From Bacilli bacterium (lineage in GTDB: Bacteria; Bacillota; Bacilli; Bacillales; Amphibacillaceae): DNA of 64,000 bases. Shown here in pieces: positions 1-64,000 of this stretch (position 1 is the first letter of the stretch; every line of letters begins with the position of its first letter). The notes below the pieces were generated by a model. It saw only the letters and a program-made list of their open reading frames with translations, had not been told where the DNA came from and searched no databases. A program made the position numbers and the translations under genes. Location of the stretch: assembly GCA_012838505.1 (NCBI GenBank), contig DUPD01000020.1, positions 1-64,000 on the forward strand, written 5' to 3'.

Positions 1-49
1 AAATAATTTATCCTTTTTTCATTCATTCTCTGTTCTTTTCTTGTAGCCA

Positions 50-150
50 CGTGATAAATCCCCCTTAAATATTAATATAATAACACCATTGTTAGTTATA
101 TTATAACATTAATGTAATATTAAGGGGTCGTTTTTTCGATATTTATCACG
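50..150. repeat. Imperfect long inverted repeat (MITE-like or strong hairpin)
   Basis: CGTGATAAAT (50-59) pairs with ATTTATCACG (141-150); CCCCTTAAATATTA (61-74) pairs with AATATTAAGGGG ending at 126. Confidence 0.6.
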
Positions 151-165
151 AAGAATTTTTACTCT

Positions 166-759
166 TCATAGCTGTATTTTATATTTGTAGTCAGGTTTGT
201 TCGGCACTTGATGACATTTCCTGCATCGTGGCTCATAGGATTCTGCCGCTCCAATTTTAATAATCGGATCATCATAATTTGCTGGTTTTCCATCAATCAG
301 TCGTTGCGTTCTGCTCGCATCTGCACCACATTGTGGACAAATCGCATTTAGTTTTGTGACCGATTCACTTAGTGCCATCAATTCTGGCATGACGCCAAAC
401 GGCTCACCGCGAAAATTCGTATCAAGTCCAGCGAGGATCACACGATAACCTTGATCCGCAAGTTGACTGACGAGATCAACGATTTCTTTTTCAAAAAATT
501 GCACCTCATCAATTCCGACAACATCAATTGTTGGGGTGAGTTTTTCAATAATATCCGTTAATGATTTGACTGGGTGTGCGTTGATTGAATTGCCATTATG
601 TGTCATGATTGTCTCTTTCGAGTAGCGGTTGTCGATCGCGGGTTTGAAGACAATGATGTTTTGGTTGCCGTATTTTGCGCGGCGGATGCGACGAATCAGT
701 TCTTCGGATTTTCCGGAAAACATGCTGCCACAGATCAGTTCGATCGATCCTTGTTTCAT
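166..759 (-). CDS. tdk: Thymidine kinase
   Basis: Start at [25 protein letters not shown]-loop, DEVQFF, C-terminal zinc cysteines; next to rpmE and rho. Confidence 0.95.
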
Positions 760-790
760 CGTGTTCAGCCTCCATCTTGTTGTTGTTGGA

Positions 791-827
791 AAATAAAAAG
801 ACAGGCTCGCTTTAACGGTGGCCTGTC
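791..827 (-). terminator. Rho-independent terminator after rpmE2
   Basis: GACAGGC / GCCTGTC stem followed by TTTTTATTTT on the minus strand. Confidence 0.7.
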
Positions 828-865
828 TGAGTTTTAGACAGCCGGTGTGGCTGCCGTGATAGTTC

Positions 866-1111
866 TTAGTTAATGTTATATTTTTTCTTGAATCGATCAA
901 CACGGCCACCAGCAGTATCTGCTTTTTGCTTGCCTGTGTAGAACGGGTGAGATTCCGAGCTGATCTCAACGCGGATTAATGGATATGTGTTTCCATCTTC
1001 CCACTCGATTGTTTCTTCAGATTTTTTTGTTGATCCTGATAGAAACTTGTAGCCAGAGCTCGTATCTAGAAATACAACTTTTTGGTATTCTGGATGAATT
1101 TCGTTTTTCAT
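866..1111 (-). CDS. rpmE2: 50S ribosomal protein L31 type B
   Basis: [28 protein letters not shown]...; lacks zinc-type CxxC; AAGGAG RBS at correct spacing for start at 1111. Confidence 0.93.
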
Positions 1112-1340
1112 GTGTTCCAACTCCTTTTGCCCTGCGTCTTTCGGAAACAGAGTTAATTTTGGCTAGCTTACAACAGCGGGTTAAACTGCTCCAAACTGCC
1201 TTTTTACATACTTTTTGATTATACCAGTGTCAGATATACAATGCAACAGTTTTTTATGAAAAATTCACCTGCTCGTGGGGGAGGTTGTGTCGGAAAATAA
1301 TGGTGAGGTTGAAAAGTTGTTTGTATTTTGAACAGGTTGA

Positions 1341-1515
1341 GAACATTTCATCTAACTTGAGAGCAATTCGATCAACTTGAGAACATTTCATCTAACTTGA
1401 GAGCAATTCGATCAACTTGAGAGCAATTTCACTAACTTGAGAGCAAATCGATCAACTTGAGAACATTTCATCTAACTTGAGAGCAATTCGATCAACTTGA
1501 GAGCATTTCACCAAA
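1341..1515. repeat. 20-bp-period intergenic tandem array 1 (8 full units plus a partial)
   Basis: Units A=GAACATTTCATCTAACTTGA and B=GAGCAATTCGATCAACTTGA; order A B A B C D A B E. Confidence 0.95.
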
Positions 1516-1523
1516 TCTGTGGA

Positions 1524-2483
1524 TTATTTTTTGTTTAAAATATTTAAATCATACTGAACTGCTTTTTTCCCTACAAGATTCACTGTTGGAAACCCTTTGA
1601 GCAAGCGATGGGTTAAACTTTTACACTCCACCCCCAACCACCTTCTTGCGGTGCGGTTGTTGATCGTTGGTTTGAATAATCTAGCGTAGTCACGGAGTGC
1701 TAAGTGATGCGCGGTTGGGTCGGATAGTCCGCAGGCTGGGCATGTCCAAGTTGCGAACGCACGGTGCATAAAAACTTTTCGACAACTGCGGCAGAGGATG
1801 CCTGGATTTAAGTCAGAAAGTTGAATTTGGTATTCTGCAATCAAATCAACTGCCAGCGGTTCGTGCAATTTCTTCAGTAATGTTTTCATTTGCTTGAGTT
1901 GGTGGTTGTTGTAGCACTGTTGGCGGGATTTTTCCAAAATATTATTGATGTGAAATGAGACTTCTTGGGCGACGATAACTTTTGTTGATGTGATTGATGG
2001 GTCGAGTTGGGTCGTGTTGTGTGTAAATGCGACGATTGGAACGATTGGTATAGGTGGGAATCCGTGGCGTCTGAGTATATAGTCGAGTTGTTGTTTTTGG
2101 ATTTCGACTTGGTTTTCCGGGTTGTCGAAGGTGACTAATTGATTCGAGTACTGCTGGAGATACTGGCCGTGTTGGTTTTTTGAGATTAATCCTTTGCGGT
2201 GCTTTGCTTCAATAATAAACAGGGTTTCTGGTGTGGCGATGAGGTGGTCAAGTTGGGTAAAAAATGTGCTGCCTTTGAGTCGGAGACCTGCGAAGTGTGT
2301 TACTTTTGGCAATCGAATAAATTCAAAATGATAACGGAGATTTTTTTCACCGAGGTAGCCGGCAAAATCTTTTCCTAACTGGGCCGCTAATTCTCGATAA
2401 GCTGGAAATGACGGTTTCAGTCGTGGTACAATCGCTTCTAATTGAAGTAATCGCTCGGTTTTTTTAACTAATTGATAGGTCAT
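1524..2483 (-). CDS. NERD (nuclease-related) domain protein with C-terminal C4 zinc-finger
   Basis: TLFIIEAKHRKG core; CRSCRKVF...CPACG zinc motif. Confidence 0.8.
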   Translation of the reverse strand: MTYQLVKKTERLLQLEAIVPRLKPSFPAYRELAAQLGKDFAGYLGEKNLRYHFEFIRLPKVTHFAGLRLKGSTFFTQLDHLIATPETLFIIEAKHRKGLISKNQHGQYLQQYSNQLVTFDNPENQVEIQKQQLDYILRRHGFPPIPIVPIVAFTHNTTQLDPSITSTKVIVAQEVSFHINNILEKSRQQCYNNHQLKQMKTLLKKLHEPLAVDLIAEYQIQLSDLNPGILCRSCRKVFMHRAFATWTCPACGLSDPTAHHLALRDYARLFKPTINNRTARRWLGVECKSLTHRLLKGFPTVNLVGKKAVQYDLNILNKK

Positions 2484-2504
2484 AATTTCATTCCTTTACT
2501 TAAA

Positions 2505-2547
2505 ATTTTTATTAAAAACTCTCAACCCGCAAACAGGTTGAGAGTTA
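2505..2547 (-). terminator. Rho-independent terminator after rho
   Basis: AACTCTCAACC / GGTTGAGAGTT stem with T-rich tail on the minus strand. Confidence 0.7.
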
Positions 2548-2556
2548 CAAAACAAA

Positions 2557-3837
2557 TTATGGTTTGATATTTTTTCGTTTCATTTCATCGATGGTTTGCT
2601 GATAAAAGTCTTCGTTCGATTTCGTGGAGCGAATTTTTTTCAAAAAGCGTTCGACGAAGTCTGGTGTGTCTTGCATTACTTTACGCATTGACCAAACAAT
2701 GTCGAGCTTCTCTTGTGAGATCAACAGCTCTTCTTTACGCGTGCCCGAACGCAACAGATCGATCGCTGGGAAAATTCGGCGTTGTGCGAGCTGGCGGTCG
2801 AGGTGAAGTTCAAGGTTACCGGTTCCTTTAAATTCCTCGTAAATCACGTCATCCATTCTTGAGCCTGTCTCAACTAACGCAGTTGCGAGAATCGTGAAGC
2901 TGCCACCTTCTTCAATGTTACGCGCTGCACCGAAGAAACGTTTTGGTCGGTGAAAAGCAGCTGGGTCGATCCCACCCGATAGCGTTCGCCCACTCGGCGG
3001 AATCACAAGGTTGTAAGCACGCGCCAATCTCGTAATACTATCCATCAGCACGACGACATCTTTTTTATGCTCTACTAACCGCATGGCGCGTTCTAAAACA
3101 AGTTCAGATACTTTAATGTGATTTTCTGGAACCTCATCAAACGTCGAGCTAACCACATCAACATCTGGGTGTACATGGCGTTCAATATCGGTCACTTCTT
3201 CAGGACGCTCGTCGACAAGGAGAATAATCAGCTTTACACCTGGATGATTTTTCGTGATGCTATTGGCAATCTCAGTCAAAAGCATCGTCTTACCCGCTTT
3301 TGGTGGTGCTACAATCAAACCACGTTGTCCGAATCCAACAGGTGAAATAATATCCATAATTCGAGTTGAGATTTCTTGAGGTTCTGTTTCAAGGCTCATC
3401 ATTTTATTTGGGTACAGAGGTGTCAAAGCTGGAAAATGGACACGCTCTTTAGCAAGCTCAGGATCTTCACCGTTCACCGCATCGACATGAAGCAACCCGT
3501 AATAACGCTCATTTTCTTTCGGCGGACGAACCTTGCCTGACACTTTATCACCATTGCGCAAATCAAATCGACGAATCTGCGAAGCCGAAATATAAATATC
3601 CTCAGCACTCGGCGAATAATTGATCGGCCTTAAAAAACCAAACCCCTCTGACGGAATGATTTCCAAAATACCATCCATAAATAAATAACCACTCTTTTCA
3701 GCCTGCGCCTTCAGGATTGAAAAGATCAGCTCCCGCTTCGTTAATTTTGCATAGTAAGATACCTTAAATTCCCTAGCCTTATCGTAGAGATCTTTTAAAG
3801 TAAGCTCCTCTAATTGTGAAATTGTTACTTCCGACAC
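2557..3837 (-). CDS. rho: Transcription termination factor Rho
   Basis: 426 aa; [38 protein letters not shown]. Confidence 0.97.
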
Positions 3838-4063
3838 GTGATCATCACACCTATTCTTTAATTTAATTTTATTTTAAAAATTGGGAAAATAATTTCAGAA
3901 GATTTTATTGAATGACTTCAGAAGTATGCGGTAGATATTTTTATCGTACTCCTTTTTGAAAAAATTTTCAACCGCTTTTGTGAAATAATGACCATTTGGT
4001 GGTGTTTCCTCCGCTTGATCGTGGATTTTTAGACATACCTTAACAAGTACGGAGCTAATTTTA

Positions 4064-4104
4064 ACAAAAATAATGCGAACACCCTAAGTTGGACATTCGC
4101 ATTA
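4064..4104 (-). terminator. Rho-independent terminator after murA
   Basis: AATGCGAA / TTCGCATT stem then ATTTTTGTT on the minus strand. Confidence 0.65.
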
Positions 4105-4109
4105 GTCGT

Positions 4110-5393
4110 TTAATTTTGGGTTTGGCTCAGTTCTTCTTCAGTGACGGTCTCTTTCCAAATCTTTGCACCGAGGTTGGCCAATTTATCAGTTAAGTTTTCA
4201 TAGCCACGCTCAATATGTTCAACACCAGTAATTTCTGTGATTCCTTCTGCCATCAGGCCCGCAATGATCAGCGAGGCGCCGGCACGAAGGTCAGAAGCGC
4301 GGACTTTAGCTCCTTGAAGTTTTGTCGGACCATAGACGATTGCGCTTGATCCCTCAACTTTAATTTTTGCGTTCATCCGTCTAAGTTCGTCTGCATGCTT
4401 AAAACGCGCACTATAAATCGTATCTGTGATAATCGATGTGCCTTCAGCTTTTGTTAGTAATGCAGTAAATGGTTGTTGCAAGTCTGTTGCAAAACCTGGA
4501 TAGACAAGTGTTTTAATATCAACAGCAGTCAGGTTATCTGACTTGCGAACACGTAGGTGCTCTTCACCTTCTTCGATATCGACACCCATCTCACGTAATT
4601 TTGCAATGACTGGTTCTAAGTGCTGCGGAATCACGTTGTCGATTAAAACATCTTCACCTAAAGCGGCTGCTAAGATCGTATATGTTCCGGCCTCAATTCG
4701 ATCAGGAATAATTGTGTGCGTACAACCAGACAATGTATCAACGCCTTCGATTCGAATCACGTCGGTTCCTGCCCCTTTGATTTTCGCACCCATACTTGTT
4801 AGAAGTGTGGCCACATCAATAATTTCCGGCTCACGAGCAGCATTTTCAATGACTGTTTTTCCTTTTGCTCGAACAGCAGCAAGCATAATATTAATTGTTG
4901 CCCCAACACTAACGACGTCAAGATAAATTCTAGCACCGATTAATTCATCAGCACGGAGATAAATTGCTCCTTGTTCGTTGGTGACTTTTGCGCCAAGTGC
5001 TTCAAAGCCTTTAATATGTTGATCGATTGGACGCGGGCCAATGTGACAACCACCTGGTAGCCCAATGACGGCACGTTTAAAACGACCGAGCATTGCGCCC
5101 ATAAAATAATAAGATGCACGGAGTTTTTTTACTTTGCCGTTTGGTAATGGCATTGAGGTCATTTTTGTTGGGTCGATATGTACGGTACTGCCGTCGCGTG
5201 TGACTGTACCGCCGATTTCTTCAATTAATTCGCTTAAAATCAAAATGTCTGAAATATCAGGCAGGCCTTCAATACTGACTTCAGAGTCTGCCAGGATTGT
5301 TGCTGGTAGCAGTGCGACTGCGCTGTTTTTTGCTCCACCAATTTTTACCGTTCCCTTTAAAGGTGTACCACCTTCTACAAATAATTTATTCAT
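4110..5393 (-). CDS. murA: UDP-N-acetylglucosamine 1-carboxyvinyltransferase
   Basis: [31 protein letters not shown]; synteny with rho and fba suggests the MurZ/MurAB paralogue. Confidence 0.95.
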
Positions 5394-5694
5394 AATCGAT
5401 AGCCTCACTTTTTATAGTTGTCGTCTCGTTTCGTTACTTATAGTGTATACGTTCTTGTCGCTTTGATTCGTGGATTTAATCTTCTGTTTAAAACATTATG
5501 TGATTGTCTTATGTGAACTAAAATTACTTATTCTTCTTCATTATACAAATAAATTGCTTATGTATCCAGTTTATTTTAAAATAAACTGTTTTATAACAGG
5601 GCTATGATGAAAAAGGAGCTGTCACAAAAGCAATTCACTTTTATAACAACTCCGGTTATTTCAATCGACTATATATGACTTATGACAGTTAAAC

Positions 5695-6549
5695 TTACGC
5701 TTTGTTTGAAGAACCAAACTCACGCATTTTACCAATAACTGATTCTTTGATTGCATCGCGAGAAGGTCCTAGGTATTTACGTGGGTCAATCATTTCTGGA
5801 TTAGCTTTTAAAACTTCACGTACAACTTTAGTTTGTTGGATTTGGTTTTCAGTGTTGACATTAATTTTTGCTGTTCCGAAAGAAATTGCTTTTTGAATAT
5901 CTTTTAATGGAATACCTGTTCCACCATGTAATACTAGTGGTACACCAGTTGCAGCTCCGATTTCTTCCATCTCTTTAAATCCTAAGTTTGGCTCACCTTT
6001 GTAAGTTCCATGAACAGAACCAAGTGCTGGAGCTAACGTGTCGATACCTGTACGTTCTACTAGCTCTTGACATTCTTTAGGGTCTGCATACATAACGTCA
6101 CCTACAACGCCATCTTCTTCTCCACCAACGATTCCTAGCTCAGCTTCTACAGAAACGCCGTGTAAGTGAGCAAGCTCAACAACTTTTGAAGTTGTTGCAA
6201 CGTTCTCTTCAAACGGATCTTGTGATGCGTCAATCATTACTGATGTAAAACCAGCGTGGATTGCTTTTGCACACTCATCAAAGCTTGAACCGTGATCTAA
6301 GTGAATTGCGATTGGAACAGTCGTTCCTTGCGCTTCCATTACTGCTGTTACCATTGCAACGACTACATTGTAGCCACCCATGTAACGAGCTGCACCTTCA
6401 GAAACACCTAAAATTGCTGGAGATTTTTCCTCTTCTGCTGCTTGTAAAATAGCTTGGACATATTCTAAGTTGTTAATGTTAAATTGTCCAACAGCGTATT
6501 TTCCTGCTTTTGCATCTTGAAGCATTTGCGTCATTGATACTAATGCCAT
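5695..6549 (-). CDS. fba: Class II fructose-bisphosphate aldolase
   Basis: [41 protein letters not shown]. Confidence 0.96.
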
Positions 6550-6663
6550 GAATTGTTCCTCCTAAGAATTAAGAAATTATTGATTCATATTTTTGCATGT
6601 TCAATTAAAATTGAACACACTTCTATATCCAGTCAAAAAAGTTCATTGATTGGCTACTCTAAT

Positions 6664-6692
6664 AGCATACCAATTTCAATGAAGTCGTGCAA
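6664..6692 (-). promoter_or_regulatory. Predicted sigma-A promoter of fba
   Basis: TTGCAC - 17 bp - TATGCT on the minus strand. Confidence 0.5.
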
Positions 6693-6705
6693 TAGAACTA
6701 CTAAA

Positions 6706-6721
6706 ATGTAAGCGATTACGT
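6706..6721 (-). promoter_or_regulatory. Candidate cre (CcpA) site upstream of fba
   Basis: ATGTAAGCGATTACGT matches WTGNAARCGNWWWCAW at 15/16 positions; centred near -57 of the predicted promoter. Confidence 0.5.
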
Positions 6722-6794
6722 CATAAAACTTTAACAATTTAATTTGCTCTAAAGTTAAATGTCGGATTTTATGGGATATATAGGTAATTTGTCG

Positions 6795-7175
6795 TTAGTT
6801 ATTTTCCAATAATTGATTAATTGTGTTTTTTGCTTCGACAATATTAAATGGTTTAGAAAAATAAGCTTTGACTGTTTTCAATTTTTCAGCCGTTAATTTT
6901 ACTGATTCGATCAAACCACTCATGATGATCGTTGGAATTTCATATCCTTTTTCTTCGAGTAGTTCAATGATTTCTGTCCCGCTTTTGATTGGTAGTTGCT
7001 GATCGATAATGATTAGGTCGGGTTGGTTATTTTCTATTTCTGCAATTGCACTTATTCCGTCTTCAAAACTTTTTGCATGATAACCTTCGTTGCGAATAAT
7101 TTCTTCAAGTAATAGTCGAATGCCTCTATGGTCGTCAATAATCAATACTGTTTTAGTCACATGTTTTCCCCCCAT
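6795..7175 (-). CDS. spo0F: Sporulation phosphorelay response regulator Spo0F-like
   Basis: Single receiver domain; IDDHRGIRLLLEE, LIIIDQQLP, YFSKPFNI; located between fba and pyrG as in B. subtilis. Confidence 0.85.
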   Translation of the reverse strand: MGGKHVTKTVLIIDDHRGIRLLLEEIIRNEGYHAKSFEDGISAIAEIENNQPDLIIIDQQLPIKSGTEIIELLEEKGYEIPTIIMSGLIESVKLTAEKLKTVKAYFSKPFNIVEAKNTINQLLENN

Positions 7176-7292
7176 CTCTTCATGTTATACAAAATTTTAT
7201 CTTTCTGTGGGTGTTAATGTATTTTTACAGTAACTAAACTTGAAAATTGGATCATGTTATGCTCGATCTTCTTCACGTAATATGTATAAATG

Positions 7293-7331
7293 AAAAGTGA
7301 TGAATGGTGTTCATTTTCATTCATCACTTTT
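7293..7331 (-). terminator. Rho-independent terminator after pyrG
   Basis: GTGATGAATG / CATTCATCAC stem followed by TTTTCATTT. Confidence 0.75.
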
Positions 7332-7337
7332 ATATGA

Positions 7338-8939
<1,602 letters not shown>

Positions 8940-9034
8940 TTATCTCGCTCCCTTTTCATAAAAAATACTTATCTACTTGTAGATTATCCAAGCAGAACGG
9001 TTATATGTTTGTTAAATACTCTACGCTTAAGCAT

Positions 9035-9069
9035 AAAAAACAAAAACGTCCCCCTGAATCAGGGGGACG
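9035..9069 (-). terminator. pyrG leader attenuator (also readable as rpoE terminator)
   Basis: CGTCCCCCTGATTCAGGGGGACGTTTTTGTTTTTT on the minus strand, 29 nt or more downstream of a GGGCUC start. Confidence 0.8.
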
Positions 9070-9092
9070 CATAAATTTAAAATCTTTTTGTA

Positions 9093-9134
9093 GAGCCCAA
9101 ATAAAATTTTACTCATAGAGGTGATAAAAGTCAA
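9093..9134 (-). promoter_or_regulatory. pyrG promoter with GGGCTC initially transcribed sequence
   Basis: TTGACT (9129-9134) - 17 bp - TAAAAT (9106-9111) - 7 nt - GGGCTC (9098-9093). Confidence 0.8.
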
Positions 9135-9183
9135 GAGCTTGATCGGTTAACTTTTAAAATAAAATTGTTAATCAAGTTGAGTT

Positions 9184-9786
9184 TTAGCTCTCGTACTCAT
9201 CATCGTCGTCTTCTTCATCATCCAAGTCATCATCTTCGTCGTCATCGTCATACTCGTCATCAAAGTCATCTTCATCGATGAGATCATCGCTTAAAGTTAT
9301 CGTGTCTTCACCGTCATCATCAACTGAATTTTTATAAGCAGCTTCAACGATGTCGAGTGGGACTTCAGTTAAGTCATCTTCGTCATGATCATCGATTGAT
9401 GGTTCATCGTCTTCTTTTTTGGTGGCTTTCTTTTTCTTTTTGCGTTTGACTGGTTGTGTTTCAGTTTGAATAATTTCATCAATTTGTTCAACTGAGTACC
9501 AGCTTTTCAGGCCCCATTCGCCTGCTCCTAGAGTTAAGAAGCGTCCGTCTAGGTTGAGATCTGTGTAAAATAGGGCTAGGTATGTTTGTCTTTCTGATGC
9601 TGAATAGCCTTTTAAATCGGCGACTTGATCAAATATGTCTCTATAGTTCAGCGCTTTGTTTGTTTTTTCTAAAACGATCAAGGCTAGTTCGATCATTGAG
9701 TATTCTTGTAAATTGTCACGGTTTGTGTTAGCTATAGACACCGTTTTTTGCACTCCCTTTGAATAAGTATTCGGTTTGTTTATCAT
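9184..9786 (-). CDS. rpoE: DNA-directed RNA polymerase delta subunit
   Basis: MIELALIVLEKTNKALNYRDIFDQVADLKG N-terminal domain plus strongly acidic D/E C-terminus; adjacent to pyrG. Confidence 0.9.
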   Translation of the reverse strand: MINKPNTYSKGVQKTVSIANTNRDNLQEYSMIELALIVLEKTNKALNYRDIFDQVADLKGYSASERQTYLALFYTDLNLDGRFLTLGAGEWGLKSWYSVEQIDEIIQTETQPVKRKKKKKATKKEDDEPSIDDHDEDDLTEVPLDIVEAAYKNSVDDDGEDTITLSDDLIDEDDFDDEYDDDDEDDDLDDEEDDDDEYES

Positions 9787-9902
9787 GCGTTTTTTTCAAT
9801 CACATGAGTCCATCATTGGTACATTATATGAGTATGCTATTAAAAATGCAATATATCTCTTTTAAATCAACTTTGCATTTAAAAATATCAGAGCATCGTA
9901 CC

Positions 9903-10033
9903 GGTGATTTCACTACAGGTGGATGCTTTCCGTGGGGATGGCTTCAGCTAACTTTTGTAGCAAAAACCGCTACAAAAGTGGATCTTCCGCTCATCCGATT
10001 CCCACTGGAGTCACCACCTTCCGTTCAATCACC
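9903..10033 (+). repeat. Dispersed palindromic element, copy A
   Basis: Conserved GCTAACT-stem-loop-AGTGGATCTTC core; inner stem ACTTTTGTAGC / GCTACAAAAGT; outer arms GGTGAT / ATCACC. Confidence 0.85.
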
Positions 10034-10074
10034 TAGTTAGCATAAACACCATCATCTATTAGATAATTTAAGTT

Positions 10075-10662
10075 TTATTTATTTATAAATGTAATTAGGT
10101 TTGTGACTTTTTCTTGGGTTAGTGGGCCTGAGTTGTCGAAGACTAGGATGTTTTCTTCTGGGATGTCCCAGTTGATTTCTGGGACGAAGTTGACGCGTGT
10201 TTCGTATTGATCCCAATTTTCAAGTTTCCATGTGTCTCTATCTGTACCTCGTTGTTCGATGCGTTTGCGTTGTTGTTCGATATCTTGTAGTGTCACGACG
10301 ACAACTTTGACATCGACTTCTGCTTTCGTTTTAGCTGATTCTTTGAGTAAGTTCTCTAAGTATTGTTTGTTTTTTAGTTCTGCAGTAAATGGTGAAATCA
10401 TAAAGACATTTTGTCCAACTCGCAGGTTTTCAATACAAATATCTAGTGTTGTATCGTATTCTAAATCGCGTAGATTGTCTTTGTAAAATTGTGAATCTCG
10501 GTCATCTGGGTCTAACCCTTGTTGTTCAAGGAACTTTTCAACAAAGCGACCTCCAACTGTATCTCGATCTAAAAATGCGTTTGGAATTTTAGCTGCAGCT
10601 TTCTCTGCTACTGTTGTTTTTCCTGTCCCCGCCACGCCCACGAAATAAACTAACTTTTGCAT
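10075..10662 (-). CDS. P-loop AAA/kinase family protein
   Basis: MQKLVYFVGVAGTGKTTVAEKAAAKIP Walker A. Confidence 0.7.
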   Translation of the reverse strand: MQKLVYFVGVAGTGKTTVAEKAAAKIPNAFLDRDTVGGRFVEKFLEQQGLDPDDRDSQFYKDNLRDLEYDTTLDICIENLRVGQNVFMISPFTAELKNKQYLENLLKESAKTKAEVDVKVVVVTLQDIEQQRKRIEQRGTDRDTWKLENWDQYETRVNFVPEINWDIPEENILVFDNSGPLTQEKVTNLITFINK

Positions 10663-10888
10663 CCTTCTACACCTCATTTTTAACATTTTCTTATATGGTA
10701 CCGTATCAACTAGAAAATTGCACGATAATTATTGGTTAAGACTTATTCTTTAGATTTTTTACTGATTTTTATTAAGAAAACAGCGACTCTCTGATCAGTT
10801 GATTCAAGCGTTCGGTTTTTGTTTGATCATTTGATTGAGTCTTTTTGAGCTTAGGAGCATACCGATAGCTAATGTGATTTTTTCCAGT

Positions 10889-10917
10889 GAAAAACCGAGC
10901 TAGATTCGCTCGGTTTT
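10889..10917 (-). terminator. Rho-independent terminator after argS
   Basis: AAAACCGAGC / GCTCGGTTTT stem. Confidence 0.75.
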
Positions 10918-10921
10918 ATAA

Positions 10922-12592
10922 TTACATTTGATCTGGTGCGTTGACACCAATTAATTTTAGCGCATTGGCAATCGTAATTTTGACTGCTTGCATTAGCGCG
11001 AGTCGGGCTTTTGTTTTTTCTGGTTCGTCTGGGTCGAGGACTTTTTCTGCGTTATAGAAGCTGTGAAGCATTGATGCGAGATCGAATACGTATTGTGTCA
11101 TCCGATGTGGCGCACGGTCTTTAGCAGCATCTGCAATCACCTGCGGGAAGTCACCTAATTGTTTTAATAGGTCTTCTGCTTTTTCGGTTAGTAAATGGTC
11201 AGCTAAATAATTGAGATCCGCTTCAAAGCCTTTTGCCTCTGCTTGTTTAAGGAGCGTGCAAATTCGGGCATGAGCATATTGCACGTAATAAACCGGGTTC
11301 TCGTTTGATTCTGATTTTGCCAAGTCCATATCAAAATCAAGGTGTGCATCGCTTGAGCGCATGACGAAGAAATAACGCATTGCGTCAATGCCGACCTCTT
11401 CCATCAATTCACGGAGGGTAACTGCTTTACCAGTCCGCTTACTCATCTTCACTTTTTCGCCGTTTTCAAATAAGTTAACCATTTGAATGATCTCAACTTC
11501 AAGCGTCTCTTTTGAGTATCCAAGTGCTTGGATCGCTGCTTTCATTCTCGCGATATAGCCGTGGTGATCGGCACCCCAGAAGTTGATCAGTGTTTTAAAA
11601 CCACGATCGAGCTTATTTTTGTGATAGGCAATATCTGGTGTTAAGTACGTATACGTGCCATCATTTTTAATTAAGACACGATCTTTGTCGTCGCCAAAAT
11701 CAGTCGTTCTAAACCAAGTTGCCCCACCGTCTTCGTAAGTGTAACCTTTTTGTTCGAGTAAGTGGAGTGCAGGTTTAATTTTATCCTCTTTGTAGAGCGA
11801 TGTTTCTGAGAACCAGTTGTCAAAATTGACCCGGAAATCAGCTAGATCTTGTTTTAATTTTGCCAGTTCAAATTTCAAGCCGTATTCACGGAAAAAGGCT
11901 TGGCGCTCAACTGGATCTTTTTCGACAAAGTCAGCATTATATTTTTCAACTAGTTCGGCAGCAATATCAAGAATATCCTTACCGTGATAGCCATCTTCAG
12001 GCATCGGGAAATCGTGTCCAAGTGCCTGCATGTAACGCGCCTCAATCGATAACGCAAGATTATTAATTTGATTCCCCGCATCGTTAATGTAAAATTCACG
12101 CTCAACTTGATAGCCGGCCGCATCAAGTAAGTTTGCCGTCGTGTCGCCTACAGACGCACCGCGTGCATGACCTAAGTGGAGATCACCAGTCGGGTTAGCT
12201 GACACGAATTCAATTTGAACTTTTTCACCAAGCCCTGTATTCGTGCGACCATATTGATCAGCTTCAGTTAAAATGACCGGGATTAAGCCTGTTAAATAGC
12301 TATTATCGATGAAAAAATTAATGAAGCCTGGTCCGGCAATATCGACTTTTGTAATCGATGCTTGCTTCTGATCGAGCTGTTCAACAAGTTGCTCTGCAAT
12401 TTGGCGTGGTGCTTTTTTGGCAACACGAGCTAACTGCATGGCGATATTTGTTGCATAATCGCCGTGCACCTTCTCTTTTGGCTTTTCTAAAATAATCGTT
12501 GGAATTTGTTCCTCTGTCGCAAGCTCAGCTTTAATAATCGCCGCTTTAATTTCGGCTTTGAGCTGGTCTTGCATCGTTTGTACAATTGTCAT
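10922..12592 (-). CDS. argS: Arginyl-tRNA synthetase
   Basis: [43 protein letters not shown]. Confidence 0.97.
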
Positions 12593-13089
12593 GATTTGTC
12601 CTCCTCGATCGTAAGTAAGAGCTTATGTGCTCGCTCCTCTTCCCCGTCCAGTTTTGTGCTATAGTCTAGAGCTAATTCAGCAGTCGTGTTCGTGCTTGTT
12701 AGCGGTTTGTAACGAAAATCTAACGTCTCCGTTTCCATGCGAATCGAACCAAACTGGTGTCGATAAATTGTTTCGGTAATTTGAGCCGGTCTGAATTGCT
12801 GATTCATCTCAACTGCACCTGAGCGCTTAATCGACACTTGATCCGATTTAATTGTGATCATTGTCGCGACATCCGGTTGCTCGTCCGATTTTTCAGTGAA
12901 ACGAATCACCGTCTGCCGGTCTGTCTCGAATAACTCGCCCTTCGCTTCAACAGTCGTCTGCTGTTTATCGTGTGCATCATCAATTTCAGTTTGTAAGCTT
13001 ACTTTCACAAAAAGTTTTCCTCGTTGCATCATACCATCCTTAAAACTATCAGTATCCTTTAGTATAGAAATGTTTAGCGAGAAACTCAA
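12589..13089 (-). CDS. ywiB: DUF1934 family protein (YwiB-like)
   Basis: Beta-rich 166 aa; overlaps argS by 4 bp, same order as B. subtilis. Confidence 0.8.
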
Positions 13090-13130
13090 GTAACTTCTGC
13101 AGAATACTGCACAAATTTTTTAGTTTTTTA

Positions 13131-13231
13131 GTTTACGTGCGAAAAAACCAGTTTGCGTGCGAACGCACAGTGGAAGCGTGCGAAATTTCCGATTTACGTG
13201 CGATCGCACAGTCGATGTGAGCGAACGCACG
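13131..13231. repeat. About 20-bp-period intergenic array 4 (about 5 degenerate units)
   Basis: GTTTACGTGCGAAAAAACCA, GTTTGCGTGCGAACGCACAG, TGGAAGCGTGCGAAATTTCC, GATTTACGTGCGATCGCACAG, TCGATGTGAGCGAACGCACG. Confidence 0.75.
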
Positions 13232-13355
13232 CAAAGTATCTACACTCAAAATTCATCAATGTCCCTCCCCACCTCCAACCATTTACTGTTTCGATGTTTA
13301 ATTTTTTCATAAAAAAGTGATACTGGATAACAGTTAAACATTGGGGGTGAGCGCG

Positions 13356-15245
13356 ATGAGGAAAATTGCGGTGTGGTTGTTAGTTGTGATGGCGGTTGGG
13401 TTGGCGAGTTTAATGTTGGCGATTCAATTATTGGGGGAGCCTAAATTAAATGAGCAGCCGATTACGATTTTAGCGGCTGACGGCGAGGAACTTGGAACGG
13501 TGTATAGTGATGGTGAGCGGATTTGGCGATCACTTGAGCAGCTGAATCCGTTATTAGTTGAGGCGACGATTGCGATTGAAGATCAGAACTTTTATCATCA
13601 TGGTGGGTTTGATCTGAAGCGGATTGGTGGTGCTGTCGTAAAAAATTTTAAGCAAAGAAACCTCGCTGAGGGTGCGAGTACGATTTCGCAACAATATGCG
13701 CGCAATCTTTATTTAACCCATGAGAAAACGTGGACGCGGAAAATAAAGGAGGCTTTTTATACAATTCGGCTTGAGCATTATTTTGATAAGGATCAGTTGC
13801 TTGAGGGCTATTTGAATACGATTTATTATGGTCATGGGATTTATGGTGTTGAAACGGCGAGCCAGTTTTTCTTCAACAAACCGACGACTGAGCTGACGCT
13901 CGCTGAGATCGCGCTCCTTGTTGCGATTCCGAACCGGCCGAACGCGAATTCACCAATTAAACATTTTGAGACGGCAAAACAACAGCAAGAAAAAGTGCTC
14001 TCACTTTTAAGCGCGGATGGATTAATTAATGAGACTGACGCCAAGCTTGCTAAACTTGAACAGTTTGAAATCGTTGGTGAATCGAAACAAGATCCCCAAT
14101 TTGGTTATCTCGCTAGTCTCGCCACCGAAGAAGCCCAGGCTATCTTGGGCGAACCTATTCCTGCTGGGTTTAAACTGTACACAACGATTGAACCGGACCA
14201 GCAAGCAGCACTTAATCAAGCCGTTACCGATCATATCGGCGAGCTTCAAGTCGGTGCGATCATGTCCCACCCTGCAACTGGAGCAATTAAGGCACTAATC
14301 GGTGGTGTCAATTTTCAGCTCAGCCCATTTAATCGCGCGACTCAAGCGAAGCGGATGGTCGGTTCAACATTCAAACCTTTCATCTATTACACAGCGCTTG
14401 AAAACGGCTTTACCGCTGCGACACCACTCAGGAGCGAGCCGACAACTTTTGCATTCAGTGACAACAGCTCCTATTCGCCGAGTAATTTTAACCAACTTTA
14501 CGCCGATCATACCGTCACGCTCGCCCAAGCACTCGCGGTCAGCGACAATATTTATGCTGTCAAAACACATCTTTTCCTGACACCCGAAAAGGTGATCGAT
14601 CGCGCCCGTACACTCGGAATTACGAGCGAACTGACCAATGTTCCCGCCCTCGCGCTCGGTACTGCGTCAATCAGCGTCCGGGGAATGGTGACTGCCTACA
14701 GCCATTTTGCCAATGGTGGTCACCAAGTTGAACCTTTTTTGGTTGAAAAAATTCTCGATCTGAATGATGAGGTTGTCTATCAACGGACTTTCGAACTGGG
14801 CGAGCAGGTGTTGGATGAGCGGTTGACATTTATTTTAAATCAACTATTAACGGGAATGTTCGATCCAAATTTATCAGACTACCTTGCAGTTACCGGTGGG
14901 TCAATTAGTGGCGATTTGACTGGTGACTATGCGGGGAAAAGTGGTTCTACGAATACGGATCATTGGATGATTGGTTACAGCCCTGAACTAATTGTCGGTG
15001 TCTGGACGGGATATGATGATAATCGGCCGATTGGTTCAAGTCAGGCGGCGAAGTTGATTTGGCGTGATGCGATTGAAGCAGGGCATAGCGAAAAGCGGAG
15101 CAATAGTTTCATTGCTCCTCCTGGTATTGTTGCTGCTTATGTCGATCCACAGACTGGTTTATTATCAGACCAGCACTGCCCTGTCAGTCGGCTCATGTTT
15201 TTTGTCAAAGGCACAGAACCGATCGGGTATTGTGATTTGCATTAA
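13356..15245 (+). CDS. pbpG: Class A penicillin-binding protein (GT51 transglycosylase/transpeptidase), PbpG-like
   Basis: EDQNFYHHGGFDLKRI, GASTISQQYARNLYL, GSTFKPF, SDN, KSGS motifs. Confidence 0.9.
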   Translation: MRKIAVWLLVVMAVGLASLMLAIQLLGEPKLNEQPITILAADGEELGTVYSDGERIWRSLEQLNPLLVEATIAIEDQNFYHHGGFDLKRIGGAVVKNFKQRNLAEGASTISQQYARNLYLTHEKTWTRKIKEAFYTIRLEHYFDKDQLLEGYLNTIYYGHGIYGVETASQFFFNKPTTELTLAEIALLVAIPNRPNANSPIKHFETAKQQQEKVLSLLSADGLINETDAKLAKLEQFEIVGESKQDPQFGYLASLATEEAQAILGEPIPAGFKLYTTIEPDQQAALNQAVTDHIGELQVGAIMSHPATGAIKALIGGVNFQLSPFNRATQAKRMVGSTFKPFIYYTALENGFTAATPLRSEPTTFAFSDNSSYSPSNFNQLYADHTVTLAQALAVSDNIYAVKTHLFLTPEKVIDRARTLGITSELTNVPALALGTASISVRGMVTAYSHFANGGHQVEPFLVEKILDLNDEVVYQRTFELGEQVLDERLTFILNQLLTGMFDPNLSDYLAVTGGSISGDLTGDYAGKSGSTNTDHWMIGYSPELIVGVWTGYDDNRPIGSSQAAKLIWRDAIEAGHSEKRSNSFIAPPGIVAAYVDPQTGLLSDQHCPVSRLMFFVKGTEPIGYCDLH

Positions 15246-15296
15246 CTTATAACGATTACGATTGTTCTATGAGAATTTAAATTAACTAACCGCTTC

Positions 15297-15410
15297 GTCA
15301 AAATACTTCGCTTACCGCGGGCGTGGCCTTAGCTAACTTGGTAAAGAAAATCACTTTACCAAGTGGATCTTCGGCTCACGCTACTCCCGCAGGTGTCTCA
15401 GTATTTTGAC
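15297..15410 (+). repeat. Dispersed palindromic element, copy B
   Basis: Outer arms GTCAAAATACT / AGTATTTTGAC; inner stem ACTTGGTAAAG / CTTTACCAAGT; same core as copy A. Confidence 0.9.
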
Positions 15411-15461
15411 TACGCTGATATTTAACTTCAAACTGTACTGATCAACTAAACTAAGTATAAT

Positions 15462-15956
15462 TCACAATTTTAACTGCTCAATAAACTGCCAGGCTTGGGT
15501 GAATTCTTCTTGTTTGTAGTTAGCTTTTGCTTTGACCTCTGTTACTTTCTGTTCGACTTCTTCGGGTGTTAGATCATCGAAATATAACATTGTTGCGATC
15601 AGTTCTAAAAATCGAGCGGATTGATCGTTTAGTCGCTGCACGAGATCTCCGCAAACTGGTAAGTCATCTGGTGCTTGATCAAGAAATTGTCTGCCCTCGT
15701 CGTTAAGTATGTAGTGATACTGGATGTAACTTTCCTTCTTTTCTCTTCGCTCGGTTAAAAAGCCTAGGTTGCATAGCTCTTCGATTCGTAAGGTGAGTTC
15801 TTCTGAGTATGGACCATAAAAATGAAAGCCAAACTTTTCATTGAATGGTAGCCCGACTTTCTTTAAAATATAAATCATTTTTTGTAGTTTTTTTCGTCCG
15901 ACGACTTCGTTGGCATCGGTGAAAAATCGAATTAAGCGTGCGTGGTTTAGTAGCAT
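15462..15956 (-). CDS. ywgA: YwgA-like family protein
   Basis: LLNHARLIRFFTDANEVVGRKKLQKMIYILKK; adjacent to ywfO-like gene. Confidence 0.75.
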   Translation of the reverse strand: MLLNHARLIRFFTDANEVVGRKKLQKMIYILKKVGLPFNEKFGFHFYGPYSEELTLRIEELCNLGFLTERREKKESYIQYHYILNDEGRQFLDQAPDDLPVCGDLVQRLNDQSARFLELIATMLYFDDLTPEEVEQKVTEVKAKANYKQEEFTQAWQFIEQLKL

Positions 15957-15966
15957 GTTGTCACTC

Positions 15967-17262
15967 CTATTTCATACCTAATAAAGCTTTTATTTGTTGT
16001 TTTTCTTGACTATCTGGTAATTTTTTAATTCGATCAGCTGGGTAATAAAGCTTATGATCCGTTCGTCTTTTTCCTGAAATGGACTCGACGATTTCTGATG
16101 CTTCTGATAGCTCTTTTAACTCGCCATTTTCCATCTGCAAATAGATCGGCAAGCGCTCCTCTTCCTCACCTGGCCGGTAAAAATCGTACGGTAAATCCGA
16201 CGATGAGTCAACCTCTAAATAATAATCCGGATTAATGCCAACTTGTTTAAATAACTGTTTCAGCTGAAACAAATCGCTCATATTTTTTTTGAAGTGAAAG
16301 TTCGTATATTTAAATAATTTTCGGTTCACAAATCGGTAGCAAAGGTCAGACAAAATTGAATCTTTTTCGTTGATCCAAGCTTGAAAATAATAAACCATAA
16401 TTGTTTCATCTAACTTAATATAATCTTCGAGTTTGATCTCGCCAGTGAAAAACGAATAAAAGTGCGTTGGTTCTTGCTGGAACTGATAAGTGTCATTATG
16501 TAACGCCTTCACGCGTTGGAGAATTTTTGACAAAAGCACTTCAGCACTTCGACTCACTGGGTGGAAATAGACTTGCCAGTACATTTGATAACGGCTCATA
16601 ATATAGTCCTCAACGGCGTGCATACCAGATGATTTGATCACGATTTTGTCATCGAGCGGGCGCATGACTCTGAGAATTCGGTCCATGTCAAAATGGCCGT
16701 AGCTCACGCCGGTGTAGTAGGCGTCGCGCTGGAGGTAGTCCATGCGATCGGCGTCAATTTGGCTTGAAATTAGGCTGACAATCAATTTATCGTGGTAAGT
16801 TTTATTGATCACTTCGGCAACTTTTTTCGGAAAATCAGGGTTTACTTTTGTTAAAATTTGATTGACTTCTGTGTCGCCTAGGATAATTTGCTTGGTAAAA
16901 TCTTCGTGATCGAGATCGAAAACTTTTTCAAAGCAATGGGAATACGGTCCGTGTCCTAGGTCGTGAAGCAGGGCCGCAGTTAGGCACAACAGACGTTGCT
17001 CGCTGTTCCATTGCAATCGGTCGGTGAAGTTTTCCAAAATCCGACGAATGATTTCATAAACGCCGAGTGAGTGGTTGAAGCGGCTATGTTCAGCGCCGTG
17101 GAACGTAATAAAGGTCGTGCCGAGCTGCTTAATTCGGCGTAGGCGTTGAAATTCTCTCGTGCCGATAAGATCCCAGATTACTTGGTCGCGGACGTGGACA
17201 TAGCTGTGGACAGGGTCTTTAAAAACTTTCTCTTCATCGAGTTGAGCGTTTTGATAGGCCAT
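15967..17262 (-). CDS. ywfO: HD-domain phosphohydrolase (YwfO-like)
   Basis: GAEHSRFNHSLGVYEI, TAALLHDLGHGPYSH, SSQIDADRMDYL. Confidence 0.92.
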   Translation of the reverse strand: MAYQNAQLDEEKVFKDPVHSYVHVRDQVIWDLIGTREFQRLRRIKQLGTTFITFHGAEHSRFNHSLGVYEIIRRILENFTDRLQWNSEQRLLCLTAALLHDLGHGPYSHCFEKVFDLDHEDFTKQIILGDTEVNQILTKVNPDFPKKVAEVINKTYHDKLIVSLISSQIDADRMDYLQRDAYYTGVSYGHFDMDRILRVMRPLDDKIVIKSSGMHAVEDYIMSRYQMYWQVYFHPVSRSAEVLLSKILQRVKALHNDTYQFQQEPTHFYSFFTGEIKLEDYIKLDETIMVYYFQAWINEKDSILSDLCYRFVNRKLFKYTNFHFKKNMSDLFQLKQLFKQVGINPDYYLEVDSSSDLPYDFYRPGEEEERLPIYLQMENGELKELSEASEIVESISGKRRTDHKLYYPADRIKKLPDSQEKQQIKALLGMK

Positions 17263-17343
17263 GTGGATTTCCTCCGTTGTTTAGCTAATTAGCTTCTGTG
17301 CTTTTTTCATTATATAATAGAATCGTGCAATCTTAAAGGGGAG

Positions 17344-18198
17344 ATGACTGTGAACGTGGATAGATGGCAGGAGATTTTTTCAGAAAAAAAGGTGCGCTTT
17401 ATTGATCAGCGTATCGGTGAGTTGAAGGTGTGGGAGTCGTTTGCGGTTGATGATGCGTTGGCGGAATCAATTCATCAGGGGGACTCGGCACCGGTTGTGC
17501 GTGTTTGGACACATCCGAGGTCTGTGGTGTTGGGCATTGCCGATTCGCGTTTGCCTTTTTTAATAGATGGGGCTCGTTGGTTGAAGACGCAAGGTTATCA
17601 GCCGGTGGTGCGTAATTCTGGTGGGCTTGCGGTTGCTTTGGACGAGGGTGTTTTGAATATTAGTTTGTTGATCAATGATCAGGGATCGATTGGGATCCAT
17701 GAGGGTTATGAAAAAATGGTTCGGTTTATGAAGGCGTTGTTGGCTGATTGGACGGATCAGGTTGAAGCTTTTGAAGTTGTTGGTTCATACTGCCCGGGGG
17801 ATTATGATTTGAGTATTGGCGGGAAAAAGTTTGCGGGGATTTCGCAACGCCGGATTCGGAATGGGATTGCGATTCAGATTTACTTGTCGGTGACGGCGGA
17901 TCATCAGGCACGGGCGCGGTTGGTGCGTGAGTTTTATCGGATCGGAGTTCAGGGGGAAGAAACGCGGTTTGATTATCCCGAGGTTGACCCTAATGTGATG
18001 GAAGCGCTGGAAACAATTTTGGGCGTGACGATTACTGTTGATGAAGTTGTGGAGAAGTTGCAGGGGTTATTAGATAGTGCTGGATTGGCGGTTGAGCAGG
18101 ATCAGCTGACTGCGAGTGAGCTAAAGATCTTTGATAAACGCCGTGGTTTGATGCTCGATCGGAATCTAAGGGCATTAGGAGATTTGTTTGATCAATAA
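17344..18198 (+). CDS. lipL: Octanoyl-GcvH:protein N-octanoyltransferase
   Basis: VWTHPRSVVLGIADSRLP, RNSGGLAVALDEGVLNISL, GSYCPGDYDLSIGGKKFAGISQRR. Confidence 0.9.
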   Translation: MTVNVDRWQEIFSEKKVRFIDQRIGELKVWESFAVDDALAESIHQGDSAPVVRVWTHPRSVVLGIADSRLPFLIDGARWLKTQGYQPVVRNSGGLAVALDEGVLNISLLINDQGSIGIHEGYEKMVRFMKALLADWTDQVEAFEVVGSYCPGDYDLSIGGKKFAGISQRRIRNGIAIQIYLSVTADHQARARLVREFYRIGVQGEETRFDYPEVDPNVMEALETILGVTITVDEVVEKLQGLLDSAGLAVEQDQLTASELKIFDKRRGLMLDRNLRALGDLFDQ

Positions 18199-18249
18199 GG
18201 AATCGACGCGATCACGTCGATTTTTTATTTTGGTCGGTTGATCATTGAT

Positions 18250-18368
18250 GATTAGTAGCTATTCGTAACCTCTATCATGATCATTCGATGAGACAGGGTA
18301 TGATTAGCGACTATTCGTTACCTCCATGATGATAATTCGACGAGACTGGGTACGATTAGCACCCAATC
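18250..18368. repeat. 52-bp tandem repeat (2 units plus a partial)
   Basis: GATTAG registers at 18250, 18302 and 18354; units diverged at roughly a fifth of positions. Confidence 0.75.
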
Positions 18369-18395
18369 CACTTACCACAACAGAATCAACAATAA

Positions 18396-18437
18396 AAAAA
18401 CGCCGATGAGCTTCAATCTTAAACTCATCGGTGTTTT
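18396..18437. terminator. Bidirectional terminator between lipL and pta
   Basis: AAAACGCCGATGAG / CTCATCGGTGTTTT stem with flanking A/T tracts. Confidence 0.8.
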
Positions 18438-18443
18438 ATTTTT

Positions 18444-19415
18444 TTATAATGCTTGTGCTGCTGTAATGATTGAGAGTTTGTAGACGTCGTCTGTGTTGCA
18501 ACCGCGTGATAGGTCGTTAACCGGCTTGTTCAGACCTTGTAGAATTGGTCCAACTGCGTCAAAATTACCCATTCGTTGGGCGATTTTGTAACCGATATTT
18601 CCGGCTTCGAGTCCTGGGAAAACAAAGACGTTTGCGTCCCCTTGGATATCTGCGCCTGGTGCTTTTTTCTCAGCGACGCTCGGAACAAATGCTGAGTCAA
18701 ACTGGAATTCGCCGTCTAGCGTTAATTCTGGCTTCATTTCTTTGGCGATTTTTACCGCTTCAGCGACTTTATCTGTTTCTTCAGATTTGGCTGAGCCTTT
18801 TGTTGAAAAACTTAACATCGCGACACGTGGATCAATGTCGAATAGACCCGCTGTTTCAGCAGATGCGATTGCAATTTCTGCTAAGTCCTGTGCATTTGGT
18901 GAAATATTAATCGCACAGTCGCCAAAAACATATTTCTCTTCTTCGCGTACCATGATGAAAATGCCAGAAGTCTTTTTAATGTCCGGTTTTGTCTTAATGA
19001 TTTGTAGTGCTGGACGAACAGTGTCAGCCGTTGAGTGTGCTGCTCCACTTACAAGTCCGTCTGCTTTATCCATGTAAACAAGCATTGTACCGAAGTAGTT
19101 TTCGTCTAGTAACATTTTGCGTGCTTGTTCTTCTGTCGCTTTTCCTTTACGGCGTTCTACAAAGCTTGCGACCATTGCATCAAATTCAGGATAATCTGCT
19201 GGATTTAATACGTCAACATTGTCAAAATTTAAGTTCAATTCAGCAGCCTTCTGTTTCACTTCGTCAGGATTTCCTACTAATACAGGTTCAACTAAACCTT
19301 CTCCCGATAATTGTGCAGCTGCACGTAAAATTCTTTCATCTGATCCTTCAGGTAAAACTATTCTCTTAGTGTTTCCCGTTAGTCTGTCTTTTAATGTATC
19401 GAATAAATTACTCAT
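18444..19415 (-). CDS. pta: Phosphate acetyltransferase
   Basis: MSNLFDTLKDRLTGNTKRIVLPEGSDERIL; GLVSGAAHSTADTVRPALQIIKT. Confidence 0.96.
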   Translation of the reverse strand: MSNLFDTLKDRLTGNTKRIVLPEGSDERILRAAAQLSGEGLVEPVLVGNPDEVKQKAAELNLNFDNVDVLNPADYPEFDAMVASFVERRKGKATEEQARKMLLDENYFGTMLVYMDKADGLVSGAAHSTADTVRPALQIIKTKPDIKKTSGIFIMVREEEKYVFGDCAINISPNAQDLAEIAIASAETAGLFDIDPRVAMLSFSTKGSAKSEETDKVAEAVKIAKEMKPELTLDGEFQFDSAFVPSVAEKKAPGADIQGDANVFVFPGLEAGNIGYKIAQRMGNFDAVGPILQGLNKPVNDLSRGCNTDDVYKLSIITAAQAL

Positions 19416-19573
19416 GCAAAAACCCTCCAAAATATCATTCTGTTATAATCATACGACTTTTTCTGTTTAATGAAAAGAGATAATCCTCAACTTTTTAAAA
19501 AGATTCAATTTTTGATCATATTTTGCACAAATTCAATTCTTAATAATAATCTTCCCGATTCTTTTGTTAACAA

Positions 19574-19602
19574 ACATATTTTTAATCCGCGCAACATAAG
19601 TA
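19574..19602 (+). promoter_or_regulatory. Candidate sigma-E-type promoter upstream of cwlJ
   Basis: ACATATT - 14 bp - CATAAGTA. Confidence 0.35.
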
Positions 19603-19639
19603 TGGTTATAGAATCGCGTTTTAGAAATGGGGTGAACCA

Positions 19640-20059
19640 ATGGCCGTTGTCGCTCATACAGAAAAAGATATTGATCTATTAGCAAGGTTACTCCGCGCTG
19701 AGGCTGAGGGTGAAGGGATTCTGGGCATGTTGATGGTTGGCAACGTTGGGATCAATCGAGTGATTGAAAGTTGTCTCGATTTTGCACATGTTCGTTCAAT
19801 CCAAGATATGGTTTTTCAAAGTCCTGGAGGGTTTGAAGCAACACAAAAAGGCTACTTTTACCAGCGTGCTCGTGAGAATGAAAGAAACCTTGCACGCCGT
19901 GTTATTCGTGGCGAGCGATTCCATCCAGCGGAAAGATCATTATGGTTTTTTATGCCTGCTGGTTCCTGCCCTGCACAATGGTATGGCCAGTGGAATTCAG
20001 GTCGCTTTAAATCACATTGTTTTTACTCACCATTAGCAAGTGAGTGTCCGCGTTTATAA
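19640..20059 (+). CDS. cwlJ: Spore cell-wall hydrolase CwlJ
   Basis: DLLARLLRAEAEGEGILGMLMVGNVGINRV; FFMPAGSCPAQWYGQ; followed by gerQ. Confidence 0.93.
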   Translation: MAVVAHTEKDIDLLARLLRAEAEGEGILGMLMVGNVGINRVIESCLDFAHVRSIQDMVFQSPGGFEATQKGYFYQRARENERNLARRVIRGERFHPAERSLWFFMPAGSCPAQWYGQWNSGRFKSHCFYSPLASECPRL

Positions 20060-20084
20060 CTTTTATTAAAGGAGTGTTAATTAA

Positions 20085-20516
20085 ATGAATGAAGAGAATG
20101 ATCAACGTCAACAAATCCCAATGCCAGGGATGTATCAAATGCCGATGATGCCACCGCAAGGGTTCCCAACGCCGATGCAACCAATGCCTCAGTTTCCAAT
20201 GCAACCCGGCTTCCCTCCGTTTCCACAACAGCCAGCTGGGCCGCCACAAGATGAAGATATGTTGCCATTAGAACAGTCATATGTTGAAAATATTTTACGT
20301 TTAAATCGAGGGCGAGTCGCAACGATTTATATGACATTTGAGAATAATGAACGTTGGAATGCGAAGATTTTCAAAGGGGTGATCGAAGCGGCTGGGCGTG
20401 ATCACATTATCATAAGTGATCCTGAAACCGAGAAGCGCTATTTACTGTTAACCATTTACTTAGACTATATTACGTTTGATGAGCGGATTGACTACGATTA
20501 TCCGACTCCTTTGTAA
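20085..20516 (+). CDS. gerQ: Spore coat protein GerQ
   Basis: Pro/Met/Gln-rich N-terminus then EQSYVENILRLNRGRVATIYMTFENNERWNAKIFKG. Confidence 0.93.
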   Translation: MNEENDQRQQIPMPGMYQMPMMPPQGFPTPMQPMPQFPMQPGFPPFPQQPAGPPQDEDMLPLEQSYVENILRLNRGRVATIYMTFENNERWNAKIFKGVIEAAGRDHIIISDPETEKRYLLLTIYLDYITFDERIDYDYPTPL

Positions 20517-20523
20517 AAAATTT

Positions 20524-20567
20524 ACGACCTCTAGATGGCGGGCTATGCCAGATCTGAGGTCGTTTTT
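20524..20567 (+). terminator. Terminator after gerQ
   Basis: ACGACCTC / GAGGTCGT stem followed by TTTTTTATTTT. Confidence 0.8.
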
Positions 20568-20577
20568 TATTTTGCGG

Positions 20578-20865
20578 TTAAAAATCGAGCAATGATTTTG
20601 ACTCCGATTGTCCATAGTTATTAGTTGTGCCTGGATTTGTCTGTTTTTGAACGTTTGAACCGATCATTTTGAGCATTTCTTGTTCACTGATTGTTGGTTG
20701 GTTCAAAGTTGTTGCTTGTTGGGTTGTTGTTTCATTATCTAAAATGAGATCAGCAAGGAGCTTAATTGCTCGTGCGTGTTGTTTTATTTTAGCTTGATCG
20801 GTTGTTTGTTTGGCTTGATCAATTTCTGTAGCCATTTTTAAGACGACTTGTTCAAGACTAATCAT
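20578..20865 (-). CDS. YwdI-like (DUF5327) protein
   Basis: SLEQVVLKMATEIDQAKQT...HARAIKLLADLIL; position after gerQ. Confidence 0.7.
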   Translation of the reverse strand: MISLEQVVLKMATEIDQAKQTTDQAKIKQHARAIKLLADLILDNETTTQQATTLNQPTISEQEMLKMIGSNVQKQTNPGTTNNYGQSESKSLLDF

Positions 20866-21038
20866 TCATATCTCCTCCATAAAGTCGGTTCACTTCTAAA
20901 TTTTATTATAACGCAATTGTTTGCCTGTTGTACAAAAATTATTTTTCAAGACCATTTAAAGCTCAAAGTTATCCTTGAAATTTTTAGCCAATTTTGGTGA
21001 TTGTGTGCTATGATAAAGCTAAATTATGATGGAAAGGT

Positions 21039-22133
21039 TTGAGGCATTTGTCAGGGAGAAAATCATTTCGCTTTTTGCTTTATGCTGTGCTTATTTTCAC
21101 ACTTATTTATTTGGTTAGTTTAACCGCGTTTGTATTTAAACCAATTGGCTTATTGCTCGCATCGATTGCTGTTCCGATCGTTGGAGCTGGTTTACTTTAT
21201 TACATAACAAACCCGCTCGTCAACTTGCTTGAGCGCTATAAAGTTAAACGGGTTTTCGGAATTGTGATTGTCTTTCTACTGATGATAGCAGTCGGTTTTT
21301 TCAGTGTTTATTTTGTCATCCCACCGATTCAAGACCAGTTTATGCGGTTAGTTGACACCTTCCCTCAAATTGCCGCTTGGTTTGAGGAGTTATGGGTTTT
21401 TTGGCAAAATCGCCAAGATTATATTCCCGAATCGATTGTTGATTCGATTCAAAATATGATTAATAATTTAGATGTCTATGCTGAACAAATTGTTGGTTCT
21501 TTGTTCTCTTTTATCGGCTCGTTTGTTAGCTTTATCTTTGCGTTAGTGATGATTCCATTCTTCTTATTTTTTATGTTAAAGGATGGTCCGAAGTTTATTC
21601 CATTTGTAACAAGCTTTTTAAGCAAGCCAAAAGCAAAAAGTTTAACAACGCTATTAACGAATATCAACGATGTTCTTGCATCATTTATTCAGGGGCAATT
21701 GTTAGTCAGTTTATGTGTTGGAGTTATGCTATTAATTGGTTATTGGATAGTCGGCTTAAATTATGCGTTAATGTTTGCCGTTTTCGGTCTCTTTATGAAC
21801 TTGATTCCATTTATCGGTCCTTGGCTGTCAGCAATTCCAGCTGTGATTGTTGGTTTCTTCCAAGATCCAATGGTTGGAGTTTGGACGGCGATCATTATGA
21901 TTATTGCGCAACAAGTTGAAAGTAGTTTGATTTCGCCAAATATTATGGGCAAAGTGTTAAAGTTACACCCATTAACTGTTATTACAGTGATTTTGGCCGC
22001 TGGTGCCATCGGTGGATTTTTAGGGATTCTCTTTGCTGTACCTGCTTATGCTGTCGCAAAAACAATTACGACACATTTTTATCATATTTATACAGATAAT
22101 CACCGGCCTGCTGGTGAACGTAATCTCTTCTAA
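21039..22133 (+). CDS. AI-2E family transporter (UPF0118)
   Basis: TTG start; multiple TM segments; FGLFMNLIPFIGPWLSAIPAVIVGF. Confidence 0.9.
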   Translation: MRHLSGRKSFRFLLYAVLIFTLIYLVSLTAFVFKPIGLLLASIAVPIVGAGLLYYITNPLVNLLERYKVKRVFGIVIVFLLMIAVGFFSVYFVIPPIQDQFMRLVDTFPQIAAWFEELWVFWQNRQDYIPESIVDSIQNMINNLDVYAEQIVGSLFSFIGSFVSFIFALVMIPFFLFFMLKDGPKFIPFVTSFLSKPKAKSLTTLLTNINDVLASFIQGQLLVSLCVGVMLLIGYWIVGLNYALMFAVFGLFMNLIPFIGPWLSAIPAVIVGFFQDPMVGVWTAIIMIIAQQVESSLISPNIMGKVLKLHPLTVITVILAAGAIGGFLGILFAVPAYAVAKTITTHFYHIYTDNHRPAGERNLF

Positions 22134-22160
22134 ATCGGCTCACTCGAGTCCGCTATCATC

Positions 22161-22199
22161 ATGGTATGCTGACAATAATCGTGTCAGCATACCATCTTT
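22161..22199 (+). terminator. Terminator after AI-2E transporter gene
   Basis: ATGGTATGCTGACA / TGTCAGCATACCAT stem then CTTTT. Confidence 0.75.
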
Positions 22200-22231
22200 T
22201 GGGGAGAATTTTTTAAAGAAAGGTGGTTTAA

Positions 22232-24310
22232 ATGAGTTTAATTCAACCACAACAGATTTTACAGGATTATTTTGGTTTTGCTGATTTTAGGACGGGGCAA
22301 AGGGAGTTGCTCATGCGTGTGTTTGAGGGGAAAAATGCGCTTGGGATTATGCCTACGGGTGGTGGTAAGTCGTTATGTTATCAGATTCCGGGGATTTTGT
22401 TGGATGGGACTGCGATTGTGATTTCGCCGCTGATTTCGTTGATGAAGGATCAGGTTGATAGTTTGCATACGTTGGGGGTTAAGGCGACGTATATTAATAG
22501 TAGTTTGACGAGTGATGAGTATGGTGAAAGGATGCAGTTGTTGCGTCAGGGGTATTATGATTTGATTTATGTTGCGCCTGAGCGGTTTGATAATCCTTTC
22601 TTTATGGATGCGATCGATCGGCTCCAAATTTCGTTCATTGCTTTTGATGAGGCTCACTGTATTTCGCAGTGGGGGCATGATTTTAGGCCAAGTTATCGTT
22701 CGATCATTGAGACGATTGATCGGCTTGAGGGGATTCCGTTTCGGATCGCATTAACCGCTACGGCGACTGAAGAAGTGATCCAAGATATTCAGAGTTTACT
22801 ACAGATTGATGATGATTCCGTTGTGAATACGGGCTTCTACCGTGAAAACCTCCACTTCCACGTTGTTAAAGGTCAAGGTAAACAGGACTTTCTGGACAGT
22901 TATCTTCCAAATCATAAACAAGAATCGGGGATTATTTATGCGCCGACGCGTAAGCTTGTTGAGTCGATTCATGCTCAGCTGATTAAGCGTGGCTTTAGAG
23001 CTGCCTATTATCATGCGGGCCTGGCTGAGGATGTTCGCAGAAAGCAACAGAATCGGTTCATTAATGATCAAGTTGAAATTATGGTCGCGACGAATGCGTT
23101 TGGGATGGGGATTGATAAGTCGAACGTTCGGTATGTGATCCATTATAGTTTGCCGATGAATATTGAAGCTTATTATCAAGAGGCTGGACGGGCTGGTCGT
23201 GATGGTGAAGTGAGTGATTGTATTTTATTATTTTCTGGTCAGGATAGTCATTTGCAAACATTTTTTATTGATCAATCGGAGCTCGATGATGAGAAAAAAG
23301 CGCTTGAGTATAAAAAGCTCCGGGCGATGATTAATTATTGCCATACCGACAATTGTTTACCGTGTTATATTCTTGATTATTTTGGTGAAAAAAATCCTTA
23401 CAATGATTGCGGTCATTGTACGAATTGTACCGATCAGAGTGAAAAAGTTGATCGCACCCGTGATGCACAGATGGTCTTATCTTGCGTGATGCGTATGGAT
23501 CAGCGCTTTGGGGCGACGTTAACTGCCAAGGTGCTTAAAGGATCGGCTGATAAAAAAGTGAAGCAGTTCGGTCTTGATCAGCTATCGACGTACGGGCTGA
23601 TGAAGCAACGGACTGAAAAACAGATTACTGAATTTATTCATTTTCTCGTTGCTGAAGATTATTTATCAACAGGCGACCATCGTTTTCCAATTTTGAAATT
23701 GACACAAAAAGCAGCCAATGTTTTGAAAGGCCGCGAGCAAGTTTGGATGCGACAAACAGAAGTCCAACAAACGGTAGAAGCTGATTTCGATCAAAAACTT
23801 TTCGAACAGTTCCGTCAGCTCCGAAAAGAAATTGCTACCGAGGAAAACGTCCCACCTTACGTTGTCTTTTCAGATGCTACGCTAAAGGATCTATGTCGTT
23901 TCTTACCTGAAAATAAAGCAGACATGCTTGCGATTAAAGGTATTGGTTTGAAAAAATTTGATGCTTACGGCGAAGCATTTTTAGATGTTATTCGGTTACA
24001 AACAAGTGATCAACCAAGTCATTTGATTAGTTTTGAATTGTATGATTCCGGTCAGCCGATTGAGTTAATCGCTAACAGGCGCCAGCTGAAAGAAGATACT
24101 ATTGCATCACATTTGTTTAAAGCCTATCAAGAAGGACATTCACTAAACTGGGACGATTTTTTCGATGATGAAATTGAGGAAACAGTCCTAGAAGCATATG
24201 AATGGCTCGACGAACCTCAGTTGAAGCAAATCAAAGAAGCCGTATCTGACCATATCGATTACACGATGATCAGGGCAGTTCTAGTTAAAAATGAGTTATG
24301 GGAATCATAA
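22232..24310 (+). CDS. recQ: ATP-dependent DNA helicase RecQ
   Basis: GIMPTGGGKSLCYQIP, DEAHCISQWGHDFRPSY, QEAGRAGRDG, zinc cysteines, HRDC-like region. Confidence 0.96.
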   Translation: MSLIQPQQILQDYFGFADFRTGQRELLMRVFEGKNALGIMPTGGGKSLCYQIPGILLDGTAIVISPLISLMKDQVDSLHTLGVKATYINSSLTSDEYGERMQLLRQGYYDLIYVAPERFDNPFFMDAIDRLQISFIAFDEAHCISQWGHDFRPSYRSIIETIDRLEGIPFRIALTATATEEVIQDIQSLLQIDDDSVVNTGFYRENLHFHVVKGQGKQDFLDSYLPNHKQESGIIYAPTRKLVESIHAQLIKRGFRAAYYHAGLAEDVRRKQQNRFINDQVEIMVATNAFGMGIDKSNVRYVIHYSLPMNIEAYYQEAGRAGRDGEVSDCILLFSGQDSHLQTFFIDQSELDDEKKALEYKKLRAMINYCHTDNCLPCYILDYFGEKNPYNDCGHCTNCTDQSEKVDRTRDAQMVLSCVMRMDQRFGATLTAKVLKGSADKKVKQFGLDQLSTYGLMKQRTEKQITEFIHFLVAEDYLSTGDHRFPILKLTQKAANVLKGREQVWMRQTEVQQTVEADFDQKLFEQFRQLRKEIATEENVPPYVVFSDATLKDLCRFLPENKADMLAIKGIGLKKFDAYGEAFLDVIRLQTSDQPSHLISFELYDSGQPIELIANRRQLKEDTIASHLFKAYQEGHSLNWDDFFDDEIEETVLEAYEWLDEPQLKQIKEAVSDHIDYTMIRAVLVKNELWES

Positions 24311-24317
24311 TTTTCAA

Positions 24318-24360
24318 AGTAAAAAGTCATTCGTGATTAAATCACGAATGACTTTTTTTG
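24318..24360 (+). terminator. Terminator after recQ
   Basis: AAAAAGTCATTCGTGAT / ATCACGAATGACTTTTTTT. Confidence 0.85.
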
Positions 24361-24412
24361 TGCCTAATTCTCTCTTTTTCAACTCGATTCCCTTTAATAA
24401 CCACTGATAGTA

Positions 24413-24428
24413 TGTAAATTTACAGTAA
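24413..24428. promoter_or_regulatory. Candidate Rgg-box 1 upstream of mini-ORF
   Basis: TGTAAATTTACAGTAA; contains perfect palindrome TGTAAATTTACA; resembles 24728-24743. Confidence 0.45.
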
Positions 24429-24501
24429 TATACACTTTTTTTACTCATGTCAGATAACCTAGAGTTGAGTTAATAATTAGTAAATGAAGGAGGTTATCGA
24501 C

Positions 24502-24531
24502 ATGGAAGGTTGGTTAATCGGCGGTTACTAA
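24502..24531 (+). CDS. Candidate leaderless signalling peptide, MEGWLIGGY (9 aa)
   Basis: AAGGAGGT (24487-24494), 7-nt spacing, ATG, 9 codons, TAA; strong hairpin-T8 terminator follows; adjacent rgg. Confidence 0.55.
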   Translation: MEGWLIGGY

Positions 24532-24576
24532 AAATCAGTTTTGTATAAAGCACTAAATTTAAATAATACCTTTTTG

Positions 24577-24638
24577 GCACATTGTTTCTGAATCCTAGCT
24601 AGTTTTAACTAGGTAAATGAAATTATGTGCTTTTTTTT
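24577..24638 (+). terminator. Terminator of the mini-ORF transcript
   Basis: GCACAT...CCTAG / CTAGG...ATGTGC nested hairpin followed by TTTTTTTT. Confidence 0.75.
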
Positions 24639-24727
24639 GTCTTTTGAAAAATTAATTGAATTGATTGTTTATCAATTGGCTTAATAAATTTATTATCTCA
24701 TTACTATTTTAAAAAGATTTGTTATAC

Positions 24728-24743
24728 TGTAAATAATCAGTAA
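24728..24743. promoter_or_regulatory. Candidate Rgg-box 2 upstream of rgg
   Basis: TGTAAATAATCAGTAA, overlapping a TATACT -10-like hexamer; shares TGTAAAT...CAGTAA with box 1. Confidence 0.4.
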
Positions 24744-24861
24744 ATTAAATCATTTAGTCGTTTTAATGGTGAAGTAACAGTATAAACTACCAAAAAGATT
24801 AGAAATTTAATTATATTTTTTCTTGTTGATAGTAAATCACTAAGTGTTTAGGGGTGAAACG

Positions 24862-25746
24862 ATGTCACTAGGTAAAACAATTAAACAAATTCGAAAAATG
24901 AAAAATATTAAATTGAAATATATTTGTGGAAATGTAATTGAGATGGGCAATTACTGGCGGTTCGAACAGGGACAGATTTCAGTATCGGCCGATACTTTTT
25001 ATCAGATTATTCATAATCTTAATATATCCTTTGAGGAGTTTTCCTTTTATCATAATGGTTTTAAAAATGATAAATTAGATGAATGGGGGAATATGATGAT
25101 TCAGGCATTTCAATCAAGGGATAAAGATCAATTAGAATTGATTGCAACAAATGCTGAAACTGAATTTAACAATACACAACAAGTCAGATATCTACATCTC
25201 CATTACTTAGCTAATATTTATAAATCTTTAGTTAATAAAAATAAAATCAACTCTGTTTGGATCAGTCAGCTTAAACAATATTTAACCGATTGTGAACAGT
25301 GGGGGTACTATGAGGTTTCTCTATTCAATAATATTCTTTTTTGTTTCAGTGATTTAGATACAATATTAGTGCTGTATAAACGCATGAATCAGTCCTATTT
25401 AAGGTCAAAAAGACTACATAAATTCCCCAATGAAGAGGTTATGCTAGCCACAAATATAATATGTTTATGCATTATAGATAAAGCGTATTCGAGTGCAAAT
25501 GAAATAAATCAATTAATACAAAATAAAGAAGTTGGTGAGCGTTCAATGTTTGCCAGAACCTTACTGTTATGGTGTGATGGGTTAGTCAATAAAGTAGTTT
25601 TTAGAAAAGATGAGGGCTTAGAGCAAATAAAAACAAGCTTGGAAATTATGAAGGCTCTAGACATGGAAACAACTTTAAATATGTTCGACCGATGGACCAA
25701 TCAATTATTATTTAAGCAAGATTTCACAAACAAAATTTTACTTTAA
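24862..25746 (+). CDS. Rgg/GadR/MutR family transcriptional regulator
   Basis: N-terminal XRE-type HTH (LGKTIKQIRKMKNIKLKYIC) and Rgg-type C-terminus with CEQWGYYEVSLFNNILFCFS. Confidence 0.88.
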   Translation: MSLGKTIKQIRKMKNIKLKYICGNVIEMGNYWRFEQGQISVSADTFYQIIHNLNISFEEFSFYHNGFKNDKLDEWGNMMIQAFQSRDKDQLELIATNAETEFNNTQQVRYLHLHYLANIYKSLVNKNKINSVWISQLKQYLTDCEQWGYYEVSLFNNILFCFSDLDTILVLYKRMNQSYLRSKRLHKFPNEEVMLATNIICLCIIDKAYSSANEINQLIQNKEVGERSMFARTLLLWCDGLVNKVVFRKDEGLEQIKTSLEIMKALDMETTLNMFDRWTNQLLFKQDFTNKILL

Positions 25747-25752
25747 CCAAAA

Positions 25753-25791
25753 AAACCAGCTCTACTCAAAATGAGTAGAGCTGACTTTTTA
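25753..25791. terminator. Bidirectional terminator between rgg and metF
   Basis: AGCTCTACTCA / TGAGTAGAGCT. Confidence 0.8.
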
Positions 25792-26652
25792 TATGACCAA
25801 CAGTTTATTAATTGCATGATATATACGGTGGGCGATATCAGGCTTGTTCATTGTATACAAATGAATACCATCCACACCTTGAGTGATCAGATCAACAATT
25901 TGATCAACTGCATACGCGATACCCGCCTCTCTCATTGCCTCGGGATTATCTTCGTACCTTTGCATCATCGCTAAGAATTTCTTCGGGAGCTTTACACCAC
26001 ATAAACTAACCATCCGTTCGATTTGTCTTTTATTAACAACCGGCATAATCCCAGCTTGAATAGGGACATTTATCCCTGCGATTGCAGCATGTTCTTGAAA
26101 TGAATAGAAATAGTCATTATCAAAAAATAATTGAGTAATCAAATGATCTGTTCCTGCATCAACCTTTCTCTTTAAATAGAGAATATCTTTGACAATACTA
26201 TCAGATTCAATATGACCTTCAGGGTAACAAGCACCAATAATGTTAAAATCACCATGTTCTTTAATAAATGAAACCAGATCGCTCGCATAGTTAAATTCAT
26301 TTTTAGGCGCTATATTCGGGTTAATATCTCCTCGAAGTGCTAGAATATTTTTTATGCCTTGCTCTTCAAATTCACGAATCAGATTTAATGCCTCTGTTTT
26401 AGATAAATTAATACAAGGTAGATGGGCAACACTTTCAATCCCATAGTGATTCTTTATCTTCGATGCAATTTCAACTGTTTTTGATCGTGTACCTTGACCA
26501 ACTGCTCCAAATGTGACGCTAATAAAATCTGGGTCTAATTCTGTTAATTGTTCAACTGTGTCATAAATCATATTTACTGATCCTGGCTGTCTCGGCGGAA
26601 AGATTTCAAATGACAAGACTTTTTTTGAATCAAATAGATCTAAAGTTTTCAT
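25789..26652 (-). CDS. metF: Methylenetetrahydrofolate reductase
   Basis: LSFEIFPPRQPG, SVTFGAVGQGT, ALRGD, QLFFDNDYF; ATGA overlap with metE. Confidence 0.93.
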   Translation of the reverse strand: MKTLDLFDSKKVLSFEIFPPRQPGSVNMIYDTVEQLTELDPDFISVTFGAVGQGTRSKTVEIASKIKNHYGIESVAHLPCINLSKTEALNLIREFEEQGIKNILALRGDINPNIAPKNEFNYASDLVSFIKEHGDFNIIGACYPEGHIESDSIVKDILYLKRKVDAGTDHLITQLFFDNDYFYSFQEHAAIAGINVPIQAGIMPVVNKRQIERMVSLCGVKLPKKFLAMMQRYEDNPEAMREAGIAYAVDQIVDLITQGVDGIHLYTMNKPDIAHRIYHAINKLLVI

Positions 26653-28925
26653 TGAAATAATTCCCGTTTAACTTCATTAACCGCTTCAACCATATTTCTA
26701 AGACTTTCTGCAACTTCCTTATTCCCTCTTGTCTTTAATCCACAGTCTGGATTGACCCAAACTTTTTCCCGTGGCATCTTCTCTAAGATATGGGTGATGA
26801 CAGCTTTAATCTCAGGTACACTTGGAATTCTCGGCGAATGAATATCGTAGACACCTGGTCCGACTTGTGTTTTAAATTGACTTTCTCGTAAAACATCCAC
26901 AATTGAAAGGTCTGAACGAGATGCTTCAAAGGTAATTACATCCGCATCCATTTGGTCAATATCTTCAATAATATCCGAAAATTCACTGTAGCACATGTGT
27001 GTATGAATTTGCGTTTCAGGTCTTACGCCACTATGAACGAGTCGAAAGGCAGGAATTGCCCAATCAAGATATTCACTATACCAATCACTTTTTCTAAGCG
27101 GTAACTTTTCTCTTAAAGCCGCTTCGTCTACTTGAATATGACGAATCCCTTCTTTTTCAAGGTCAAGCACTTCTTCTCTTATCGCCAAAGCAATTTGTAA
27201 AACACAATCTTTTAGCGAAATATCTTCTCTTGGGAATGACCAATTTAGAATCGTAATTGGTCCTGTTAACATCCCTTTCACTGGCTTATTTGTTAGTGAT
27301 TGAGCATAGGCAGAGTACTCAACTGTGATCGGACTTGTTCGGCTCACATCTCCCCAAATAATCGGTGGTTTCACACATCTTGTTCCATACGATTGTACCC
27401 AGGCATTTTGAGTAAAGATAAAGCCTTCAAGATGTTCACCAAAATATTCAACCATATCGTTTCTTTCAAACTCGCCATGGACTAAAATGTCTAAGCCAAT
27501 GTCTTCTTGTAGTGCGATACATTCTGCAATTTTTTGTTTATTAAATGCTGTATATTGTTCTAAAGAAATTTCACCCTTTTTAAATCGTGCACGGTTTTCC
27601 TTTACATCAAGTGTTTGTGGAAACGAGCCAATTGTCGTTGTCGGTAATGACGGTAGATTGAATTTTGCTCGTTGCAGACGTTCCCGTTCAGAAAAAGCAG
27701 GTTGTCTTTGAAAATCTTGTTCAGTTAATGATTTCACTCTATCCTGTACAACTAAATTTTCAAAGTGATCACGATTATCAAAGGTAGATTTTCTTGTTTT
27801 GAACTCCAAGTTATCTTGATAATTTTCCTCCTCAAAAATATGCGATAATTCGATCAATTCAGTTAACTTTTCTTCAGCGAATGCTAAATGTTGTTTTTCT
27901 GTATCCGCAAGTTTATGTTCGTTGTCTAAAGTGTATGGAACATGAAGTAATGAACAAGACGTATTAAGAACGATCGATGGACTCTTCACTTTTAATTGAT
28001 TAATTAATAATACTGTTTGATCATAGCGATTACGCCAAATATTTTTACCATTAATAACTCCAGCAAACAAGATTTTATCGTTCGGGAAACCAAACTCATT
28101 AATCAATGTTAAGTTTTTTCTTCCTTCAACAAAATCAAGACCTAAGCCGTCGAAAGGTAAATCGATTGCTGTTTGATAGATATCACGGATATCGCCAAAG
28201 TAAGTTTGAAGAAGTACTTTGATTGAACCTTTTCGTTCAAGAATCTCTGTGTAAAGTTGTTTAAATAGGGTTTGATCTTCTTTAGTCAAATCCATCACAA
28301 GTGATGGTTCATCAAATTGAATCCATTCTGCCCCCAACTTTTCAAATTTCTCAATGATGTTGACATAGGCTGTCACTATATCTTCAATAAAATCATTCGC
28401 CTGTTTTTGACCCGTATATTTAGCCAATTTTAAGAAAGTAAATGCACCTATAATAACAGGCTTAGTAATTACTCCATCATTCTTTGCTTCTTCAAATTCT
28501 TCAAAAGGTTTGTTTCCAACTAATGATAACCTAGTCTCATCTTCAATTTCAGGAACAATATAGTGATAATTCGTGTTAAACCACTTCTTCATCGCCAATG
28601 CTTTTACATCGCCCTGCTCACCTTGGTAGCCTCGAGCCATTGCAAAATATTGATCGATTGGAGTTAGTTTTAATTGTTGATACTTTTTCGGGATCGCATT
28701 TAGTAACACTGCTGTATCTAGAACATTGTCATACAACGAAAAATCATTTGATGATATAAAATCAATTCCGTTATTTAGTTGTTTGTCCCAATGCCTTTTT
28801 CTTAACTGTGCTGCTGACTTTTGAAGATCAACTTCTGTAAGGTCTCCCTTAAAGTATTGCTCTGTTGCAAATTTTAATTCTCGTAAAGCTCCTATCCTTG
28901 GATACCCAATCACTGCTGTTTTCAT
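26649..28925 (-). CDS. metE: Cobalamin-independent methionine synthase
   Basis: TTTIGSFPQTLDVKENRARFKKGEI; HGEFERNDMVEYFGE; VWVNPDCGLKTR. Confidence 0.96.
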   Translation of the reverse strand: MKTAVIGYPRIGALRELKFATEQYFKGDLTEVDLQKSAAQLRKRHWDKQLNNGIDFISSNDFSLYDNVLDTAVLLNAIPKKYQQLKLTPIDQYFAMARGYQGEQGDVKALAMKKWFNTNYHYIVPEIEDETRLSLVGNKPFEEFEEAKNDGVITKPVIIGAFTFLKLAKYTGQKQANDFIEDIVTAYVNIIEKFEKLGAEWIQFDEPSLVMDLTKEDQTLFKQLYTEILERKGSIKVLLQTYFGDIRDIYQTAIDLPFDGLGLDFVEGRKNLTLINEFGFPNDKILFAGVINGKNIWRNRYDQTVLLINQLKVKSPSIVLNTSCSLLHVPYTLDNEHKLADTEKQHLAFAEEKLTELIELSHIFEEENYQDNLEFKTRKSTFDNRDHFENLVVQDRVKSLTEQDFQRQPAFSERERLQRAKFNLPSLPTTTIGSFPQTLDVKENRARFKKGEISLEQYTAFNKQKIAECIALQEDIGLDILVHGEFERNDMVEYFGEHLEGFIFTQNAWVQSYGTRCVKPPIIWGDVSRTSPITVEYSAYAQSLTNKPVKGMLTGPITILNWSFPREDISLKDCVLQIALAIREEVLDLEKEGIRHIQVDEAALREKLPLRKSDWYSEYLDWAIPAFRLVHSGVRPETQIHTHMCYSEFSDIIEDIDQMDADVITFEASRSDLSIVDVLRESQFKTQVGPGVYDIHSPRIPSVPEIKAVITHILEKMPREKVWVNPDCGLKTRGNKEVAESLRNMVEAVNEVKRELFQ

Positions 28926-29008
28926 TATTATTCCCCCTCGTTTGTTTATTACCATGATTCTACCATATCGTATTCCAAATAAAGTAATACCTATTTCTTA
29001 TCACTAGA

Positions 29009-29025
29009 TATAGCTTTAAGCTATG
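29009..29025. promoter_or_regulatory. Candidate MET-box-like operator upstream of metEF
   Basis: TATAGCTTTAAGCTATG, perfect ATAGCTT-N-AAGCTAT core. Confidence 0.45.
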
Positions 29026-29135
29026 GGTCAGTCATTCATATAAGTAAACAATTATGAAATTGACTGACTACGGGAATAATATGCCTACATTTTTTAAGGT
29101 CAAGTAATGAGATTGAACTGACAGTTGAGTTATTC

Positions 29136-29188
29136 ATTAAAAAAGACGATTGATCACACCACATTAAAATGTGAGTAATCAATCGTCG
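29136..29188 (-). terminator. Terminator after M29 aminopeptidase gene
   Basis: GACGATTGAT / ATCAATCGTC stem followed by T-tract on the minus strand. Confidence 0.75.
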
Positions 29189-29193
29189 ATTCA

Positions 29194-30429
29194 TTAAATA
29201 TCAAACGCCCATGCGCCTTTGCGGAAGACAGCTTCTGTTGAACCATCAGGTAAAATCCCGTCAATGTCTAACTCAGCAGAACCAATCATAAAGTCAACGT
29301 GTGTTAAGCTGTCGTTCACGCCGTGCTGATCGAGCTCTTCTTCAGACATGTCTGAGCCACCTGCTAAATTCGTCGGATAAGCTTTTCCTAACGCAACGTG
29401 GCATGATGCATTTTCATCATACAATGTATTATAGAAAATTAAGCCAGACTGTGAAATTGGTGATGCGTCTGGAACGAGCGCTAACTCACCTAGACGTTTG
29501 GCACCTTCATCCGTTTCAAGTAAATTTTTCAGCGTATCATAACCTTGCTCCGCTTCAAAATCAACAACTTGTCCATCTTTAAACGTTAAGCTGAAATGAT
29601 CAATCGTATTCCCATTATAAACAAGTGGTTTTGTATTGCTGACTACACCGTTCACCTCATATTTATGCGGGACTGTAAAGACTTCCTCAGTCGGCATGTT
29701 CGGGTTGAAATGCAGACCATCTGTCGTATAAGCGCCGCCACCTTTCCAAATATGACCCTCTGGCAAGCCAAAAGTAATATCTGTTCCAGGTGCTTTAAAG
29801 ACTAACGCTTTGTACTTTTTCTCGTTCAGAATCGCGTGGGCATTTTTCAGTGTTTGATTATGCTCGTCCCATGCTTTGATCGGGTCTTCTTGATCGACAC
29901 GAACGATTTTGAAAATTTGTTCCCAAAGCTTTTCTTTCGCTTCTTCCGCTTCTAAACCTGGGAAGATTTTTTGTGACCAATCGCCTGTTGGGATTGAAAT
30001 AATTGACCACGCAATTCGATCGTTCATCGTATATTGTCTAAATTCCTTCATTGCCTCAGCACTTGCTTTCGAAGCTGCCGCAACCTTCTTCGCGTCAACA
30101 TCTTTCAGTAAATCTGGATTTGTTGAACGAATTGATAATAACGCCCCACCATCTTTGGCAAAGTCTAAGTACTTATCAACTTGCCACGGACGGACATCCG
30201 TCAACACTGCTTCTGATTCATTTTGATACTTCAGTAATGAAATCTCATCATCTTGCCAGTTAATTAAGACACTTTTCGCACCCAATTCATACGCTTTACG
30301 AACAACGATTCTCGTGAACTCCACGCCCTCAATTGATGAATTAACCATTAGTGCTTGCCCTTTTTGCAAGTTAACACCCGTTCTCAAAGCAAGCTCAGCA
30401 TACTTTTCTTGTAATTTTATATCTGCCAT
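29194..30429 (-). CDS. M29 family aminopeptidase (AmpS/PepS-like)
   Basis: MVNSSIEGVEFTRIVVRKAYELGAKSVLINWQDDE; NTKPLVYNGN; LGKAYPTNLAGG. Confidence 0.93.
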   Translation of the reverse strand: MADIKLQEKYAELALRTGVNLQKGQALMVNSSIEGVEFTRIVVRKAYELGAKSVLINWQDDEISLLKYQNESEAVLTDVRPWQVDKYLDFAKDGGALLSIRSTNPDLLKDVDAKKVAAASKASAEAMKEFRQYTMNDRIAWSIISIPTGDWSQKIFPGLEAEEAKEKLWEQIFKIVRVDQEDPIKAWDEHNQTLKNAHAILNEKKYKALVFKAPGTDITFGLPEGHIWKGGGAYTTDGLHFNPNMPTEEVFTVPHKYEVNGVVSNTKPLVYNGNTIDHFSLTFKDGQVVDFEAEQGYDTLKNLLETDEGAKRLGELALVPDASPISQSGLIFYNTLYDENASCHVALGKAYPTNLAGGSDMSEEELDQHGVNDSLTHVDFMIGSAELDIDGILPDGSTEAVFRKGAWAFDI

Positions 30430-30494
30430 TTGTAAACCCTCCAATTTCTATCATCATTCTATTATACATCACTTATTTCGGATTATGAAATAGT

Positions 30495-32378
30495 TTACTC
30501 CTGCTCGATCTCCTCGACAATCAACGACAACTCTTCCCAACGCTCCATCTTCACCTCAAGCTCATCCTCCAATTCAAGCTGACGATCATAATGCTTATGC
30601 ACCGCATCAGCATCCGCCCCAGCTTCAATTACCGCCTCTTTCTCAACCTCAATCGCTTCCTCCAACGCCTCAATCTCATCCTCAATCGTCGCCCACTCCT
30701 TCTGCTCCTGATAAGACAAACGCCTTTTCTTCGGACGCGATGGGACAGGCTTCGACTTTTCCTCGGTAGGCTCACTTTTTGTTTCCATTTGTTTTGCCAA
30801 AAACTCACTATAGTTCCCATAGAAAGGTTCGATTGTTCCCGACTCCTTAAAGACGAGTAGTTGTTCCACTACACGATCGAGGAAATAACGATCGTGGGAA
30901 ACGGTAATTACGACACCGGGGAAGCTATCCAAATAGTCTTCAAGAATCGCTAACGTATGTGTATCTAAATCGTTGGTCGGCTCATCAAGTAGTAAAACAT
31001 TCGGCTCTTCCATCAATACTTTTAATAAATAAAGTCGACGCTTTTCCCCACCTGAAAGTCGGCGAATATATGTCCACTGTTGCGAACGCGGGAATAAAAA
31101 GCGTTCGAGCATTTGCTCTGCCGTGATCGTTTCATTTTTTTCGGTATGAATAACTTCCGCTGTTTCTCTGATGTACTCGATGATTTTCAGATTTTCGTCC
31201 ATATCGCTATGATCTTGTTGGTAATAGCCAAATTTAACGGTTGGCCCTGTTTCGATTTTACCTTGATCAGGAGTGATTCGTTCGGCAATCAGGTTCAGTA
31301 ACGTCGATTTACCGGTACCATTCGCACCGACAATCCCGATTCGGTCACCAGGTTTGATTAAAAATGAGAAATCAGTGATTAATTTGTTCGTGTCGTAGCC
31401 TTTTGAAATGTTGTGCAATTCGAGCACTTTTTTTCCTAATCGTGTTGAACCAACACCGAATTCGAGCTCCGATTGATCTGTCGCGAACGTTTTTGTTTGC
31501 ATCTCACCAATCCGCTCAATTCTAGCTTTTTGCTTAGTCGAGCGAGCACGTGCCCCTCGTTTGAGCCAGGCCATTTCACTTCTCAACACATTGGCGTGCT
31601 TCTGTTCATCTTGCTTTGCTAATTCGAGTCGTTCTGCTTTTTTTGTTAAGTATGTTTCATAATTTCCAGTATATTGATAGAGCTGACCGAGATCAAGCTC
31701 ATAAATTTTCGTTGTCACCCGATTGAGAAAATACCGATCGTGCGTCACGAGCATAACCGCCCCTTGATAAGTCGGTAAAAATTTCTCCAACCACTCAATT
31801 GACTCGTGATCTAGGTGGTTCGTCGGCTCATCAAGAATCAGCAGATGTGCTGGCTGGACGAGCGCTTTTGCTAAGGCGACTCGTTTCTGTTGTCCTCCAG
31901 ATAAAGTGTTGATTTTTTGATCAAATTGATGAATGCCCAATTTAGTCAAAATTGTTTTTGCCGTCGTCGCAGCATCCCACGCGTCCTGTTGATCCATTTT
32001 TGTTTGCATCTTTGTGAATGTCGCTTGCGCATCTGGATCGGTCGGATTTTTACCTAAGTTTAACAACGCTTGTTCATACTCACGAAGAATCGTCATCACT
32101 TCTGATTCACCAGCAAAAATCTCAGCCAACACTGTTCGGTCATGGTTCAGATTTGGCTCTTGTGATAAATAGGCAATCTTAAAATCACGCGCATGGTTGA
32201 GTGCCCCATGATCACGATCCTCTATTCCGGCAATCACCTTTAACAGCGTCGACTTCCCCGTCCCATTCACACCAACAATTCCAATGCGATCGCGATTTTG
32301 GATTGAAAAAGATAGTTGATTAAATAAAGTTTTTTCTCCATACGTCTTAGTTAAGTTTTCAATTGCTAAAATCTCCAT
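30495..32378 (-). CDS. ABC-F family ATPase (Uup-like)
   Basis: Two NBDs (GVNGTGKST, GANGTGKST), LSGGQQKRVALAKALV, C-terminal coiled coil. Confidence 0.93.
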   Translation of the reverse strand: MEILAIENLTKTYGEKTLFNQLSFSIQNRDRIGIVGVNGTGKSTLLKVIAGIEDRDHGALNHARDFKIAYLSQEPNLNHDRTVLAEIFAGESEVMTILREYEQALLNLGKNPTDPDAQATFTKMQTKMDQQDAWDAATTAKTILTKLGIHQFDQKINTLSGGQQKRVALAKALVQPAHLLILDEPTNHLDHESIEWLEKFLPTYQGAVMLVTHDRYFLNRVTTKIYELDLGQLYQYTGNYETYLTKKAERLELAKQDEQKHANVLRSEMAWLKRGARARSTKQKARIERIGEMQTKTFATDQSELEFGVGSTRLGKKVLELHNISKGYDTNKLITDFSFLIKPGDRIGIVGANGTGKSTLLNLIAERITPDQGKIETGPTVKFGYYQQDHSDMDENLKIIEYIRETAEVIHTEKNETITAEQMLERFLFPRSQQWTYIRRLSGGEKRRLYLLKVLMEEPNVLLLDEPTNDLDTHTLAILEDYLDSFPGVVITVSHDRYFLDRVVEQLLVFKESGTIEPFYGNYSEFLAKQMETKSEPTEEKSKPVPSRPKKRRLSYQEQKEWATIEDEIEALEEAIEVEKEAVIEAGADADAVHKHYDRQLELEDELEVKMERWEELSLIVEEIEQE

Positions 32379-32460
32379 CTAACGATCCCCCACTTCTCTT
32401 GCTAGTATAATACAGACACGTTATTCGAACAAATTTTATAATTAATCATTTGATTGAGGA

Positions 32461-32700
32461 AATTGCAGACAAGTTAGAGAAAATACAGACGAATTTAGTG
32501 AAATGCAGACAAGTCAGAGGAAATACAGACGAGTTCGGCGAAATGCAGACAAGTCGGAGGAAATACAGACAAGTTTAGCGAAATGCAGACAAGTCAGAGG
32601 AAATACAGACGAGTTCGGCGAAATGCAGACAAGTCAGAGGAAATACAGACAAGTTCAGTGATTTGTGCACAACTTAGTTGAAATGTGCACTTGTTCCTCT
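32461..32700. repeat. 20-bp-period intergenic array 2 (12 units)
   Basis: Alternating AAATGCAGACAAGTCAGAGG and AAATACAGACGAGTTCGGCG-type units in exact 20-bp register. Confidence 0.95.
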
Positions 32701-32710
32701 CTCAAGCTAA

Positions 32711-32744
32711 AACAGATGAAGCAAACTTAGTTGCTCCATCTGTT
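32711..32744 (-). terminator. Terminator after cls
   Basis: AACAGATG..GCAA / TTGC..CATCTGTT stem. Confidence 0.6.
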
Positions 32745-32756
32745 GTGGTGAGTTTT

Positions 32757-34214
32757 TTATAAAATTGGTGAAATCAATCTGGCGATTGATTCTTTAAACT
32801 TAATCCACGCAGATCTCTGTTGGTAAGCTTCATATGTTAGTAATTCTGATTTCTTCATATCTTCTTCAAAGTGAGCGAGCAATCGTTGCGTTACTTCTTC
32901 GCTGTAGAGAAAGGCGTTGACTTCAAAGTTCAATCGGAAGCTCCGAACGTCAATATTCGCTGTTCCAACTGAGGCGATTTTTCCATCGACCATAATTGTT
33001 TTGGCGTGGAGGAAGCCATTTTGATAAATATAAACTTTTGCGCCAGCTTCGAGCATGTTGCCAATATAGGAATATGTCGCCCAGTAAACGAATGGGTGGT
33101 CTGGTTTATTTGGGATCATAATTCGGACATCGATGCCGGATAGGGCAGCGATTTTTACGGCGTCGGCAAGACTTTCGTCTGGGATAAAGTATGGTGTCTG
33201 AATGTAAACATAGTCTTCCGCTTCCATCAACAATTTGATGTAACCATATTTGATTTGCTCCCAGTCTGAGTCCGGGCCACTTGAAACAATTTGCATTCCG
33301 ACGTTTCCTTGTGGTTCTGCTCGATAATAGGATGAATCATAGAGGATCAGTTGGTGCTTCGATGCTTGATTCCAGTCTAAAATAAAGCGAGTTTGGATGC
33401 TACGGACGGATTCCCCTACGATACGTAAATGTGTGTCGCGCCAGTATCCGTACTTCTTAACTTTTCCGAGATACTCATCGCCGACATTAAATCCACCGAT
33501 ATAGCCAATTTTCCCATCAATCACAACGACTTTACGATGATTTCGGTAGTTAATTTTGAAATTGATTTTTGGAATTAATGACGGGAAAAATGCCTCAACA
33601 ATGACACCTGCTTTTTTTAATTCCCAAATAAATTGTGGACTTAATTTTCGCGAGCCAAAATCATCATACAAAAAACGAACGGATACACCTTCCTTGGCTT
33701 TCAGTTTTAGGACATCGGCAATCTTTCGGCCTAAGTTGTCATCTCGATAGATGTAATATTGAATATGAATGTGATCCTCTGCTGCAATTAAATCTTTGAT
33801 CAGCTGATCAAATTTTGCCTGTCCATCGTTAAAAATTTCCACTTCATTTTCTTGAGTCAAAATCGCATCATTATTGCGTAAATGTAAGTAAAACAGGTCA
33901 ATATTATCTTGATAAAGTTCTGGGATTGGGAAGCTTCCTTCATCAAGTAATTGCAACTGATTTTCAACTGCTTTTTTTACACCTAGTTTACTTTTGTTAT
34001 CCCAAATAAAAAGTTTCTTTCGGCTCAGTTTTCGACCAAAAATTAAATAGAGAAAAAAGCCAAAGATCGGTATAAACGTGATGACAAGAATCCAAGCCCA
34101 AGTCGAGGTTGGATTTCTGTGTTCAAGAAACACCAACACAATGACTAAGAGAAAGTTAAAAATAAAAATAAGTTCAGTAATCCCCAATGTATTTCTCCTC
34201 CCATCACTATTCAT
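32757..34214 (-). CDS. cls: Cardiolipin synthase
   Basis: Two HKD motifs (HRKVVVIDGKIGYIGGFN; HAKTIMVDGKIASVGTAN), N-terminal TM helices. Confidence 0.95.
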   Translation of the reverse strand: MNSDGRRNTLGITELIFIFNFLLVIVLVFLEHRNPTSTWAWILVITFIPIFGFFLYLIFGRKLSRKKLFIWDNKSKLGVKKAVENQLQLLDEGSFPIPELYQDNIDLFYLHLRNNDAILTQENEVEIFNDGQAKFDQLIKDLIAAEDHIHIQYYIYRDDNLGRKIADVLKLKAKEGVSVRFLYDDFGSRKLSPQFIWELKKAGVIVEAFFPSLIPKINFKINYRNHRKVVVIDGKIGYIGGFNVGDEYLGKVKKYGYWRDTHLRIVGESVRSIQTRFILDWNQASKHQLILYDSSYYRAEPQGNVGMQIVSSGPDSDWEQIKYGYIKLLMEAEDYVYIQTPYFIPDESLADAVKIAALSGIDVRIMIPNKPDHPFVYWATYSYIGNMLEAGAKVYIYQNGFLHAKTIMVDGKIASVGTANIDVRSFRLNFEVNAFLYSEEVTQRLLAHFEEDMKKSELLTYEAYQQRSAWIKFKESIARLISPIL

Positions 34215-34340
34215 ACATAATATACCACACCACTCAATAAATGTTCACTATTTTCGTTTGTTTTAAAGAAAAAACGCTTTTGATCGCCGTAAGGACGTGA
34301 ATCAAAAGCGAATCACCCAATTGAGTGGGTGAATTTTTGA

Positions 34341-34787
34341 CTAATCAATTGATAGGTCTCTTTTTTTAATCACTTGTTTCTTGGCTTTTACTTTAAGTAA
34401 GCCTTGCTGAAAATCTGCTTGTAATGTTGATGGGATAATCGTGCCTGGGAGATTGATGATGCTTTCGCGAGCGCGATGGAATTGTTTTGATTGGTAGTAA
34501 TCTCTTTGGTCGTCTTTTATTTCTTGGTGTTTGTCTTCTGTGACGCGGACGATTAGTCGGTTGTCTCTAATTAAGAGTTGGATTCGATCTTTGCTGATGC
34601 CGGGTAATTGATATGTGACAATCCATTCCTGATCGGTGTTTTTGACATATGTGGGAATTTGTCTGTTTTGAAAAAATTGGTCGATCGATGCAAGCAAACT
34701 ATCATCGGGGTAGCGTTGAAATAGGCTATCCATTTTTTTGACCCAGTCGCGGGCGATTTTCAGAAAGTCCTGATCATGTTCGGTCAT
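34341..34787 (-). CDS. Hsp20/alpha-crystallin-like protein
   Basis: WIVTYQLPGISKDRIQLLIRDNRLIVRV... central domain; weak C-terminal motif. Confidence 0.65.
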   Translation of the reverse strand: MTEHDQDFLKIARDWVKKMDSLFQRYPDDSLLASIDQFFQNRQIPTYVKNTDQEWIVTYQLPGISKDRIQLLIRDNRLIVRVTEDKHQEIKDDQRDYYQSKQFHRARESIINLPGTIIPSTLQADFQQGLLKVKAKKQVIKKRDLSID

Positions 34788-34923
34788 TTTCCTCACACTC
34801 CTATCTTCAATTAATTTATGCATTGGGTTAAATAAATGTTAATTTGTCTAAATAGTTTAAATTTTTTAAAAAATCACTTGACGGATGAGAAAATCTACTC
34901 TATAATCCTTAATAATATATATA

Positions 34924-35075
34924 GCTCTTATCAAGAGTGGCTGAGGGAATAGGCCCTGTGAAGCCCGGCAACCTACGTGAAAGAAAGGTGCTAAATCCTA
35001 CAGATTATTAATCTGGCAGATAAGACGAGGCTAAGACACCGCAAACCTCTTCTTACCTAAGGAGAGGTTTTTTTG
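34924..35075 (+). ncRNA. SAM-I (S-box) riboswitch with terminator
   Basis: CTCTTATCAAGAGTGGCTGAGGGAATAGGCCCTGTGAAGCCCGGCAACC...AAGGTGCTAAATCC...; terminator CCTCTTCTTACCTAAGGAGAGGTTTTTTT. Confidence 0.95.
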
Positions 35076-35117
35076 TAAATAGGGTTGTACATACACAATT
35101 GGAGGAGGAGATTCAAA

Positions 35118-36797
35118 ATGACAAAAAGTAATTTTCGCTCGACTGGTGTAGAAACGCAATTAATTCATGGGGGACAGCAGGTTGATCCAACGACCCAATC
35201 CCGGGCCGTTCCGATCTATCAAACAACTTCATATGTGTTTCGCGATACTGAGCATGCCCAGAACTTATTCGGCTTGGCTGAACCAGGTAATATTTATTCG
35301 CGAATTATGAACCCAACGCTTGATGCATTTGAGCAGCGTGTGGCGCTTTTAGAAGATGGTGTTGGTGCAGTGGCTACTGCTTCAGGAATGTCAGCAATTA
35401 CGTTAGCGATTTTTAATATTGCTGGTACAGGCGATGAAATCATTACCGATAGTAATCTTTATGGTGGAACTTATAATTTATTTAAGCAAACTTTACCTAA
35501 GTATGGCATCAATGTTGTCTTTGTTGATGGAACAGATCCAGAGAACTTCAGAGCTGCGATCACGGATAAGACGAAAGCAATTTTTGCTGAGACGATTACG
35601 AACCCTTCATTACATGTATTTGATATTGAGGCAGTTGCTGATATCGCACATGAAAATGGCATTCCATTACTAATTGATAATACATTTGCTTCACCTTATG
35701 GCGCTAAACCAATTAAATGGGGTGCAGATGTTGTGATCCACTCTGCAACAAAATGGATTGGTGGTCATGGTACCTCAATTGGTGGAATTGTTGTTGATGC
35801 TGGTCGTTTCGATTGGACGCAAGGACGATTCCCAGGGTTTACTGAACCAGATGAGTCATACCACGGTGTTCGATTTGGTACAGATGTAGGTCCAGCTGCT
35901 TTTGCTTTGAAATTACGCGTTCAATTATTGCGTGATATCGGTCCAGCTCTAAGTCCACAAAATGCCTTTTATTTCTTACAAGGACTTGAGACACTTAATT
36001 TAAGAGTGAAGCGACATTCAGAAAATACTGAAAAGGTTGCTCAATATTTAGTTAACCATCCAGAAGTTGAGTGGGTCAATTATCCAGGTCTAGAGTCACA
36101 CCCTTCTCATGAGTTAGCGAAAAAATATTTAATTGATACGTATGGTTCAATTATTACCTTTGGTGTGAAAGGTGGCCGTGAAGTTGGTCGAAAAGTGATT
36201 GATAACATTGAATTGTTCTCTCACGTTGCTAACGTTGGGGATGCAAAATCATTAATCATTCACCCAGCTTCAACAACACACCAACAGCTTGATGCAGAAG
36301 GATTAAAAGCGAGTGGTGTATCTGAATCACTCATTCGTTTATCTGTTGGTTTGGAGAGTTTTGATGATATTGTTGCTGACTTGGATCAAGCAATCGCAAA
36401 AGCAACTGATACAGAACCAACAATCAAGCCAACACTTGATGATGCCGTTCGCTGGGTGCTTGACTCACCGTTTGCTCGTGAAGATGGTGGCATTCGTCCG
36501 AAGAATATTGTCGTTGCAGGCGATCAGTCAAAACATAATTGCTTGAAAAAACTTGCTAACTTAGGTTTTAAATTTACTGATTTAGCGGCTAATGACCAAC
36601 CGATTGATTTATTGTTTGTGTCTGATCCGAGTGTGATTGATCAGTTACCAGCTGACGCAAAGCTCGTTTGGTTTAGAACAAAAGATGACTATAGCGCATT
36701 GAAGGCACAAGCAGAAGAAAATAATCAATTTTACGTTGAAGATCAATGCCTATTCGGCGCAGCCAAACAAGTCCGCGCCAACCCTAAGCATGATTAA
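35118..36797 (+). CDS. metY: O-acetylhomoserine sulfhydrylase (PLP) with C-terminal CoA-binding-like Rossmann extension
   Basis: ETQLIHGGQQVDPTTQSRAVPIYQTTSYVF; SATKWIGGHGTSIGG; extra C-terminal region of about 130 aa. Confidence 0.9.
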   Translation: MTKSNFRSTGVETQLIHGGQQVDPTTQSRAVPIYQTTSYVFRDTEHAQNLFGLAEPGNIYSRIMNPTLDAFEQRVALLEDGVGAVATASGMSAITLAIFNIAGTGDEIITDSNLYGGTYNLFKQTLPKYGINVVFVDGTDPENFRAAITDKTKAIFAETITNPSLHVFDIEAVADIAHENGIPLLIDNTFASPYGAKPIKWGADVVIHSATKWIGGHGTSIGGIVVDAGRFDWTQGRFPGFTEPDESYHGVRFGTDVGPAAFALKLRVQLLRDIGPALSPQNAFYFLQGLETLNLRVKRHSENTEKVAQYLVNHPEVEWVNYPGLESHPSHELAKKYLIDTYGSIITFGVKGGREVGRKVIDNIELFSHVANVGDAKSLIIHPASTTHQQLDAEGLKASGVSESLIRLSVGLESFDDIVADLDQAIAKATDTEPTIKPTLDDAVRWVLDSPFAREDGGIRPKNIVVAGDQSKHNCLKKLANLGFKFTDLAANDQPIDLLFVSDPSVIDQLPADAKLVWFRTKDDYSALKAQAEENNQFYVEDQCLFGAAKQVRANPKHD

Positions 36798-36825
36798 TTA
36801 TAAGTAAAGAAGCACTTTAACTACC

Positions 36826-36984
36826 GCAGCTGAAATATACTCCCTTTCCGCGGGCACGGCCTCAGCTAACTAATTAAAGCAAAAATCGCTTTAATTAGTG
36901 GATCTTCGGACTCGTGCTGGGACTGCGGTTACTCGTCCCACTGAAGCCATTTGTTCCCGCAGGAGTGTCGCATATTTCATCTGC
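36826..36984 (+). repeat. Dispersed palindromic element, copy C
   Basis: Outer arms GCAGCTGAAATAT / ATATTTCATCTGC; inner stem ACTAATTAAAGC / GCTTTAATTAGT; extra hairpin insertion. Confidence 0.9.
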
Positions 36985-37181
36985 TAGATGGTAAGAGTTC
37001 AATAATCATGAACTCTTACCTTTTTTATTTTGATTATAATGCTCGTCGTTATTCCCTGATCCAGAGTGAAAATCATCGGGGTATTACATACATAATCTAG
37101 TCATTTAAGAAGATCCGTTTTATTTTCTGGGAGAACGGGAATAAATATGATCATACAATTATATTGAATGGGTGTTAGCTG

Positions 37182-38123
37182 ATGACGCGACGACGAAGAA
37201 AACAATTATTTTGGACTGGCTTATCAATATTGATACTGGCTGGTTTTCTATATTTACTCCTCAGACCAAATCCAATTTACCAAACGACAATCACAGAACC
37301 AGATCAAGAACCGATTGATGAAGTAATCAGTCAAGTCGAAAGTATGGATGAAGAAGTTCAAACCGCTACAAACGATCTATCGCAAAGTTTAAAAGATGCA
37401 GTCGAGCAAACGATCAATGTTTTCACACAAAATGACTACTACGTAACGGCGATTGGTGATTCCTTAACACAAGGGGTTGGTGATGAAACAAATCGAGATG
37501 GCTACTTATCGACCGTGAAACGGCGTCTTTCGGCGATGGATTACCGTGTTCGAATTGAAAACTTCGGGCATCGTGGTTTTCAGACGGGGCAAGTCATCGA
37601 TCGGATTAAAGAAGAGAGTGCTGTGCAACGTTCACTTCGACGCGCCGATATTGTTTTGCTGACTGTTGGTGCAAATGATATTTTGCAAATTGTTCGTGAT
37701 AATATTTTGAATTTAGATGAGGCTGCTTTTGATGCAGAAATCGATGCTTATAAAATGCGATTAGGAGAACTAATCGATTTAATCTTGTCATATAATGAAG
37801 ATGTAGAAATTTTTCTGATTGGCTTTTATAATCCGTTTGAAGGTTATTTTGATGAGATTGAGGCGCTAGAAGAGATTTTAGTCGACTGGAATAATGTAGG
37901 TGAATCGATGTTTGAGAGTTATCAGACGGGACATTTTATTCCGATTCATGATTTATTTCAAATTGATCAGGTGAATTTGCTTGCTAATGATAATTTTCAT
38001 CCGAATGAAACGGGTTATTCTTTAATCGGGGCACGTGTATTAGAGGCTATTTTACCAATTTTTGAGCAATTAATTTCAGAAGGTGACATGCAAATGATCG
38101 ATGGGAATACGTCGGTTGAATAA
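37182..38123 (+). CDS. SGNH/GDSL hydrolase (YpmR-like)
   Basis: TAIGDSLTQGVGDE; TVGANDIL; DNFHPNETGY; followed by YpmS-like gene. Confidence 0.88.
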   Translation: MTRRRRKQLFWTGLSILILAGFLYLLLRPNPIYQTTITEPDQEPIDEVISQVESMDEEVQTATNDLSQSLKDAVEQTINVFTQNDYYVTAIGDSLTQGVGDETNRDGYLSTVKRRLSAMDYRVRIENFGHRGFQTGQVIDRIKEESAVQRSLRRADIVLLTVGANDILQIVRDNILNLDEAAFDAEIDAYKMRLGELIDLILSYNEDVEIFLIGFYNPFEGYFDEIEALEEILVDWNNVGESMFESYQTGHFIPIHDLFQIDQVNLLANDNFHPNETGYSLIGARVLEAILPIFEQLISEGDMQMIDGNTSVE

Positions 38124-38153
38124 ATTAAGTAGACAGGATAAGGAGGCGTAATT

Positions 38154-38753
38154 TTGAAACAACGAAATTGGCAGATGTATTTTCTAATTTTATTTGGCGC
38201 CAATCTAGTTATCATAACAGTTATCGCTATTTTTATTTTCTCAACGCCACCGCAATCCGATCCTTTACCTAATCCGATCTCTGTTGATGAGCCTGGTGCG
38301 GAATTTAAAGTCGAGGCAACGAAAGAAGACTTAAATCAATTAATTAATGACTATTTAGGGCAAGTTATCCAGGCTGACTCAGCTAATTTCTCCGTTCAGA
38401 TCGATCAAGACATCCATCTCTACGGGACCTTTTCTGCTTTTGGTGTGCCGATACCGATTAATATTCGCATGGATCCAGATGTCCAGCCAAATGGAGATTT
38501 GGTTTTACTTATTACTGAAATGTCTCTTGGTTTGCTGAATTTACCAAAGGATCGAATTCTACATTATTTTAACCGACAAGTTGATACACCAGCGTGGATC
38601 TTTTTAGATTCGACCAATGAACAAATCTATGTCGCGGTCACTCAAATAAATATTCAAAGTAACATTCGTTTTAGCATGCAAGAGCTGGATTTAACGGATG
38701 AAAATATATCTTTTTCAATTAAAATTCCTCGTGCAGGTGCTGTCGTAAATTAA
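38154..38753 (+). CDS. DUF2140 family protein (YpmS-like)
   Basis: N-terminal TM, position after ypmR-like gene. Confidence 0.8.
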   Translation: MKQRNWQMYFLILFGANLVIITVIAIFIFSTPPQSDPLPNPISVDEPGAEFKVEATKEDLNQLINDYLGQVIQADSANFSVQIDQDIHLYGTFSAFGVPIPINIRMDPDVQPNGDLVLLITEMSLGLLNLPKDRILHYFNRQVDTPAWIFLDSTNEQIYVAVTQINIQSNIRFSMQELDLTDENISFSIKIPRAGAVVN

Positions 38754-38767
38754 ATTCATTTAAACGA

Positions 38768-38806
38768 ATAAAATAGCTAACTTATCCAACGATAAGTTAG
38801 CTATTT
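38768..38806. terminator. Bidirectional terminator
   Basis: AAATAGCTAACTTATC / GATAAGTTAGCTATTT. Confidence 0.8.
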
Positions 38807-38814
38807 CAATTTTA

Positions 38815-39639
38815 CTAACGTCCCCAATTCAACGTAATATCACCGATGTCAGTTGATGCATTAAGTCTTGGAATCTCTTTTTCTGACGTAGAGCGAATCT
38901 CAACGATAGGATCATCTACACCTTTGACATCCCCTAACTCCGCTTCCAAACGTAGTGAGTAAAACTCCGGTTCTTCTGGGATGCGGATCTTAATATTGCC
39001 AACATCAACGTATGCTTCAACATTCCCCTGCCATTCAATTAAATCAAGGTTAATCTTACCGACATCAGCTGATAAATACCAGTCTCCCGCTGCATCAATT
39101 AAATCAATTTCTCCAACATCAACTTCCACACTTCCGCTAGTTAACACAACGTTCTGTCCTTCCAGATCTCCAACATTAATCACACCAGTAAATTGGTCTA
39201 ATGCCAGATCATTAATGCGGATTTTGCCAACATCAACTAACGCTTCAATTGAACCATTAAATGATTCGGGAATCCCAATACGGACAGTCAGATTATGATG
39301 ATTCCAAAAGGGGAAAATATTAACTTTGAAAAATCTTGATTTGTGATCAACCGTAATTAATAATCGATCACCAGATTCCTTAACTTCTAACAGCTCATCG
39401 ATTGACTTGTTACTTTTTCCACGGACATCAACTTGAATTGTCTCTTCATCCGTCGGGAAGAAATAAACATCAGCTAGATCACTCTTAATATCAATCGCAT
39501 CAATCTCCTTATTCTCAACCTCAATTGATCGCTCTACCGTATCAATTCTGCTTCGCCCAATTAATTGATTCCAGTTAAAAATCGTTCCCAACACACCTAT
39601 GACTAAAATCGCCAAGCCAGCTAAAGCGAATTTTTTCAT
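38815..39639 (-). CDS. DUF4097/LiaG-like beta-helical protein
   Basis: N-terminal TM then repeated VDVGxIxxx beta strands. Confidence 0.7.
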   Translation of the reverse strand: MKKFALAGLAILVIGVLGTIFNWNQLIGRSRIDTVERSIEVENKEIDAIDIKSDLADVYFFPTDEETIQVDVRGKSNKSIDELLEVKESGDRLLITVDHKSRFFKVNIFPFWNHHNLTVRIGIPESFNGSIEALVDVGKIRINDLALDQFTGVINVGDLEGQNVVLTSGSVEVDVGEIDLIDAAGDWYLSADVGKINLDLIEWQGNVEAYVDVGNIKIRIPEEPEFYSLRLEAELGDVKGVDDPIVEIRSTSEKEIPRLNASTDIGDITLNWGR

Positions 39640-39641
39640 CT

Positions 39642-40211
39642 TTACCTCCCCCTTACCATTCGATTCATCGCATCAAAATAGGCACGCGTTAAACGACTAG
39701 CCAACTTTGATAAATAATGCATCGCAACAAAAAGTAAAATTCCAAGACCTACTGCAGCTAAAATCGGGTAGAACTCTGGAAAAATAAGCGCCCCATCGTA
39801 CCAAAAAGCAATTAATGGTGTGGCCATTAGCACAATCGAACTAATCCAAATTCCTATTCCCGCAAAAAAGATCCCGATCGCAGGCCCTAATACAAACATC
39901 AGATTGACGATAATTAAAATAATTAGTAATAAATAATTGATTGGTTGATCTTGATCTTGTCGAGCTGATGTTGTCCGCTGATCTCGATTAACGACATCAA
40001 CCTCTTCTCGATCAGGCTCAATTTGGTCGGCATAAATCGCCAGTTCTTTTTCGGCATTTGCTTTCGGTCTCCCTAACAACAAAATCGTATCCTCTTCCGA
40101 GCGTTCTCCATCAAACTGATCACGATAATGATCAATAATCTGCTTTTGTACATCGCTAGGTAATGAACGTAAATAGTAAGCTAATTCCTGTAAATAGCGT
40201 TTTTGATTCAT
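39642..40211 (-). CDS. DUF1700/HAAS-domain membrane protein
   Basis: YLQELAYYLRSLPSDVQKQIIDHYRDQFDGE signature then TM helices. Confidence 0.75.
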   Translation of the reverse strand: MNQKRYLQELAYYLRSLPSDVQKQIIDHYRDQFDGERSEEDTILLLGRPKANAEKELAIYADQIEPDREEVDVVNRDQRTTSARQDQDQPINYLLLIILIIVNLMFVLGPAIGIFFAGIGIWISSIVLMATPLIAFWYDGALIFPEFYPILAAVGLGILLFVAMHYLSKLASRLTRAYFDAMNRMVRGR

Positions 40212-40223
40212 GATGTCCTCCTC

Positions 40224-40868
40224 CTAGTCAAAACTTTTCTCTACTAATTTGTGTTCATGCGCGTAAATCGCAGCTTGTGTCCGGTCGGCAACCTCTAACT
40301 TACTAAGTATATTGCTAACATGGACTTTCACTGTTTTTATAGCAATAAAAAGTTGATCAGCAATCTCTTGATTTGTTTTTCCAGATGCAATAAGAAGTAA
40401 AATTTCTCGTTCTCGAGCTGTTAAATCTTCATGTAATTCAGGTTCGGCGTCACCACGCATTTTCGCCATCATTTTGCTCGTCACTTCTTGTTCAAAAACA
40501 GATTCTCCCCGAGCCGTTCTCCGAATCGCATCAGCAATATCACTTGCTTTCGATGTTTTTAAAACGTAGCTTGTCGCTCCCGCTTCAATTGCGGGATAGA
40601 CTTTATCATCATCAACAAAACTTGTCACCATCAAAATTTTTGCTTCCGGCCATGCTGCAATAATTCTTTTTGTTGCCTCGATCCCATCCATTTTATCCAT
40701 CACAATATCCATTAAAATTAAGTCTGGTCGCAATTCCAGTGCTAGCTTCACACCATCCTCACCATTCGAGGCCTCTGCAATGACTTCAATATCTTTTTGT
40801 GTTTTTAAAAATGTTGTGACACCGATTCGAACCATTTCATGATCGTCGACAAATAATACTCGAATCAT
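40224..40868 (-). CDS. liaR: Response regulator LiaR
   Basis: [17 protein letters not shown] receiver plus LuxR-type HTH. Confidence 0.9.
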
Positions 40869-40872
40869 CTTC

Positions 40873-41898
40873 TCACTCCTCACGATTTAACGGAACGTGG
40901 ACCGTAATCTTTGTCCCTTGATTTGGTAAACTAACAATTTTGAACTGCCCACCCATTTCTGTCGTTCGTTCTTGCATATTGGCAAGTCCATATGAACCTG
41001 ATAAAGCCTGGTCTGGATCAAAGCCTATTCCATCATCAATCACGGTTAAAATAGCGATATGATCACGCTTGATAAATGATACATTAATTTGATTTGCTTT
41101 CGCATGTCTAAGTGCATTCGATAATGACTCTTGTAAAATGCGAAAGAGGTTATCTTCGACTGCTCGATTGAGCGAGATCTCCTCTGTTTGCCAATTAATT
41201 TTGAGGGGAACTTTTTCAACTAATTCTGAAATCAACTGATCAATCCCTTCTTTTAAAGATTGATTTCTTAACGCAATTGGACGTAAATGAAGGAGTAGAG
41301 CGCGCATTTCTAACTGAGCTTGTTGAATCATTTGTTCAATCTGCTCTAATGGTTGCTCAATTTGATCAACACTTTCTATCGCTAACTCATTGATCGCAGA
41401 AACGAGCATCGATGCGGCGAACAATTCCTGACTGACTGAATCATGCAGTTCACGCGCCAATCGATTCCTTTCTTCTGTCAATCGCGCCTCTATTTTTTCC
41501 TCTTGATCTTCAAGTTGCTCACTGATAACTGCTTGCATTCTCTTAGTTATTTGACCAAGTTGTAGTTGAAGCTCACTGATTAATTCTAGCGTTTGATTGA
41601 TCAGTTGATTTTTTTCAGTATCTAGTAAGTTTGTATCTGTTTTTCCGGTTAAAACTTGGTTTAATTTTTCATTAATAATGCGTACTTGGCTTTTTTGGTT
41701 TTGATATGTGACAAATCCAAAAATAGATCCGATCACGATAATTATAAAAATAATTAGAAACAAGATTGGTAAACCAACAAAGCTTTGGAACCAAAGTAAA
41801 CGCCAGTCTAAAATGTCATACTGCTGAAACAGTAATAATAGCAACGTGATGACCAGTGAGGCTGCGAAGAAAATACCTCTAGCAATCGCCTTTCTCAT
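40873..41898 (-). CDS. liaS: Sensor histidine kinase LiaS
   Basis: HisKA_3 motif [26 protein letters not shown]; HATPase. Confidence 0.9.
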
Positions 41899-42614
41899 CC
41901 TCGTACCACCTCGATCTTTCCAGCAATCATCGATGTATAAATTTTCACACGTTGATTCGCTTGGTGATAATTTTTAGTTTGGTAATGAATCACTCGATTC
42001 GTGATCTGATCATATCCATAACCAAAAATATCAACTGATCCAAGGAAAACAGAATGATGGATACTCACTTCAACATCGTATGGGACAATGATTTTTATCG
42101 TCCCAGCAAGGTGACGAATTAAAATTAATGGCTCGCCCTTCGGCAAAACAGTCTGGGTTAAATCAATCACCGTTTCACCAAAAAGTGTCTGGCTATTATA
42201 GTCTTGCCATTGATAAGCCTGTTCACCAAGTTTTTGACCACCAAACCATTTGTTTGAATATAAGATTTCAGTTTCTTCGATTGGCTCATCATCAAATTGA
42301 ACGGCACGAGCTGTCTGTTTCGTGTCTGATTGGTTTTGCACATATTGAATGATAAACCAAATGATCAGGACACCAAATAAAATTCTGAAGAAAATTCGAT
42401 CGAGCAAAATCGATGCAATAATAATCATCACAATCCAGAAAGTCACCCGATAAGGTTCCCGGTAATAGCGCTCCCAAGAATAGTATGCAATTGCACCCAA
42501 GAGAATTAACCATAAGATTTGGTTTGAACTGAAGAAGATAAATTCAAATAGAAACACAGCCGAACAGATTATGATTAAAATTTGAATTGGTTTTTTATCA
42601 AATAAGTTATGCAT
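41895..42614 (-). CDS. liaF: LiaF-like membrane regulator
   Basis: TM N-terminus and C-terminal HLAGTIKIIVPYDVEVSIHHSVFLGSVDIFG; next to liaS-liaR. Confidence 0.85.
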   Translation of the reverse strand: MHNLFDKKPIQILIIICSAVFLFEFIFFSSNQILWLILLGAIAYYSWERYYREPYRVTFWIVMIIIASILLDRIFFRILFGVLIIWFIIQYVQNQSDTKQTARAVQFDDEPIEETEILYSNKWFGGQKLGEQAYQWQDYNSQTLFGETVIDLTQTVLPKGEPLILIRHLAGTIKIIVPYDVEVSIHHSVFLGSVDIFGYGYDQITNRVIHYQTKNYHQANQRVKIYTSMIAGKIEVVRG

Positions 42615-42695
42615 AAGCGTTCTCCTTTGTCTTTAGAATGAAACACTTGATTTGATAATTTAATTTTAGCGCTCTTTTTAGGATTATGTAATGAT

Positions 42696-42718
42696 CTTGA
42701 GTTATATTTATAACTAAG
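42696..42718. promoter_or_regulatory. Candidate operator (near-perfect inverted repeat) upstream of liaFSR
   Basis: CTTGAGTTATATTTATAACTAAG. Confidence 0.4.
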
Positions 42719-42800
42719 ACTTGAGGCTTAATAAGGGGGGTGTTGATAACATGAGGTTATTTGAAGAAACTTCGCGTTGTGATTTCTGCACAGGTTCAAG

Positions 42801-42920
42801 AAAATACAGACGAGTTCGGCGAAATACAGACAAGTCGAAGAAAATACAGACGAGTTCCACGAAATGTAGACAAGTCGGAGAAAATACAGACGAGTTCAGC
42901 GAAATGTAGACAAGTCGGAG
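42801..42920. repeat. 20-bp-period intergenic array 3 (6 units, same family as array 2)
   Basis: AAAATACAGACGAGTTCGGC / GAAATACAGACAAGTCGAAG alternating. Confidence 0.95.
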
Positions 42921-42992
42921 AATAATTGATATTTTTAAGACTATCTAATGATTATTAAAAAGCTTAGCAGGATTTTCTGCTAAGCTGATCGT

Positions 42993-43649
42993 TTAGAGAC
43001 GGAAGTACCGCCATGTTTTGATGACGCGTTTTGTTGTGCGCTTGACTTGATAATTCATAAAATAATAATAAATGCTGAAAGTTTGGCGCATTGATCCAGT
43101 AACTTCGTCTTCAGGTTGATAATTGAAATAAGGATATTGATTTAACTCACCTTGATAAACCAATTGTAATTGTTCCCAATTACGTAAATCTTGTGGCCGA
43201 ATCAGGCCGGCTGGTTTTGCATTATGATAGATCCCACACTCTTTAAGTAACGTCGCGACAAATTGAGAACAGAAAAATGCATTGTGGCGATGAAACTCAA
43301 TATTCATCATGACTCCAAATAAACCTAAAAAATTATAACGATATAAGTGCTCTTGCGCTTCCATAAGTAAAAGTTTTTCCCTTAATTGATCATATTCCTG
43401 TTCAGTAACCTTCAATTGATAGATTGCACAGTTCGAATGAAGAAAGAATGGCAAATTAATATTCTCTCTTACAAATCCACCAATGAAAGGGTTCTTTGGT
43501 CGCTTTCGTCCAAAACTGTATACGAGATCGAGTGATTCATCAAGTGAGATTGAGACGTGATTAAAAGATGTTCTTGTGTATAAATCTATCGTTCTTGCAA
43601 GCATTGTACCAGTACTTGAAAATAATAAATAGATGTTTTTTGTTTTCAT
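42993..43649 (-). CDS. Permuted papain-fold (NlpC/P60/YiiX-like) hydrolase
   Basis: TSFNHVSISLD (His) and AFFCSQFVATLL (Cys) motifs in permuted order. Confidence 0.7.
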   Translation of the reverse strand: MKTKNIYLLFSSTGTMLARTIDLYTRTSFNHVSISLDESLDLVYSFGRKRPKNPFIGGFVRENINLPFFLHSNCAIYQLKVTEQEYDQLREKLLLMEAQEHLYRYNFLGLFGVMMNIEFHRHNAFFCSQFVATLLKECGIYHNAKPAGLIRPQDLRNWEQLQLVYQGELNQYPYFNYQPEDEVTGSMRQTFSIYYYFMNYQVKRTTKRVIKTWRYFRL

Positions 43650-43854
43650 CTTAGCCTCCTCCCTATCTCTATAGACAGATATTTAAACAAAAAAGTTTCA
43701 TAAATTTATCATCATTATACAGAATCCTTTTACAATTAGATAGCTAAATTTGAATTCCCAGCAAATATACGTCTCTAGCAGTAGAGTTTGTGATAAAATA
43801 AGATTCATCGTTCAAAAAAATATTTTGCTTTTACAAAGAAAGGAATGATTGGTT

Positions 43855-44232
43855 ATGTTGAAGGATTTTAAGGAGTTTATCGCCCGTGGTAATGTGTTAG
43901 ATTTAGCGGTTGGGATTATTATTGGCGCTGCTTTTAGTAGCATTGTTTCTGCTTTAGTAGACAATGTGATTATGCCTCTGATTGGATTGATCATGGGCGG
44001 AATTGATTTTTCGTCTTTAGCGATTACTGTTGATGATGCGGTGATTGAATATGGTTTATTTATTCAGAGTATTGTTGACTTTTTAATTATTGCCTTCTCG
44101 ATCTTTATTTTTATTCGTTTGATTAATTCGGTTAAGCGGAAAAAAGAAGCGGTTGAAGAAGAGGTCGTGGAAGAAATCGATGAGCAGACTGTACTGCTGA
44201 CTGAGATTCGTGATTTATTGAAAGAAAAATAA
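43855..44232 (+). CDS. mscL: Large-conductance mechanosensitive channel
   Basis: [44 protein letters not shown]. Confidence 0.97.
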
Positions 44233-44290
44233 AGATCATTCATTGAAAACAACCCAAACATCAAAAAGGTTTGGGTTGTTTTAATTACTT

Positions 44291-46447
44291 TTATTCTTGC
44301 TTAAATTTTTTCAATGCGTCAGCTAAAGCTGTGTTAGTGAATTCTTCTTTATTATTTTGCTTCATATATTTATTTACATCACGTTTTGAGGCGCGTTGTT
44401 GGTTATTGTTTGCTCTGCGCTTTTGAAATGCAGATAATTTCTCACGATGCCCGCATTTACAAGAAAATGTTTGCGCCTCACCTGTCCCTCGTAACTCCAT
44501 CCGTTTATAACATTTTGGACAGCGGGCATTTGTCGTTCGGGCAATCTGTTTTTTCTCACCACATTCACGATCCTGACAAACGAGCATCCGTCCGCGCTTA
44601 CCATTAACTTCAAGCATCAATTTACCACAATTTGGACATTTCGTTCCGGTAATATTATCATGCTTAAACGTGCTATCCGTGTTTTTAATTTCGCTCACAA
44701 CTGTCCGTGTATAACGTTTCATTTCTTTAATAAACGCGTCTTTTTTTAACTGTCCTGATGCAATCGCCGCTAACTGATCTTCCCATTCAGCCGTTAAAAC
44801 AGGTGAACGTAGATCAGCAGGCACAAGCTCTAACAGCTGACGACCTTTTGAAGTTGTGAAAATATATTTACCCCGACTTTCAATATAGTGGGTATTGAAC
44901 AACTTATCGATAATGTCCGCCCGCGTTGCCACCGTGCCAAGACCACCTGATTGTTGCAGCGTTTCAGTTTGTTTACTGCTTCCAGTATCAATATATTTTG
45001 CCGGATTTTCCATCGCTTGAAGTAATGTTCCCTCAGTGAACCGCTCAGGTGGTGACGTCTCGCCTTCTGTTAATTGAACAGTCAACTCAATCGGATCACC
45101 CTCTTTAAGTGCCGGCAAGCGAGTCTGATCACCTGGATCTTGATAGAGCATTTTCCAGCCGGGATCAATGACATTATTTTCATTTAAAGAAAATAACTCA
45201 CCTGCAATCGTAACTTCTACTTTCGTCTGCTCAAAACGATATGGCGCTGATAACACTGCCAAAAAGCGCTTAATGACAAGATCATAAATTTTCCGTTCCC
45301 GATCATCGAGTTTCGCCAGCATCACCGGTTCCTCAGTTGGAATAATCGCATGGTGATCAGTAACCTTTTTATCATCAACATATGATTTATTTGCCTTAAT
45401 GCCTGACTTTAAAATCGTTCGAGCTGCAACCTGATACTCACCAACCGCACACGCATCGACCCGATCCTTCAACGTCGGGACAATATCACTTGATAAAAAC
45501 TTCGAATCCGTTCGCGGATAGGTCAACACCTTATGCTGCTCATACAACTTCTGCATAATTGACAACGTCTGCTTCCCAGAATAACCGAACGCCTTATTTG
45601 CCTCCTGTTGTAACGACGATAAATCATGCAGAGGTGGCGCAAAGCTTCTTTTTTCCGTCCGCTTGATTGACTGAATTTTTGCCTGCTTGCCTTTAAGTGT
45701 AGCAAGCAGTTTATCAGCTTTTGTTTTGTCAAAAATTCTCCCTTGATTGTTTTGATCGTGCCAATTTAATCGCAAACCTGATCGATTCTCAGCTTTTATG
45801 CCATAGAACTTCCGCGGTTTAAACTGATTAATCTCTTTTTCACGCTCGGCGATCATGGCTAAGGTAGGTGTTTGCACGCGACCACTAGAGAGCTGCGCAT
45901 TATGTGTCGTTGTTAGGGCTCGTGTCGCATTTAAGCCGACATACCAATCCGCTTCAGACCTCGCTGCGGCAGCTTGATAAAGTGAATCATATGCGTTGCC
46001 TGGTTTTAATTTTGCAAAGCCATCACGAATCGCTTTATCAGTTACCGAAGATATCCACAGACGTTTGATCGGCTTATTGATCCGTGCTTTTTCTAGAATC
46101 CAGCGGGCGACTAACTCCCCTTCTCTCCCAGCATCCGTTGCGATCACAATCTGGCTAACGTCGTTTCGGTTCAGTAGTTTTTTCACAGTTTGAAATTGTT
46201 TGTTCGTTTGGCGAATGACGACGAGCTTGAGTCGATCTGGAAGCATCGGTAAATCTTCTGAGCGCCATTGTTTGTATTTGGGGTCGTATGCTTCTGGATC
46301 AGCTAGCGTGACGAGGTGCCCGAGTGCCCATGTGACGATATATTTTGCTCCTTCGAAATAACCGTTTCGTTTGTTTTGGCAATTTAATACACGTGCCATG
46401 TCACGACCAACGGAAGGTTTTTCTGCGAGTACAACTGTTTTACTCAA
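44291..46447 (-). CDS. topB: DNA topoisomerase III
   Basis: SKTVVLAEKPSVGRDMARVL; ATDAGREGELVARWI; LTYPRTDS; C-terminal zinc cysteines. Confidence 0.95.
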   Translation of the reverse strand: MSKTVVLAEKPSVGRDMARVLNCQNKRNGYFEGAKYIVTWALGHLVTLADPEAYDPKYKQWRSEDLPMLPDRLKLVVIRQTNKQFQTVKKLLNRNDVSQIVIATDAGREGELVARWILEKARINKPIKRLWISSVTDKAIRDGFAKLKPGNAYDSLYQAAAARSEADWYVGLNATRALTTTHNAQLSSGRVQTPTLAMIAEREKEINQFKPRKFYGIKAENRSGLRLNWHDQNNQGRIFDKTKADKLLATLKGKQAKIQSIKRTEKRSFAPPLHDLSSLQQEANKAFGYSGKQTLSIMQKLYEQHKVLTYPRTDSKFLSSDIVPTLKDRVDACAVGEYQVAARTILKSGIKANKSYVDDKKVTDHHAIIPTEEPVMLAKLDDRERKIYDLVIKRFLAVLSAPYRFEQTKVEVTIAGELFSLNENNVIDPGWKMLYQDPGDQTRLPALKEGDPIELTVQLTEGETSPPERFTEGTLLQAMENPAKYIDTGSSKQTETLQQSGGLGTVATRADIIDKLFNTHYIESRGKYIFTTSKGRQLLELVPADLRSPVLTAEWEDQLAAIASGQLKKDAFIKEMKRYTRTVVSEIKNTDSTFKHDNITGTKCPNCGKLMLEVNGKRGRMLVCQDRECGEKKQIARTTNARCPKCYKRMELRGTGEAQTFSCKCGHREKLSAFQKRRANNNQQRASKRDVNKYMKQNNKEEFTNTALADALKKFKQE

Positions 46448-46489
46448 AAAATCAATCCTTTCTTTCCCTATTCATTAAGGGTAAACTGC

Positions 46490-46891
46490 TTAAATATAAA
46501 AAATGACGTATAGGTAATAAAAGATAATTAAGACAACTAAAATCGACACGTTCATCAGTGTGATATAGGCTCGCTTTGGTTGATCAGTTTTATTCCACTG
46601 AAACCAGGCGCGAATCAGTTCCATAATAATAAATAGAACGGGAAAAATGATGTATGGTGACGCAACATCGAACATATTTGCTTGTACGAGATCGGTCATC
46701 GTAAATAATAAAAACAAGATTAAAAATAGAATCGATAGGCCTAAATCGATTTTTTGGTGTTGGTTGTTAACAAATCTGCCTGTGCCTGAAGGTAATTTCT
46801 TTAGTTCGAATTTTTTGGCCAGAACTCTTTTAATGATAAATTGAAACACAACGAGTAGAACTAAAATTAAGAAAAACGTGATAACTGTCAT
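46490..46891 (-). CDS. DUF4181-like membrane protein
   Basis: 133 aa, 4 predicted TM segments. Confidence 0.5.
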   Translation of the reverse strand: MTVITFFLILVLLVVFQFIIKRVLAKKFELKKLPSGTGRFVNNQHQKIDLGLSILFLILFLLFTMTDLVQANMFDVASPYIIFPVLFIIMELIRAWFQWNKTDQPKRAYITLMNVSILVVLIIFYYLYVIFYI

Positions 46892-47008
46892 AGTGCCTCC
46901 TTCTAGAACGTCTTTTACTAAATGATAGCAATTTGTGCTTGATTAGTAAATAAAGAGCTTGTATTTTGTGCTCATTTGCAATAATAAAAACGAATCGTAT
47001 GTAAACAA

Positions 47009-47033
47009 AAACCTCCTACTTATAGGAGGTCGA
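47009..47033 (-). terminator. Terminator after nitroreductase gene
   Basis: ACCTCCTACTTATAGGAGGT with T-tract on the minus strand. Confidence 0.75.
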
Positions 47034-47041
47034 TTGATATT

Positions 47042-47641
47042 TTATTTAAAAACTTTCACGCGATCTGCGATTGGTTGTTGTTCTTTAGCTGGGCGTTCAC
47101 CTTCTGGTTTACCGAATGGCATTTGGCCGCGTAGCAACCAATCTTCAGGAATACCCCATTCTGCTTGAACTGCTTGATCGACTAATGGGTTGTAGTGCTG
47201 TAGTGTTGCGCCTAAGCCTTCATTTTCAAGTGCTGTCCAAACAACATACTGCAACATACCTGATCCTTGCTCTGACCAAATTGGGAAGTTGTCAGCATAT
47301 AGTGGCATTTGCTCTTGTAGGCCGCGAACAATTGACTGATCTTCGAAAAATAGGACTGTTCCATATCCTGCTTTGAAGCCGTTGATTCTTGCTTCTGTTG
47401 CTGGGAATTCATTTTCTGGAACAATTTTTTTCAATTCTGCTTTTGTTAATTCCCAAAACTTATCACTTTCTTGATTGAATAAAACAACAACGCGTCCACT
47501 TTGTGAGTTAAACGCATAAGGTGTGTGTTCGATTGCAAATTGAACAACTTCCTCGATTCTTTCTTCTGATACTATTTTCTGATCGGAAATCTGATACACA
47601 GAGTAACGATCTGCAACTGCTTGGTAAAAATCTTTTGCCAT
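47042..47641 (-). CDS. Nitroreductase family protein
   Basis: FYQAVADRYSVYQISDQKIVSEERIEEVVQFAIEHTPYAFNSQSGRVVVLF. Confidence 0.88.
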   Translation of the reverse strand: MAKDFYQAVADRYSVYQISDQKIVSEERIEEVVQFAIEHTPYAFNSQSGRVVVLFNQESDKFWELTKAELKKIVPENEFPATEARINGFKAGYGTVLFFEDQSIVRGLQEQMPLYADNFPIWSEQGSGMLQYVVWTALENEGLGATLQHYNPLVDQAVQAEWGIPEDWLLRGQMPFGKPEGERPAKEQQPIADRVKVFK

Positions 47642-47823
47642 AATAAATCCTCCCTAAATTTCTTCTCTATAAAAGACGTACTTGACTATCATTCCACTTT
47701 TTCTAAAATAAATAAAGAAATATGCTTAGCTTTTTTATCGGATTAATTTTAAGAGTGATAATTGACTTAACGTGCCATTTAGCATAAGCTAGGCACAGGT
47801 TATATATTTTGGAGGAATGGACT

Positions 47824-49443
47824 ATGTTACAAGTATCGAATGTTAGTTTACGTTATGGTGATAAAAAATTATTTGAAGATGTCAATATTAAATTTACCGC
47901 GGGGAATTGCTATGGTTTAATCGGAGCAAATGGTGCTGGAAAATCAACATTTTTAAAAGTATTATCTGGTGAAGTTGACCCACAAGCTGGACATGTATCA
48001 TTAGAAAAAAATAAACGAATGGCTGTTTTAAAGCAAGATCATTTCGCTTATGAAGAATTATCTGTCATTGAAACGGTCATTCGTGGCCATGATCGCCTTT
48101 ATCAAGTGATGCAGGAAAAAGATGCGATTTATGCAAAGGCAGATTTTACCGAGGAAGATGGGATGAAAGCAGCTGAACTCGAAGGAGAGTTTGCTGAATT
48201 AAATGGTTGGGAAGCTGAATCAGATGCTAGTGTTCTATTGAAAGGACTCGGTATCGGGGAAGATTTACAAGAAAAGAAAATGGCTGAGCTCACCGGTTCT
48301 GAAAAAGTCAAAGTCTTACTTGCTCAAGCGCTATTCGGATCACCTGATATTTTACTGCTCGATGAGCCAACAAACCACTTAGATATTCAAGCAATTCAAT
48401 GGTTAGAAGAATTTTTAATTAACTTTGAAAACACAGTTATTGTTGTCTCGCACGACCGCCACTTTTTAAACAAAGTGTGTACGCATATTGCCGATGTTGA
48501 TTTTGGAAAAATTGAGCTTTACGTTGGAAACTATGATTTCTGGTATGAGTCAAGCCAGCTTGCGTTAAAAATGTCACAGGATCAAAATAAGAAAAAAGAA
48601 GAGAAAATTAAGGATTTACAAAACTTTATCGCACGCTTTAGTGCGAATGCATCGAAATCGCGTCAAGCGACATCAAGGAAAAAAATGCTTGAGAATATTA
48701 CTTTAGATGATATCAAGCCATCTTCTCGTCGTTATCCTTACGTTGCTTTCAAACCGGAGCGTGAAATCGGTAATGATTTACTTCGTGTTGAAGGCTTAAC
48801 GAAGACAATCGATGGCGTTAAAGTGCTTGACAACGTTAGTTTTACTTTAAATCGTGAAGACAAGGTCGCTTTTGTTGGACCAAATGACATCGCAAAAACG
48901 ACACTATTTGATATTTTAACAGGTAAACTTGAAGCAGACTCAGGTTCTTACACGTGGGGAATTACGACGACACAGTCATATTTCCCGAAAGACAACAGTG
49001 AGTTTTTTGAAAATAGTGATCTGACATTAGTCGAATGGCTTCGTCAGTATTCACCAGAAGATGAAACAGAAACGTTCTTACGTGGTTTCCTAGGACGAAT
49101 GTTATTTTCAGGTGAGGAAGCGTTGAAAAAGGCGAGTGTTTTATCCGGTGGTGAGAAAGTTCGTTGTATGCTAGCAAAAATGATGCTCTCAAGTGCGAAC
49201 GTCCTTCTGCTTGATGAGCCGACAAACCACTTAGATCTAGAATCGATTACAGCAGTGAATAACGGTTTGATCAATTTTAAGGGAGCACTTTTATTCACGT
49301 CACATGACCACCAATTTATTGAGACAATTTCAAATCGATTAATTGAGCTTACACCAAATGGGGTCATTGACAAACAAATGAGTTATAGCGAGTATGTGAG
49401 TGATCGCAAATTACAAGCAGAAATCAAATCATTATATGCTTAA
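47824..49443 (+). CDS. ABC-F family ATPase (YkpA-like)
   Basis: GANGAGKSTFLKVLSGE; LTGSEKVKVLLAQALF; LSGGEKVRCMLAKMML; duplicated NBDs. Confidence 0.92.
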   Translation: MLQVSNVSLRYGDKKLFEDVNIKFTAGNCYGLIGANGAGKSTFLKVLSGEVDPQAGHVSLEKNKRMAVLKQDHFAYEELSVIETVIRGHDRLYQVMQEKDAIYAKADFTEEDGMKAAELEGEFAELNGWEAESDASVLLKGLGIGEDLQEKKMAELTGSEKVKVLLAQALFGSPDILLLDEPTNHLDIQAIQWLEEFLINFENTVIVVSHDRHFLNKVCTHIADVDFGKIELYVGNYDFWYESSQLALKMSQDQNKKKEEKIKDLQNFIARFSANASKSRQATSRKKMLENITLDDIKPSSRRYPYVAFKPEREIGNDLLRVEGLTKTIDGVKVLDNVSFTLNREDKVAFVGPNDIAKTTLFDILTGKLEADSGSYTWGITTTQSYFPKDNSEFFENSDLTLVEWLRQYSPEDETETFLRGFLGRMLFSGEEALKKASVLSGGEKVRCMLAKMMLSSANVLLLDEPTNHLDLESITAVNNGLINFKGALLFTSHDHQFIETISNRLIELTPNGVIDKQMSYSEYVSDRKLQAEIKSLYA

Positions 49444-49474
49444 AACAGGGATAACTATCCCTGTTTTTTCTTTT
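49444..49474 (+). terminator. Terminator after ABC-F gene
   Basis: AACAGGGATAACTATCCCTGTTTTTTC. Confidence 0.8.
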
Positions 49475-49712
49475 AAATTCACATAATTGTCAAACATAAT
49501 TGTGACAACTTTGTGAATTTTATTTTTCCAATCCCGACAAAATGCGAGCTGATCATGTTCTAAAAAAAAGATTGTGAAAAGTCTTACAATTAGTTGATTA
49601 CTTTACATACTTGCGGGTATAATAAGTGTTAATAGCAAATATATACGTTCATTTTTCGCTCACTTGTGAATCATTATGTGAAGAAATGAACGATTATTAG
49701 GAGGACAAAATA

Positions 49713-51083
49713 ATGAAAGTTGCGGTAATTGGTTGTACACATGCTGGGACAGCAGCGATTAAAAATACGTTAACTCTTTATCCAGATGCTGAAATTGACG
49801 TTTTTGAAAGAAATGATAACGTCTCATTCCTTTCATGTGGTATTGCACTCTATGTTGGTGGAGTTGTTGAAAAAGCTGAATCGCTTTTCTATGCTTCAGT
49901 TGATGGTTTTGAAGATAGAGGGATTAAGATGCACATGGAGCATGATGTTGTTTCTGTCAATATTGCACAAAAGCAACTCGAAGCTAAAGATTTAAAAACG
50001 GGTGAAGTGAAGCTTCATTCGTATGACAAGTTAATTATTTCAACAGGTTCATGGCCACTAACGCCACCAATTCCTGGCTTTGATCTTGAGAATGTTGTTC
50101 TATGTAAAAACTATGACCACGCAAAAGAAATCATCCGTCGTTCTGAGCATGTTAAACATGTGACGGTTGTTGGTGGGGGTTATATCGGTGTTGAATTAGT
50201 CGAAGCATTTGAAGAAAACGGCAAACAAGTCACACTAGTTGATGCGGAATCGAGAATTTTGAATCGTTATTTAGACGAAGCATTCACTAATCCAGTTGAA
50301 CAATCATTCCGTGACAAAGGTGTGCAATTATTACTGAATGAATTTGTTTCTGGCTTTGAAGGTGACGGTAAAGTCGAAAAAGTGATTACGAACAAGAGTG
50401 AGGTTGAAACTGAGCTTGTTGTTATGTGCATCGGCTTCCGTCCAAATACTGATTTATTTAAAGGTCAAATCGAGATGCTACCAAGTGGTGCGATCGTTGT
50501 TGACGAGTTTATGGAAACGAGTGCTAAGGATGTTTTTGCAGCAGGTGATTGCTGTGCAGTTCCTTACAATCCAACTGGTAAAGCGGCTTATATTCCGTTA
50601 GCAACAAACGCTGTTCGGATGGGAACAATCGCTGCCCAAAACTTAGTTGATCGAAAAGTAAAACATCCTGGTACTCAAGGTACATCTGGATTGAAGATCT
50701 ATAATCATTACATTGGTTCAACAGGGTTAACTGTAAATGCAGCAAAAGTGAATGATATTGAGGTTCGTTCAGTCGAAATCAAAGAGACTTATCGTCCAGA
50801 TTTCATGCCTGAGAACAATGTGATTCATTTGAAACTTGTTTATGAAGTGGGTACAACTCGTGTTGTTGGTGCACAAGTTATTTCAGATATTGATTTAACA
50901 CAAGTGGCTAACACAGTCAGTATCGCAATTGCGAACCAAATGACGATTGAACAGCTGGCACTATCTGATTTCTTCTTCCAGCCACATTTCAACAAGCCGG
51001 TAAACTACTTGAATGAAGTTGCACTAAAAGCAGTTCAACAAGAAAATGCAATCGCAAGAGAAGCAGTAACTGCGGGAAATTAA
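49713..51083 (+). CDS. nox: NADH oxidase (H2O-forming, CoA-disulfide reductase family)
   Basis: MKVAVIGCTHAGTAAIKN; NVSFLSCGIALYVGG redox Cys; VVGGGYIGVELVEAFEE. Confidence 0.92.
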   Translation: MKVAVIGCTHAGTAAIKNTLTLYPDAEIDVFERNDNVSFLSCGIALYVGGVVEKAESLFYASVDGFEDRGIKMHMEHDVVSVNIAQKQLEAKDLKTGEVKLHSYDKLIISTGSWPLTPPIPGFDLENVVLCKNYDHAKEIIRRSEHVKHVTVVGGGYIGVELVEAFEENGKQVTLVDAESRILNRYLDEAFTNPVEQSFRDKGVQLLLNEFVSGFEGDGKVEKVITNKSEVETELVVMCIGFRPNTDLFKGQIEMLPSGAIVVDEFMETSAKDVFAAGDCCAVPYNPTGKAAYIPLATNAVRMGTIAAQNLVDRKVKHPGTQGTSGLKIYNHYIGSTGLTVNAAKVNDIEVRSVEIKETYRPDFMPENNVIHLKLVYEVGTTRVVGAQVISDIDLTQVANTVSIAIANQMTIEQLALSDFFFQPHFNKPVNYLNEVALKAVQQENAIAREAVTAGN

Positions 51084-51090
51084 ATAATAA

Positions 51091-51137
51091 AAGCAATCCC
51101 CATCAGAGTAGATGATTCTACTTTGGTGGGGATTTTA
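51091..51137 (+). terminator. Terminator after nox
   Basis: AATCCCCATCAGAGTAG / CTACTTTGGTGGGGATT. Confidence 0.75.
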
Positions 51138-51180
51138 TTTAATAAATATAATAAATCCCTAATTATTCATAGAAGAGGTC

Positions 51181-51363
51181 GTCATCTGAAGACACTTCGC
51201 GTTCCGCGGGGATGGCCTCAGCTAACTTTTGGAGAAAAAATCGCTCCAAAAGTGGATCTTCGGCTCATCCTCGGAAATAAAGACCGATTTCCTTCGTGCG
51301 ATGTATCGCTGTCGGGGCTTTCCTTGTCCTATTCCCGCTGGAGTCTTCGTGTCTTCAGATGAC
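51181..51363 (+). repeat. Dispersed palindromic element, copy D
   Basis: 15-bp perfect outer arms GTCATCTGAAGACAC / GTGTCTTCAGATGAC; inner stem ACTTTTGGAG / CTCCAAAAGT. Confidence 0.95.
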
Positions 51364-51568
51364 TATTCATTATTCCGTTCACTTTTTAAGTGAGTGCGTA
51401 CATATAAACGAAAGGCAGTTATTTAAGCAGTATTACTTACTTTGCGATAAACTATGAATAATTCAGGCTGAATTAAGCTTTTTTTCAAGTCTAAAAAAGC
51501 ATAGAAAAAGGATCATTTTAATTTCATGATCCTTTTTCAATAAAACATTCAAATTATAATCTTCCAAA

Positions 51569-52345
51569 TCAACTTTTTGTCGCTAAAATCAATTCCTCAA
51601 TTGTGTCCCGTTCCCCTTCGTGAAGGCTTTTAACAATTTTACTGCCGACGATGACACCATCGCAATAGCTACTAAGCTGTTTGACTTGCTCTGGTGTTGA
51701 GACACCGAATCCAGCGATGACTGGTTTGGGGCTGACTTGTTTTAAGTTAGACAAATAATCGCCAATTGAGTCAATGTATTCGTTGCGTTCACCCGTTGTT
51801 CCCGTTACAGTGACCGCATATAAGAAACCTCTCGTCTTGGTAGCAATTTTAGTCAGACGCTCTCGTGAACTCGTTAATGTAGCAAGTCTGATCAAAGCGA
51901 GATCGTGATCAGCAATCAACTCAGGGATTTCTCCTTCTTCTTCTATTGGCAAGTCCGGAATAATTAATCCTGACACACCCGCTTCTGCACAATCTGCTAA
52001 ACACTGCTCTATTCCATAAGCAAAAATTGGGTTAAAATATGTCATTAACACAATTGGGATCGACCGTTCACCTTTTGTTGCTTTTAATACTTCCAAGATC
52101 GCTCGTAGGCTGACACCTAGAGATAACGCTCGAATTCCGGCTGCTTGGATGACAGGTCCATCGGCAACAGGATCTGAAAATGGAATGCCAAGCTCAATTG
52201 CAGTCGCTCCCGCCTCTGCTAAAAATTGAATTTGTTCAGGTAGCTTATCGAGCCCGCCATCACCAGCCATAATATAGGGAATGAAAATTTTATCGCCGTT
52301 TGCTAGCGTTTCTTCCAATGCTGTTTCTAGTTTATTGACCGTCAA
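51569..52345 (-). CDS. trpA: Tryptophan synthase alpha
   Basis: [34 protein letters not shown]. Confidence 0.97.
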
Positions 52346-53553
52346 TTTAACTCACCTCCTAATGCTGCTTGAACCGCTTCAACATCCTTATCTCCTCGTC
52401 CGGATAGACAGACAATAATCGATTGATCCTTGTTCATCTCTGGGGCGAGTTTTTTCAAATAAGCAATCGCATGGGCACTTTCTAATGCTGGAATGATCCC
52501 TTCCGTTTGGGAAAGTAATTTCAGCCCGTCTAGCGCCTCTACATCGGTAATTGATTCGTATCTAACCCGATTAATTTCATTTAGGTGGCTATGCTCTGGA
52601 CCAACACCCGGGTAGTCTAGTCCAGCAGAAATCGATGTTGCTTCTTGGATTTGACCATGTTCATCTTGAAGTAAATGTGTCATCATCCCGTGTAAAACAC
52701 CCGTTTTACCGTCTGTTAATGTGGCGGAGTGCTTGCCTGTCTCAACCCCTAAACCTCCTGCTTCAATGCCGTAAATCTTTACTGATTTGTCGTTAATAAA
52801 TGGATAGAACAAGCCCATCGCATTACTGCCACCTCCGATACAAGCAACAAGTGCATCTGGTAGACCACCAATATCGTCTGAAAATTGCTGTTTCGCTTCA
52901 TTACCAATCACACTTTGAAAATCACGAACAATTTTCGGAAATGGATGTGGGCCAACAACTGAACCAATAATATAATGGGTGTCCTCTACATTGGCAACCC
53001 AGTAACGAAGTGCTTCATTGACGGCATCCTTTAATGTTCCACTGCCTTGATCGACACTAACGACTTTTGCTCCGAGCAACTCCATCCGAAAGACATTTAA
53101 TTTCTGTCTTTGAATATCTTCTGCTCCCATAAAAATAATACATTCCAAGCCTAGCAGTGCCGATACAGTTGCTGTTGCGACGCCATGTTGTCCCGCACCT
53201 GTTTCAGCAACAATTTTTTTCTTACCCATTCGTAATGTTAAGAGTGCCTGACCAAGCGCATTATTGATTTTGTGGGCACCGGTATGGTTTAAATCTTCTC
53301 GTTTTAAATAGATTTTTGCCCCACCTAAAGCCTCTGTTAAACGTTCAGCATAATAAAGTGGTGTTTCCCGACCAACATATTGACGCAAATAATTGTCTAG
53401 TTCCTCGATAAAAATTGGATCTTTAATCGCATGTTCATAAGCTTCTTCAAGTTCTAACACAGCTGGCATTAACGTTTCTGGAACGAACCTGCCACCGAAT
53501 GACCCGAAATGACCGGTTAAATCTGGTTTTTGATAATTTGTCATCTGTTTCAC
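52342..53553 (-). CDS. trpB: Tryptophan synthase beta
   Basis: [34 protein letters not shown]. Confidence 0.98.
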
Positions 53554-54155
53554 CTTGCTCCTTTCGCTATTTGAATAAATTGTTTAATTTTTATGAGATC
53601 TTTTTTTCCGTTCGTTTCAACACCACTTGAGACGTCAACACCAATTGGGCTCGCTTCCTGAATCGCACGATCAACATTATCTGCCGTTAAACCTCCCGCT
53701 AAAATCATTTTATCTCGAGCAAGTGGGATCGACTCAATGAGACGCCAATCAAACGTTTGACCGCTTCCTGGTTTTGGACCATCTAATAATAGATAGTCAA
53801 CGACAGGTAAATAGTCGAGCACCTGTTCAAGTGAATCTGCCGTTTGCAGTGATAATGCTTTAATCACAGGCACTTCACTTTTTAAACAAGTTGATACGGA
53901 CTCCCTACCGTGAAGCTGAACATAATCTAATCGAACTAAGCGTGCGATCTGATTGACGATATGGATTGGTGTATCAACGAAGACACCAACCTTTTTGACG
54001 TGATCAGGTAACTGTCGTTGAATCTGATCGACCTGTTCCACCGTCACTTGCCGTTTACTTTGGGCAAAAACGAATCCGATTAAGTCTGCACCTGCTTCAG
54101 TTGTAGCGATTGCCTCTTGATATGTTGTTAAACCACATATTTTCACAAGTACCAT
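53550..54155 (-). CDS. trpF: Phosphoribosylanthranilate isomerase
   Basis: [43 protein letters not shown]. Confidence 0.96.
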
Positions 54156-54164
54156 TTAAACACC

Positions 54165-54932
54165 TCACTTTAACATGTCTTGAAAGGTTTTTTCTAGATC
54201 AGCTGAACGCATTAATGTCTCACCGACAAGGATCGCCTTTGCACCTGCCTGTTTCACACGCCGCACATCATCAGCTGTTTGAAGACCACTTTCACTAATG
54301 AGAATTTCCCGGTCGTGATCAATCAACTGTGCCAATCGTTCAGTTACAGCTAAATCAACTGTGAACGTTTTTAAATCACGGTTGTTGACGCCGATTAACT
54401 TGGCACCGATTGCTTGAGCCGCTTTAAGTTCTGATTCATCGTGAACCTCAACCAACACTTCTAAACCAAGTTTTTTTGCATGATCATAGAGCTGCTTTAA
54501 CCGTTCTTCTGTTAAACTCGCAACGATTAACAGAATCAGATCAGCACCATATGAGTAAGCATGGTCAATTTGAATCTCATCGATGATAAAATTTTTATTT
54601 AAAATCGGTAGCTCAACCGTTTGTTTTACTTGAGCTAAATCTTGATAGTTTCCTTGGAAAAATTGTCGATCCGTTAGAACAGAAATCATTGAGGCTCCAA
54701 GTTCTTGATAAAGTTGCGCTTGTGCTTGCGGATTTAATTTGGCATTGATCATCCCTTTTGACGGTGACGCCCGTTTAAATTCAGCAATCACTTTTAACTG
54801 ATCGTTCGCTTGACAACGTTCAATAAACGAGCGAATTGGTGTTAAGCGTGGATGTTCTGTCAAATTGAATGTCTGCTTTAATTCAGTCACTTCTTGTTTT
54901 TTTACCGCTAAAATTTGCTCTAAAATAGTCAT
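54165..54932 (-). CDS. trpC: Indole-3-glycerol phosphate synthase
   Basis: VIAEFKRASPSKG; GVNNRDLKTFTVD; ILVGETLMRS. Confidence 0.97.
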   Translation of the reverse strand: MTILEQILAVKKQEVTELKQTFNLTEHPRLTPIRSFIERCQANDQLKVIAEFKRASPSKGMINAKLNPQAQAQLYQELGASMISVLTDRQFFQGNYQDLAQVKQTVELPILNKNFIIDEIQIDHAYSYGADLILLIVASLTEERLKQLYDHAKKLGLEVLVEVHDESELKAAQAIGAKLIGVNNRDLKTFTVDLAVTERLAQLIDHDREILISESGLQTADDVRRVKQAGAKAILVGETLMRSADLEKTFQDMLK

Positions 54933-55939
54933 CTCGTCACCTCCGATTTAGTTATCCCTCTCAAACAGTTCAAAGCAGCCCCTGAATCAATGCTTTCTTT
55001 AGCAAGCTCGATCCCTTCCTTGATTGTTGATGCTTTTCCACTAGCAAAGATTCCGAGACCTGCATTGAGTAATACAACATCTCGATGCGCACCTCTGTTA
55101 CCTTTCAATACATTGATCATAATTTCTGCATTTAACTTAGCATCGCCACCTTTGAGTTGATCATTAGCAACGACAGGGAGCCCAACTTCTTCTGGATGGA
55201 TCGTAAACGGGCGTAGTTTGCTATTTTCTAATAAGACACAATGGTTTACACCAGCCAATGTTGCCTCATCAAAATGTCCCGCACCATTGATCACAAGTGC
55301 GCGCTCTCGACCTAATTGTTGGAGTACTTCAGCCATTGTCATCAGTAAATCTCGACGAAAAACGCCTAACAATTGGGTCTTGAGCTCGACTGGATTGGTT
55401 AGCGGTCCAATCAAGTTGAAAATCGTTGGCACAGCTAAGTCCCTCCTAATTGACATCACTTGTTTCATCGCTGGATGAACATGTGGTGCATAGAGAAAAG
55501 CAATTTTATTTTTTACCAGTGCATCGTTCGTTTGTTCAGGTGTCCTGCTTAATTCAACCCCAAGTGCTTCTAAAACATCGGCACTTCCTGATTTACTCGT
55601 AATGCTCCGATTACCGTGCTTTGCAACGGTCAACCCTGCACCAGCTAAGACAAAGGCACTCGTTGTGCTAATATTAAAGCTTTGCGAATGATCCCCACCT
55701 GTGCCACAATTATCAATCACGTCAGACGTTGGTGTCGGGATTGTGACTGCTTTCTCACGGATCACTTGGGCAAGACCAGTCATTTCACTAGCAGATTCTC
55801 CTTTGGCACGTAGCGCTGTTAAAAATCCACCGACTGCTGCTTGTGGCGTTTCTGCGTTAAAAATCAATTGCGCTGCTTGTTTCATCTCAGCTATTGTTAA
55901 ATTTTCTCCCGACAATACCATTTCAAGATATCGCTTCAC
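54929..55939 (-). CDS. trpD: Anthranilate phosphoribosyltransferase
   Basis: DNCGTGGDHSQSFNISTTSAFVLAGAG; KHGNRSITSKSGSADVLEALG. Confidence 0.97.
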   Translation of the reverse strand: MKRYLEMVLSGENLTIAEMKQAAQLIFNAETPQAAVGGFLTALRAKGESASEMTGLAQVIREKAVTIPTPTSDVIDNCGTGGDHSQSFNISTTSAFVLAGAGLTVAKHGNRSITSKSGSADVLEALGVELSRTPEQTNDALVKNKIAFLYAPHVHPAMKQVMSIRRDLAVPTIFNLIGPLTNPVELKTQLLGVFRRDLLMTMAEVLQQLGRERALVINGAGHFDEATLAGVNHCVLLENSKLRPFTIHPEEVGLPVVANDQLKGGDAKLNAEIMINVLKGNRGAHRDVVLLNAGLGIFASGKASTIKEGIELAKESIDSGAALNCLRGITKSEVTR

Positions 55940-55954
55940 ATGTAAAACCCCCTC

Positions 55955-57346
55955 TTAATTCATTTTATTTGCGGCTTCGACCAGAGATTTGGCTTTGTTT
56001 AAAGTTTCTTCATATTCACGTTTAGGATCGGATTCTGCAACGATACCAGCGCCTGCTTGAACGTAGGCCATCTGGTCTTTTATGATCATCGTCCGAATTG
56101 CAATTGCTAAGTCGAGATCCCCGTTAATATTGATATAACCAACCGCTCCTGCATAAACACCTCGCCGCACTTGTTCCAATTCATTAATAATTTGCATTGC
56201 TCTTTGCTTTGGCGCACCAGAAACTGTTCCAGCTGGTAGCAATGCAGCAAGTGCATCAATCGAAGATAATTCCGGGCTGAGCTCGCCCGTTAATTCTGAA
56301 ATAATATGCATCACATGCTGATAGCGTTCAATTAACATTTGCTTTGTCATGGTAATTGTCCCAATCTGACAAACCTTCTCTAAATCTGATCGACTGAGAT
56401 CGATTAACATTTTATGCTCCGCTAATTCTTTTGGATCGGCCAACAATTCTTCCGCTAACCGTTGATCCGCCTCTATCGTGTCACCCCGCGGTCTTGTTCC
56501 TGCAATCGGGTTTGTAATAATCTGTCTCCCTTTAACTTTAAGCAAACTCTCTGGCGAGGTGCCGATGATTTGATAGTCTGAAAAATCAATGTAATACATG
56601 TATGGTGATGGGTTCATCACTCGTAAACGCCGGTACAATTGGAATGGATCGTCATTAAATGCTGATTTCATCCGTTGTGACAGAACAACTTGTAATGCTT
56701 CACCTCGGTCAATATAGCGCTGTGCTTCCTCAACTAATCGAATAAAAGTTGGTTGATCAATTGATGGTTTAAAATCAAGTGTCAATTCTTGATCTGTCAG
56801 TTCGACTTGGGATTGGTTAAGTTGCTCTTTAATCTGTTCAATCATATCGACTAGTTCTAGCTCACTACGCGCACCTGACAAATCAAGCGCAATGATCGTG
56901 AGCGTTTGTTTTTGATGATCAAAAATGAGTAAATCTTGATAGATCATGAAATGTAAATCAGGCATCTCAATTTCGTCATCAAGTAATGACCCAATCGATT
57001 GGTAATTCCGAACTAAATCGTAGCCAATATAGCCGATCGCTCCGCCATAAAGCGGGAATGGTAGCCCCAGATCAATTTGAGGTACTTGTTGTTTGACAAT
57101 CTCTAACGGATTACCTTCAATTTCTTCGATCTTTGCACCATTTTTTAAAATCACCTGCTGATCAGTGCCGATAATTTCTCTAAATGGATTGGTGCCGATA
57201 AAGGAGTAGCGCCCTTTATCTTGGTGATGACTCGAGCTTTCGAGCATGAACTTTTTTTCTCCTTGGAGTCGATTATAAATCGAAATTGGTGTTAGCGTGT
57301 CAGCTTGAATCACTTGCTTTTGATAACGAATTGTCAATTGTCTCAC
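55955..57346 (-). CDS. trpE: Anthranilate synthase component I
   Basis: IIGTSPESLLKVKGRQIITNPIAGTRPRG; GAGIVAESDPKREYEET. Confidence 0.97.
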   Translation of the reverse strand: MRQLTIRYQKQVIQADTLTPISIYNRLQGEKKFMLESSSHHQDKGRYSFIGTNPFREIIGTDQQVILKNGAKIEEIEGNPLEIVKQQVPQIDLGLPFPLYGGAIGYIGYDLVRNYQSIGSLLDDEIEMPDLHFMIYQDLLIFDHQKQTLTIIALDLSGARSELELVDMIEQIKEQLNQSQVELTDQELTLDFKPSIDQPTFIRLVEEAQRYIDRGEALQVVLSQRMKSAFNDDPFQLYRRLRVMNPSPYMYYIDFSDYQIIGTSPESLLKVKGRQIITNPIAGTRPRGDTIEADQRLAEELLADPKELAEHKMLIDLSRSDLEKVCQIGTITMTKQMLIERYQHVMHIISELTGELSPELSSIDALAALLPAGTVSGAPKQRAMQIINELEQVRRGVYAGAVGYININGDLDLAIAIRTMIIKDQMAYVQAGAGIVAESDPKREYEETLNKAKSLVEAANKMN

Positions 57347-57360
57347 TCCTTTTGTTAAAA

Positions 57361-57590
57361 TAAAAAAGCCCCTAAATCATTTGCTTGAATGATTTAGGGG
57401 ACGATTGTATTTGTTCAATCGCGGTGCCACACCTATTTAGAGAGGTTAGTCTCTACACTTTGATCCGGTGACGGGGATTAGCCGTCCTTTCCTACTCCAG
57501 GATGTTTCGGAAAAGCTCTAGTAAGTCCATTCGGTTGTGTTGTTATACTGAGTTTTCAGCAGTGCTCAGCTCTCTTTAATAACAGTTAGA
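57361..57590 (-). ncRNA. T-box leader 2 (promoter-distal), Trp specifier
   Basis: Specifier GAA-UGG (57529-57527); T-box GGTGTGGCACCGCG; terminator CCCCTAAATCATT / AATGATTTAGGGG TTTTTT. Confidence 0.9.
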
Positions 57591-57639
57591 CAACTTACTT
57601 CTCTTACATCATTGATTTTAATATTAAATTTTGAGATCA

Positions 57640-57923
57640 AAAAAAGGCTCTCTCGTTCCGAAAAGGACGAGAGAACCCGTGGTACCACCTTAATTAGCAT
57701 TTTAATGCTCACTAGACGATCAATCGCAGTTAAAGATTAATCGTTGTTTCTAGGTAACGGTGAAACAACCTCCGTCAAAGCTTACTGGGCCAAGTGGCCG
57801 TTTAGTTTGACTGCTCAAAAGCCCATTCACTTAAATTCCTTCACTAGTTTCCACCAACCACTAGCTCTCTTTTAGAAAAAATCTAAGCTACTCCTCTTTG
57901 TCAACGCAGAAATATTTGATTTG
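57640..57923 (-). ncRNA. T-box leader 1 (promoter-proximal), Trp specifier
   Basis: Specifier GAA-UGG (57825-57823); T-box AAGGTGGTACCACGG; terminator GGTTCTCTCGTCC / GGAACGAGAGAGCC TTTTTTT. Confidence 0.9.
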
Positions 57924-57929
57924 ATTTCT

Positions 57930-57958
57930 ATCATAGTATGCTTAAATTCAGATGTCAA
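57930..57958 (-). promoter_or_regulatory. trp operon sigma-A promoter
   Basis: TTGACA - 17 bp - TATGAT on the minus strand. Confidence 0.85.
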
Positions 57959-57987
57959 GACAATTTATCGAATTTTCTAAAAATAAA

Positions 57988-58145
57988 GTGAAATCAATCA
58001 GTGCGGTCTTCACCGATTGATTAGTACCACAAGGGTATGACCTAAAGGCCCTTAAACCAATCGGGTCGCTACTGCCAGTTAGTCACCCACTTTCAAATCT
58101 TCGTTTCCTTTGATTTTTTTGATCTAGGGGACTTACTGACAGTTG
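57988..58145 (-). ncRNA. Unidentified structured RNA candidate (three-way junction)
   Basis: Minus-strand P1 CAGTGC/GCACTG; P2 ACTGTCAGT/ACTGGCAGT with AGTCCCC/GGGTGACT and AAATC/GATTT; P3 CCGATTG/CAATCGG with AAGGG/CCCTT. Confidence 0.5.
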
Positions 58146-58156
58146 CACTGCGGTAA

Positions 58157-58705
58157 TTATTTTTCAGTAATTTCTTCTTCAATCTTTTGTCCTAGATGGC
58201 GTCCAGGTTGGTCGGGATAACAAATTAGCTGATCACCAATTGCTAATTCAAGCACCGACTTTGCCTGTTGATCCGCACCAAGCAAATGGACACTGTCTGC
58301 CTCTTGAACGGTAACAGAGATTTCCTGAGCTGTTTTCTCTGTTTGACAAACAATTCGAATAAATGGTCTTTTTTCGATTTTCACCCGCCCAATTGGAACA
58401 AGTCGTGCCTCTCCATCTCGCCAAACTGGCACCTTCATACCTGGCTCCATTTCAGCTAAATAGCCTGTTTTTGCTTCATCTAACAACAGATAATGATGAT
58501 AAGCACCAGCATTGATCCGAAACGGTCGTGGCGGATACGTATCTGTTGAGCGGTTTTCAGACAAAGCAACCAAATAGCCATGACCCGTATTACCGATTAA
58601 CACACCTTCAAGTGGATCAAGTTGATCAATTAAATCAAGACAAACTCGTCTGCCTGCTCCGATTGCTTCGATTTTAGTGACTTTTGCGGTTTCAAAATTT
58701 GTCAT
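58157..58705 (-). CDS. Stand-alone C-terminal half of 3-dehydroquinate synthase II-like protein
   Basis: RPFRINAGAYHHYLLL, GRVKIEKRPFIRI, VQEADSVHLLG, RHLGQKIEEEITEK. Confidence 0.75.
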   Translation of the reverse strand: MTNFETAKVTKIEAIGAGRRVCLDLIDQLDPLEGVLIGNTGHGYLVALSENRSTDTYPPRPFRINAGAYHHYLLLDEAKTGYLAEMEPGMKVPVWRDGEARLVPIGRVKIEKRPFIRIVCQTEKTAQEISVTVQEADSVHLLGADQQAKSVLELAIGDQLICYPDQPGRHLGQKIEEEITEK

Positions 58706-58811
58706 CTTAGTTCCCCTTTCAAACTACCAAATGTTATTTCTTTTTTAATCTGCCATTATCATATACAATAGGATTAGTCTTGACAAACAATACAAAGGAG
58801 GGTGAGTTTTT

Positions 58812-58943
58812 TTGCGAAAGGGTTTAATCGTTTTAATTATATTATTAGTCGTTGTCTTCGGCATCATCGGACTCCGGCAAGATGATCAAAAAAGTGACGT
58901 TCAAGTTGAGACAAATGTTGTGTCTCAAGAGACTGATATATAA
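58812..58943 (+). CDS. Small single-TM membrane protein, 43 aa, TTG start
   Basis: AAGGAGG RBS at 58795; MRKGLIVLIILLVVVFGIIGLRQDDQKSDVQVETNVVSQETDI; hairpin terminator follows. Confidence 0.6.
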   Translation: MRKGLIVLIILLVVVFGIIGLRQDDQKSDVQVETNVVSQETDI

Positions 58944-58979
58944 AAAGAGAGCAAATGCTAGCATTCGCTCTCTTTTCTA
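58944..58979. terminator. Bidirectional terminator
   Basis: AAAGAGAGCAAATGCTAGCATTCGCTCTCTTTT. Confidence 0.75.
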
Positions 58980-58987
58980 TTTCGGTA

Positions 58988-59725
58988 TTATTCTAATATG
59001 GTAACGGTCACTTCGCGTACGCCCCAACTATATGCTTCGTCTTTCGTCGGTACGTGAATATCAATTTTATTCCCTTTAATCGCGCCACCAATATCACCTG
59101 CGACTGCTTCACCATATCCTTCAACATGGACACGTGTACCTAATGGAATCACTGATGGATCGACGGCAACCACCTTCATATTGCGGTCTTTATTTAAATC
59201 TAAGCCTGTGTAAGTGATACCTGAGCAACCATCACATTCTGCTGTATATGCTGTTGCCGTCATCGTTAATGTTTTACTTTCTGATGAGACTTTTTTAGCT
59301 GGTTCTTCTTTAATCACTGCTTGGACTGTCTGTGCTGCTTTTTCTTGGTCAGCTTCGACGGCTTCTGCAGTAGGATAAATAACGAGTTCGTTGCCAGTAA
59401 TAATCAGGTCTGATGTGAGTTGATTCCAATTCATTAAGTCTAAAACTGTGACCTCGTAACGATTTGCTAAAGCATATAGTGTATCACCACGTTCGATTAG
59501 GTGAATAATTTCTTCTTCCTCTATCTTCAGGACTTGTCCTGGAAAAATTCGTTCTGAATCAAGGTCGTTTAATTGATAGAGTTCTGTTACGGATGTGTTA
59601 AATTCGCGAGCAACTTTCCATAAGCTATCTCCTCGTTCGACTTGATATTCTTGTGCATGAAGTGGTTTTGATATGGCCACAAAAATTGCGGCGATAGTTA
59701 GAACCATCATAACCAATTTCTTCAT
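58988..59725 (-). CDS. LysM-LysM-3D domain cell-wall hydrolase (YocH-like)
   Basis: Signal peptide, two LysM, 3D domain TATAYTAECDGCSGITYTGLDL...VAVDPSVIPLGTRVHVEGYG. Confidence 0.9.
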   Translation of the reverse strand: MKKLVMMVLTIAAIFVAISKPLHAQEYQVERGDSLWKVAREFNTSVTELYQLNDLDSERIFPGQVLKIEEEEIIHLIERGDTLYALANRYEVTVLDLMNWNQLTSDLIITGNELVIYPTAEAVEADQEKAAQTVQAVIKEEPAKKVSSESKTLTMTATAYTAECDGCSGITYTGLDLNKDRNMKVVAVDPSVIPLGTRVHVEGYGEAVAGDIGGAIKGNKIDIHVPTKDEAYSWGVREVTVTILE

Positions 59726-60149
59726 TAGTTTTTTGCCTCCTTTATATTTAGCACTACTCATCTTAATACAAAATGGCTTGACATAGGTTACAAAGCGATT
59801 AAAGGTTGGTGATATTAAACGAATAACTCGTTACATTTGTCATTCTGGGGCAATAAACTTAAATTTTATACATCGAATCGTTATATTTGATACTTTTTTT
59901 CGTTTTTATGGTTGTCGCTGTCTGTATTTGAAGGAATTTACATGGTTGTTAGTAGGCATTTTGATGATTATTGTTTTTAAAAAAACTTCGGACAGTTTTT
60001 AGTCATTCAATTCAAAATATGTCCGATATCGAGCAATCGCTTTTATAGATAAAATGTAACACAATATAATTTGAAGCTCATTCAATGGTTTGACAAGGGT
60101 AAAAGTTTCAAGATCATTGTTTGTATTTTATACTCACGTGAATCACGAT

Positions 60150-60190
60150 AAAAATAGAACCCGATGATAGAGTAATCATCAGGTTCTAAT
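60150..60190 (-). terminator. Terminator after GH1 remnant
   Basis: TAGAACCTGATGAT / ATCATCGGGTTCTA then TTTTT on the minus strand. Confidence 0.75.
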
Positions 60191-60200
60191 TGTCTGTTAA

Positions 60201-60450
<250 letters not shown>

Positions 60451-60594
60451 TTACACAATTACTTAATTGACAAACTAAAAATAATCATTTCAATTAAATG
60501 GTGATAATTATCGTAAAGGGCTTCTAATCTTTATCGCGGATTGATCTTTATATTTCGGTTAGATTACTTTTTATCAACTTTTCGTAAAATTCAT

Positions 60595-60624
60595 TGACGT
60601 TAGTATTGAGTTATGTTTATAATA
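60595..60624 (+). promoter_or_regulatory. galK promoter
   Basis: TTGACG - 18 bp - TATAAT. Confidence 0.6.
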
Positions 60625-60681
60625 TGAATATAAGAGTTAGTAAATTAATTTAATTAAGTCTAATGATAGGAGCAATCAATC

Positions 60682-61854
60682 ATGAATAAAGAAAAATTAA
60701 TCAAAAAGTTTAATGAGCTCTTCCACCCTACTGAACCCGTTCGAACGTTTTTTGCACCGGGGAGGATTAATTTAATTGGTGAGCACACGGATTATAATGG
60801 TGGCTATGTTTTTCCTGCTGCGATTTCATTCGGGACGTATGCCTTAGCATCGAAGCGAAATGATCGGACGATCCAATTTTATTCACTCAACTTTGAAGAA
60901 CAAGGTATCATTACGGTTGAGTTAGATGATCTAAGTTATCGAAAAGATGATGACTGGGCGAACTATCCGAAAGGGATGATTGACCAGATGATCAAAAATG
61001 GTGCGAAGATTGAACAAGGTTTCAATGTATTATATTATGGAAATATCCCTAATGGTGCGGGATTATCGTCATCTGCTTCAATTGAATTGGTGACTGGTGT
61101 TTTACTTGAATCATTGTATCAGATTGAAATTGATCGTATTGAGCTGGTTAAGCTTGGTCAACGAGTTGAAAATGAGTATATTGGTGTCAATAGTGGAATC
61201 ATGGATCAATTTGCAATTGGGATGGGTAAGCAAGATCATGCCATGTTGCTTGATTGTAATACGCTTGATTATCAGTATGCCCCTGTTCGGCTAAATGAGT
61301 ATATAATTATGATTATGAATACGAATAAACGTCGCCAACTGGCCGATTCGAAGTATAATGAACGTAGAAGCGAATGCGAGAGTGCTTTAAAAGATCTGCA
61401 AACTGAGTTGGCGATTAATAGCCTCGGTGAACTATCAACCGATCAGTTCGACAATTTTTCCAAAATAATCCGAAATGAAACTGAGCGCAAACGAGCGAAG
61501 CATGCTGTTTATGAAAATCAGCGGACAAAAGATGCACTCGTTAAGTTAGAGGCTGGGGATTTACAAGGGTTTGGTCAGCTGTTAAATGAATCACATTTGT
61601 CACTTCAACAGGATTATGAGGTGACGGGTATTGAACTCGATACACTTGTTCAAGCAGCCTGGGATCAGGATGGTGTCTTAGGTGCGCGAATGACAGGTGC
61701 GGGTTTTGGTGGTTGTGCGATTGCGCTTGTTGATCAGAGTAAAGTTGATAACTTTAAAACAAATGTGGCGAAAATTTATCAGAAAAAAATTGGTTATCAA
61801 CCGACTTTCTATCAAGCAACAATTGGTGACGGAGCGAAGGAATTAAAAGCTTAA
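60682..61854 (+). CDS. galK: Galactokinase
   Basis: APGRINLIGEHTDYNGGYVFPAAI; GNIPNGAGLSSSASIE; GARMTGAGFGGCAIALV. Confidence 0.97.
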   Translation: MNKEKLIKKFNELFHPTEPVRTFFAPGRINLIGEHTDYNGGYVFPAAISFGTYALASKRNDRTIQFYSLNFEEQGIITVELDDLSYRKDDDWANYPKGMIDQMIKNGAKIEQGFNVLYYGNIPNGAGLSSSASIELVTGVLLESLYQIEIDRIELVKLGQRVENEYIGVNSGIMDQFAIGMGKQDHAMLLDCNTLDYQYAPVRLNEYIIMIMNTNKRRQLADSKYNERRSECESALKDLQTELAINSLGELSTDQFDNFSKIIRNETERKRAKHAVYENQRTKDALVKLEAGDLQGFGQLLNESHLSLQQDYEVTGIELDTLVQAAWDQDGVLGARMTGAGFGGCAIALVDQSKVDNFKTNVAKIYQKKIGYQPTFYQATIGDGAKELKA

Positions 61855-61869
61855 GGAGGAAATGTTATT

Positions 61870-62865
61870 ATGAAAATTTTAGTTTTAGGTGGTGCGGGTT
61901 ATATCGGTTCACATGCTGTCTATCAATTAATTGAACAAAACCATCAGGTTGTTGTGATCGATAATTTATCGACAGGACACAAGGATGCGCTACATCCTGA
62001 TGCAACATTCTATTTAGGTGATATTCGTGACCTCGACTTTTTACGCACTGTTTTTAAGAGTGAGCAAATCGATGCGGTGATTCATTTTGCTGCAAATTCT
62101 TTAGTCGGTGAATCGATGGAAAAGCCGCTAATGTATTTTGATAATAACGTTTATGGGACACAAGTTGTCCTGCAAGCGATGATTGAATTTGATGTCAAGT
62201 CAATTGTGTTTTCATCAACCGCGGCAACATATGGCGAACCAGAAATTGTTCCGATTACTGAGGAATTACCGACGCGTCCAACAAGTACGTATGGTGAAAC
62301 GAAATTAACGATGGAAAAAATGATGCACTGGTGTCAAGAAGCACATGGCATTCAGTACGTTTCATTAAGATATTTCAATGTGGCTGGTGCACGTGAAGAT
62401 GCTCGGATTGGTGAAGATCATGACCCTGAGACACATTTAATTCCGATCGTCTTACAAGTTGCACTTGGAAAGCGTGAATTCATAACTATTTTTGGTGACG
62501 ATTATCCAACAGAAGATGGCACGTGTATTCGTGATTATATTCATGTTGAGGATTTAATTGATGCCCACATTCGTGCAGTTCAATATTTACAGGATGGTGG
62601 GGAAAGCCAGATCTTTAATTTAGGCAGTTCAACGGGCTTTTCTGTTAAAGAAATCATTGATGTTGCTCGACAAGTGACAGGCCATCCGATTCCAGAAAAA
62701 ATTGGCCAGCGACGTGCGGGGGATCCAAGCACATTGATTGCTTCGTCTGAAAAAGCGGCTCGAATCTTGAATTGGGAACCGAAACGGACAGAAATTAACC
62801 GTATTATTACTGATGCTTGGCGTTGGCATCAAAACAATCCAAAGGGCTATCAGGAGGGAAATTGA
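61870..62865 (+). CDS. galE: UDP-glucose 4-epimerase
   Basis: [41 protein letters not shown]. Confidence 0.97.
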
Positions 62866-64000
62866 ATGGTCAATTTAGCGATTGAACAATTGATTAGCAA
62901 AGTGATCGATTCAGGGTTGATTAAAGAACGCGATCGCATTTATTGTCGTAATCAAATCCTTGGTTTATTGAAGCTGGACAGTTTTTCAGAAGTCGTCGAA
63001 ACAGATACAAACTTAACGATTCCACAATTGTTGGGACAATTAATTGATGATGCAGTCGAACGACAGGTGATCACAGGTGCACTTGATGAACGTGAACAAC
63101 TTGATGCGCACATCATGAATGTATTTTTGCCAAGTCCTTCACAACTAAATGATCAATTTGACCAGCTTTATCTAGAAAATCCAATTAAAGCGACTGATTT
63201 TTTCTATCAGTTGAGTCAAACGAGCAATTACATTCAGACCGAGCGGATTGCAAAGAACATTCAGTTTCAAACAGATACGGACTATGGTAAAATTGACATT
63301 ACGATCAATTTATCGAAGCCAGAAAAAGATCCTTTACAAATTAAGCGTGAACGTGAAATGAAGCAAACGAGTGGTTATCCAAATTGTGTGCTTTGTAAGG
63401 AAAATGAAGGTTACGTTGGCCGTGTTGGTCATCCTGCCCGATCAAACCACCGAATGATTGATTTAGATCTGCTTGGTGAAGGCTGGCTATTCCAATACTC
63501 ACCGTACCTTTATTATAATGAACATAGCATCGTGCTCAGTAAAAAACATGAGCCAATGGTGATCAATAAAGACACCTTTAAACGTTTGTTTGCTTTTGTT
63601 GAACAATTGCCACATTATTTTATTGGTTCAAATGCAGATTTGCCGATTGTTGGTGGAAGTATTTTAAGCCATGATCACTATCAAGCTGGAAGATACACAT
63701 TTGGTATGACTGATGCAGAAGATGCCTATACTTTTGATCTTGTTGATTTTCCAGAGATTGAAGCAAGTGTACTTAATTGGCCGATGTCGGTGATTCGTTT
63801 ACGTGCTGAAACGTATGATCAATTGGTTGAAGCGGGCGATTTAATTTTGACAAAGTGGCGTCAGTATAGTGATCCAGCTGTTGATTTGATTGCTTTTACA
63901 GATGATACACCACACAATACAATTACACCTATTGCCCAATATCGAAATGGCCGCTATCAATTCGATTTAGTTTTACGAAATAATCGCACGAGTGAGCAGC
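62866..64000 (+). CDS. galT: UTP-hexose-1-phosphate uridylyltransferase, class II (partial, continues past window)
   Basis: MVNLAIEQLISKVIDSGLIKERDRIYCRNQIL...GGSILSHDHYQAGRYTFGM; absent from ORF track because no stop in window. Confidence 0.93.
   Translation, partial: MVNLAIEQLISKVIDSGLIKERDRIYCRNQILGLLKLDSFSEVVETDTNLTIPQLLGQLIDDAVERQVITGALDEREQLDAHIMNVFLPSPSQLNDQFDQLYLENPIKATDFFYQLSQTSNYIQTERIAKNIQFQTDTDYGKIDITINLSKPEKDPLQIKREREMKQTSGYPNCVLCKENEGYVGRVGHPARSNHRMIDLDLLGEGWLFQYSPYLYYNEHSIVLSKKHEPMVINKDTFKRLFAFVEQLPHYFIGSNADLPIVGGSILSHDHYQAGRYTFGMTDAEDAYTFDLVDFPEIEASVLNWPMSVIRLRAETYDQLVEAGDLILTKWRQYSDPAVDLIAFTDDTPHNTITPIAQYRNGRYQFDLVLRNNRTSEQ

Follow-up and report, generated by a model that had tools for sequence, protein, structure and literature searches.

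In the 64-kb stretch of DNA analyzed here (the window), a nine-codon mini-ORF, ATGGAAGGTTGGTTAATCGGCGGTTACTAA (24502-24531), encoding MEGWLIGGY lies between recQ and the gene for an Rgg-type regulator (Table 1). No other mini-ORF of this type, preceded by a Shine-Dalgarno sequence (SD) and up to 40 codons long, is present in the window. When the recQ-rgg intergenic stretch was shuffled with its dinucleotides preserved, 4 of 20,000 shuffles produced an ATG ORF of 6-12 codons behind an 8-nt SD. The intrinsic terminator of the mini-ORF transcript comprises a stem (24576-24631) and a T-run (about 24632-24639), with an MFE of -21.1 and a z-score of -2.1. A second in-frame ATG at 24484 lacks an SD, and the nine-codon form is the conserved one because in the Amphibacillus sediminis counterpart an in-frame stop precedes the ATG. 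The nine-codon ORF, its SD at 7 nt, the hairpin with its T-run, and the Rgg gene had all been reported in a preliminary description of this locus, and all were confirmed.

Table 1. Positions and supporting evidence of features at the peptide-rgg locus and at spo0F in the window
Feature	Position	Strand	Basis
Mini-ORF MEGWLIGGY, candidate leaderless signal peptide	24502..24531	+	Frame kept in two relatives beside orthologous rgg
Shine-Dalgarno sequence AAGGAGGT	24487..24494	+	8 nt, 7 nt from ATG; sequence and shuffle test
Nested hairpin and T-run, intrinsic terminator of mini-ORF transcript	24576..24639	+	Fold z -2.1; -2.9 in G002
Putative mini-ORF promoter -10, GATAAC	24453..24458	+	26 nt beyond operator 1, without a good -35; G002 has the same -10 at the same distance
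Putative Rgg operator 1, TATGTAAATTTACAGT	24411..24426	.	Just upstream of mini-ORF promoter -35 region; also in G002 and A. sediminis; best window match
Putative Rgg operator 2, ACTGTAAATAATCAGT	24726..24741	.	In front of rgg; also in G002 and A. sediminis; second best window match
rgg, HTH and Rgg/RopB-type TPR receptor-regulator, 294 aa	24862..25746	+	Domain, structure and tree matches
Putative Rgg operator 3, ACTGTAAAAATACATT	7216..7231	-	spo0F promoter; third best window match (13.5); also at spo0F in G002
spo0F promoter -10, TATAAC	7184-7189	-	26 nt beyond operator 3
spo0F, single-domain response regulator between pyrG and fba	6795..7175	-	Best eight PDB matches all Spo0F; synteny pyrG-spo0F-fba

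We first searched 60 relatives for orthologues of the regulator and used 161 genomes of the family for motif pattern searches. Close Rgg orthologues were found in 2 of the 60 relatives: G002, which is of the same genus and which we infer to be probably A. xylanus (66%), and A. sediminis (G004; 51%). The order recQ, mini-ORF, terminator, rgg is preserved in G002, where the ORF encodes MTEWLIGGY. A search for SD-preceded mini-ORFs around the A. sediminis rgg identified MPEWIIVGF (L032:5928), a nine-codon ORF downstream of rgg with the SD AGGAGGT, the start of which is fixed by an in-frame TAG directly upstream. In all three species the ORF has nine codons and a strong SD and adjoins an orthologous rgg, at a distance from the receptor gene of 330 bp in the window, about 335 bp in G002, and about 75 bp in A. 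sediminis; the two genes are arranged in tandem, not divergently, in each case. Loss of the reading frame in relatives had been proposed as a refutation of the signaling peptide, and the frame is kept (MEGWLIGGY, MTEWLIGGY, and MPEWIIVGF). The likeness to SHP peptides that had been seen in an E/G after the Met did not hold, as the relatives carry T-E and P-E at these positions.

From the TGG codon to the stop, the window and G002 differ at three positions, all synonymous (ATC/ATT, GGC/GGT, and TAA/TAG). Across the mini-ORF, 22 of 30 nt are identical, so with just three synonymous changes the codons by themselves give only modest support. The pattern M-x-x-W-[FLPS-type codon YTN]-I-G-G-Y-stop was matched in only 2 of the 161 family genomes, those of the window and G002. 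A third genome of the genus (G001) contains neither rgg nor the mini-ORF, no WLIGGY pattern was found in mini-ORFs around more distant Bacillales Rggs, and a search for relatives returned nothing among viral contigs and A. sediminis alone among genome contigs. The sample is small, comprising three species with a single mini-ORF at each locus. Within it, the nine-codon mini-gene is real, and three Amphibacillus-type bacteria keep it next to the same regulator.

Among distant Bacillales Rgg genes, two from one genus (G281 and G501; L060:2428, plus strand, and L062:1400, minus strand) are each accompanied by a mini-ORF of 14 codons, MFSPDIVWCVGPAL and MYSPDILWFISIER, whose SD is very strong; these may encode short Rgg ligands of a second family. 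A further mini-ORF, MFEILVVWLTGGGG with the SD GAGGTGA (L008:2164 / L061:2407, plus strand), resembles SHP/LCP peptides and lies close to a divergent G009 Rgg from the same family.

The encoded peptide combines W, L/I, I, and Y/F with E and two Gly residues around the hydrophobic core W-L-I-G-G-Y; it has one charged residue and is less hydrophobic than SIP. Leaderless communication peptides of the published class have 8-10 aa, no leader, and a composition rich in aromatic and aliphatic residues (PMC10518010); the present peptide agrees with them in length and in having no leader. We consider it likely that the mini-ORF encodes a ready-made signal peptide, with translation in vivo, binding, export, and import all being inferred.

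A 16-bp palindrome resembling ACTGTAAATnnnCAGT is present in two copies per locus in all three species. The copies before the mini-ORF are TATGTAAATTTACAGT in the window, TATGTGAATTTACAGT in G002, and ACTGTAAATAAACAGT in A. sediminis, and those before rgg are ACTGTAAATAATCAGT, ACTGTAAATACGCAGT, and ACTGTAAATTTACATC, respectively. From the mini-ORF box to the -10 element (GATAAC, GATAAC, and TATTCT) the distance is 26, 26, and 28 nt, and no good -35 is present. A position weight matrix (PWM) trained solely on these six boxes gave its highest scores over the 64-kb window at the promoters of the mini-ORF (18.2), rgg (16.2), and spo0F (13.5), the next site scoring 8.0. Operators common to both genes tie the peptide gene and rgg together. 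The boxes, their spacing, and their co-occurrence with the locus are shown; that the palindrome is the Rgg operator is likely and rests on this co-occurrence, without binding data. In A. sediminis (L032, about 4500-4900) the rgg operator is divergent, with a GATAGT 28 nt beyond the box on the other strand, and the LuxR-type response regulator gene downstream of it is a possible target there.

The family of the receptor is clear, with matches of the window regulator to Pfam Rgg_C (4.6e-23) and TIGR01716 (9.3e-25); the receptors of the two relatives match TIGR01716 at 1.9e-27 and 8.1e-28, so that the threshold for the leaderless communication peptide (LCP) class, E < 1e-5, is met. The nearest solved structure to the whole sequence is 9lth, NrpR of S. 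salivarius K12, which we take, from its name and species, to be RopBss, the receptor of the LCP MWLILLFL (PMC10518010). For the C-terminal domain alone the nearest structure is RopB (4.5e-11), which scores above Rgg2. Sequence identity is 28.1% over 139 residues to RopB, of which only the C-terminal domain and not the full-length protein was compared, and 25.8% over 271 residues to NrpR (9lth); the published class criterion is at least 25% identity to RopB with at least 70% mutual coverage (PMC10518010). A phylogenetic tree placed all three Amphibacillus Rggs, together with Rggs from Lactobacillales plasmids, on the side of RopB (support 84/79), and topology tests rejected their grouping with other Bacillales Rggs (AU p 0.002) and did not reject a grouping with RopB/9lth (AU p 0.136).

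RopB has a pH-sensing histidine switch, for which residue roles have been described (PMC6565748). The RopB segment WSHYE aligns with WGYYE in the window Rgg, placing a Tyr at the switch histidine, and among the switch positions H144, Y176, Y182, and E185 only E185 is kept. An AlphaFold model built from the three sequences was poor (pLDDT 62.6), and the fold search is merely supportive. By structures and tree, the receptor is probably closest to the RopB-clan LCP receptors, and it fits the RopB/SIP parallel more than SHP; peptide binding is inferred. The parallel to RopB and its leaderless mini-ORF drawn in the preliminary description is supported.

That description did not name the likely targets, of which spo0F is in the window and glcK lies elsewhere. 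The true start of spo0F is probably a GTG near 7160. The G002 spo0F promoter carries the box TATGTATATTTACAGT (PWM 16.7) 28 nt before TAAGAT, and nothing comparable was found at spo0F in G001, A. sediminis, and 13 further genomes (best PWM 1.9). Perfect ACTGTN6ACAGT palindromes are rare, at 2-4 per genome. One of those in G002 precedes the ROK glucokinase gene (glcK), and the window genome has another in the same place, before an orthologue with 74% identity. PWM scores in the window genome versus G002 are 13.5 versus 16.7 for spo0F and 9.6 versus 21.4 for glcK. These boxes differ from those at the locus; in the genome of the window they are also the weaker sites, and the PWM did not find them at the glcK and spo0F promoters of G001 or A. 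sediminis.

Two more perfect palindromes in G002 precede a peptide-cleavage/export ABC transporter gene of the C39, bacteriocin type (TIGR01193, 1.1e-178), downstream of which come the gene for an HlyD-type protein and a small ORF whose leader (YLDGG) is double-glycine-like. The simplest box search revealed no common neighbor genes until the palindrome and its spacing to the -10 were included. The pattern ACTGTN6ACAGTN{26,29}TATAAT then gave 4 matches in the 161 family genomes, and the reversed control gave 2. The four are the glcK promoters of the window genome and G002 and the two C39-exporter sites of G002, so that only the two genomes with the mini-ORF are represented. This pattern was framed after the target sites had been seen, and its independent part is the absence from the other 159 genomes. 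The target boxes lie 26-28 nt before the -10 in promoters without a good -35, as expected of activated promoters.

Several further sites were seen, some of which were set aside. Orthologue comparison led us to regard the box pairs in cotO-like, ABC-transporter, and 98-100% identical mobile-looking DNA as coincidental or coding, an identical 16-mer common to L131 and L148 was rejected for its non-orthologous neighbors, and the perfect palindrome at G000:C8 belongs to a terminator and was rejected as an operator. In L104 (about 1553-1655, plus strand), an ORF without an SD, MEVWLFLID..., perhaps on a leaderless mRNA, begins immediately behind the -10 of the first promoter of the C39 exporter; its first residues resemble MEGWLI and it ends within the second operator, possibly by chance. 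A second G002 cluster (G002:C1:746000-753000; L116, L118, and L157) contains two C39 exporters and a LuxR-type regulator, with the operator-like site TATGTAAATATACATT at about 752667.

We propose that the locus is probably a leaderless peptide-Rgg switch that activates its own peptide gene, glcK, and spo0F, where binding, export/import, and regulation are inferred. A short terminated transcript would carry the nine-residue MEGWLIGGY alone, without a secretion leader. The peptide is presumed to exit and re-enter cells, or to act inside the producer, and would bind the TPR domain of the adjoining Rgg. The complex is predicted to bind the 16-bp palindrome, which adjoins the -35 region on its upstream side, and to activate promoters that have a good -10 and no -35. 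With the peptide gene as its own target, the circuit would have positive feedback (autoinduction); glcK and spo0F would be the other targets, the G002 regulon would add the C39 bacteriocin-type exporter operon, and the second operator, in front of rgg, would serve autoregulation.

The direction of regulation is taken as activation because of the operator position and the missing -35s. Repression by peptide-free Rgg remains possible by analogy, as RopB without peptide reportedly represses at speB (PMC10071013). A bolder reading, in which a leaderless peptide and a RopB-clan Rgg of a spore-forming genus act directly on the transcription of spo0F and the glucokinase gene and, in one of the species, on that of a bacteriocin-type exporter, could as readily prove wrong as right, and the sporulation link in particular is inferred from sequence alone.

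Among rival explanations, a chance mini-ORF with a fortuitous SD in AT-rich intergenic DNA is all but excluded. Nine codons are few and most ORFs of such size are noise, but the combination arose in very few of the shuffles described above, and two relatives keep the frame next to rgg. It is very improbable that the mini-ORF is instead a leader peptide or attenuator, the translation of which sets the downstream hairpin and hence rgg transcription. The same-strand order of mini-ORF, hairpin with T-run, and rgg in the window and G002 would suit such a role. However, the A. sediminis mini-ORF lies with its own operator downstream of rgg and cannot attenuate it, the kept features are residues and length and not a single-codon run, and rgg has its own operator beyond the terminator. 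Since the mini-ORF has switched sides of rgg while keeping its length, residues, SD, and operator, we interpret it as a cognate partner gene and not an attenuator.

Two other readings are unlikely without being so readily dismissed. The peptide might be a purely intracellular Rgg cofactor or autoinduction timer with no extracellular signal. The lack of a leader would agree with this, as would the lack of a dedicated exporter immediately next to the locus in the parts that were read in the three species, and export and import routes are unknown even for published LCPs (PMC10518010 and PMC12700828); published leaderless LCPs have nevertheless been found in supernatants and are taken up (PMC10518010). 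Alternatively, the palindrome might serve another regulator, with Rgg and the peptide controlling only themselves and the spo0F and glcK sites being coincidental or those of another protein. The divergence of these boxes from the locus boxes and their absence from A. sediminis favor this reading, whereas the confinement of the sites to genomes with rgg and the mini-ORF, at the same 26-28 nt spacing, argues against it.

Because of the conserved mini-ORF, the paired operators, and the RopB-clan nearest structures, we regard the system as working like an LCP system and probably being one, with secretion and binding inferred. The earlier claim of a leaderless signaling peptide is thereby largely supported, by conservation, common operators, and receptor kinship, while binding, export, and import stay inferred. 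The LCP class was published in 2023 (PMC10518010), and examples in the LCP/RopB clan are S. pyogenes SIP-RopB, S. salivarius MWLILLFL-RopBss, and LCPs of E. malodoratus and L. reuteri (PMC10518010 and PMC6565748). Common to these and the Amphibacillus loci are an ORF of 8-10 aa with a strong SD and no leader, and an ATG within 450 bp of a TIGR01716 receptor. The Amphibacillus loci differ in the tandem arrangement of peptide gene and rgg (divergence is preferred in the class, but not required; PMC10518010), in a terminated peptide transcript without an operon behind it, in a less hydrophobic peptide (E, GG, Y), in a receptor with Tyr at the position of RopB His144, and in predicted targets elsewhere in the genome, spo0F included.

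SHP-Rgg2/Rgg3 of streptococci likewise have an Rgg-family receptor, the peptide-gene promoter as target, and an autoinduction circuit. SHP, however, is a longer propeptide with a PptAB-dependent leader, whereas the window has only the nine-codon ORF and no propeptide. Rap-Phr and NprR-NprX of Bacillus also wire peptide signaling to the Spo0F phosphorelay. Rap and NprR act on Spo0F~P as proteins; here, in contrast, spo0F transcription is the predicted control point, via an Rgg-type activator. Bacteriocin-associated Rgg/GadR/MutR regulators lie on the same RopB side of the tree and have mini-ORFs of 9-10 aa by the receptor that have the [WY]LIG core in common with Amphibacillus, such as MYLIGLFLL on the L. 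sakei lactocin S plasmid (L064:2901, minus strand) and MPWYLIGLLL on an E. raffinosus megaplasmid (L066:2894, plus strand), each adjoining the Rgg regulator of a bacteriocin cluster. There, unlike here, neighboring bacteriocin genes are likely targets, and the receptors are only about 27-30% identical to that of the window.

This is not a new kind of system, because the LCP class, Bacillaceae candidates included, has already been published (PMC10518010). What is new is the Amphibacillus peptide trio, the tandem terminated peptide unit with remote targets, and above all the predicted spo0F operator. Amphibacillus is absent from the main text of PMC10518010 (its supplementary tables, which might list the genus, were not covered), no report joining Amphibacillus and Rgg was found in the open-access literature searched, and none linking an Rgg protein to spo0F was found in the titles and abstracts searched. 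To our knowledge, no non-environmental bacteria are among the carriers of these three peptide-receptor pairs. If true, the model would provide a transcriptional route from peptide quorum sensing into the sporulation phosphorelay, unlike Rap-Phr or NprR, and this would be new. Of the pheromones of Gram-positive bacteria, leaderless signals are some of the most poorly understood, with exit and re-entry routes unknown. Three natural peptide-receptor pairs and a predicted operator offer a tractable test bed for specificity, and an Rgg with a predicted spo0F operator in a spore-forming genus makes the link between LCPs and sporulation directly testable.

Unrelated features were also recorded. A 5-kb contig of the window's assembly (G000:C7; L126) encodes proteins 98-100% identical to those of G002:1959900-1962000 (L166); other orthologues compared are about 48-94% identical, and the contig is a recent mobile element or contamination. 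Rfam matches in the window identified two tandem T-box leaders (57394-57913, minus strand) and a SAM riboswitch (34925-35026, plus strand).
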